A stretch of 37,314 nt of DNA from a virus: positions 1-37,314 of the IMG/VR virus record IMGVR_UViG_3300048836_000758; one strand, 5' to 3'. The number at the start of each line of letters is the position of its first letter. The first letter of the stretch is position 1. Shown in pieces: positions 1 to 37,314 of this stretch. The notes under the pieces are model-generated. The model was not told where the DNA came from. It made no database searches and saw only the letters and a program-made list of their open reading frames with translations. The translations under genes were made by a program, and so were the position numbers.

Positions 1-13
1 TTACCTCTTAACT

Positions 14-30
14 GTGTTACATTGTAACAC
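14..30. promoter_or_regulatory. 17-bp palindrome, site 1 of 4
   Basis: Perfect dyad GTGTTACAWTGTAACAC in the gap after the gpI-like gene. Read on the minus strand it is GTGTTACAATGTAACAC, preceded by an A/T-rich tract and followed by AGAGG, which may be the ribosome binding site of a gene starting beyond the left edge. The same 17-mer occurs at three other block starts in this window. It contains TGTTACAAT, which fits an extended -10 element (TGnTAnAAT). Role as operator or promoter is inferred. Confidence 0.7.
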
Positions 31-59
31 GTGAAAATAAATTTTTTTAGCGGATTCTG

Positions 60-1904
60 TCATAAGCTGAACCCTGGCTTGATCTGCCTTACGTCAACAG
101 GTAGCTGCATCATTTCAACCTCACCAACCTGCATTGTGGTGTTAAGTCCGGTCTTCATTCCGAAGCGACCCTTTATGAAAGAGCCGTCTACAACGGTGTG
201 TATGCGGTTGCTGTCGAGATAGGTCTTAATAAACGTGTTTCCGCTAAGTCCGTTAAAACTCGTTTGCACTGTATAGATGTAGGTAGCGGTTGCCACAATG
301 TCGACCGGGACGTCAGCACCGATCTGAGTGGAAACGCCTGCGACCGTTTTGTGAAGGCTAAGAACCTTTGCAACGGTGTCAGACCGGAATTCATAAAAAT
401 CGAGTGGTCCTTGGACAAAAAATAGCACAGAAAACTGGCCGCCAGCCGTGTCGATGTCGTTAGCTTTTACCTGCAAAACGATGTCTTGAAATTCGTGGTC
501 GTTTAATACGTCGGTTGCCACCATTGATACGGGATCAATTTCGAGTTCGGTGTCTGTGTTGATGCGAGAAGTCCCCGCAAGTGTTACAAAGCGACCGGAC
601 CCGGCTGAAAAATCATCAAAGAAGCGAATGAAAATAACGTTCAAACGTTCCGACGCCGGACGCATTAGGTTGAGAATTCGGAGCATCAGCGTCTTGTTAA
701 GGTCGCCCTCGTCAACAATACGTATATCTGAAAAATACTCGTCAAGAGCTTCCTCTTGGTATTCGATAAATCCAGACAGCGGCGGCGTTAGAAATGCTTG
801 GGCGACGTCGTAGGCTGCGTTGAGAGCCAGCCTAAAGTTGTCGAGGTCTGCCTCAAGGTGACTTCCCAAACCACCTGAGGAACCTATCAATATCGAGGCT
901 CCGCTGGTTAGATCGCCAAGCGCGCCAAGGGCAGCGATTGAGGTGCTTTCTGTCCCACCGTAGTAAAGACGCGCACCCATAACACGATTGACGACGAGTG
1001 CGAGGTGGCGCAATTGCCCGTCAGCAATGCTAGCTGAAGGGCTGAGGGTATCTGTAACGGTATTGACGCCGTCACTTAAAGAAAAACTTATCGTGTTGAG
1101 CGTGGTATCGACGGTGATGGTGATGCCGCGCCCAGAGAGATCCACCTTATGAAAGATGGTGCGCGCTGCCTGGCTCACCGTTGTACGAACGAACATTTCG
1201 ATAGTGACGTCACCGCTGAAATCATAGACAGCCGAATTCGAGACAACAACGTGACCGCCCTGAAGGTGGATGTATTTCTTTGAGCCCTGAGGAAAGCCGG
1301 AGCTAGGCGTGTTGAAAAATGCGATGGAACCATTGGCGACGCCGTGATTGCTGGATAGGCTTCTATCTTTAAGGTTGCCCTCGAACGTCAAGAGGCACAC
1401 AACGTTGTTAATGATGTCGCTTGACCCTTCAACGCCTGGAACCGAGATAAGCCAAGAGTCCTCGCCGAGTTGTTCTTCGCCAAAAGCTTTTTCGCCAACG
1501 ATTAGACGAAAATCAAACCAGTTGAAGATTCGTACAGCCTTTCCCGTGAACAGCCTGACAATGTTTTCATAGCCCGGTTCTGTTCCCTTCTGCTTCCAAA
1601 GAGCTGTCGCAAGAGAAATAAGTTTACGCAGGTCATTTTCGCTGAGGTCTTTGGTGATATTGTCGAGTTCCTTTGTGAACCCGACGTGGTCTTTCAAATA
1701 GACAAGTAGGTCGTTTCTAATTTTTGCGGGGTTCAAAAGATCTGGCAGGTCATCAATCTTGGCCTGGATTTGCTCAAATACCGCTTGCGGGCCAAGGAAA
1801 AATCGCTCCAGAAAATTATTGCCAAGCGATGCGTCAATAACCCGGATAGGACGATGTAGGAAATTGAACATGTCATGGGGAAATTGTGGATTTATTTTTG
1901 CCAT
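60..1904 (-). CDS. Tail protein I-like baseplate wedge protein with lectin-like (LamG) domains
   Basis: 614 residues. Residues 1-160 resemble the P2 gpI-type tail protein: the region around LPDLLNPAKIRNDLLVYLK and the LRKLISLATALWKQKGT segment follow the usual pattern of this family, which joins the baseplate wedge to the fibre or receptor-binding unit. Residues about 168-372 look like a concanavalin/LamG-type jelly roll (LLTFEGNLKDRS, then DVTIEMFVRT, then LRHLALVVN, then ADLDNFRLALNA). The phage part seems to resume at about 380-428, and a second beta-rich, jelly-roll-like region fills 428-600. P2 gpI is far shorter, near 180 residues, so this is a greatly enlarged version. It lies 8 bp after the baseplate J gene, and its AGGACG ribosome site overlaps that gene's stop. 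Last gene of block C in the window. The fusion suggests surface-glycan binding at the baseplate; that role is inferred. Confidence 0.72.
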   Translation of the reverse strand: MAKINPQFPHDMFNFLHRPIRVIDASLGNNFLERFFLGPQAVFEQIQAKIDDLPDLLNPAKIRNDLLVYLKDHVGFTKELDNITKDLSENDLRKLISLATALWKQKGTEPGYENIVRLFTGKAVRIFNWFDFRLIVGEKAFGEEQLGEDSWLISVPGVEGSSDIINNVVCLLTFEGNLKDRSLSSNHGVANGSIAFFNTPSSGFPQGSKKYIHLQGGHVVVSNSAVYDFSGDVTIEMFVRTTVSQAARTIFHKVDLSGRGITITVDTTLNTISFSLSDGVNTVTDTLSPSASIADGQLRHLALVVNRVMGARLYYGGTESTSIAALGALGDLTSGASILIGSSGGLGSHLEADLDNFRLALNAAYDVAQAFLTPPLSGFIEYQEEALDEYFSDIRIVDEGDLNKTLMLRILNLMRPASERLNVIFIRFFDDFSAGSGRFVTLAGTSRINTDTELEIDPVSMVATDVLNDHEFQDIVLQVKANDIDTAGGQFSVLFFVQGPLDFYEFRSDTVAKVLSLHKTVAGVSTQIGADVPVDIVATATYIYTVQTSFNGLSGNTFIKTYLDSNRIHTVVDGSFIKGRFGMKTGLNTTMQVGEVEMMQLPVDVRQIKPGFSL

Positions 1905-1912
1905 ACAACGTC

Positions 1913-4363
1913 CTAAATCACCGTAATATTGATCGAGCCAGCGAGCGGAAGTTCACGTGTGCCGAGCTGTATATCTGCCGTTGGCGTGTTCATCACGACT
2001 TTCTTAATTGCCGTTGGATCTACCTCGAAAATCTCACTGATGATGACGGTGAATGGTATCTCCTGCCCGAAAGCCCATCTTTTGGTAACGCCGTCGTCAA
2101 AAGTCGCGTCGGGATTCAAAAGAGCTGCTACAGCGTTCTTTATCTTTTCGGCGTTGCCACCTGTCACGGTCGCATCGACATTGATAAAGCGCGGCGAATA
2201 GTTGACGATCGTGACTTCATGATTTGTTAGAATTGTTGGTTTGATACCGAGAGCTTTGTTGCCGTTGAAGTAGTCTCCTAGCTGATCTCTCTGTGCCTCG
2301 GTGAGAAGAATGCCGCCTAACCCCACAACGACAAGCTCAATTGTTTTTACGCCAAAGGTTTCCTCAATCGCCAGCGCGCGGCTGACAAGTCTGCTTCCAT
2401 CTGGCGTCGCAAATTGAGTCGCGAGAAATTGAAAATCATCAGTCGTGATACCTCGGCCTAACGTTCTAATCGAAGCTGGGCCTTCGATTTTTAGCCGAGC
2501 AAGGTCTTTCGGAGTTGAACCCTCCTTTACGGTAAAGCCGCTGGCTTGCCGCGGATTGAAGACACGGTTGATAAAGCTTATCGCGCTCTTGTTGACTGAG
2601 ATCGTACCCGCACCGACGTTTCCGTCTTTGTCCGCACCAATGCGGTAGATGGCGCGAATATTGTCGACGCCCGGCGTAGGAATCTTGCCGGTCTCGCCGT
2701 CCCCAAACCGAACGATCGCCGTGTCATCGCCTTTGATTTCCAGGGTGTAGTCTTTTGACACCGACGTTGAGCTTAAGAAATTGTCGACAAGGTTCCAGAC
2801 CTGAAATCCCGATCCTTCATTGACTTCGATTTGAAGGGTGCCTTCGATGACGGGCTTAAAGGTCAGGCGGAACTCTTGACCGGGACTGCCATTGGAACTG
2901 CCTAGAGGGTTTTCAGCGACGGTTTGCCCTTGAACCACTGGAACGAGTAAGTATTGATTGCCGGTGTCGATACGCAATTGATCGACATTTGGGTTGACCG
3001 GACTTGCAACCTTAGTAACGCGAAAGCGCAGCCAGTGACCAGTGAGCGCGTTGATTGAGGTTTTGATCCAGTTTTGACTTTGCGACTGCGGTAGCGCGAA
3101 AGAGATTTTTCCGTTTTCAACAAAGCCAACTGTTTCATCGGTAAGCCCTGCGACTTCATTCCAAAGGGTACCGACAACATAGGCATGTTCGTCAGTCGTG
3201 ATCACGGACTGTCCGAAGAGTCCTTGCGACCTAGCAATATTTTTTCCGCTGACAAATTCGCTGACGATAATTTCCGAAGCACCGGATGAGGTTAGCACCA
3301 CACGAATCACCGAACCGCGACGGTCTTGTGTACCAAGCAAGGTGGTCAAATCAAATTCCAGATTTGAGCCAAGATTGATAACGTCATCCGGTTTCGCGTC
3401 GTCAAATGTACCGTCGAAAAACTCCCAAACCCCGTCGATTCCAGAGCCGCTAGAGTTGAATTCAAATTCAAACGTGTCCCACATGATGTCGGCGTGAAGG
3501 ACGTAAACCGCGTCACCTGCTTTTGGAACGCCGTCGAAAAGATCAAAGAAAACTCCCGGCGTCGTCGCCACCGAGGAACGATTCAAACCAAATCCCCCGC
3601 TTGCTACCTCAAAGTTGGTTGTTCCTGTGTCAAGAAACGTAACTGGAATGGATTCGATTCCGTGAGCAAGGGGAATAAGTGAAATAGTGTCGATGCCGTC
3701 GTGAGTAGCGTGGATGCGGCCTTTGATATTGTCGGACCCAGAAAGATTGATGGCGTTGCAAATATTTAGCAGTGTTGCGGCGAGTGTTCCGCCAGCGACC
3801 CATTCAATTCCAAAGCGGAAATCTATACCGGCGACTACGACTTTGTCGCCGGCTGCGAACGAATTGTTGAGTAGCTTTATTTTCCCCGCTGTGAAGATGA
3901 AAATTCCGGTAGGTGCATTCGTCGGCGAAACGATGAAACTGTGATTGGTCTCAAAGATGATCTGGGGATTTTCTTCGGTTTCGACGGTCGCAAACTGACT
4001 GTTGATTGGCACGATGCTCGTCGGAACTGTGAACACTTTTGAAAACTCAAGAATGACATCGGTCGACGCTGGGGATGCCTGCCGAAGTTTGCGGTCAATA
4101 AGTTTAAGGTGACTGCGCACAGACTCCAATAAGCGAGCCGTCGGCAGGAGGGTTTCGTTAGCCACAACGTCAAGCAAGACATTATTCAGATGTCCAGTGA
4201 GGGCATATGCCTTGAGTATCTGAATGAATGGCTCAAAATCACTTTCGTCGGTAACTTCTGGCACATTTTGCCGCTTATATTGCAGAAGCAGCCGATAGAT
4301 ATCGGGATAGTAGAACGCCGAAAAGTCAAACTCTGGAACCTGAATCAATTTTGCCGTTGCCAT
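1913..4363 (-). CDS. Baseplate assembly protein J-like
   Basis: 816 residues. Residues about 550-590 carry the Baseplate_J signature (VRFGDGETGKIPTPG, then AIYRIGADKDGNVGAGTI). The family (P2 gpJ, Mu gp47, T4 gp6 relatives) forms the wedge ring around the hub. The protein is much larger than P2 gpJ (about 300 residues). Most of the excess is N-terminal: residues 170-260 form a GGT-AATL-N-AIN domain also seen in the sheath of this phage, and 280-480 is beta-rich with no recognised family. The ATG follows a GAGGGAG ribosome site, and only 12 bp separate it from the gp25-like gene. The gene order gp25, J, I is the classic baseplate wedge order, which supports the call. Confidence 0.88.
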   Translation of the reverse strand: MATAKLIQVPEFDFSAFYYPDIYRLLLQYKRQNVPEVTDESDFEPFIQILKAYALTGHLNNVLLDVVANETLLPTARLLESVRSHLKLIDRKLRQASPASTDVILEFSKVFTVPTSIVPINSQFATVETEENPQIIFETNHSFIVSPTNAPTGIFIFTAGKIKLLNNSFAAGDKVVVAGIDFRFGIEWVAGGTLAATLLNICNAINLSGSDNIKGRIHATHDGIDTISLIPLAHGIESIPVTFLDTGTTNFEVASGGFGLNRSSVATTPGVFFDLFDGVPKAGDAVYVLHADIMWDTFEFEFNSSGSGIDGVWEFFDGTFDDAKPDDVINLGSNLEFDLTTLLGTQDRRGSVIRVVLTSSGASEIIVSEFVSGKNIARSQGLFGQSVITTDEHAYVVGTLWNEVAGLTDETVGFVENGKISFALPQSQSQNWIKTSINALTGHWLRFRVTKVASPVNPNVDQLRIDTGNQYLLVPVVQGQTVAENPLGSSNGSPGQEFRLTFKPVIEGTLQIEVNEGSGFQVWNLVDNFLSSTSVSKDYTLEIKGDDTAIVRFGDGETGKIPTPGVDNIRAIYRIGADKDGNVGAGTISVNKSAISFINRVFNPRQASGFTVKEGSTPKDLARLKIEGPASIRTLGRGITTDDFQFLATQFATPDGSRLVSRALAIEETFGVKTIELVVVGLGGILLTEAQRDQLGDYFNGNKALGIKPTILTNHEVTIVNYSPRFINVDATVTGGNAEKIKNAVAALLNPDATFDDGVTKRWAFGQEIPFTVIISEIFEVDPTAIKKVVMNTPTADIQLGTRELPLAGSINITVI

Positions 4364-4375
4364 AACGCTCCCTCA

Positions 4376-4744
4376 CTACCTGACAAACTTGGTGCTAAAC
4401 TCCTGCACGGAATGGCTCTCTTTATCGATGTACTTGAATGAACATTCAACCTGACCGGCGACGTCTTCGTTGAACGTGATTGGTTCATCAGGAAAAATTT
4501 CAACACGGTCTGAAAACTGCGCTAGTACACGCTGAATTTCTCGAAGTGCGAGGCTACGAAATGAGGCATCTTTCACTCTGAAAATCAAATCAGAGCTGAG
4601 CCCTATCCGCTGAAATGGGTTGTCGTCGCCGCCTTCTGATAGGGCTAAAAATAGAAGCTTCTTAAGTTCGCGTTGGGAACTTGACTCGATCGCAGCCCCG
4701 CCTGACTTGTCAACGCCGACTGGAATTTTTAGCCCACTCGCCAT
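4376..4744 (-). CDS. gp25/gpW-like baseplate wedge protein
   Basis: 122 residues, the normal size for the GPW/gp25 family, which forms part of the baseplate wedge and meets the sheath. The segment FRSLALREIQRVLAQFSDRV resembles the family core, in which a helix is followed by a conserved R and the strand that continues as VEIFPDEPITF. Position directly before the baseplate J gene is what is expected of gp25. The ribosome site is GAGGATG seven bases before the ATG. The N-terminal arm (MASGLKIPVGVDKSGGAA) is not typical, and similarity is weak enough that context carries much of the call. Confidence 0.62.
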   Translation of the reverse strand: MASGLKIPVGVDKSGGAAIESSSQRELKKLLFLALSEGGDDNPFQRIGLSSDLIFRVKDASFRSLALREIQRVLAQFSDRVEIFPDEPITFNEDVAGQVECSFKYIDKESHSVQEFSTKFVR

Positions 4745-4747
4745 AAG

Positions 4748-4966
4748 TCATCCTCGCTCACGTTTTATAAATTTTGGACGCTTGTAGAACGTGTTGCGAT
4801 GACACTTGCGGCACCAAATCAACACCTCTCCACCACGCGCCTTGGGTCGTCTTACGGCCTCCTCTGCGAGTAGCGAACAAGCGCACCTATAGCAGTTGAT
4901 ATGCTTCCTAGATGTCTGCTGAGATTTGCCGCGGTCGGCTCCTAAGAGCATGGATTCGCCTTTCAT
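4748..4966 (-). CDS. Small zinc-ribbon protein (Com-like)
   Basis: 72 residues, basic, with CYRCAC and WCRKC spaced about 25 residues apart, so a four-cysteine zinc ribbon. The size and arrangement recall the Mu Com family of small zinc-binding phage proteins, but Com acts on the mom mRNA and no mom-like gene is visible here, so this is only a resemblance. The first ATG is chosen because GGGGAG lies seven bases upstream; a second Met at residue 6 is possible. The start overlaps the stop of the gene before it (ATGA), suggesting translational coupling within the baseplate operon. Function unknown. Confidence 0.6.
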   Translation of the reverse strand: MKGESMLLGADRGKSQQTSRKHINCYRCACSLLAEEAVRRPKARGGEVLIWCRKCHRNTFYKRPKFIKRERG

Positions 4967-5565
4967 GAAATACTCCCCGAACCGGTGCCCGCGCCGGGTG
5001 CCGGCGTTCCTGTCGGAGCCCCAGCAATTACTAAGCTTCCTGTTGCCAGTGCCAAACCTGAAGAAAATTCTTGGCCGATGACCTCTGCAATGTCTGGCCA
5101 GCTATCGCCTAGAAAACCGCTTGCGACGCCGCTTTGCTCAATCATGTCGGCAATCGCCGATGCCGGGACGCTAATCGATCCAACGACAATAGTTCCGCTG
5201 CCAGCAAAGACGGGGGTGTGCGTGGAGGTTAAGGTTGCTAGCGCAAGCTCGGCAACAAAAGCACCGGCAACTGAATCAGTGATATCGAGCAGACTATCGC
5301 CTGCCGATCCAAACTTTGATACGAGACCCACAAAAATGGCTTGCGCAATGAGCGAATCAACCGGACCAGTTAAACCAACACCCGTTCCCACTCCCGCGCC
5401 GGGAACGGTACCGATGTCTGTAGTTGTAAACGGTGCCCCAATAATTGGTGTGATGCTGCCGTCGCCAACAGCCATAGCGAAGCTAGGAACGCTCGTTCCG
5501 ATAAGACCAGCGGCGGTCATCGTCCCGATGATTGTCCCTGTCATGTGAGCACCAAGCATTGGCAT
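4963..5565 (-). CDS. Gly/Ala-rich hydrophobic baseplate-cluster protein with three internal repeats
   Basis: 200 residues with few charged positions, no signal peptide and no recognised domain. It reads as three degenerate units of about 65 residues (starting near residues 8, 70 and 135), each a hydrophobic helix-like half followed by a Gly/Ser/Thr/Pro half such as GTVPGAGVGTGVGLTGP and GTPAPGAGTGSG. Proteins of this style occur in baseplate clusters of other contractile phages without assigned function; that is from memory and not checked. AAGG about ten bases upstream supports the ATG. It lies between two small cysteine-containing genes. Possible roles are a hub or spike-associated plug, but the sequence does not decide. 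Confidence 0.6.
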   Translation of the reverse strand: MPMLGAHMTGTIIGTMTAAGLIGTSVPSFAMAVGDGSITPIIGAPFTTTDIGTVPGAGVGTGVGLTGPVDSLIAQAIFVGLVSKFGSAGDSLLDITDSVAGAFVAELALATLTSTHTPVFAGSGTIVVGSISVPASAIADMIEQSGVASGFLGDSWPDIAEVIGQEFSSGLALATGSLVIAGAPTGTPAPGAGTGSGSIS

Positions 5566-5571
5566 TCGTTA

Positions 5572-5991
5572 TCAACCTTTTGGCTCAATTGTTTCAAGCC
5601 TCGTCCAAAGTGCTTTGATTGCTGGCATCAAAGAATCAAGGCAGTCGCGACAGAAGTCGCGTTGCAATCTTTCACCGCCAACACGAAGCGAAATAATGAA
5701 TGCCCTCGGTTTCAAGTCGCGATGCTCGGGTACAGTGATTGTTTCGACTTTACCGCTCTCGGGATTCTGCCGCTTCATTGTTGCCATCTTCGGAACTTTC
5801 GATCTGACCTTTTTGCGAACAGTCCTTGGCATCTGAACACGTATTCGTTTCTCGACATCGTCAATGTCGCGAAACTCGCGTTCATCCATTTCCACACCAT
5901 CAACTTCAACCTCGCGCTCCTCATAGACCGGCTCTGTAGGTGGTGCCATGTGAGTTTTCTTGCCGCAAATATCGCATCGCCAGTTGAGCAT
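5572..5991 (-). CDS. Hypothetical zinc-binding protein (CxxC at both ends)
   Basis: 139 residues. CDICGK at residues 6-11 and CRDC near residue 114 could together form one zinc site, bringing the two ends close. The middle (residues 20-60) is acidic then basic, with EEREVEVDGVEMDEREF followed by KRIRVQMPRTVRKKVRSKV, and may be extended. The segment RAFIISLRVGGERLQRDFC reads as a beta-hairpin leading into the second CxxC. Ribosome site AAGGGGG overlaps the stop of the preceding gene. No family recognised; placement suggests a baseplate or assembly role only by association. Confidence 0.6.
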   Translation of the reverse strand: MLNWRCDICGKKTHMAPPTEPVYEEREVEVDGVEMDEREFRDIDDVEKRIRVQMPRTVRKKVRSKVPKMATMKRQNPESGKVETITVPEHRDLKPRAFIISLRVGGERLQRDFCRDCLDSLMPAIKALWTRLETIEPKG

Positions 5992-6000
5992 GTGGCCCCC

Positions 6001-6945
6001 TTACGCCAGGAGTTGACGGATTGAGTCAACTCCTGCTGCTGAAGGCCCGCCGCCGACGTAGAGGGCCATGAACGTGTATTTATTCAAACCAAGCTGCGCA
6101 AATTGAGGATCGCGAAGCTCGGCTTTAAGCCGATTGTTACCGCCGACGCCGAGAGGAACATCAAGCATATAGACACCAGAAAGCGCGGGCGTGTTGGTCA
6201 GCGCATCGATTACCGCTTGAAACGCGGCAATGCTGAGCGTCAAAATGTTCACTTTGCGTTGTAATTGAGCGATCAAATCCAAGATGGCGTCATCGGGAAC
6301 CGCAAGGTATCCCTTGGCTATTGCAAGAACGCGCAGAAGTTCCTTTTGGACGTCGCCGAGAGCTTTAATCTGATTAAAGCGCAAGCTGTCCCAATCAGGA
6401 GGTCGCGACTGGACAAGAATCCCACGCCGGCGATTGATTTCTCTGATGATGAATTGAATATCGTCAATGTTCCAGAGCGACAGCAAAGCTTCCAAAATCG
6501 CTAGAAACACCGAAATATCCGGCGCAGTGACGAGTATTCCAAACGCAGAAATATTAGCGGCATCGCTAAACTGTGGTCTATCTAAATCACCTTGATCGTC
6601 CAGCGACCTAATTGCGAGGTTGATTGCTTCCTCTGGCGTTAAGAGCGGTATTCCGTTCTTATCGACTTTTTGCCGCCTGCGAAATGAGGTGAACGGATTG
6701 ACGACAAGCTCGAAAGCACCGGACCCGAAGAGATCGTTTACAAGATCTTCAGTCTGAGTCACCAATGCAGTCATCAACGCTTTATAGAGGTCAGCCGATT
6801 GAAAAAATATGCTTGCCGCATTAAGGAGCGTCGACGCGGCGTTCAGAATCGGAACGACGGCACCCGATACCGTATTAAGCGCATCTACGATGGGCTGCGC
6901 TTCACTTGGTAGCGGCGGAACAAGCTGTCTTTTGGTCCATGACAT
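6001..6945 (-). CDS. Hypothetical virion protein in the baseplate cluster
   Basis: 314 residues, largely alpha-helical in appearance, with hydrophobic heptad-like stretches around residues 20-70 and 230-260 and a C-terminal Gly-rich segment (LYVGGGPSAAGVDSIRQLL). No catalytic motif or known domain was recognised. It lies between the spike gene and the small zinc-binding protein gene, so a structural role near the hub or wedge is likely. The ATG has AGAAGG about eight bases upstream. A candidate small gene overlaps its start by 44 bp in another frame, which could couple their translation. Confidence 0.62.
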   Translation of the reverse strand: MSWTKRQLVPPLPSEAQPIVDALNTVSGAVVPILNAASTLLNAASIFFQSADLYKALMTALVTQTEDLVNDLFGSGAFELVVNPFTSFRRRQKVDKNGIPLLTPEEAINLAIRSLDDQGDLDRPQFSDAANISAFGILVTAPDISVFLAILEALLSLWNIDDIQFIIREINRRRGILVQSRPPDWDSLRFNQIKALGDVQKELLRVLAIAKGYLAVPDDAILDLIAQLQRKVNILTLSIAAFQAVIDALTNTPALSGVYMLDVPLGVGGNNRLKAELRDPQFAQLGLNKYTFMALYVGGGPSAAGVDSIRQLLA

Positions 6946-7057
6946 ACTTCAACCTTCTGAGCTTCTTCTCGCTCTCCTTAGCCTGTGCGTCCTTTGCTTT
7001 TTCGAGCAAAGCAACAATGGCTTTTAGTTTCTCGCACTGCGGTTTTTTCCAAGCCAC
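6902..7057 (-). CDS. Possible small lysine-rich coiled-coil protein
   Basis: A 51-residue reading frame starting with GTG just after the spike gene stop, with GGGGTG six bases upstream as ribosome site. The product begins MAWKKPQCEKLKAIVALLE and continues as a K/E-rich amphipathic helix (KAKDAQAKESEKKLRRLKY), typical of a real small coiled coil and not of a random frame. It would fill the 115-bp gap between spike and the following gene, unusual in this tightly packed operon, and overlap that following gene by 44 bp. No family recognised. Codon statistics or homologues would be needed to be sure. Confidence 0.42.
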   Translation of the reverse strand: MAWKKPQCEKLKAIVALLEKAKDAQAKESEKKLRRLKYVMDQKTACSAATK

Positions 7058-7060
7058 TCT

Positions 7061-8308
7061 TCACCCCGCAAAAAGAGTTGGCACACCGATATGCGGTGCG
7101 CCGGTGATCGTATCGACAACAGGAGCCGTAACGTTGGTCAGGACGTTTCCGACCTGCGCTCCCAAAACAATTTGAATCCCCATGACGGTGACGATGCCGG
7201 CAGGATCAATCGTGAGCGACGCCAAGGCGTTTCCAAATTGAACATTGCCGGCGACATCAAGGGAAAGATTGCCCAGAGCGTTAGATAGTGAAATCTCTCC
7301 CGTTGGACTGATCGAAAGTTTTCCTATCGCGTTGCCGATTTCTGCCGAACCGGCGAGGCTTGTTATCTCGATGTTTCCTGCCGTTACGCTGACCTTGAAA
7401 TTTCCAAGGACAATTTGAACCTCACGGTCCCCGGCAGCGATTGTCTCTTTATGACCCATGCCGTAAGTATCTTCACGCTTTCCGGCAACGAGTTTTGATT
7501 CGTCACCGGAGATCGTCGTCCCTTTATTTGACACGATAGCTTGGGTCTTACTGCCGCCGATGATCTCTTTTACGCCGCCATCGACATTGCTAATTTTGCT
7601 GCCGGCAATATTTTGTGTAAGGAGTCCCAGTTCTTCGATCGCTTCTGGCGCGCTAAGTGTATGTTTGCCGCCGACGCTATAAATGGAATCCGAGCGAATG
7701 TCCTTTGTATAGTTACCTTTGACGAGACTGGTTTCGCTCTTTGAAATCTCGACATTCCTGTTTTTTAAAATACGGAGAATGTCGTTTTTCGTGATGGTCG
7801 TCGTTCGCTGGCCGGCAATATCACGAAAAAGATCGTGGACACAGTTTTCGCGCCAATTTCCTGCCTCGTCCCACTCAAGGAAATTGCCAAATGTATGCTT
7901 CAGCTTGACGATTTCGGCTCCCTCAAAGTCATCGAATATAAGACCGTGTCCCGAGTTTGAAATCCATCCCATCCGAAATGGGTAATTGATCTGAAACTCT
8001 TCGTCGATTTCAGCCTCGTCGCTATAAATCATGCACCGCCAACGCGGTTCGGGAAACTCGACACTGGTCGTGTCGAAACTCTTGTCGTCAACCAGGATTT
8101 CGATTTCGACTTCGTCGCCTACTTTTGGAACCACAAAAAATCCGGCACCTTCGGCGGATGCGAATGGAAAACAAGGATACGCGGGCAGCGGGTACTCACC
8201 TTCAAACAAGGTCGGTGCATCAAAAAAGACGGCTCCACGCAACGAGAGACCAAGATCCTCATCGGTATTGCGCGTAACGATCGCATTGTGTACCTCAAGC
8301 CTCGCCAT
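7061..8308 (-). CDS. Baseplate spike protein, gpV/Vgr-like
   Basis: 415 residues. The N-terminal half has the OB-fold layout of gpV/gp5-type spikes: FVVPKVGDEVEIEI near residues 58-71, then SNSGHGLIFDD and AEIVKLKHTFGNFLEWDEAGN, matching the usual pattern of a flat strand set followed by an HGH/G-N-E turn. Residues 170-390 are a run of short beta repeats (ETSLVKGNYTKDI, then AGNIEITSLAGSAEIGNAIGKL, then LGNLSLDVAGNVQFG) that should form the trimeric beta-prism or helix needle. It follows the hub gene, as in P2-like and eCIS clusters. The good GAGGAGG lies 14 bases from the ATG, so the ribosome site is unusually distant or the nearer AGAAA is used. Confidence 0.82.
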   Translation of the reverse strand: MARLEVHNAIVTRNTDEDLGLSLRGAVFFDAPTLFEGEYPLPAYPCFPFASAEGAGFFVVPKVGDEVEIEILVDDKSFDTTSVEFPEPRWRCMIYSDEAEIDEEFQINYPFRMGWISNSGHGLIFDDFEGAEIVKLKHTFGNFLEWDEAGNWRENCVHDLFRDIAGQRTTTITKNDILRILKNRNVEISKSETSLVKGNYTKDIRSDSIYSVGGKHTLSAPEAIEELGLLTQNIAGSKISNVDGGVKEIIGGSKTQAIVSNKGTTISGDESKLVAGKREDTYGMGHKETIAAGDREVQIVLGNFKVSVTAGNIEITSLAGSAEIGNAIGKLSISPTGEISLSNALGNLSLDVAGNVQFGNALASLTIDPAGIVTVMGIQIVLGAQVGNVLTNVTAPVVDTITGAPHIGVPTLFAG

Positions 8309-8314
8309 AGATTT

Positions 8315-9724
8315 CTAAAAATCCTCCTCAGCCGTAACGGTTTCCGCCGTCTTTTTCGACATAAGACCCTTAAACCTTGCAAAGCGTTCATCCAGCTCGG
8401 AGAGTCCAAATGCCGGTGGTGACTGCACGACGACGTCATCAATAACCTTGCGACAAGCAAACTCGGTTCGGTAGGGACCGTCCCGCGACATTCGATGAGT
8501 GACTTGTGTGAAGTAATACTTTCCCGAGAGTTGGCCGACGCCTTGAAGGTTATGCACCTGGCTTGATTGAATGATTTCGTTGCCGACGATAACGCCGCGT
8601 GCCGTGACAAAATTTTCTTTCTGTCTCTTGATGAACTCTTCAATCGCGGCCTGCGCCTGCGCTTCTGTGGCAAAGCGTTTGTAAGGCGGAAACTGGTAGC
8701 TTGCGCCGAACGCCTTGAACGCGACCTGGACACCATCGTTGTCAGATGGCTTGGAGGAGAACGTTTTTGCGCCAAAGCGGCGTTCGTTCAGTTCCTTAAG
8801 TTCAGCCTGCGTTTGCGCGTCAAGCTGCTTGGAAAAGCGAATGCGCGAGCCGCCGACTTTTTTATCCTTGAGAAAAAATACTTCGTAGTCAGTCGCGACG
8901 TCATAGGCGTTCATCGTCGGGGAAAATGACACTAAGGAACTTACGTAAGGCACCTCGCCATCGTTGTAGACGAAGGTCATAACCTCTTTTTGCGCGCTAA
9001 GTGCCGGCGACCTGAAATAGAGAACAAACAGCTTCCGTTCTGCATCCCATTTTGAAAACAGGTTGAAGCCGTTGCTGTCGGCAATTTTTTTTAGAAACTC
9101 ATAGTCGCTATCGCCCTTGTTCTGGACGCGATCAACCACTAGTTCTGTGCGTTCAATCGAAGCGAGTCCGGTGCTATCTCCAGACTGCACGTCAAACGCA
9201 TTGCGCATTCCGATGATTTCGGCGACTTGACTGTCGCGTGTTCCTTTGTAAGAGACGCCGCCAACCGGGCGGTTTCGCGACGCAAGATAGAGGGGATCAT
9301 ATGCCTCGACCGTTACCGTTGGATAACCGTCTTCGGGAAACTCTGGTGTCGCTTTGACGACGACTCCGGCACCAATACTGTGGAGATTGTTGCCGTAACC
9401 CATCTGAAGTTCGACGATGTGGCCCTCGGCAAAGAGCTTGGAATCAAGTATCGAGAGGACGGCGCGCTCGCCGCGTGAGTCGACTTGGTTTTCTAGGCGC
9501 AGAGTTAGGCGGTCGAGTTGGTCAGAATTGTCCTCGTAAATTACTTCGGCTATGTACTGCTTGACCTCTTCCGTCACGGCAAATGGTTGGGCACCTTTGC
9601 CGCCGCGGATAAGAAGTTCAAAGTTGGGCGCGTAAAAGTCGCGAAGAAGCGGTGCGCCTTGTGGATGCGTCGCCGCCGCCGATTCCGGCAAAGACCCTTG
9701 GTTGATGAACGAGATAATTCCCAA
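8315..9724 (-). CDS. Baseplate hub protein, gpD (late control D)-like
   Basis: 469 residues. Fits the Phage_GPD hub family (P2 gpD, T4 gp27 relatives), which forms the central ring that holds the spike. Visible hallmarks are LRLENQVD and GHIVELQMGYG in the first beta-barrel, then ATPEFPEDGYPTVTVEAYD, then DSDYEFLKKIADSNGFNLF, a well-conserved segment of this family. Gene order tape measure, LysM protein, D, V is standard. The start is a TTG with GAGGAAA six bases upstream; no nearer ATG fits. C-terminal residues 425-469 (LSELDERFARFKGLM onward) look extended. Confidence 0.85.
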   Translation of the reverse strand: MGIISFINQGSLPESAAATHPQGAPLLRDFYAPNFELLIRGGKGAQPFAVTEEVKQYIAEVIYEDNSDQLDRLTLRLENQVDSRGERAVLSILDSKLFAEGHIVELQMGYGNNLHSIGAGVVVKATPEFPEDGYPTVTVEAYDPLYLASRNRPVGGVSYKGTRDSQVAEIIGMRNAFDVQSGDSTGLASIERTELVVDRVQNKGDSDYEFLKKIADSNGFNLFSKWDAERKLFVLYFRSPALSAQKEVMTFVYNDGEVPYVSSLVSFSPTMNAYDVATDYEVFFLKDKKVGGSRIRFSKQLDAQTQAELKELNERRFGAKTFSSKPSDNDGVQVAFKAFGASYQFPPYKRFATEAQAQAAIEEFIKRQKENFVTARGVIVGNEIIQSSQVHNLQGVGQLSGKYYFTQVTHRMSRDGPYRTEFACRKVIDDVVVQSPPAFGLSELDERFARFKGLMSKKTAETVTAEEDF

Positions 9725-9747
9725 CGGTTTTCCTCAGCTCCTCTCCT

Positions 9748-10614
9748 TCATAAAAAGATGGTTGTTGGCCGGTTTCTGGCCACAAACCGTTCTTCTCTAA
9801 GGTTTAAATTTGATTGGGTGTTTTTCAGTGCCACGCTCTGTGGTGTGACGGCTATTTGAATAATCTCGGAACGTTCAACAAGGTCGATCTTGTCGCCTGG
9901 CATTAGGTTGGCAAACTGCGGCTGGACCCGCCGTAGGATGTCGCCAAGTAAGGCGTCGCCATAGTGCTCGCGCGCAATGGACTCAAAGGTTTGTCCCTCG
10001 CGCACAATAACGGTCTTGCCAATGGTGTGTAGGGAGCCGCCTGGAATATCGACAAGCTTTCTGAGGGTACTGAGTATGGCCGCCCCACCGGAGACAAGGC
10101 CGGCTGCGAACTTAATTTGCGAGGCCAGGCTTGTGGCGGCGTTCTCTGGTTCCAGATCCTCTATGACTTGAAGCTGAATATCGATAATTGCGCCGCGAAG
10201 AGAACCGTCGGTGCGTAGCTCGTCGTAGCGGAGCTTGATGCTGCGCACAAAGCAGGTGAATGAAATTTCCGTTCCGGCAGAGAATAGAAAGCGCGGTGCA
10301 CGTTTTAATTCTTTATTACGCCGCGTAAAAGATTTTAGAAGATTAACTTCTTGCTTAATATTTTTAAAGCTATTGGCTGCAAAGAGCCTCGTTGTAAACG
10401 AGACTACCTCGGAATCACCGCGCAGCCACTGGAAGTCCGGCTTTTCCTTGTTGATGGTCGTTGTTTCGCCAAGCGTTGAACCAATCGATTCTTCGAGCCC
10501 CTGCGCAATGAACTGTCCCTCAAATTCCTTGTCAAAGCTCGCATCGATGCCCTTGAGCTTCCACGTCTTCGCTCCAACGCCAAATATTTCACCGGCTGTT
10601 TCCAAAAACGCCAT
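9748..10614 (-). CDS. Contractile-tail tube-initiator/LysM protein
   Basis: 288 residues. Residues about 195-245 form a LysM domain (VREGQTFESIAREHYGD, then LMPGDKIDL). The N-terminal 190 residues have the layout of the CIS tube family protein found between tape measure and hub in contractile systems, including GTEISFTCFVRSIKLRYDE and RGAIIDIQLQVIED. In T4 the comparable protein is gp53; in eCIS it is the Afp7-like LysM protein. It would join the tube or hub to the wedge. The stop of the tape-measure gene overlaps this start (TAATG). Confidence 0.75.
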   Translation of the reverse strand: MAFLETAGEIFGVGAKTWKLKGIDASFDKEFEGQFIAQGLEESIGSTLGETTTINKEKPDFQWLRGDSEVVSFTTRLFAANSFKNIKQEVNLLKSFTRRNKELKRAPRFLFSAGTEISFTCFVRSIKLRYDELRTDGSLRGAIIDIQLQVIEDLEPENAATSLASQIKFAAGLVSGGAAILSTLRKLVDIPGGSLHTIGKTVIVREGQTFESIAREHYGDALLGDILRRVQPQFANLMPGDKIDLVERSEIIQIAVTPQSVALKNTQSNLNLREERFVARNRPTTIFL

Positions 10615-13600
10615 TATCCCGATACCCCGAAAGTTAGACCATTCTGTGCAACGCGCCGTTTAACCGCAGGATCAATTGAGCGACCGTTGGCTTCGGCGTT
10701 ATCAAGCATTGCCCGACTTAAAATGATGTTGAGATCACGCCCCGATATTTGGGTGCGAAGTTCACCCGTCAGTCGCACAGATCCCGTTGATGGTTGACTT
10801 GTTGCATTGCCTGTTGCAGATCCACGACGCACGGCGTCGACTATTTGCTCCTCACTCGGAGGACTACTGATCACCTTTTGACGAAGGCTCTCGGCGGCAA
10901 GTCGTTGGCTATCGACATTGGTATCGACGTAGCTCGGGTTGAGGGCTGTGGCCGGCTGATTTGCCGAGGTTGCGGCGGCAATAGATCGTTCAGCCTCTTT
11001 GCCAAGTTCAACGTTATGCTGCTCTGCAGGTGTTCCAATTGCCTGTAGCGTCCGAGCCAGATCACCGGGACTCGGCGCACTCTGTTTCTCTTGGCCTGGT
11101 TGTGCAGCGAGCGACGATGCGATGGTATTGCCAAGCATTTCGTTGGAGGAAACTTGGGCGTCTTTCACATTGCCTAACTGGCTTTCAAGCCTTGACTGAT
11201 TGCTCGTGCGCTTTGCTTCGAGCGAAACAACATTGTCAGCTAAGTTTCTGAGTTGAGCATCATTACTAGGTTCACCTTTAACAGTCGGCGTTGACTTTTT
11301 CTCGGCGAGAGAGACTACGTTCGCAAGTTGTCCGACATTGGATTGAGCGTCGCCTGTTACGGAGGCAAGCTCGTTAAGCTGGCTTCCAATATTTTTCGCG
11401 ACCTGCTGTCCAGCATTGGTTGTTTCGGGTGCTATGGGTAGACCATTTGGTTTGACGCTGGTGTTTTCAACTTTCAGCGGTTTTTCTGTGAGGTGATTTG
11501 CTGATGCAGCGAATTGGTCCAGTGATTCAGGTGCAATGCCAACTTCTGGCGGTACGAGCTGTTGGCTAAGGTCGAACTGCGCGTTTACATCGATAGGCTT
11601 TTCAGCCAGCGACGACATGGCACTAAAAGCTGCTGGTGATAGCGTTGGATTAGGCTGCGGGACTTTTAGCTGTGCGTTGATGCTTTTGAGTTGACCTTCA
11701 AGCATTGCGCCCTGGTCAACGCTGGAGGACACCTTAGGTGGTGTGAAGCTCGGAGATGGTTTGAGGTTGTTATCTTTTTTTTGAGCGAGGTTTGCAACTG
11801 CCTTTTGAAAATCAATGACCTTCGCGCCCTGATTTCCCTCAGCGTTGTCAGTTTCTAGGTTTACTGTGGCATCTTTATCACCAGTGAAAAAGTTTTTGAC
11901 TTTTCCAATCACCGAGCCTGGACCGGTGAAGTCGGCAAATGTTTTTTCTACGTTCGTGCCAAAATCTGAGAAGAAATCGAGAGTGCGATCAAAGAGACTT
12001 GGCCCTTCGAGAAAGCCGAAGACTCGCAAGAGTTTGTCGCCAAGGAAAATGACACCAGCGATAGCTGCAGCGATGGCGGCAACCTTGAGCAAAACAACGC
12101 CGAGTGGGATTGCAACCCCTACGACGGCTGCCTTAATGGCGACGAATGCGGCGACAGCAGCTTGCCCAAGAAAGGCAAAGACCGGCCCGAGCATTCCTAC
12201 TCCGAATATTAGACCTCGAACAATCAAGCCACCAAGCGAACCCACAACCCGCAGCGTGGTTGCTAAAAAGCTAAAGCCGCCTGAGATAAGTCGCGCGACG
12301 AAAGAGCCAACGACACCGAAATTTCTTACGCCAAGAATTAGTAGATCAAGAAAATATTTACCGGAACGAAACGCAAAGCTTGCTATCCGACCGACGACGC
12401 CGATCGTTGACCCCATAAGACCAAATAAGCTGCCAACACCTGAGATGATAGGGCTAAGGACCGCCAGACCGACGGCAATACCAGCGAGGACGGGAGCCGC
12501 TACAGCTCCGATAAAGATCACCTTCGCTGCAATTTTGCCGAACTCTTTTGCTGTGAGACCGGACTCTCCGAGAATCGGTTTTAGAAACGTAACGACGTCA
12601 TTAAAGGTCTGCTTGGCAAAATCGCGCAGCTCCTTGAACCCTTCGATGAAACCTTGAGCAAACTCGATAGCCGAGTTGATAAGGCCACCAAATCTATTTG
12701 TCTTGAGATCATCGAGTTCGGCAGCGGTGAGTTGCGTGCCGTCTCTTGCCTTCTGAAATCCGAGTGCCATGACCGATAGAAAGTCGGTCGGTCCTTCGAG
12801 TCCTTCTTTTAGTGGTCCAGTTACGAGACCGCCGACTTCAAGGCCAAGTCCCTCGGCAGCGGAACTAAGCATCTCGACTTGGCCTCGCAAGTTATCGAGG
12901 CGGATTTTTGCCATCTGACGCGCTGTACCTTCGGCACCGGCGATCTGTAGACGCATGGCGACCAGGGAAGGAATCGCCTTTCCAAGTTCAATCTTCACGT
13001 TGTCGCCGGTTTTCGCGAGACCCTTTCTCAGTTGATCGATGTTCTTTTCTGTGACCTCGGTTGTTTCAAGCAATTTTGATTGAAATGCGCCAAATGCGGT
13101 TGAGCCTCGCAACCCAAATATCTCGGCCACTTGCGCCGTAGCTTCGAGGGGATTGCGCGCGTTTGAAACGGCTTTCGCTGCGTTCGCCATGATTGCTTCG
13201 ATCGGCAAAAGTCTTTTGACACCGTTAACAGTCCTGAGAGTTGCCTCTTCGAGGCCGCCTTTACCGCCAAACAATTCGATCGCGGCCTTTGAGGGCTTCG
13301 AGAGTTGCAAAATGGCGTTTTTCAGTGCCGTTCCCGCAACTGAACCTTTGACGCCAGCGTTGGACAAAATACCTACCGACGAAGCCGTTTCTTCAAGCGA
13401 CAATCCGGCATTCTTTGCGATCGGCGCGACATACTTCATAGCCTCGCCAAGATCGGTAAAGTCGGTGTTCGTCGCAGCGGTAACAAGTGCAAGTGCATCA
13501 GCAACCGCAGTCGCGTCCTTTGCCTCGCGCCCAAAAGCTCCGAGTTGACCGGCGATAATGTCGGCGGCTTGTGCCATACCAACACCAGACGCCGCGGCGG

Positions 13601-14012
13601 CGTCGAGGACACCTGGCAGAGCCGATACAATCTGTTCTGTGGAAAAGCCGGCTTGCGCTAAAAGCTCGGCACCTTCACCGGCTTGTTTTGCAGTGAATGA
13701 GGTAGTCGCACCAAGACGTTTCGAGATGGCTGTAATTTTTGCCATCTCTTCAGGCGTGCCGAGCATGGCAGCCTGAACTTTGGACATTTGCTCTTCAAAG
13801 TCAGCCGCGGTTTTTGTTGCGAAGCCGACACCAAGGGCAAGGGGCGCAGTTGCCGCAGCTCCCGCGGCAGCGGCCCTACCAACGGCATCCATCGCCGCAC
13901 TGGTTTTGGCCATACCCGACTCAAGTCCGTTGAAGGCTTGCTTGGTTTTAGTGAGCGCAGCTTCAGCCCCTTGAGAGGAAAATTTCAAAATTGCATTGAG
14001 CTGAAATGCCAT
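10614..14012 (-). CDS. Tape measure protein (TP901 family)
   Basis: 1132 residues. The segment from about residue 70 (AADFEEQMSKVQAAMLGTPEE, then ISKRLGATTSFTAKQAGEGAELLAQAGFS, then LGEAMKYVAPIAKNAGLSLEET) is the TP901-type tape-measure core. Residues about 490-670 are strongly hydrophobic with several membrane-spanning-like helices, as expected for a protein ejected into the cell envelope. Residues 690-1060 are helical and low-complexity, rich in N, Q, L and S. By the usual rule of about 1.5 Angstrom per residue, tail length would be near 170 nm; this is an estimate. The start abuts the stop of the chaperone extension (TAGATG). Confidence 0.93.
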   Translation of the reverse strand: MAFQLNAILKFSSQGAEAALTKTKQAFNGLESGMAKTSAAMDAVGRAAAAGAAATAPLALGVGFATKTAADFEEQMSKVQAAMLGTPEEMAKITAISKRLGATTSFTAKQAGEGAELLAQAGFSTEQIVSALPGVLDAAAASGVGMAQAADIIAGQLGAFGREAKDATAVADALALVTAATNTDFTDLGEAMKYVAPIAKNAGLSLEETASSVGILSNAGVKGSVAGTALKNAILQLSKPSKAAIELFGGKGGLEEATLRTVNGVKRLLPIEAIMANAAKAVSNARNPLEATAQVAEIFGLRGSTAFGAFQSKLLETTEVTEKNIDQLRKGLAKTGDNVKIELGKAIPSLVAMRLQIAGAEGTARQMAKIRLDNLRGQVEMLSSAAEGLGLEVGGLVTGPLKEGLEGPTDFLSVMALGFQKARDGTQLTAAELDDLKTNRFGGLINSAIEFAQGFIEGFKELRDFAKQTFNDVVTFLKPILGESGLTAKEFGKIAAKVIFIGAVAAPVLAGIAVGLAVLSPIISGVGSLFGLMGSTIGVVGRIASFAFRSGKYFLDLLILGVRNFGVVGSFVARLISGGFSFLATTLRVVGSLGGLIVRGLIFGVGMLGPVFAFLGQAAVAAFVAIKAAVVGVAIPLGVVLLKVAAIAAAIAGVIFLGDKLLRVFGFLEGPSLFDRTLDFFSDFGTNVEKTFADFTGPGSVIGKVKNFFTGDKDATVNLETDNAEGNQGAKVIDFQKAVANLAQKKDNNLKPSPSFTPPKVSSSVDQGAMLEGQLKSINAQLKVPQPNPTLSPAAFSAMSSLAEKPIDVNAQFDLSQQLVPPEVGIAPESLDQFAASANHLTEKPLKVENTSVKPNGLPIAPETTNAGQQVAKNIGSQLNELASVTGDAQSNVGQLANVVSLAEKKSTPTVKGEPSNDAQLRNLADNVVSLEAKRTSNQSRLESQLGNVKDAQVSSNEMLGNTIASSLAAQPGQEKQSAPSPGDLARTLQAIGTPAEQHNVELGKEAERSIAAATSANQPATALNPSYVDTNVDSQRLAAESLRQKVISSPPSEEQIVDAVRRGSATGNATSQPSTGSVRLTGELRTQISGRDLNIILSRAMLDNAEANGRSIDPAVKRRVAQNGLTFGVSG

Positions 14013-14252
14013 CTAACGCCCCAGATATTTTGATCGCCCCGAAGTGCTTTTTCCTGTTTTTGTCGCTTTTTCCATCGCCTTGTTTTCCTTTTCCTTCTGT
14101 TCCACAAGACGCTTGAGGAACCACTCAAAGTCTCGTCGTCGCATCCGTTGCACGTCGCTGAATGTCATTCCGCCATTCATCCCGTAAAGAACCTGAAATG
14201 TAGCTTCGAGTCGTTCATCCCGGCTTAGGGCAGGGATGAACTGTCGAAAAAA
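14013..14252 (-). CDS. Tail assembly chaperone extension (GT-like), reached by -1 frameshift
   Basis: This frame encodes RQFIPALSRDERLEATFQ and then about 60 more residues, including a helical MTFSDVQRMRRRDFEWFLKR segment and a lysine-rich tail, typical of the T part of G/GT pairs. The open frame extends upstream only to a TTG at 14306, with no good ribosome site, and that upstream part merely shadows the zinc-ribbon coding region in another frame. A -1 slip at T TTT TTC (14246-14252) joins it to the preceding frame, giving a longer fusion. The end abuts the tape-measure start, the standard position for this gene. Independent translation from the TTG or an internal ATG is the alternative. Confidence 0.75.
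   Translation of the reverse strand, partial: FFRQFIPALSRDERLEATFQVLYGMNGGMTFSDVQRMRRRDFEWFLKRLVEQKEKENKAMEKATKTGKSTSGRSKYLGR
14213..14252 (-). promoter_or_regulatory. Programmed -1 ribosomal frameshift signal (slippery site plus stem-loop)
   Basis: In the mRNA sense: heptamer T TTT TTC in the correct phase (14252-14246), 4-nt spacer GACA, then a perfect 9-bp stem GTTCATCCC/GGGATGAAC (14241-14233 with 14221-14213) around an 11-nt loop. The 0-frame stop TAA (14227-14225) lies inside the loop, six codons after the slip. The -1 frame stays open through the rest of the next gene. The layout matches known G/GT signals; P2 E/E' also uses a run of T. Confidence 0.82.
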
Positions 14253-15064
14253 TAGTTGTAGCTCCAGTCCAGCATTCGGAACCATTCGGACTCGCAATGG
14301 ACGCAAACGCCTTTCATCGCCATAAGCGGACCAGCATTGTTTTCAACAATTGCTGCGGAGATTTTTTCAATGTCGATTTTTTTCATTTTCTTGACGACGC
14401 TTTCGACAAGGATCTTCGCTGCATCATCCTTGTCGGTTTTGACCTGACGGATACTCGACATGAACAGTAGTTGTTTCATCTTTGCGCCGTTTTCCGCGAC
14501 GTCTGCGGTTGCGCGTTCCATCACGTCCCAGCGCGCGACGTCGTAGCCAAGAGCCGATACCACCGTGCCATCTGGCATGATGACGGGCTTTTGAAGCTGA
14601 TAAACGTGCTCTCTTTGACACGTTTCATTCTTGGTATGAATTTCAAGAGTGCGAAGGTCGGCGACGAAATCTTTATTGAGTTTCTTGCATGTCGGGCAAG
14701 TCACATCCAGCTTGAGTTCATACCCAAGTTCTTCCGTCCGAAGATAGATATACATGTACATGACGTTGGTGAACTCTAGCTGGTTCACAAGTAGAATCTG
14801 TTGGTCTTTCGGTAGATTTTGAAAGTCGGTACCACAAAATCTATCGAGCAAAAGACAAAGTATCTGACTCACCATTTGGCCGACGTTGCGCGCTTTCTTT
14901 TGAATCTTGGCAATTTTCTCTTCCGTCTCCATATCCCATTCGAGAAAGGAAAACGTCGAGTCAGCTACCGGCTTTTTGTCTGGATCGTATCGAAGGACTG
15001 GCAGGCTTGCGCCAAGTTGATCGAGCGTGGTTTTGTCGTAGATTTTCCCTAGTTCTTGTTCCAT
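14225..15064 (-). CDS. Tail assembly chaperone (G-like) with zinc ribbon
   Basis: 279 residues, encoded between tail tube and tape measure, where long-tailed phages encode the chaperone that coats the tape measure. CPTC at about residues 132-135 and CVHC at about 255-258 could make one zinc site; the segment LKLDVTCPTCKKLNKDFVADL recalls the T4 gp26-type baseplate hub assembly family, so that is an alternative name. The ATG has GGGGGA about nine bases upstream. A fraction of ribosomes should slip near the 3' end and make a longer product (see the frameshift signal). No other gene is seen in the 85 bp before it. Confidence 0.72.
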   Translation of the reverse strand: MEQELGKIYDKTTLDQLGASLPVLRYDPDKKPVADSTFSFLEWDMETEEKIAKIQKKARNVGQMVSQILCLLLDRFCGTDFQNLPKDQQILLVNQLEFTNVMYMYIYLRTEELGYELKLDVTCPTCKKLNKDFVADLRTLEIHTKNETCQREHVYQLQKPVIMPDGTVVSALGYDVARWDVMERATADVAENGAKMKQLLFMSSIRQVKTDKDDAAKILVESVVKKMKKIDIEKISAAIVENNAGPLMAMKGVCVHCESEWFRMLDWSYNYFFDSSSLP

Positions 15065-15149
15065 CTTTCATTCCCCCAATTAGCGTTGCCCTGTGGCCGC
15101 TTTGTTTGGAACGTTATGTCTGACTAAGCGTTACGCCGCGTCGTCCCGT

Positions 15150-15593
15150 TTAAATTGGGTCAACCGCGTCCGCAGAAAACGTCCACTCAATCATGGCCGG
15201 CTCACCCTCATTGGCCATGTCGAGGTCAGGTCCTTTTTTCTTGGTGATCCAAAGTCCACTAAGGGTATTGGTTGTCGCCACAACACCACCGATGTTTCGC
15301 TTAATGAGCGTTCCGACCTTTTTGTAAGTAGGAGTAACCGGGTCGCGTCCCTCTTTGAACCAAGCCTCAAGTGCTGCGCGCTCGGAGGCATGGTGCTCGA
15401 AAGACATCGCCGTAAACTCCACGGGCTTTTTGTTGCCGCCAGACGCCTTCGTGCGATCCGGCAAGTCGACGGCTTCAGTTTCATCTTCAAAGCCTGAAAT
15501 TTCTGAGAAAACAATCGGCGGAAGTCCATTTACCAAAAGCTCGTAGTTGTTAACGGGAATGTGACGTGGCTGAACTGTTCCTTGCATGACCAT
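15150..15593 (-). CDS. Tail tube protein (gp19-like)
   Basis: 147 residues, the usual size for the inner tube of contractile tails. The pattern NNYELLVNGLPPIVFSEISG, then VDLPDRTKASGGNKKPVEFT, then EHHASERAALEAWFKEGRD is the T4 gp19-like tube family. It lies directly after the sheath gene, as in all contractile systems. The first ATG is chosen because AAGGAGG sits six bases upstream, overlapping the sheath stop; the second Met at residue 3 would be too close. High expression is expected. Confidence 0.9.
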   Translation of the reverse strand: MVMQGTVQPRHIPVNNYELLVNGLPPIVFSEISGFEDETEAVDLPDRTKASGGNKKPVEFTAMSFEHHASERAALEAWFKEGRDPVTPTYKKVGTLIKRNIGGVVATTNTLSGLWITKKKGPDLDMANEGEPAMIEWTFSADAVDPI

Positions 15594-15608
15594 GAAGGGC
15601 CTCCTTTT

Positions 15609-18251
15609 TTATGCCGCTGCCTCGGTCACGCCGAGTTCAGAAATGGTGATGATGAATTGCTTCGTAGTGTCAGCTAGCCGAATACGAAGCTCCGCATTCT
15701 TTTGACCGAGCGCACGTGTTGCATCTGTATTGTTTTCGTTGTCGATCTTGATAATGACCGCGTCGGAAAGGCTTTCACCGCGAATCGCGCGTTTCGCTAG
15801 TTCAGGCGTAAAGAACGCAATGAAGGCGGAATGAAGAAGTTTGTCGGACTGCGCATCGTTGATCGAGAAAATGATGAAATCGAAATTTTCAAGAAACGTA
15901 TTCTCGATATGAGACAAGTATTCGCGCTTGTGCTTGAATTTTTGCCCTGAGGTACCAAGCGTTTCGTCGCCCCAAAGAATGAAGTTTCCTTCTTTACGCT
16001 TGATGAAGTTAATGCCGACCGGGTCCAAGAACTCTTCGTTGATGGTTTTCCCTTCAAAGCCATCAGGCAGTGCGATGATGTTGCTTAGGATGACGTCAGT
16101 ACCGGCTGCCGCCTTGTGATAGCCTTGGAAGTTGTTTGCAACTTTGGCTTCGGCACCGTGAATGGCACCCGTCATTGACGTAAGCTTAAGACCAGTACCG
16201 ATGGGATTTTGCACCTTGGCAAACGATGGCCAACTAACGACTGCAAAATCGTTGCGTCCGAGTTGATCGTTTACGAACTCTTCAGCAGCCTGCTCGTCAG
16301 TGACGTTTGCTGGGATTTCATAGCGATATTGCCAATTCTGGCTTTCGGAGAGTAAGACAGCCGCTTTTTGAACCGCCGTGGAGGTAACGCCCGGTGTAGC
16401 GAGCTTCACCAGTCCAAGATTTTGACCACGAAGTCCCTTGAGCGGCGAGGTATCAGTATCGTAGGCATTGACGTAATGCAGGTCAGAAAGGTTTGCGATC
16501 CCATCGTATCCGCCGCCAAGCTCTGCAACGTACTCGGCGCGGAAGCTATCACCGACATCTGCATCGGCAGTCATGGTCGAGCCAGCTTTGACCGTGATCG
16601 TCGAGGCATCGTTGGAGACGATTCTAAATTTGATACGTCGTTCGTCGATATTGGGAACGAGCGTGCCGCCAACGAGTTTTCCAACTTCAAGCGGCGAGAG
16701 TAAGAGCTTTACCGTGTCGCCAAGGAGGAACGCCTTGGTTGACATTTTGGTGGTGTCAATGAGTGTAAAACCCGCGCCAAAGTCATTGGGGCTGACGAAA
16801 GCTACGCCAGAGGTGACGGTAAGACCCGTCAGGAAAGGCATAGCCGCGCTTTCGTAACTCCAGACCTGATTAACACCACCGGTAAGAGTCGCTGCTCCCC
16901 ACGTTGGTTCGGAACCGCCGCCCGCCGAGGTGGTCGCAATAGCGTTGCCAAGAAGTCCCGCGGTTTGCGCATAGACGTTCAAGACCGACGCAGACACTTT
17001 TTCTGCAAAAACTTTGTCCTGTAGCAACGTATCGATGCTGGCGTTGATAAACACTAGAAGGTTGTCAAGCGTCGCCTCGGCAGTGCCGCCAATAAGGAGT
17101 TGGCTTGTAGGCGTCGCTACAACTGTCTTGAAGGTGATAACTTTTCCATTAAGGGTGACGCTATCCCCGTCACTTGGGTTTGCGCCAAACGTCAATACAC
17201 CTAGGGCTCGCGCGCCCGCAGTTGTGACGGTCAATGTCACTTCGTCATCGATAACGGAAGCACCAGGGACCAACGGCGAGGCTTTCGCCGCGGCCCCCTG
17301 AACGGAAGAGATAACCTCGTCGTGGATCTTGGCACTAAGAACGGTATCAGTTAGGCCGAGCACCTTACCGAAAACGTTTGCGGGCCTGATATCGCTTGTG
17401 ATCGAACCGACGTGCAAGTCGGTCGCTTTGACAAGATACTCAGAATCAGGGTCGTCATTAATGACTTTTTGAAAATAATTTGGCGATTCGGGATCAGAAT
17501 TCAGGTTGGCAAAATCTTTTACCTTCGTCGAAACGCCACCCTCGATGAGGTAAACTTCAAGGCCCCATTCCTCAAGCGGCTTGTCTTGGCCATCTTTGAT
17601 CAAAAGGCCAAGAGCTAAACCGTCATTTTCAAGCTCGACCGACAACAATTGATCGAGGCTACCGTTTAGCTCCGTAACGACATTTACGTCTGCTGGAAGT
17701 TGCAAGACACCTAAGGCCGTATTCGACAGGATGTCAAAGGACTTCCCCGGAACAGCGTTGAATTTGACTTTGCCTCCGGCCAGCTCGTCCTTTTTCAGAC
17801 CGGTCGGCGGATTTGCGAGAGTGACCGAAGTCGCGGTGACGCTCGCGTAGACGTCGATAATTTTTTGTCGCTTACCACCCCAGCGACCACCATTTCCCGC
17901 CTCAAAACCAATAGTCTTTGAGCGGGTAGCCCTGCGATTATGAAATGAACGCGCGGCTCCTCTTTCACTGCCGTCAGTAACGCGGTTGACCCAGAGGCTA
18001 CCGGCCCCCACACCGAGATTGTAAAAGTCAAATGCCGCATCAGGCAAAAGTGACTGTGGAATGAAACCGCCAGCCTTAAAGCGAAACTGCTTCGAGTTAA
18101 ATGCCACGAAGGCTTTGCCTACCGGTCCCTTTTGGACGATGCCGGTATAGGCAGTGGTTCCCAGTGCACCTGAAGTGATTTGCTTTTGACCTTCTTTTTC
18201 TATAACCACGACGCCGGCTGCACGCGACGGTCCAAATCTTCTCTCTGCCAT
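15609..18251 (-). CDS. Tail sheath protein (large)
   Basis: 880 residues; typical sheaths are 390-660. The N-terminus (SRAAGVVVIEKEGQKQITSG, then GTTAYTGIVQKGPVG) and the C-terminus (DPVGINFIKRKEGNFILWGDET, then SHIENTFLENFDFIIFSIND, then AELRIRLADTTKQFIITISE) are clear sheath signatures that form the conserved core. The middle (about residues 140-620) holds inserted domains likely exposed on the outer surface. One of them, residues 361-460 (DGDSVTLNGKVITF and IGGTAEATLDNLLVFINAS), resembles residues 170-260 of the baseplate J protein. First gene of block C: the palindrome at 18270 lies just before its AGGAAAGGA ribosome site. Confidence 0.92.
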   Translation of the reverse strand: MAERRFGPSRAAGVVVIEKEGQKQITSGALGTTAYTGIVQKGPVGKAFVAFNSKQFRFKAGGFIPQSLLPDAAFDFYNLGVGAGSLWVNRVTDGSERGAARSFHNRRATRSKTIGFEAGNGGRWGGKRQKIIDVYASVTATSVTLANPPTGLKKDELAGGKVKFNAVPGKSFDILSNTALGVLQLPADVNVVTELNGSLDQLLSVELENDGLALGLLIKDGQDKPLEEWGLEVYLIEGGVSTKVKDFANLNSDPESPNYFQKVINDDPDSEYLVKATDLHVGSITSDIRPANVFGKVLGLTDTVLSAKIHDEVISSVQGAAAKASPLVPGASVIDDEVTLTVTTAGARALGVLTFGANPSDGDSVTLNGKVITFKTVVATPTSQLLIGGTAEATLDNLLVFINASIDTLLQDKVFAEKVSASVLNVYAQTAGLLGNAIATTSAGGGSEPTWGAATLTGGVNQVWSYESAAMPFLTGLTVTSGVAFVSPNDFGAGFTLIDTTKMSTKAFLLGDTVKLLLSPLEVGKLVGGTLVPNIDERRIKFRIVSNDASTITVKAGSTMTADADVGDSFRAEYVAELGGGYDGIANLSDLHYVNAYDTDTSPLKGLRGQNLGLVKLATPGVTSTAVQKAAVLLSESQNWQYRYEIPANVTDEQAAEEFVNDQLGRNDFAVVSWPSFAKVQNPIGTGLKLTSMTGAIHGAEAKVANNFQGYHKAAAGTDVILSNIIALPDGFEGKTINEEFLDPVGINFIKRKEGNFILWGDETLGTSGQKFKHKREYLSHIENTFLENFDFIIFSINDAQSDKLLHSAFIAFFTPELAKRAIRGESLSDAVIIKIDNENNTDATRALGQKNAELRIRLADTTKQFIITISELGVTEAAA

Positions 18252-18269
18252 AACAACTAGTCCTTTCCT

Positions 18270-18286
18270 GTGTTACAATGTAACAC
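18270..18286. promoter_or_regulatory. 17-bp palindrome, site 2 of 4
   Basis: GTGTTACAWTGTAACAC, 18 bp ahead of the sheath start and two bases before its ribosome site. In the transcription sense an A/T tract (AAAAAATTTTTT) lies about 10 bp upstream, as at site 1. Here the sense strand reads TACATT at the -10-like position, not TACAAT. If transcription began at the far edge of the palindrome, the leader would be about 20 nt. Confidence 0.7.
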
Positions 18287-18304
18287 ACATAAGTAAAAAA
18301 TTTT

Positions 18305-19633
18305 TTAATCCAATGTCACGTCAACACTCACTTGACCCTCTCCGACAAGCGGCACATCAATCGACGGCTTGTGAAAAAATAGGACGCCGAGAACATCAAA
18401 CGATCCGGTTGCAATGCTGGTATCTGTCTGATCGAGCCTACCTTGCGCTTCGACGCGGGCCTTATTTCGGAAGGTATCGACCTCGTCGATGATAATAACG
18501 TCGTACTCTTCGTCGAGACCAAAGGAGCGGACGGTTTTTGTTTTGGAAAAGAACTGCGCAAGGTCAGAAATAAGGCGCATCTGGTCGACTTGGAGATTGG
18601 TGAAAACTGCATACTCGAATCGGATCGCCTTTTGTGTCGGACTAAATTGCAAGACTGCTGAAAGAGTCGCGGTGTCGCGCACGAATTCTTTGCCGTAGGC
18701 ATTGGTGTCGCGCATAGCGAAGTTGCTTCGGTCGGAATCGACAATGCGCTCGAACACAACCGACGGGAACGCTGGAACTTCAAAGTAGTCTTGACCAGTC
18801 TTGATGATGAACTCGGGAACATACTCAAACGTAACCTCCAAGAGGTGCGAGACCGGCACTACGTTCGTTAGAACAATCGTGCCTGGGTCGTTGGTAAAAC
18901 CGTCTTGCCTCGATGGGCCTGGGCTGTAAGAACTCAGAAGGTTCTTGAGCTTTAGCGGGTCGTCGGAAAGATCGACAACCTTGCGGACGGCAGTGATATT
19001 GTATGATTTGTTTTCCAACACAGCGGATAAGTCGAACGTGTCGGTCGACCCTGATGTTGGAAATACGACAAGCGAACTGGACCTGAATTGCGTGTTCAGT
19101 GTCCTAATAACCCCATCATAAACAATGTCTTCTAGGAACTCAATATCGAATTCCCCAAGTAGCTTGAGCGCAACTACCGAGGGCGTTACAGCGGCATTGG
19201 TCGTCCTTAGGTTGACCACCAGAGCGATTGATTTGTCGCCAATGCTTGCAAGCGGCAATGACGCAAGGTTGGTGCTAAGAGCATCTGCGCTCATCCAGTC
19301 ACTTGCTCCCGCCGACACCCAATCGCTACCAGACCAGTAGAGGTTGCCACCTGTGGTTTTAACTTTAAAACCAAGGCTTGTGCCGGCGGGCTGCTGGCCG
19401 TCACGTGGAATGACTTCAAATCCTAGCCACTTTTGGAGGGCGTTTGGTGTCGTAGACGGCGTTTCAAAGAAAATATCGGAATCGGTTGAGAAACCAGAGC
19501 CAACCTTTTTCAGCTCAATGCGAGGACGCAGCTTGTCATCACAATTGAGTCGAATTTTTGCGACATCGGAGAACGTTAGCTTTGATCTAAGCTCTTCGCT
19601 GGCTACAAATGCTTTAACGAGTCTGTTAATCAC
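18305..19633 (-). CDS. Hypothetical virion protein before the tail sheath
   Basis: 442 residues, mostly beta-rich, no recognised domain. The segment GGNLYWSGSDWVSAGASDW recalls the tryptophan-rich turns of phage fibre and tail proteins, and FIIKTGQDYFEVPAFPSVVFERI looks like a structural strand set. Position after the tail-completion candidate and before the sheath suggests a neck or tail-terminator-associated role, by context only. The start is GTG with AAGGATAGG upstream, three bases after the preceding stop. Last gene of block B; no strong terminator is visible after it. Confidence 0.62.
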   Translation of the reverse strand: MINRLVKAFVASEELRSKLTFSDVAKIRLNCDDKLRPRIELKKVGSGFSTDSDIFFETPSTTPNALQKWLGFEVIPRDGQQPAGTSLGFKVKTTGGNLYWSGSDWVSAGASDWMSADALSTNLASLPLASIGDKSIALVVNLRTTNAAVTPSVVALKLLGEFDIEFLEDIVYDGVIRTLNTQFRSSSLVVFPTSGSTDTFDLSAVLENKSYNITAVRKVVDLSDDPLKLKNLLSSYSPGPSRQDGFTNDPGTIVLTNVVPVSHLLEVTFEYVPEFIIKTGQDYFEVPAFPSVVFERIVDSDRSNFAMRDTNAYGKEFVRDTATLSAVLQFSPTQKAIRFEYAVFTNLQVDQMRLISDLAQFFSKTKTVRSFGLDEEYDVIIIDEVDTFRNKARVEAQGRLDQTDTSIATGSFDVLGVLFFHKPSIDVPLVGEGQVSVDVTLD

Positions 19634-19636
19634 CTA

Positions 19637-20275
19637 CTACCTATCCTTATGATCTCCGCCCTTGGCCCCAGCTTTCAAAAATGCCGCCTCAACTGCCTCA
19701 CGCCAACGACGGCGAAGGCGTTCTTGTATTGCGAGATTTCTAAAGACCGTTGTTAGAAATTTCCGCGGCGGTACGCGCCAGACCGTGCGACCACGTCCAG
19801 AGCGTTCACTTGCCTGTTTCTGCGCAGATTTTGCTTTTCTACCTTTTGACTTGCGGAGTGCCGCCATGATGGCTGCTCGCATATCGTCTGTGACATCGAT
19901 CGTGAAGCCTTCGTGCAAAAGTAGAACAATTTTTTCTAAAGGCGTTGGCCTGCTCTTGACGCCACCTGTCGATAGCTTTCTTTCCGCCAGCCCGACCTCG
20001 GCTTCAAAGCTTGTCTTTAAAGTGAAGCCGATCGCATCAAATAGGTTTTTTTCTTTGAGGAGCGGGAGATTTCCGCGGGCAAGGGCAAGTGTCAGCGGCG
20101 CATTTGCAGTAAACCTGCGGTCCCTGATCTGCTGCTTTACTTGGCTTACGAGATAAAGGCTGTTGTCGATCGTGGCGCGCTTTATTTCTCGCTCAAGAAT
20201 CGGCAATGTGAAGTTGGGAGAGAGAAACCTCTTGTACTCCGCAACGTCGCCCTTGATGACTAAACCAGCTTTCAT
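19637..20275 (-). CDS. Tail completion / virion morphogenesis protein (gpG-like candidate)
   Basis: 212 residues, strongly basic. The pattern of a helical N-terminus with RRFTANAPLTLALARGNLP, then KNLFDAIGFTLKTSFEAEVG, then LEKIVLLLHEGFTID, and near the end WRVPPRKFLTTVF resembles the phage virion morphogenesis/HK97 gp10-like group, where a vP-R-fl motif near the C-terminus is typical. Such proteins complete the tail end or join head to tail. An insertion rich in K and R (residues 143-160) is unusual. The start overlaps the preceding stop (ATGA). Confidence 0.58.
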   Translation of the reverse strand: MKAGLVIKGDVAEYKRFLSPNFTLPILEREIKRATIDNSLYLVSQVKQQIRDRRFTANAPLTLALARGNLPLLKEKNLFDAIGFTLKTSFEAEVGLAERKLSTGGVKSRPTPLEKIVLLLHEGFTIDVTDDMRAAIMAALRKSKGRKAKSAQKQASERSGRGRTVWRVPPRKFLTTVFRNLAIQERLRRRWREAVEAAFLKAGAKGGDHKDR

Positions 20276-20697
20276 CCGACAGGCTCCCTATCGGAAAAGG
20301 CTAGGCGCGTTAGCGTCATCCCAATATTTGAAAAATGTGCGAATAGATCGCCCAAGCTATGAACGAAATAGAGAGGCGTCTTTAACGTTTGATTTTTGAG
20401 CTTCACGATACGGTCGCCGCGTTTTACTTCTTTTCCCGCTAATTCCAAATCGCGCAGCCGCAGAACGACATACCCTTTGATTTGTTCGTCAGCTCCGAGC
20501 TGAGTCATTTTCATGATCTCTTCGGTATTTCCAAAAACGACCTGCGCCATGACTTGAAACGGCGTGCGGACGACGTGATTTATGATTTCGTTTTTGCCGC
20601 TGACGCCTGTCGAAAATGGCGTCTTAGTCTTGTCAATGATCTCGACCAAAATCGGTATTGGTTCGATCAGTTCGGGGTAGTCGGAATAGCTTGGCAT
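20272..20697 (-). CDS. Head-tail joining protein candidate
   Basis: 141 residues with no firm family match. The segment KRGDRIVKLKNQTLKTPLYF reads like the beta-barrel core of head-closure proteins such as SPP1 gp16. Order supports it: connector-like gene before, tail-completion candidate after. GGGGGTATAGG precedes the ATG; the gap to the previous stop is one base. Function is inferred mainly from place. Confidence 0.5.
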   Translation of the reverse strand: MPSYSDYPELIEPIPILVEIIDKTKTPFSTGVSGKNEIINHVVRTPFQVMAQVVFGNTEEIMKMTQLGADEQIKGYVVLRLRDLELAGKEVKRGDRIVKLKNQTLKTPLYFVHSLGDLFAHFSNIGMTLTRLAFSDREPVG

Positions 20698-20698
20698 C

Positions 20699-21649
20699 CT
20701 ATACCCCCAGCTCTTTGAAACTACCGCCGACCAAAATCGGTCGACGGTAGGTCATCACAATTTGGTTGTACTCTTGATCGTCCGAGGGCACTGAGGCGCG
20801 ATTGGTGCCGCGCAGCTCAAAGAATTCTTTTTCGTGCAGGTCAACTTTGATTCGGCGTAGTCCTCCGCGGCTCGAAGTTGCGGCATCCGAGGCAATGGGG
20901 TTTTCAATATCTCGCACGACTAAACGTTTCGTCGCGCGCTGTATGAGTCGTGGCGTCGAGCCGTTTGGCTCAAGAAAGCCGAAGCTCCCCTCGATCCGTG
21001 TCCTTGTGTCCACGACAAATACGCGGTTGGTCAGAACGCCGGAAAAAATGCTGTCATTTCGGACGTTCAGTTTAATGCGGGGATTTCGGCGATCATCCTG
21101 CGGTTCCGCACGTCCCTTAAAAGCGACAAAATCGTAGTCATCTCCTTCTTTGAGTTCTGCCGCTGAGTTGTTAATCAAAAGTTTTGTGATGTCGATAATG
21201 GGAAGACCAAGATGGAGGATATGAGAGTTGTTTCCCTCCATCCAAAACGTGCCCGTGCGTTTGTTGAAAAATTGTCCCGTATCGAGATCAATTTTGTTCA
21301 TCGCATCTTGGATGAGGGATTCAGCGCGACGTTTTGAAACAGAATCAGAGTGGAGTAAGTTTGCGGTACCAGATGCCAGTAGGTTCAAAACACCTGTTTG
21401 ATCGATGCGAAGGCGAAGCGGACTGGTGAGTAGTTCTTTGATTGTCGTCGTGAAACCAGCTTGCTCAAGGACGTCCCCAATGAGTGGAGTTGGCTGTCCG
21501 ACAGCGACGCTGTACTCAAATAAGTCGCCCCCGACGTCTGCTGTTTTTGTGCCGAGCGTAAGAAGTGACTTCTTAACGCGCGGCGACTCGCCATCGGCAA
21601 GTTCCAGCAAAAGGTCAGCATAGGATATGTAGGGTCCCGTGTTGTCCAT
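20699..21649 (-). CDS. Head-tail connector (adaptor) candidate
   Basis: 316 residues from the ATG at 21649, chosen over an in-frame TTG two codons upstream because GGAA lies at better spacing and the TTG overlaps the previous stop. Residues about 105-165 (AESLIQDAMNKIDLDTGQFF, then W-EG-N-S-ILHLGLPIIDITKLLINN) follow the adaptor pattern of a helix ending in a TG-F motif and a later G-L-LP-I-D segment, as in gp6/gp15-type connectors. The C-terminal 150 residues are an extra beta-rich part. It would sit between portal and closure ring; moderately sure. Confidence 0.5.
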   Translation of the reverse strand: MDNTGPYISYADLLLELADGESPRVKKSLLTLGTKTADVGGDLFEYSVAVGQPTPLIGDVLEQAGFTTTIKELLTSPLRLRIDQTGVLNLLASGTANLLHSDSVSKRRAESLIQDAMNKIDLDTGQFFNKRTGTFWMEGNNSHILHLGLPIIDITKLLINNSAAELKEGDDYDFVAFKGRAEPQDDRRNPRIKLNVRNDSIFSGVLTNRVFVVDTRTRIEGSFGFLEPNGSTPRLIQRATKRLVVRDIENPIASDAATSSRGGLRRIKVDLHEKEFFELRGTNRASVPSDDQEYNQIVMTYRRPILVGGSFKELGV

Positions 21650-21651
21650 AC

Positions 21652-21969
21652 TCAAGTTCCATTGTGAACGACCTTAACAAAATCACCAGAACGATAGAAT
21701 GCTCCTGCTTCAAGACCGCCGGTTATCGCCGCGGCGTTATCAGCAAACTCCGGCAACGAGGCTTTGAGTTCCTTTTCGGCGTTTTGCAGTTCATTGATCG
21801 CCTTTGTTAGCCCCGTTTCCTCGGCTGCCGTGAGATCCGTCTTAAAGAAAACTCTGATTTCGTCATCTTTGGTGTTGACGTAATCAAACTTTGCCGCGAG
21901 AGAAGATTCTTTCAGCAAAGCTAGGACGCGACGTGGGTTCGCTTTTTTTGTAAATGTAAACTCCTTCAT
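21652..21969 (-). CDS. Hypothetical protein following the fibre-like gene
   Basis: 105 residues, helical and acidic, with DEIRVFFKTDLTAAEETGLTKAINELQ. A small protein with this strand-then-helix pattern often follows fibre-like genes in phages, which is an impression and not a tested relationship. Its start directly abuts the fibre gene stop (TAAATG), and GGAGAG is well spaced, so the two are surely co-translated. Function unknown. Confidence 0.55.
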   Translation of the reverse strand: MKEFTFTKKANPRRVLALLKESSLAAKFDYVNTKDDEIRVFFKTDLTAAEETGLTKAINELQNAEKELKASLPEFADNAAAITGGLEAGAFYRSGDFVKVVHNGT

Positions 21970-23928
21970 TTAGCTAACTCTCCATATCTCTGCGCGTGCT
22001 CCAAATAATTGCGTGACGTCACCAGAGGTTGGCGAACGCATATCGATTGTGATGGTGTGAGTCGCCTGGCTCGCAAAGTTTACGTAAGAAAATCCCGACG
22101 TATGGACGCGCTGCGTAGTGCCACCTGCGGACGCTGCTTCGCGATGCGGAATTAGGAGATCAACGCCATCAATCTGCACTCGAATTTCGACATCGGTAAA
22201 GATCGTGTCGTGTCGCCAAATATAGGTAAAGCCGATCCTATATCGTCCGATAGGCTTCGATTGCGTGTTGTAGGTTGCATAGTTTTGAAATGATGTTGAA
22301 CTCGTCGATGACGTAGAGTTGGTCGCGAAATCTTCGCGCTCCTGCCCAAATGGAACAATTTTGTCGAGATTTGTTTTGTCGGCAGCACTCATAAATCCAG
22401 GAACGGATTGCGTGGCCACCGCATGAAGACTCCCGCCTGCCTGGTCGCCGTGCGAGTGAATATGATCTTGGCGTGCAAAGGCGTTTGCTGTACCCGTCTG
22501 ATTTGTTGTTCCAACAGTGCTAGGAACGCCCGTAGCAAGTGCATCAGCTCCATTGGGAAGGTGACGGCTGGCATGTGCGTTAATCAGAGCTGTGTTGCCG
22601 TCTATTTGTGCCTGTGTGTTTGCGGGAATGCCGTCAAGTTTTGTCTTGTCGGAACCGCTCATAAAGCCACTGGCACCGGCAGCAACAACATCAGCATGAA
22701 GAGAACCACCAGCCTGATTGCCATGCGCATGAATATGGTCTTGTCTAGCAAGCGCATTGGCCGTCCCCGCTTGATTGGAAGTTCCGACGGTGCTCGGAAC
22801 ACCAGTAGCGAGAGCGTCAGCTCCGTTTGGTAGATGCCGGCTAGCGTGAGAATTTATAAGAGCAGTGTTGGCATCAATTTGTGCCTGCGTGTTGACTGGA
22901 ATGCCGTCAAGCTTGGTCTTGTCGCCGCCTGTCATAAAACCAGACGCACCGCTGGCAATGACATTTGCGTGAAGGCTTCCCCCCGCTTGGTTGCCATGTG
23001 CATGGACGTGGTCTTGGCGTGCAAGGGCGTTAGCGGTTCCAGTCGCATTGGCCGTTCCAACAGTGCTTGGGACGCCGGTAGCCAGTGGATCATCGCCATC
23101 AGGCAAATGCCGCGCGGCGTGCGCCGTTATCGAGACACCGTTGATCGTTCCGATATTGAAAATTAAATGGCCATCGCCATTGAGGTCGCCAGCTAGGCTT
23201 GGATTGGGATCGTTAGAAACGCCAGGGCCAGGAGGTCCAACCGGTCCTATAATATTGGCAATGATGGTCCATACAGTTGGCGACGTCTTTTTATAGAGGT
23301 CGCCGGTCGTCGTATCGATATAGATGTCTTTCTCATACGCAAAGCTTGGCGACGGTACCCCTGCGCCGCTGAACCATTCGGACCCATCGATGTTGACGAA
23401 CTTGGTCCACGTGCTGGGATCGGTTTTCTCGTAGAGATCACCTGTTACCGTGTCGATATAAAAGTCTTGTACGCGCCCAAGAGAGCCAGACGGTGCGCCA
23501 GTGCCATGAAACCAGTCGGAGCCGTCAATATTGGTGATTAGATTCCAAGTCGTGTCGTCGACTTTTTCGTAAACATCACCATCGACCACGTCGACATAGA
23601 AATCTTTAGGCCGGCCAATGGACGACGCGGGTGCGCCGGCCCCATTAAACCAGTCCGAACCGTCTAGGTTGCCTTTGAGCGTCCAGGTATTGAACGCTGT
23701 CTTTTCGTAAAAATCGCCAAAGTCGGCATCAAGATAAAAGTCACCAGTCTTTCCAAGTGTCGGGCCAGGAACACCGTTACCCGTGAGCCAGGTCGAACCG
23801 AATATGGCGATGGAAACCCATTCGAGTAGACCCATAGCGGTCTTGATCGGCACCGTTTCATTGGCAGCCGGATCAAACCCCTTTGGGTTATGCAGTTCTT
23901 CCTGTGGCAAATCCTTGTGAACTGGCAT
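21970..23928 (-). CDS. Repeat-rich fibre protein encoded among head genes
   Basis: 652 residues. Residues 44-228 contain four units of exactly 46 residues, each with GS-W, then DFY-D, then GD-YEK. A short collagen-like GPVGPPGPG follows at 228-236. Residues 270-530 hold three units of 91 residues (HASRHLPNGADALATGVPST, then ARQDHIHAHGNQAGGSLH, then FMSGSDKTKLDGIP). The HxHxH motifs recall the metal-binding HxH turns of T4 gp37 fibre tips. The C-terminal 110 residues appear to be a beta-rich head domain. Lying between small head genes and the connector, it may be a head fibre or neck whisker and not a tail fibre; that is inference. No strong ribosome site is seen close to the ATG. Confidence 0.75.
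   Translation of the reverse strand: MPVHKDLPQEELHNPKGFDPAANETVPIKTAMGLLEWVSIAIFGSTWLTGNGVPGPTLGKTGDFYLDADFGDFYEKTAFNTWTLKGNLDGSDWFNGAGAPASSIGRPKDFYVDVVDGDVYEKVDDTTWNLITNIDGSDWFHGTGAPSGSLGRVQDFYIDTVTGDLYEKTDPSTWTKFVNIDGSEWFSGAGVPSPSFAYEKDIYIDTTTGDLYKKTSPTVWTIIANIIGPVGPPGPGVSNDPNPSLAGDLNGDGHLIFNIGTINGVSITAHAARHLPDGDDPLATGVPSTVGTANATGTANALARQDHVHAHGNQAGGSLHANVIASGASGFMTGGDKTKLDGIPVNTQAQIDANTALINSHASRHLPNGADALATGVPSTVGTSNQAGTANALARQDHIHAHGNQAGGSLHADVVAAGASGFMSGSDKTKLDGIPANTQAQIDGNTALINAHASRHLPNGADALATGVPSTVGTTNQTGTANAFARQDHIHSHGDQAGGSLHAVATQSVPGFMSAADKTNLDKIVPFGQEREDFATNSTSSTSSTSFQNYATYNTQSKPIGRYRIGFTYIWRHDTIFTDVEIRVQIDGVDLLIPHREAASAGGTTQRVHTSGFSYVNFASQATHTITIDMRSPTSGDVTQLFGARAEIWRVS
22380..23124 (-). 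repeat. Three 273-bp coding repeats (91-residue units)
   Basis: Tandem in-frame units in the fibre gene beginning near 23121, 22848 and 22575. The second and third are the closest; the last is cut short by the C-terminal domain. Recombination between them could change the fibre length. Confidence 0.75.
23245..23799 (-). repeat. Four 138-bp coding repeats (46-residue units)
   Basis: Conserved Trp of the GS-W motif recurs at residues 46, 92, 138 and 184 or thereabouts, giving a constant 46-residue period. Units differ by many substitutions, so duplication is old. Confidence 0.7.
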
Positions 23929-23937
23929 CGCTCGTTG

Positions 23938-24102
23938 CTAGCTCCCACTTGTAATGAGTCGACCATCCTCTGTTGTTACAAACATATTTTCCGTTGTCGT
24001 AACGACGTTCGCGGTTGAGATGCCGAGAGATTCAAGCGTTTCAATACCAACGAGTGTCGCTAAAAGCTGAACAAGCCGACGATGCCTTCCAAAACTCGAC
24101 AT
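23938..24102 (-). CDS. Hypothetical small protein
   Basis: 54 residues from the ATG at 24102, which has GGAGGA seven bases upstream; the frame can be extended to a TTG at 24123 but without a ribosome site and overlapping the previous gene. The product (MSSFGRHRRLVQLLATLVGIETLESLG and on) has a basic helix then a Thr-rich end (VVTTTENMFVTTEDG). No family recognised. Lies 2 bp after the previous stop and 9 bp before the fibre gene. Confidence 0.5.
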   Translation of the reverse strand: MSSFGRHRRLVQLLATLVGIETLESLGISTANVVTTTENMFVTTEDGRLITSGS

Positions 24103-24104
24103 TC

Positions 24105-24383
24105 CTATATCCTCCAAGCCCAAAGGCGGACATTCGATGTCGCCTCAGTTTTTAGCCAGACCTTGTTGACGCCAATGCCATCTAAAACCAGCGGATCGTC
24201 GTCGGCAAATAGCTCGCCATCTAAGTTTGGATGTTGAAGAGAAAACGAGAGCTTCGCGGGAGTGTCGTTTGATATGATCAAGCGACTTGCCAAAAATGGG
24301 ACCTTAAATTGCGCGTCGGCGGGGAAGTCGTGATCCCCGATTTCGAGTCTTCGGTAGTAAAAATTTCGTCCCTTTTCGGCCAT
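24105..24383 (-). CDS. Hypothetical head-region protein, paralogue 2 of a tandem pair
   Basis: 92 residues from the ATG at 24383 (TAATG overlap with the preceding stop); an upstream TTG is possible but less likely. Beta-rich. Its second half (DGELFADDDPLVLDGIGVNK, then VRLWAWRI) matches the pattern of the preceding gene product (DGLIKPSDGLVPFDGLEAS, then FRIWAYK), so the two arose by duplication. They could be minor capsid or fibre-base proteins; function unknown. Confidence 0.58.
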   Translation of the reverse strand: MAEKGRNFYYRRLEIGDHDFPADAQFKVPFLASRLIISNDTPAKLSFSLQHPNLDGELFADDDPLVLDGIGVNKVWLKTEATSNVRLWAWRI

Positions 24384-24664
24384 TATTTGTACGCCCAAAT
24401 GCGAAATTGTGTGACAGTGCCGGACACCTGCTTGACGGCGATTCGACTTGCCTCAAGCCCATCAAAAGGAACAAGCCCGTCTGATGGTTTAATCAGGCCG
24501 TCTTTTTTGGTGTCATCCGCGCCGGTCAGGACAAACGCGACGTCACCGCCCACAACCGACATCTTTAGGTGGCGTGAGGCGAATTTAAAATCAAAGGCGT
24601 TGTCCTTATACGATCCCGTTAAAGTGGCTTTTTCTTCGTAAAAAAATGTGTTTCTGCTGGTCAT
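24383..24664 (-). CDS. Hypothetical head-region protein, paralogue 1 of a tandem pair
   Basis: 93 residues, beta-rich, ending FRIWAYK. It shares a D-G...D-LV-DG...K...R-WA pattern with the next gene. The segment FKFASRHLKMSVVGGDVAFVLTG looks like paired strands. GAGGTGCA precedes the ATG, and the start overlaps the previous stop (ATGA). Translation of the pair is probably coupled, which would favour equal amounts. No family recognised. Confidence 0.58.
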   Translation of the reverse strand: MTSRNTFFYEEKATLTGSYKDNAFDFKFASRHLKMSVVGGDVAFVLTGADDTKKDGLIKPSDGLVPFDGLEASRIAVKQVSGTVTQFRIWAYK

Positions 24665-25062
24665 TGCACCTCACCCCCAATGGCCTCGTAACGAGCGTCT
24701 GGAAACATCTGCCTTCCGACGAAGCTCATAGTTGTTCGCGACTGAATAGGGGGAGGCGGGTCTAGGTAGGTGTAGACGAGAAGTTCAAGCTTCACATGGT
24801 CAGCGTGTGCAACGAGTCTTTCCCCAAGCTTTCGTTTTTGGCCTGTTTTTTCGTTAAAAACAGCCTCTGCATAGAATTTGACGTTGCGAAAGTTCTTTGG
24901 GTACTGAAGCGTGTGAAACTTCTTGTCATGCAAGATCCCTATTCCCGTGATCCGATTCTGAAAGTCTTTGGTCAATGACCACTCGGCCCATTGCCGGTGG
25001 TCATCATCCCTATTCAAATCAAATGCTAGTGTTGTTCCATCGCTAAAATTTACCTTGATCAT
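24661..25062 (-). CDS. Hypothetical head-region protein
   Basis: 133 residues. Begins MIKVNFSDGTTLAFDLNRDD and contains TKDFQNRITGIGILHDKKFH, a pattern of strands with polar turns. Two cysteine-free halves are linked by KTGQKRKLGERLVAHADHVK; a PPPP run lies near residue 103. No catalytic motif seen. AAAAGG seven bases before the ATG. Co-transcribed with the paralogue pair; function unknown. Confidence 0.55.
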   Translation of the reverse strand: MIKVNFSDGTTLAFDLNRDDDHRQWAEWSLTKDFQNRITGIGILHDKKFHTLQYPKNFRNVKFYAEAVFNEKTGQKRKLGERLVAHADHVKLELLVYTYLDPPPPIQSRTTMSFVGRQMFPDARYEAIGGEVQ

Positions 25063-25086
25063 GCGCCGGCCTTTTCTGAGTTCGTG

Positions 25087-25449
25087 TTACGACTCTTTGG
25101 CCTTCTTTTTCGGCATCCATCCTTTATTTTTGCCATCCTCTGTCGAAAGCGTGCCCGTCGGACCAGCTACGTTGCTCTCCGGTGTTTGCGGCACCGAGGC
25201 AGCTTCAGGCGGGTTGACTTGAGCTACATTGCCGGACGCAATCGGTTCGTCTGGCATCTGCGACACAACTTTAAGAAGTCTTGCCTCCTTAGGGTAAATT
25301 GAGCGGATATGGTCAAGCTCGTCGGCTGTGACCGTCACCGCGCGCCCTCTAAGCAAGTGAATGGCTCCGCTACAAGAACGGTGACAGCCACTCTTAAAGC
25401 CTTCGACAAAAAGGGGGCAGTCGCCGTAGTAGGCAATCAAATATTTCAT
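25087..25449 (-). CDS. Hypothetical protein with an N-terminal cysteine cluster
   Basis: 120 residues. The first 35 residues have three cysteines (DCPLFVEGFKSGCHRSCSG) that may bind a metal; the middle (ADELDHIRSIYPKEARLL) is helical; the last 50 residues are Pro/Ser/Gly-rich and end in a lysine cluster (KKKAKES), probably disordered. Similar short proteins follow capsid genes in other phages, but no specific family is recognised. GGGGGTCG precedes the ATG. Confidence 0.52.
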   Translation of the reverse strand: MKYLIAYYGDCPLFVEGFKSGCHRSCSGAIHLLRGRAVTVTADELDHIRSIYPKEARLLKVVSQMPDEPIASGNVAQVNPPEAASVPQTPESNVAGPTGTLSTEDGKNKGWMPKKKAKES

Positions 25450-25471
25450 AGTTCGACCCCCTGTCCTTTAG

Positions 25472-25708
25472 TTACGCAACGTCGGTTGCGCTGACTGAAG
25501 CCCGCTTAACAAACCGTCGACCACCGCGAGTTTCCTCGACCGATGGTTGTGGTTCGCCTTTCAGACGCTTTACGTGAAAATGTCCGTTGGATTCGTATTT
25601 CAAAACATCCTCCTCACCGCGAACGATCTGGGGGACGTCAAGAATCCAGCGGCGATCTCCGAGCGTATAGGTCTTGGCTTTCTTCAGCGTGACTCGTGCA
25701 ATACTCAT
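25472..25708 (-). CDS. Hypothetical small protein following the capsid gene
   Basis: 78 residues, basic, beta-rich at the N-terminus (ARVTLKKAKTYTLGDRRWILDVPQIV) and polar afterwards. GAGGTGAGC gives a good ribosome site. It is the first gene after the major capsid gene, a place often held by a decoration or head-stabilising protein, but size and sequence do not confirm that. No family recognised. Confidence 0.52.
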   Translation of the reverse strand: MSIARVTLKKAKTYTLGDRRWILDVPQIVRGEEDVLKYESNGHFHVKRLKGEPQPSVEETRGGRRFVKRASVSATDVA

Positions 25709-25729
25709 ATGCTCACCTCAAAAACGTGC

Positions 25730-26944
25730 TTATTTAAGACCAATGTTGATGCCGAGAACGACCGCGTCAGTTTCCTCGATATCGTTCGCGACACGTGCCG
25801 TGATCGCAAACTCAGTTGCACCGGCAAAGATGTTGCGGTCTTTTTCCATACGAATGTCGCGCCCGATTCCAAAGATGAGGTTGCGGTATTCGGTTAGGAA
25901 AGACTGACTCTCGGCGAGATATGAAACCTTCACGTCGGAAGGATCAGTGATTGCACCACCACCTGTGCGCGCAATCGTTCCAGCGGCAGCGTTGAAGGTG
26001 TAGTCCGTTACGGGAATAAATGGGGCAACCGGCACTTTCGGATTTTGGTTGACCGTTTGCAACACAACAAGCTCGCTACCTGGAACAATGTTTTTGTTCT
26101 TGAGGGCGACTGCCGTTGTGCCGGAAAGCGTTACATGCTCTGTCACAAGCGGCGTTTGAGGCAATAGAGCCAGCGGAACCAACTCAATACCAAACGGCAT
26201 GAGGTTGATCTCGCTCGTCGCGGCGTTGTCGCCAAGACCTGTTGCGCGCGAGGCAAGGTTATTTCGGAACAGTTGCTCCGTTGCATCAGAAACGAAGAAT
26301 TTCAAATTGCGCTTGTTGCGTTTAAACTTGCTTGGCATCTCGACAATCATGTCGGAAAAGACTTGATGCGAGATGGCCGCGCCATCGTGGTCAACGATAT
26401 GGCTTGCGCCAGACCGCTTAAGCCAGCCATCTTGAAGCTGCAAATAGGTATCGACAATAACCTCAGTTGGAGAGCCACCGTCGACCAACTCAGATTCCGG
26501 TCGAACCGGCCCAAGTTTATCGCCTTGAATTTGAAGCTCCTCCAGGTCATTGGTGAATTGCGTTGCCATGATACGCATGATCGTATCTTCGACGTCTTCA
26601 CCCTCCAGGTTTTCGCTGACAAATTCGTCAGTCAGCTCCCACGGAACCATGATTTCTTCCGGTTGAAGCGTGACTTTGCTCGTTGACACCTTGCGCCTAA
26701 TTCCAGGGTCAGCTCCTTCTCGCTTTGGCACCGCCACGCGACGGCCAACGCCAATTTTGTCGACGTCGAGTTTGTCGGCGCGAAACCTTACAAGGCGAAC
26801 ACGCCCTTGGAGTCCCGTGACGTCGGTGACGAAATCAATAAATCGATCCGCTTGTTCGTCATTCAAGCGACCTGCTGCCGCAATTTCTGCGGTCGTATTT
26901 TTCGCGATTTCAAGGATTTCTTTGTTTGAAAGCCTAGCACTCAT
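25730..26944 (-). CDS. Major capsid protein (HK97 fold)
   Basis: 404 residues from the ATG at 26944, preferred over an in-frame ATG 24 bases upstream because GGAGGA lies just before it and the upstream one has no ribosome site. The pattern fits HK97-type capsid proteins: an N-arm helix, strands with VRFRADKLDVDKIGVG, a spine helix near VEDTIMRIMATQFTNDLEELQIQ, the P-domain segment RNLKFFVSDATEQLFRN and FGIELVPLALLPQ, and an end with IFGIGRDIRMEKDRNIFAGATEFAITAR. Scaffold and protease candidates precede it, so processing is likely. High expression is expected. Confidence 0.85.
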   Translation of the reverse strand: MSARLSNKEILEIAKNTTAEIAAAGRLNDEQADRFIDFVTDVTGLQGRVRLVRFRADKLDVDKIGVGRRVAVPKREGADPGIRRKVSTSKVTLQPEEIMVPWELTDEFVSENLEGEDVEDTIMRIMATQFTNDLEELQIQGDKLGPVRPESELVDGGSPTEVIVDTYLQLQDGWLKRSGASHIVDHDGAAISHQVFSDMIVEMPSKFKRNKRNLKFFVSDATEQLFRNNLASRATGLGDNAATSEINLMPFGIELVPLALLPQTPLVTEHVTLSGTTAVALKNKNIVPGSELVVLQTVNQNPKVPVAPFIPVTDYTFNAAAGTIARTGGGAITDPSDVKVSYLAESQSFLTEYRNLIFGIGRDIRMEKDRNIFAGATEFAITARVANDIEETDAVVLGINIGLK

Positions 26945-27008
26945 TTTATCCTCCAGGGTGCTGCGCATGTAGCGCGGCGACGCAACGCCATTTTTAATTT
27001 GGCCTTGC

Positions 27009-28223
27009 TCATGTTGTGGTTCTCTTGCGCTTAAGAAATTTGTCCCTCGCGTCTATTCCCTGCTTGATGTCACTTAAGCCAATGACATCGGAAAAGAGCG
27101 ACTTCTTGGAAGTTGTCTTTGGCGATGGTTCCTCGTCGCCATCAAGCGCGCCTGAAGCACCTGAGGTGTTCTCCAGATCGTCGATACGTTTGACCAGCTT
27201 CGGCAGGTCTTCTGCCTTGGACGCTAGCTCCTTGATTTGAGCCTCGACATCGCCGAGCCTCGTAACCACGAGTTCTAGGTCCTTTCTGGTGCCATTTTGT
27301 TTGCCGTCTTTACCTCGGCTGTCGACAAGCGACCCGAGAAGTTCGGCTAACTTTTCAGATAAATCACGAAGCATCTGCATTCGTGCTGAAGAAATTTTTG
27401 CACCGACCTTTTCGATCGGTTCACTCGTATTCTGCTCCCGCAAGGCTTGCACGCAGGTTTGAACATTTTTTGCGGCTGCCATCGTTTCTTCGGTCTCGCC
27501 CTCGCCGCCAGTATCCATAGTTGACAATGTAGCGAGTTGTTCCAGGGCAGATGCGATCAGAGCCACTGCCTGATTCAGGGCTTGCGCCGCCGACTCGTGA
27601 AGTCCAAGCGACTCTTGAAGCATGGCGACAAGGTCTTCGACCTGCTTTTCAAGTTTGACAAGCTTGATTTCTACGCTTGTTTCCGCCGGTTTTTCGGGGT
27701 CGGATTTAAGATTATCTGGGTTTTCCTGAGTCTGCTTATCAGGCGACTCGGTTGGTTTTCTCTCGCCTTCTTCGTTGGTTTTTTCCTCTGGCGGAGCCGC
27801 AGGATCGGCCTTAGTTGTCGATGGTTCTTGAAGTTCATCAGGATTTTCGACGCGGTATTTTTCGATGTCGAATGTTCCTTCGATGCAAGCATCGAAAACG
27901 CCTTTGTCGATTCTTTCGCTGGCACACGAAAAGCAAACGGAGCAAAGGAGGCCAAGCTTTGGTTCACGACCGCCTTCGACTTTGCAAAATACGCAGGTGT
28001 CAGGTGCATTGGTTTCGGATTTTTTTACCGACTCCATCCATCCTGACGCCTTCTGAATAATTTCCTTTGTGAGAGGAGCGATCGTGCCGTCTTTCATGCG
28101 CTTGATCAGGAAAAATGATTCGCCAATGGCTGGCTTGTCGACCAAGCTGTTTTCATCGACTTCCAAATCCACAATCCGCTTTTGGCCTGACGACTGTTGT
28201 CCGGCGTCTTTACGCTTAGTCAT
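27009..28223 (-). CDS. Scaffold-like protein with VDKPA motif and zinc cluster
   Basis: 404 residues, very acidic and coiled-coil-like from about 190 to 350. The N-terminus LEVDENSLVDKPAIGESFFL is a motif common near the start of XkdF-type phage head proteins. Residues about 75-100 hold CVFC, then CSVCFSC, a possible zinc site. Residues 130-185 are Glu/Pro/Lys-rich and probably disordered. Gene position between protease and capsid is that of a scaffolding protein. AAAGGAGG precedes the ATG, and the start overlaps the protease stop. The metal site is unusual for a scaffold; the function call is by context. Confidence 0.62.
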   Translation of the reverse strand: MTKRKDAGQQSSGQKRIVDLEVDENSLVDKPAIGESFFLIKRMKDGTIAPLTKEIIQKASGWMESVKKSETNAPDTCVFCKVEGGREPKLGLLCSVCFSCASERIDKGVFDACIEGTFDIEKYRVENPDELQEPSTTKADPAAPPEEKTNEEGERKPTESPDKQTQENPDNLKSDPEKPAETSVEIKLVKLEKQVEDLVAMLQESLGLHESAAQALNQAVALIASALEQLATLSTMDTGGEGETEETMAAAKNVQTCVQALREQNTSEPIEKVGAKISSARMQMLRDLSEKLAELLGSLVDSRGKDGKQNGTRKDLELVVTRLGDVEAQIKELASKAEDLPKLVKRIDDLENTSGASGALDGDEEPSPKTTSKKSLFSDVIGLSDIKQGIDARDKFLKRKRTTT

Positions 28224-29683
28224 GCTGCCTCCTTTGGCGGCTCGCTTGATATCGGGGAGAAAATGAGATCAAGAGATTTCTTTGAGGTTTCATCGATCAG
28301 TCTGGCGCGACCACCAATGCTAAAGCCGGTAATGCGACCGACTTTCACCAGATTCCAGACCTCGTCATCGAAGACCTTGACCGTTAAAATCCAGGTTCCT
28401 TTGACAACTTTTCTGCTGCCGATCGAAAAATCGATTGGCGCGAGATAACTTTCAACGACGGCGATGCGTCGATCAAATTCAACGTGCATGAAACCGCGTT
28501 CGGCGCGGTCGCTAAGACCGAGGCTTTTTAGAAATGCTGGGTCACTCTGAAAAGTCAGTTTAATAAGGTAATTGTGGGCTGCCTGCTCAATTTCCTCAGC
28601 ACTGATGATTTCATTTTGTAGGTCGGTCTTTTCGGGAATGAGCACAGGACCCGTTACAAGCCTACGTTCAGTGTCTTGCTTACATATCGGGAGCGTCATT
28701 AGCGGCAAAATCGCCGGAGGATTCTCGCTAGACTCGCTTGTGTAAGAGTGTTTGAGACGCTTAAAGCGTTCGGCCATCTCGATCAGACGATTTGCCGTTG
28801 TTGACTGTTGTTCGTCGCCCGAATTTGTAGTCGGATTTTGTTGCGCCGTATTTGCAGCTTCTTGGTTTTCCGATGTTGTTTCGGTTGCCGGCGTAGCTTG
28901 CACTTCCCTTAAGAGGCCAACGACAGCTTCAACGCCTTCGGTGAGTCTGATTCTTTGGAGTGTGGCTTCTTGGAATTCCGCTTGAGGCTTAATTTGAAAG
29001 GTGAACGCATTTTCTCTATCCTCGGAAGAGCCAACCGCGAGTCCATGATCCATCACAAAGCGACTGGCAAATCCAATGTCCGAAAAACGTTCCTTCGACA
29101 AAATCAAAGCCTGAATTTGCAGACCGGCGTCTAGGCGAAATAGGTCTTTGAAAATATGTCTTTCAACAGCAACCCGGACAATCGAACGAAAATCCGCGCG
29201 ATTTAACATCTTCATCAGGCTAAATGTCATCGCCTCGTGGGCCTGGAATCTCTTTTGAAGATTCAAGTCGCGATACTTTGGGGATGCCTTCGCAATGGCA
29301 GCGATCTCTTCAAGGAGCGCGCCTGGCATAAGGGACGGGTAGATGTCTTTGCCTATTTCTACTGTATGCCCGTGAAGACCCGATACGGTTGTGGCCCCGA
29401 GTTGAAGCTCGTGGACATGTTCGTTGCTAGTTGAGGTGCGAAATTCGACTACGCCCTTGTCGGTGCTTAAAAGCAGTCTGTGGGCATGAGCGGGTGTTGG
29501 TTCGGCGTCTGTGGAGTTTTTTGAGGTATTGAGCGTATGCCAGTGTGCGCCGTCGAGTTCGGTCATAATCAGACGGTCTTGATAGTAAAAAAGATGTTTG
29601 TGGCTGCCGTCGCGCGTTGTGCGCTTGCTTGATTCCAAGCGGTGACGGTGCGCACCACCTTCTCCTGCAACTTGCTCTGCCAT
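28220..29683 (-). CDS. Prohead protease (XkdF-like) with His-rich N-terminal repeat region
   Basis: 487 residues. The C-terminal part, about 330-470 (TERRLVTGPVLIPEKTD, then EEIEQAAHNYLI, then ERGFMHVEFDRRIAVVESYL, then KGTWILTVKVFDDEVWNLVK), fits the XkdF-type putative phage serine protease. The first 110 residues have six HxH motifs (12-14, 28-30, 47-49, 66-68, 89-91, 104-106), each followed by a hydrophobic strand, suggesting a repeat that may bind metal. The middle, 110-250, is helical; 255-300 is Gln/Thr/Asn-rich. First gene of block B, 44 bp after palindrome site 3; GGAGA precedes the ATG. Confidence 0.75.
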   Translation of the reverse strand: MAEQVAGEGGAHRHRLESSKRTTRDGSHKHLFYYQDRLIMTELDGAHWHTLNTSKNSTDAEPTPAHAHRLLLSTDKGVVEFRTSTSNEHVHELQLGATTVSGLHGHTVEIGKDIYPSLMPGALLEEIAAIAKASPKYRDLNLQKRFQAHEAMTFSLMKMLNRADFRSIVRVAVERHIFKDLFRLDAGLQIQALILSKERFSDIGFASRFVMDHGLAVGSSEDRENAFTFQIKPQAEFQEATLQRIRLTEGVEAVVGLLREVQATPATETTSENQEAANTAQQNPTTNSGDEQQSTTANRLIEMAERFKRLKHSYTSESSENPPAILPLMTLPICKQDTERRLVTGPVLIPEKTDLQNEIISAEEIEQAAHNYLIKLTFQSDPAFLKSLGLSDRAERGFMHVEFDRRIAVVESYLAPIDFSIGSRKVVKGTWILTVKVFDDEVWNLVKVGRITGFSIGGRARLIDETSKKSLDLIFSPISSEPPKEAA

Positions 29684-29727
29684 CTACCACATTCTCCAAA
29701 ACATCTGTCGCACCCTTTTTCTTAACC

Positions 29728-29744
29728 GTGTTACATTGTAACAC
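29728..29744. promoter_or_regulatory. 17-bp palindrome, site 3 of 4
   Basis: GTGTTACAWTGTAACAC in the 121-bp gap between the gp7/Mu F-like gene and the protease gene, 44 bp before the protease start. The sense strand contains the extended -10-like TGTTACAAT. No clear -35 box lies 17 bp upstream. Nothing else is recognised in the gap. Confidence 0.7.
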
Positions 29745-29804
29745 ACATTAGCACGAAGTATCTGAAAATCAAAAGATATTGTTAAATCGCACAACGCAAT
29801 GTCT

Positions 29805-30884
29805 CTAAGCTGGAATTAGTTCACTTCGGCAACGGTAATGAGCTGGCGGAATTATTGGAACTCCCTGAGCTGATAGGAGATTTGCAACGTCGAAGGAGTC
29901 GAGCCTTTGACCTCGCGCGAGGTCAAATTCGGATAGGTCTTTGCGCCACCCTGCGGTTTCTATGAGACCGTCAGCGGTATCCTGTTCGAGGATGCGTCGC
30001 ATTTGATCTTGGCCAAGTTCGACAGGAAAAATTCGCCCATCCATAGCAAGACAGATTTCCGACGTTCGGTTGTCGACAATAGAGAGCCAACGGTAATTGA
30101 CAATTCCAGCGTCGTTCATCAGCGTTAAGGCCCCAAACCCTCGCGCTCGCGTGAGCGTTGTCGCGGCCAAACCTTCAAAGTAATGTCGCGTGGCTTCTTG
30201 TCCTTGCCTTCTGATCGACGCTGGAACCGCTTCGAGAAACCCACCGAGCTTTCGTCCCAGCTCGTCCATGACAAATTGAGCAGCCTCTCTTTTAGGCAGC
30301 CCCCTTTCTACGATTTCTCCCATAGCCTCGGCTAAACCCGGTTTTAATGTCCGGGGGAAGTGATCGCCAACGGCAACGAGGTGAAGCCGCGTCAAGTTTG
30401 TTATGGCCTCGCGATCGGTTGACGTCAGGGCAAAGCCCCCTCCGTCATCTTGGTCATCTTTGGTAAGAAAAAGACGTTCATAGGGGGAAAGCCGCTTTGG
30501 TTTTCGCTGCCGCTGTAGCCGTGCCCGGTATTTTCTAATGAACCGTTCCCTGGCAGCTTGGTAACTCCGGTTGATGGTATCGTTACTCATCTTTGCGACA
30601 GCGTCGTCCAAGCTCGAAAGCTCGTTGTCGAAAATGCGGAGGACCGCCTCTACGTCCTGGCCGGCGAATGGCTTTTGAGATGCCGAACCCAAGACCGAGG
30701 CGGCTTTTTTTAGACCACTTGTCACTCTTTGGTTCCACTCTCGCGAGGCATGACGCGCTAGTTTGCCTTCGGACCTTTCAATTTCTTCGCTGTCGGTGGG
30801 CTGAGCCTTTTCCACGGCCAGGCACACATGGTCATAAAGTATTTCGAGTGTACTGAATTTTGTTTCAACAGCATTGCTTTCCAT
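29805..30884 (-). CDS. Head morphogenesis protein (SPP1 gp7/Mu F-like)
   Basis: 359 residues from the ATG at 30884, which has GGGAGG six bases upstream; the longer frame starts with a TTG at 30923 that lacks a ribosome site. Near the C-terminus are YRWLSIVDNRTSEICLAMDG and PPAHYRCRSELIP, the hallmark of the Mu F/SPP1 gp7 domain (a W...D-RT...C turn and a PP-H-CR end). The rest is helical and basic. These proteins are minor head components taken into the prohead near the portal. It overlaps the portal gene by 20 bp. Last gene of block A. Confidence 0.85.
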   Translation of the reverse strand: MESNAVETKFSTLEILYDHVCLAVEKAQPTDSEEIERSEGKLARHASREWNQRVTSGLKKAASVLGSASQKPFAGQDVEAVLRIFDNELSSLDDAVAKMSNDTINRSYQAARERFIRKYRARLQRQRKPKRLSPYERLFLTKDDQDDGGGFALTSTDREAITNLTRLHLVAVGDHFPRTLKPGLAEAMGEIVERGLPKREAAQFVMDELGRKLGGFLEAVPASIRRQGQEATRHYFEGLAATTLTRARGFGALTLMNDAGIVNYRWLSIVDNRTSEICLAMDGRIFPVELGQDQMRRILEQDTADGLIETAGWRKDLSEFDLARGQRLDSFDVANLLSAQGVPIIPPAHYRCRSELIPA

Positions 30885-32628
30885 CGCTACCTCCCGCAGC
30901 TTCACCGAACGCCTCTTTTTCAAGTCCGAGCTTAAGGTGGCCGCGAAGTTCCAAAAGCGATTGCAAATATTGATTTGGATTTTTGAAGATCTCGGTAAAC
31001 AGAGTTTCCGAGTTCAAGCCTAAAATATCGGAACTTTTTGGCATCTGGCCTTGAGGCGCAAATGTCCCGTTCTGATTAGACGATCCTACGCTGTGCATGA
31101 GCTTCGCCAGCGTGTAGCTAAAGGGCACGTCCGGGTTAAAATCTGCGGGCATGTTTTCAAAGCCAGGGAGTTCGCGGTTTAAAATGTCTTCTAGCAAAAG
31201 CCGCGAAATCCTTGGTGTGAGGGCACCTGACCTTTCGGCACCCGTTAAAATATGCACAAGATCTTCGTCGTTGGTGACGTTCGGGCTATTGGATTTGAAA
31301 TTCCAAAAGCGAATGCCTTGCCTTAAGAGGATCTTGTTGATGATTCGGTCTTCAGCTTCTCGCTCTGGGTTGAAGACATACTTTTCGGTGAGGCGTTCGG
31401 ACACCTGCGCTGTCGCGCGGTCGTAATTTTCGGACGCGCCAACAAGAATAGGTGCGATGCGAAAGTTGCGCCGCAATTTCTTAGCGTTGTTCTCGTCGTA
31501 ATTTTGAAACAGCATGTCGGAATGCTGTGCTTTAGTGAGCGGAACAATTTCAATTTTGGCGTTGCCGGGGCTAGAGAGTCCGTCGTGGGTTGATTCACCC
31601 TCAAGGATCAACCATTTTGAAAAATTGCTTGATCCTGCCATTTGCGACTGCACAAATTCTCTGATCCGCTCAATCGATCCCTGCGTGAGCATGGCACCGT
31701 TAGCCAAGATGGCGAACGAGGGGATATTGTTGTTCATGAGAGTTATAAGATTGGTTTCATCCGCCTGGCGTGAACCGCGCACAGAAATAATATTGCCAGT
31801 GAATCGAGGCATTCCATAAGGGGTTTGGCGACAAGGCTTGATTTTGAAATGATAGACCTCGTTCGCACGGAGTTCTTTAGGGAGTTTTTCGTCGGCTACC
31901 TCGCCTGTTCGCCGGTCGATAATCCTCGGATCGCAAAATTCCTTAAAAAATACCTTTTTGCCGCCAACAATTTGCACAAAACGACGAAAGCGTTTCATGA
32001 AAAACTTCTGTCCCATTGTGAAATCAGGCTTTACGAAGTTGAGCCACATTTTAGTAAACGAGCGGTCAGCGCGAGTAATGCGCATCGAATCAAGCAGGTT
32101 GACGCAAGAAAACCTATTTTCAAACATGGGATGTGCAACAAGCTCCCAATAGGCGTTCCCTGTTTGCTCGCGAACGCTGCGCGTATTGCGTCGCAGCTCG
32201 GCAAAGGAATCGTCAGGATTCGGATACTCAAAGAGGTTTGAGAGGAATAGATGCTCTTCGTCGATCGTCTGCTTGTGCTGGGTTTCTAGCTCTTTTGACA
32301 TTTTCTTTTGGAATAAGCGGCCACCGAATCCGTCAATGCCAATCGACATTGCTTCGATCGTTTGACCGAGTTCTGTCGAAAACTCGGCAAGACATGCTAG
32401 TTCCTCCTGCGAAAGTGGCGGCGGTATGATTTGCGGGCTTAGGCCAGAAACTTCCAGCTCATCATCTACAAGACTATATGATTCGGTTTTTTCGACCTTG
32501 TTTGATATTCCAACAACGGTCGCCTTTAGGATGAGCGCGTTGCCTTTTGTGTCCTCAACGGATATTTTCTGCGTCGCAAGTGTTGTCCCGCTACCGCCCG
32601 AACGTTTAATCAGTTGTGCTCTGCCCAT
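30865..32628 (-). CDS. Portal protein
   Basis: 587 residues. Shows the portal layout: a helical stem and clip region, KIKPCRQTPYGMPRFTGNII around the middle (a Y-G-P motif common in PBSX/HK97-type portals), then ANGAMLTQGSIERIREFVQSQ, and FRIAPILVGASENYDRATAQV as in the portal wing. The family forms the dodecamer through which DNA passes. It follows the large terminase by 11 bp and precedes the gp7-like gene. The C-terminus ends in a Cys pair (KQCC). GGAGAAATAT precedes the ATG. Confidence 0.88.
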   Translation of the reverse strand: MGRAQLIKRSGGSGTTLATQKISVEDTKGNALILKATVVGISNKVEKTESYSLVDDELEVSGLSPQIIPPPLSQEELACLAEFSTELGQTIEAMSIGIDGFGGRLFQKKMSKELETQHKQTIDEEHLFLSNLFEYPNPDDSFAELRRNTRSVREQTGNAYWELVAHPMFENRFSCVNLLDSMRITRADRSFTKMWLNFVKPDFTMGQKFFMKRFRRFVQIVGGKKVFFKEFCDPRIIDRRTGEVADEKLPKELRANEVYHFKIKPCRQTPYGMPRFTGNIISVRGSRQADETNLITLMNNNIPSFAILANGAMLTQGSIERIREFVQSQMAGSSNFSKWLILEGESTHDGLSSPGNAKIEIVPLTKAQHSDMLFQNYDENNAKKLRRNFRIAPILVGASENYDRATAQVSERLTEKYVFNPEREAEDRIINKILLRQGIRFWNFKSNSPNVTNDEDLVHILTGAERSGALTPRISRLLLEDILNRELPGFENMPADFNPDVPFSYTLAKLMHSVGSSNQNGTFAPQGQMPKSSDILGLNSETLFTEIFKNPNQYLQSLLELRGHLKLGLEKEAFGEAAGGSDGKQCC

Positions 32629-32639
32629 ATATTTCTCCG

Positions 32640-34187
32640 CTACAAAAGTCCGGGTTCGTCATCGCGAACTTTTCTTATGCCTTTAAACGCGGTGCGAACT
32701 GCTATATCTAAAGCGTCGAAAAGATCCTTGTAACGTCCATCGGGAATGAGGAGTAAATGTTCTTTCAAATCCTGCATTCCCTCTAAAAAAAAGACCTGCC
32801 TACGCTCAAAAAAGGCTGACAGCTTACAGGCGCGCGTGTACTTGTCTGTCTCCGTAAAAATCGGCACGGCTCTTATTGAGGCTAGCTCTGAGTCTTGCTT
32901 CATGTCCTGTCTAAGAGCGTCTTGGTAGCCGTTGGCCTCGATTGCTAAACGGATTGGATCGAACTGCGCGAATTTTTCTTTGATGATCCGTTTTTGTTCG
33001 CTGTAGGGCGTAACCGTATTGTGGAAGTCACGGACATAGATGTTTTTCGTTGCGCCATCGATCGCAATAGTCACGTGCGCAAACTTGTCAGCATGGTCGC
33101 GCTGTTTAATGGCCAGGTCTACTCCCTGAAAAAATAACCATTGGGCCTGGTTAACATCGTGCAAGCGGTACCACTGAAACCATTCCTCCTTAAAAACACG
33201 CCCCTTCATTGCTTCGACGTCGTTTTGATACTGGCTATTGAAAATTACGGTGCCCATTTGGCGTCGCTTTTTCAGCAGGAAATCGACGCTGAACTTTTCA
33301 GGCCAAAGCGATGTGTAGTGATCTGCTTCCTGTGCATTTACACGTACCTTTTGCTTTGGCATCAGAGCTGGAAAGACCGTGTAACGTTTAACTTGGTCTT
33401 TCTGCTGTGGGGATTGATCCGTGAAAATTGTCGAGATTAGATAGCCGTAAAGATCGTCGGGATTGTAGCGCGTACCGATGATCGAAAGTTCTCCGTGTGG
33501 TTCAAGACATGGCAGAAGAACCTTGAGGAACCAAGTAATCACCTTCTCGCGTTGGCCGTCGGTGCTGCTGTTGTTTTCGTCGATTAAGTCGTCGCAAATG
33601 ATAAGATCGTAGTGCCGACTCGGCAAGGAACCGCCAATGCCAACCGTCTGGATGGTGTCCTCTTTGGCGTCAGACGTCCTGCCTTTCAGGCGAATATTGC
33701 CATCGTTCCAGGGAAAACCTTGCTGCTCGCCGAACACCTCAATAAGTTCTCGTCTTAGAAGTTTCTGTTTGATCTCTGATAGAAATCCAACCGCGTTACC
33801 GTCGGTCTTTGAGGCAATGAGAATGCGCAGGTTAGGGTCGTGCAATAATTTCAGGATCAAGCGACCGACAGTCAGCGTTGTGCTCTTGCCAAAGCCCCGT
33901 GGCGCAAGAGTGAGTGACCAACGTTGGTTTTGACCAGGAATGTTTGCGATTTCGAGTGCGCTTTTTTCAACGGCCATATACATGGCCAAATGAAAATCCT
34001 GAATTTTGTAGCCGAGGATTGAGTTCATCAAAACGTCAAAGCGATATTTTTTTAAAATTAGTTCGCGTTGCAGCTCAATTCTCGTTAGACGTCGCTTTTG
34101 AAGTTGAACAACCGCGGCTTGGTAAGCGTTGTCGCTTTCGAGCCCGCGCTTTTGCGGCGGTTCTTTTTCAAAGCTTGCAAACGGCAT
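32640..34187 (-). CDS. Terminase large subunit
   Basis: 515 residues. Walker A is seen at residues 95-102 (APRGFGKS), a Walker B-type DLIICDDLID at 194-203, and a coupling motif near SIIGTRYNPDD (235-245). The nuclease half has GVDLAI (D357), AIEANG (E417) and DLFDALDIAV (D491/D494), the acidic residues expected of the RNase H-like fold. The enzyme packages and cuts DNA at the portal. It starts directly at the stop of the small subunit (TAGATG). Length and motifs are complete, so it looks functional. Confidence 0.93.
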   Translation of the reverse strand: MPFASFEKEPPQKRGLESDNAYQAAVVQLQKRRLTRIELQRELILKKYRFDVLMNSILGYKIQDFHLAMYMAVEKSALEIANIPGQNQRWSLTLAPRGFGKSTTLTVGRLILKLLHDPNLRILIASKTDGNAVGFLSEIKQKLLRRELIEVFGEQQGFPWNDGNIRLKGRTSDAKEDTIQTVGIGGSLPSRHYDLIICDDLIDENNSSTDGQREKVITWFLKVLLPCLEPHGELSIIGTRYNPDDLYGYLISTIFTDQSPQQKDQVKRYTVFPALMPKQKVRVNAQEADHYTSLWPEKFSVDFLLKKRRQMGTVIFNSQYQNDVEAMKGRVFKEEWFQWYRLHDVNQAQWLFFQGVDLAIKQRDHADKFAHVTIAIDGATKNIYVRDFHNTVTPYSEQKRIIKEKFAQFDPIRLAIEANGYQDALRQDMKQDSELASIRAVPIFTETDKYTRACKLSAFFERRQVFFLEGMQDLKEHLLLIPDGRYKDLFDALDIAVRTAFKGIRKVRDDEPGLL

Positions 34188-34826
34188 CTACCTAGTCCCC
34201 GCTCGAAGGATGAATTTTAGTTTCGTTTTGGGCTTTGCGGATTTTGTCGACTTTGAAATGGGAATAATATTTTCTTTGAGGCTATCTTGAGCCTCAGGAG
34301 GCAATAAGCCGAACACCTCTTCTCGCATCTCGACGCCGCCGCTTGAAAGCGCGGTTAGTCTTTTGAGTTCCGCTTCGATTTCTTTCCTGACGTCTTCTTC
34401 GGTCATGCTGCCTATCGAGAGTTCGCTTGATAGTCGAAGCTCTGACGCGCTTTTCTTGACAAAACCAAGTTCCTGGCTCCATTTGAGAACCGAATCGAAC
34501 GCCTCTTTTTTCTTCCATATTGCGGTAACAAGAGCCTGCGCGTGGGATTTGTTGCGACATGTTTCAATGGCATCGTCCAGATCGCGCACGACCTGTCGCA
34601 CTTTCATCACGTAATCGGAGAAAATTGTCGCAGCATCGAGCTTGGTAAAGATTGCGCGGTCGACTGCGAGAATATGGGCCTTATATTCGGTCAGAATATG
34701 TTGAGCAATTCCTAGCTTTTCGAGGATTTCTTCGTCCGAATAGTTTTGACCGATGAGTTCTCTGATGTCTGTGATGAGCTTTCGACGCTCGTTACTTGTG
34801 CGTCTGGTTCCTTCTTTTTCTGACAT
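34188..34826 (-). CDS. Terminase small subunit candidate
   Basis: 212 residues. The N-terminus (RRKLITDIRELIGQNYSDEEIL, then EKLGIAQHILTEYKAHIL) is a helix-turn-helix fit for DNA binding, followed by a helical oligomerisation part (DAATIFSDYVMKVRQVVRDLDDAIETC) and a Lys-rich tail. Position just before the large subunit supports the call, though sequence similarity of small subunits is always weak. AGGACA about nine bases upstream supports the ATG. Its first 115 bases overlap the end of the preceding gene in another frame. Confidence 0.62.
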   Translation of the reverse strand: MSEKEGTRRTSNERRKLITDIRELIGQNYSDEEILEKLGIAQHILTEYKAHILAVDRAIFTKLDAATIFSDYVMKVRQVVRDLDDAIETCRNKSHAQALVTAIWKKKEAFDSVLKWSQELGFVKKSASELRLSSELSIGSMTEEDVRKEIEAELKRLTALSSGGVEMREEVFGLLPPEAQDSLKENIIPISKSTKSAKPKTKLKFILRAGTR

Positions 34827-35188
34827 GGGCTTTTGTCCTTTGGTTTTGTCCTTTGTCGTTTAGGTACGAATCGTTGGCCACCACAACGCTCGCAAGTCTC
34901 ACGGCCTTCCAGTTCACGCGAAAGAATGTCGCGGATGACGTAGGACATAGGCACCGCGCCACGGTGATGAATGATTTCGAGTTCGGCAATGCCACGAAAT
35001 TTTATGACCGTGTCCCGCTTGGCACGTTCAGCCTTTGGCATTGAACCGTCGCCTTGGCAGACAGGGCAAAGGGCGTGGCGGGCAAAAAAGCGCAATAGAC
35101 GGTTGTAATACACCTGAGATTCGGAAACTCCGTCAGGTGGTTTTACGACCGGAACATTGCGGATGGAGAGCCAGCCTGCTTGCGCCAT
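34712..35188 (-). CDS. Zinc-finger protein (DnaJ-type CxxCxGxG) before the terminase
   Basis: 158 residues. CPVCQGDGS (from about residue 41) and CERCGGQRF (from about 98) resemble the CxxCxGxG pairs of the DnaJ zinc domain, here used as a single split site. Residues 110-158 are Lys/Ser-rich and are encoded within the overlap with the terminase small subunit gene, so the tail may be unstructured. GAGGT eight bases upstream supports the ATG. First gene of block A, 35 bp after palindrome site 4. Function unknown; DNA or RNA binding is possible. Confidence 0.62.
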   Translation of the reverse strand: MAQAGWLSIRNVPVVKPPDGVSESQVYYNRLLRFFARHALCPVCQGDGSMPKAERAKRDTVIKFRGIAELEIIHHRGAVPMSYVIRDILSRELEGRETCERCGGQRFVPKRQRTKPKDKSPCQKKKEPDAQVTSVESSSQTSENSSVKTIRTKKSSKS

Positions 35189-35223
35189 GTGAATTACCTC
35201 GAAAACGAGTCAGCTCGTTATCT

Positions 35224-35240
35224 GTGTTACATTGTAACAC
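35224..35240. promoter_or_regulatory. 17-bp palindrome, site 4 of 4 (21-bp dyad here)
   Basis: GTGTTACAWTGTAACAC, extended at this copy by matching CT/AG flanks (35222-35242). It lies 35 bp before the first gene of the packaging block. The sense strand has TGTTACAAT; TTGTTT occurs 14 bp further upstream, a poor -35 spacing. The rest of the 35189-35367 gap holds no recognised gene. Confidence 0.72.
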
Positions 35241-35367
35241 AGTAATCCACAAACAATACACAGATTTATTGGTATATGCGGAGGGCGTCTGAAGTGGCGG
35301 TTAGATCACGGACGGATTTTAACAAGGCTAAAGGGAAGCCCCCGATTCTGGCAGGACGAGCAGATTT

Positions 35368-35967
35368 TTAAATTGGTTGTTCATTTCGCTCTTTATTCGC
35401 TTGGGGGTTTTTCCTTGGGTTCTTTTCAATGACCAACAGAGGAGCATCAGGCTTACTGTAGTGCGAAGAAATCAGAACATTAATATGTCCGGCGACATTG
35501 GTTCGGATTTCGTCTTTTTCGGACTCTTCGAGTTTGCGTCCCGCATCCTCTTCCCATATGGACACATCAGCATCTTTGAATGTGTATTGAGTGCCCGGCT
35601 TGACAACGATATAGTCCTCCGGCTTTTCCAGAGGAAACGTGCGTTTTTTCTCCCACCGCTTGATTTCGCAGCAGCTCTTGCAAAGAGCGTCCTGTCTTTC
35701 AATATCTTTTTTGTAAAACTGGTCGGCGTTCTTGCATTTTACGCAGCCAGGACAGTGACGCGGTAACGGTTTTCTTGGAAGTCTTATTTTGATCTTTTGC
35801 GCTTCGTCCGCCGCATCAGCAGAGGCGGTCATATTTGTATTTCTAGCAAACCGCGCCGACACCCTGCACCTCATGCACTGCTGGTCGATTTTCCCGGACG
35901 AAGATTTGTAAAAGAGTTTTTGCGCCTTTTGCTCATTGCAGCTTGCGCATTGAATTTTATTCTCCAA
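35368..35967 (-). CDS. Tandem zinc-finger protein A (CxxC...FY...CxxC twice)
   Basis: 199 residues. Two fingers are visible: CASCNEQKAQKLFYKSSSG ending in CMRC (residues 7-34), and CPGCVKCKNADQFYKKDIERQ ending in CKSCC (about 75-102). The shape CxxC, FY, about 8-10 residues, D, CxxC is frequent in phage proteins of unknown function and in HNH-linked fingers, but no HNH residues are seen. The C-terminal half is acidic with SIWEEDAGRKLEESEKDEI. The start is TTG with AGGAG six bases upstream. It is transcribed away from the other two-finger gene. A regulator role is possible but unproven. Confidence 0.62.
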   Translation of the reverse strand: MENKIQCASCNEQKAQKLFYKSSSGKIDQQCMRCRVSARFARNTNMTASADAADEAQKIKIRLPRKPLPRHCPGCVKCKNADQFYKKDIERQDALCKSCCEIKRWEKKRTFPLEKPEDYIVVKPGTQYTFKDADVSIWEEDAGRKLEESEKDEIRTNVAGHINVLISSHYSKPDAPLLVIEKNPRKNPQANKERNEQPI

Positions 35968-35994
35968 TCGAGACTCCTGTTCAAAAAATTACAG

Positions 35995-36022
35995 TTATTA
36001 TGGTTGGTTGTCGCTCTGTCAA
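35995..36022 (-). promoter_or_regulatory. Possible sigma-70-type promoter for the zinc-finger gene
   Basis: On the minus strand TTGACA (36022-36017) is followed after 16 bp by TAATAA, or after 14 bp by CATAAT. The -35 is a perfect match; the -10 is weak. It points at the gene that starts 28 bp further on. Unlike the other block starts this one has no 17-bp palindrome, which fits early or middle expression. Confidence 0.38.
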
Positions 36023-36077
36023 TAATTGGAGGCTTTATATCCACTAATCGGTTGATTCCATTTGGAAAGCCTTCGAC

Positions 36078-36164
36078 TGAGTTCGATTCCTCTTTTGGTC
36101 TCTGAAAAAGCTACGTTTCTTGAATAATCACGACAGTCAGCAAGAGAGGAATTGAGTTCGATTC
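36078..36164 (+). repeat. 12-bp direct repeat pair in the divergent intergenic region
   Basis: TGAGTTCGATTC occurs at 36078-36089 and 36153-36164, 75 bp apart, with weaker likeness continuing on both sides (A-Y before, then S-Y-CTTT after). The two copies lie within the 292-bp gap (35968-36259) between divergent zinc-finger genes and may be paired binding sites. Nothing else beyond the promoter candidate is recognised in the gap. Confidence 0.4.
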
Positions 36165-36259
36165 GCCTTTGCTGGAGGAGAAACGCGGAACGTTCAGAAG
36201 GCAAAAATTAGCTGGATTCTGTGATATACGTCTCGATTCAAAACAGCGCGGAGAAAGCT

Positions 36260-37051
36260 ATGAGCAAAAGCGAATTGGATTTGCTGATTGAGGGAAGGCG
36301 TCGTTGCACGCAATGTTTAGAGATAAAATCGCTAACGGATTTTTACAGTAAAGGTAGTCGATGTGACAGCTGTTGTAAGGAGTGTGTCAAAGAAAAGAAG
36401 CGGCGTCTGTACGAAATGGCTCGCGCCAAAGATCGCCTAAAAAAAGAGGCTGAACGAGTCCAAAAGGTGGCTTCGCTAATTGCTGATTCCAATCCGGATG
36501 GAGCGAAGGGGAAAGCTGCAAGTGAAACAAAGTCGAAGAAAGTCTGCTCTAAATGTTTGGAAGTGAAGCCACTCAATCGCTTTTATAGCAGAAATGGTCG
36601 ACCTGACGGTGAGTGTATGGAATGCAAAAAATTGCATCAAAGACTGCGCTATGAGGGTAAGCATGGAAGTGAGGAGAGCAGGATTCTTAAAGGGATTGTG
36701 AATACAATCGAGCCGGAGAACGACATTGCGGTCGCAGATATTGCAGACTTCCTTCATCACATGCGCGATCCGCTGTCACCGATCAGGTTCATTTTGAATC
36801 CCGAAGAATTCATGAAGGACTTGGACCGCCACATCGAACGCGAAGAAAAGTTAAATGCGCTAAATGAAGTGACCCTGAACATAATAAATGACGTTCACCG
36901 GAAGGAGGGTAAGCCGTTGGAGCCGGTGCCAGCACGGAGCCGACACTTTAGAAACATTAAGGCCACGTATGAGGGGCTAGCGGCGGAGGTGAGGAAGGAG
37001 CTTCGAGCTAGTCCGGTCGCCGCAACGCCGGGCGCAGAGAAGTTGGTTTAA
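36260..37051 (+). CDS. Tandem zinc-finger protein B (CxxC...FY...CxxC twice)
   Basis: 263 residues from the ATG at 36260, chosen over a GTG 13 codons upstream because GGAG lies six bases before it. Fingers: CTQCLEIKSLTDFYSKGSR ending in CKEC (about 17-42), and CSKCLEVKPLNRFYSRNGR ending in CMEC (about 94-121). They are very alike, so an internal duplication. A basic, helical linker (RLYEMARAKDRLKKEAERVQ) lies between. The C-terminal 130 residues are helical and charged with no known domain. It is the only plus-strand gene seen and converges on the recombinase. Function unknown; nucleic-acid binding is a fair guess. Confidence 0.7.
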   Translation: MSKSELDLLIEGRRRCTQCLEIKSLTDFYSKGSRCDSCCKECVKEKKRRLYEMARAKDRLKKEAERVQKVASLIADSNPDGAKGKAASETKSKKVCSKCLEVKPLNRFYSRNGRPDGECMECKKLHQRLRYEGKHGSEESRILKGIVNTIEPENDIAVADIADFLHHMRDPLSPIRFILNPEEFMKDLDRHIEREEKLNALNEVTLNIINDVHRKEGKPLEPVPARSRHFRNIKATYEGLAAEVRKELRASPVAATPGAEKLV

Positions 37052-37107
37052 CTTTAAGGTTAAAGTAAAGCTCGTGCCCTTCTTTTCCTTACCCCTATTC
37101 CGGCTGA

Positions 37108-37122
37108 TTTAGCCCTGCTAAA
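37108..37122. terminator. Weak hairpin between convergent genes
   Basis: TTTAGC, loop CCT, GCTAAA: a 6-bp stem in the 89-bp gap between convergent genes. A second A/T-rich dyad ACTTTAA-GG-TTAAAGT (37051-37066) lies at the end of the plus-strand gene. Neither is followed by a good T run on either strand, so they are poor terminators; an operator role is equally possible. Confidence 0.22.
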
Positions 37123-37140
37123 CTTCTTGTCTGACATTCT

Positions 37141-37314
37141 TCATTCTGCTTTGGGATTGGCGTCCATAATCTGCTGGATAGAGCGAGCGTGCCATCGACC
37201 TCGGCCAGTCTGGGTGGGTATGTGCATTGAGTTAAAGACATCGGCAATCTTCCAATAGCTAAAGCCTTGGGTTCGGAGGCTCCACATCTTTCGAATATTC
37301 GTCTGCTGAGCCTT
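37141..37314 (-). CDS. Serine recombinase family protein, C-terminal end (partial)
   Basis: Only the last 57 residues are in the window; the gene continues past the right edge. The frame reads MWSLRTQGFSYWKIADVFNS and then MHIPTQTGRGRWHARSIQQIM before ending NPKAE. This is the typical C-terminal DNA-binding part of resolvase/invertase relatives, in which an L-x-x-G-x-S-x-x-x-I-A helix-turn-helix is followed by G/H-IPT-x-x-G-x-WH-x-x-(S/T)-(I/V). Proteins ending here are usually near 200 residues, but the N-terminal catalytic serine domain is not visible. It could be the phage integrase, a DNA invertase or a host gene. Confidence 0.72.
   Translation of the reverse strand, partial: KAQQTNIRKMWSLRTQGFSYWKIADVFNSMHIPTQTGRGRWHARSIQQIMDANPKAE

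Follow-up and report, generated by a model that had tools for sequence, protein, structure and literature searches.

The window, the whole of a 37,314-base virus record, carries its structural genes on the minus strand, namely terminase, portal, capsid, sheath, tube, chaperone, tape measure, hub, spike and baseplate, with the portal and baseplate J assigned by eye. The features of the tail region are collected in Table 1. The 5' end of the gene adjoining the portal gene (29805-30923, minus strand) and the 3' end of the portal ORF overlap, and the product of the adjoining gene, which has the C-terminus PPAHYRCRSEL, may resemble a MuF-type minor head protein. A 652-aa protein encoded at 21970-23928 on the minus strand contains repeat units of the type HASRHLPNGADALATGVPSTVGT.N..GTANALARQDHIHAHGNQAGGSLHA and is probably the protein of a fibre or appendage built from repeats. 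The proteins encoded at 35368-35967 (minus) and 36221-37051 (plus), thus on opposite strands, have spaced CxxC modules in common (C..C...K....FY....G....C..C) and are perhaps related to each other.

Table 1. Predicted genes and signal elements around the tail assembly chaperone gene of the window
Feature	Position	Strand	Basis or remark
Tail sheath protein (contractile tail)	15609..18251	-	phrog_23 tail sheath, 4e-13
Tail tube protein, upstream of chaperone gene	15150..15593	-	PF06841 (T4 gp19), 0.0012, under curated cut-off
TAC-N, 279-aa T4 gp26-type tail assembly chaperone, 0-frame ('G') product	14225..15064	-	ORF and homology
GGAG, Shine-Dalgarno-like element	14262..14265	-	9 nt 5' of heptamer, within Trp-Ser codons
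Slippery heptamer T TTT TTC	14246..14252	-	in codon phase, near 3' end of 279-aa gene
Spacer GACA, 4 nt	14245..14242	-
Stem-loop, 9-bp stem	14213..14241	-	arms GTTCATCCC (14241..14233) and GGGATGAAC (14221..14213)
Loop TGCCCTAAGCC, 11 nt		-	contains 0-frame TAA at 14227..14225
-1 frame extension ('T' part)	14013..14246	-	77 aa past the shift; would occur only in the 350-aa TAC-NC fusion
Tape measure protein	10614..14012	-	PhageMin_Tail PF10145, 9e-39; phrog_1533 tape measure, 3e-73

The 279-aa gene occupies the chaperone slot directly upstream of the tape measure gene, the PF10145 protein starting at 14012. Past the putative shift point the -1 frame has 77 open codons before its stop at 14015..14013, and the tape measure ATG begins at the very next base. 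A fusion of the two frames (TAC-NC) would be joined at ...SYNYFF-RQFIPALSR, with the predicted tryptic junction peptide MLDWSYNYFFR, and the 0-frame product ends in ...YFFDSSSLP. An initial annotation of this DNA had listed a heptamer, spacer, stem, loop, 0-frame stop and open -1 frame at this place, and all of them were found, on the minus strand. Since 31 in-phase slippery heptamers occur across the genes of the window, and are therefore not rare, and since the 50 nt 3' of this heptamer have a folding z of -4.8, the window sequence by itself is suggestive only.

The 279-aa protein matched PF12322, the family of both T4 gp26 and gp51, at 2.4e-4 (21.3 bits, under the curated cut-off of 24.5 bits), and 10 of 13 relatives matched it as well, the best at 1.8e-10. 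In a profile-profile comparison the short form of the window group aligned with T4-like gp26 over 216 columns, up to the final FF (prob 95.7). An AlphaFold2 model of the 279-aa protein (pLDDT 88.5) had fold matches to viral 'baseplate hub assembly' proteins with E down to 1e-12, and its best fold match was an uncharacterised Bacillus phage protein (E 5e-15); Leptospira phage LE4 was also among the fold matches. A Foldseek search of the model against the PDB gave no significant match, the HK97 chaperone 2OB9 appearing weakly (E 2.7, prob 0.16, TM 0.42 by target length). Two CxxC pairs (C123, C126, C254 and C257) are invariant in the 13 relatives, and the second pair is absent from most cyanophage members. 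Judged by these sequence and model comparisons, the upstream protein is a member of the T4 gp26/gp51 family (PF12322). The zinc ribbon and the likeness to the T4 gp26 group, both proposed in the initial annotation, are supported by the four invariant cysteines and the family matches. A gene of Leptospira phage LE1 was examined separately and found to lie outside the T4-type chaperone family.

Scans with the 279-aa protein of the window gave no close relatives in IMG/VR or among cultured phages, and the tail tube gene, whose relatives are L001-L005, was therefore taken as the anchor, followed by alignment searches of IMG/VR and one Bdellovibrio MAG contig (L017, 68% identity). After near-duplicates were dropped, 31 non-redundant loci remained (the window and 30 relatives), with protein identity down to 24-30%; one of them, L059, was read by eye. 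A PF12322 search of 192 genomes of the Bdellovibrio MAG's phylum gave no matches and is uninformative because the controls were silent too, and a custom profile run on 291 genomes returned the known locus only.

The heptamer is in phase at the same Phe pair in all 31 loci, as TTTTTTC except in two that have TTTTTTT, and the terminal motif around this FF is mostly W[S/R]YDxFF. Its recurrence in relatives, on which the initial annotation had staked its reading, thus extends to all 30 of them. Every locus has a -1 extension of 58-81 codons that is conserved as a protein (alignment A5) and ends at or near the start of the next long ORF, in most loci no more than about 20 nt from it. With each gene's own codon use and the loci treated as independent, the joint probability of a T-ending codon followed by TTT is about 1e-33 (log10 P about -33), a value overstated because the loci have common ancestry; the identities nevertheless fall as low as 24-30%. 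In T4 gene 26 the FF pair is encoded by TTC TTT, with no slippery run, and therefore the residues alone do not impose the heptamer. That the heptamer is more than chance is settled, at the level of sequence, by this comparison of loci.

Codon choice points to a further element upstream. The p-values given here for codon choice and folding are optimistic, because the loci are related. Of the 21 loci with Ser after the Trp, 17 encode it by AGY, which accounts for 32% of the Ser codons in these genes (p 6e-6), and all 5 loci with Arg there use AGR, against 27% (p 0.0015). The 50 nt downstream of the heptamer fold more strongly than control stretches taken from these genes (group mean z -2.06 and -0.34, respectively; Mann-Whitney p 7.5e-9), as they do in the T4-like set (p 0.011). 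The TGG AGN codons place GGAG 9 nt 5' of the heptamer. Other well-populated Ser columns have 10-53% AGY, the exception being a small column three residues on (6 of 8). This bias indicates that the GGAG element is under selection at the synonymous-codon level. The same stem at a constant position is clear only in the nearest relatives, and its arms double as coding for conserved residues in two frames. Paired stem changes, which the initial annotation had offered as a check, were seen in L017, where an A-U pair has become G-C (TTCGTCCC/GGGACGAG), but in distant loci the stem differs or is looser, and L059 lacks one altogether (z +2.0). The predicted signal is now better defined than in the initial annotation, with three parts, the GGAG having been added.

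The extension of the window group (A5) aligned with the T4-like -1 extension or 'gp51' (A4) from FFR on (prob 96.2, E 2.5e-9), and the T4-like extensions (A4) aligned in turn with the last 55 residues of T4 gp51 (A6; prob 96.3, E 1.8e-9). The route through T4-like intermediates was needed because direct comparisons were too weak: A5 against A6 gave prob 4 over 23 columns, and single T4 gp26 or gp51 against the alignments gave short, low-probability matches (prob 2-12). By way of the T4-like intermediate, the profiles indicate that the extension is homologous to the C-terminus of T4 gp51, a protein in which the extension is fused to a full gp26-like domain. From this chain and the gp26 homology it follows that T4 gp26 would be the short form and gp51 a hard-wired long form. 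The parts of the signal, their conservation and the homology to T4-like gp26 and gp51 are thereby shown at the level of sequence.

The same heptamer with a -1 ORF was found at 14 of 18 T4-like gp26 loci, in cyanophage, Pelagibacter, Delftia, Stenotrophomonas, Vibrio and Aeromonas phages, some of them cultured; Synechococcus phage S-RIM2, Aeromonas phage CC2 and Delftia phage PhiW-14 are cultured examples. Since gp26 and gp51 are the chaperones of T4-like phages, and most of these gp26 loci carry the heptamer, the upstream partner is not the unusual one that the initial annotation had supposed. In Pelagibacter phage Mosig, T TTT TTC lies close to the 3' end of the gp26-like gene, and what is annotated there as a 44-aa 'gp51' is a segment from within the -1 extension. 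Four T4-like loci, Cygsa01, K471, May and SD25 (L074, L077, L078 and L079), have no heptamer and still carry the extension in the -1 frame, with TAATG overlaps in Cygsa01, K471 and SD25; reinitiation or a weaker site of shifting may operate at these loci.

A 2016 review described G/GT frameshifting as conserved in long-tailed phages 'except T4' (PMC5009743), and cyanophage gp51 has been described as about 20% of the length of other gp51 proteins, corresponding to their C-terminal region (PMC3037559). The tail-assembly chaperone genes of T4-like phages were identified in 2022 (Vladimirov, Gautam and Davidson, Virology 566:9-15), according to passages in citing texts that report a short gene and a fused long gene in some T4-like phages and polyT -1 signals in T4-like TAC-N genes, and that do not give the gene names (PMC10885494, PMC12846349). 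Because the identification and the citing papers precede this work, the T4 equivalence is not claimed as new. The window group and T4-like gp26/gp51 have homologous short forms, homologous extensions and an identical FF joint, and the heptamer is common to many T4-like phages, whereas T4 has separate genes in place of the frameshift, gp26 for the short form and gp51 for that form joined in frame to the extension. The window group differs from the T4-like phages in that its members are uncultivated phages with contractile tails, in which the extension immediately precedes a PhageMin_Tail tape measure gene, the short form has a conserved WSYDxFF[DG]SS end, and GGAG lies in the Trp-Ser codons. 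The signal in the window is of the G/GT type, a kind already described in T4-like phages and here present in uncultivated ones. Its three-part layout is that of the dnaX-type signal, with a Shine-Dalgarno-like element upstream, a heptamer, and a stem-loop downstream. The dnaX heptamer is A AAA AAG, in a different gene. Phage lambda slips at G GGA AAG, and to our knowledge its gpG is not a zinc-ribbon PF12322 protein. The likeness of lambda G/GT (Levin 1993; Xu 2004) to the window is by analogy, with no sequence homology shown. The chaperones of P2 (E/E+E'), Vandenendeviridae and Andersonviridae likewise have a T-rich -1 site in the same gene slot of contractile-tailed phages, but their slippery motif, GTTTTT, differs from T TTT TTC (PMC12846349).

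The best explanation of these observations, and one that we regard as very probably correct, is that 15064..14225 is the chaperone gene of a contractile-tailed phage and makes both TAC-N and TAC-NC by -1 frameshifting. The initial annotation had proposed a cassette of the G/GT kind in the chaperone slot, and the conservation in 30 of 30 relatives supports it. We infer the slippage, its rate and product ratio, the roles of the sub-elements and the role in assembly as follows. Most ribosomes would stay in the 0 frame and make the short form. GGAG would pair with 16S rRNA about 9 nt upstream, priming the ribosome at T TTT TTC, over which the downstream stem-loop would stall it. A minority of ribosomes would then slip back by one base, both tRNA-Phe re-pairing on TTT TTT, and read 77 more codons to give the 350-aa long form. 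If the analogy with lambda G/GT holds, the tape measure protein may be coated by many copies of the short form and few of the long one, the extension may bring in tube subunits and so let the tube grow to its proper length, and both chaperone forms may leave after assembly.

If the -1 ORF were a separate gene, translated from its own start codon or by termination-reinitiation with no fusion made, there would be no need for conservation of the heptamer, GGAG and downstream folding, and T4 gp51 has the extension fused to a full gp26-like domain. Such a gene could use the in-frame ATG that lies 13 codons before the shift point in the window, where TTGs are also present; public T4-like annotations do list the downstream part as 'gp51' or a hypothetical gene, and the TAATG overlaps of Cygsa01, K471 and SD25 occur without a heptamer. 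In most relatives, however, no start codon lies in the stretch of the -1 frame that runs from its upstream stop to the heptamer, and several relatives have a -1 frame that opens only a few codons ahead of the heptamer. The initial annotation's view that the -1 frame has no convincing start needs the qualification that the window does have this ATG and the TTGs, but no start is conserved in relatives. Because start codons are not conserved, separate translation is disfavoured, and we consider it very unlikely.

Slippage of the polymerase on the T run, instead of ribosomal frameshifting, could also yield mixed products, and there are six consecutive T to act on. Transcriptional slippage usually takes place on longer runs, of about 8-9, and the conservation of phase, the GGAG spacing and the downstream folding favour the ribosome, which leaves this explanation more improbable than a separate gene. 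The least credible reading is a chance run over fixed FF codons, a sequencing error or a decaying gene: in-phase heptamers are indeed common in the genes of the window, but this one recurs at a single site in independent contigs, in a contig of a bacterial MAG and in cultured phages, and T4 encodes its FF without a T run. Frameshifting at T TTT TTC thus remains by far the preferred reading.

These comparisons assign a large group of phages, uncultivated and with contractile tails, to the T4-type chaperone family, with the putative frameshift site held at one residue pair over very wide divergence. With heptamer-bearing T4-like loci at hand, some of them from cultured phages, the switch between frameshifting and gene duplication becomes testable, and the small 'gp51' genes in many T4-like records would be better annotated as -1 extensions. 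We lean slightly towards a broader proposal, in which GGAG, T TTT TTC and the stem would form a cassette ancestral to the whole T4-type family, far beyond the T4-like phages; the two genes of T4 would have replaced it late, through duplication and in-frame fusion; the small 'gp51' genes in many cyanophage records would be annotation artefacts of a -1 extension; and an upstream Shine-Dalgarno-like stimulator would belong to the signal in general.

Several minor observations concern the extension in other records. One A5 extension weakly matched DUF6760 (0.0034), with another single sub-threshold match at 0.053, and no reference genome gave a signal for this link; in contractile injection systems, DUF6760 may represent the split-gene counterpart. 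One A5 extension matched phrog_634 'baseplate hub assembly catalyst' at 1.2e-5. The gp26-type gene of Bacillus phage SP-15 (L082:34990-35929), a cultured phage of B. subtilis, has GAA TTT TTT CAC at its end, and the matching extension (..YYIPGMTWEATESMAIFERKEMYSRLL..) is in the +1 (= -2) frame, not -1, making a different shift mode possible. In Aeromonas phage CC2 (L076:3190-3351) the -1 extension after gp26 is unannotated in the public record, and in several other T4-like records only an ATG-started fragment is annotated as gp51.
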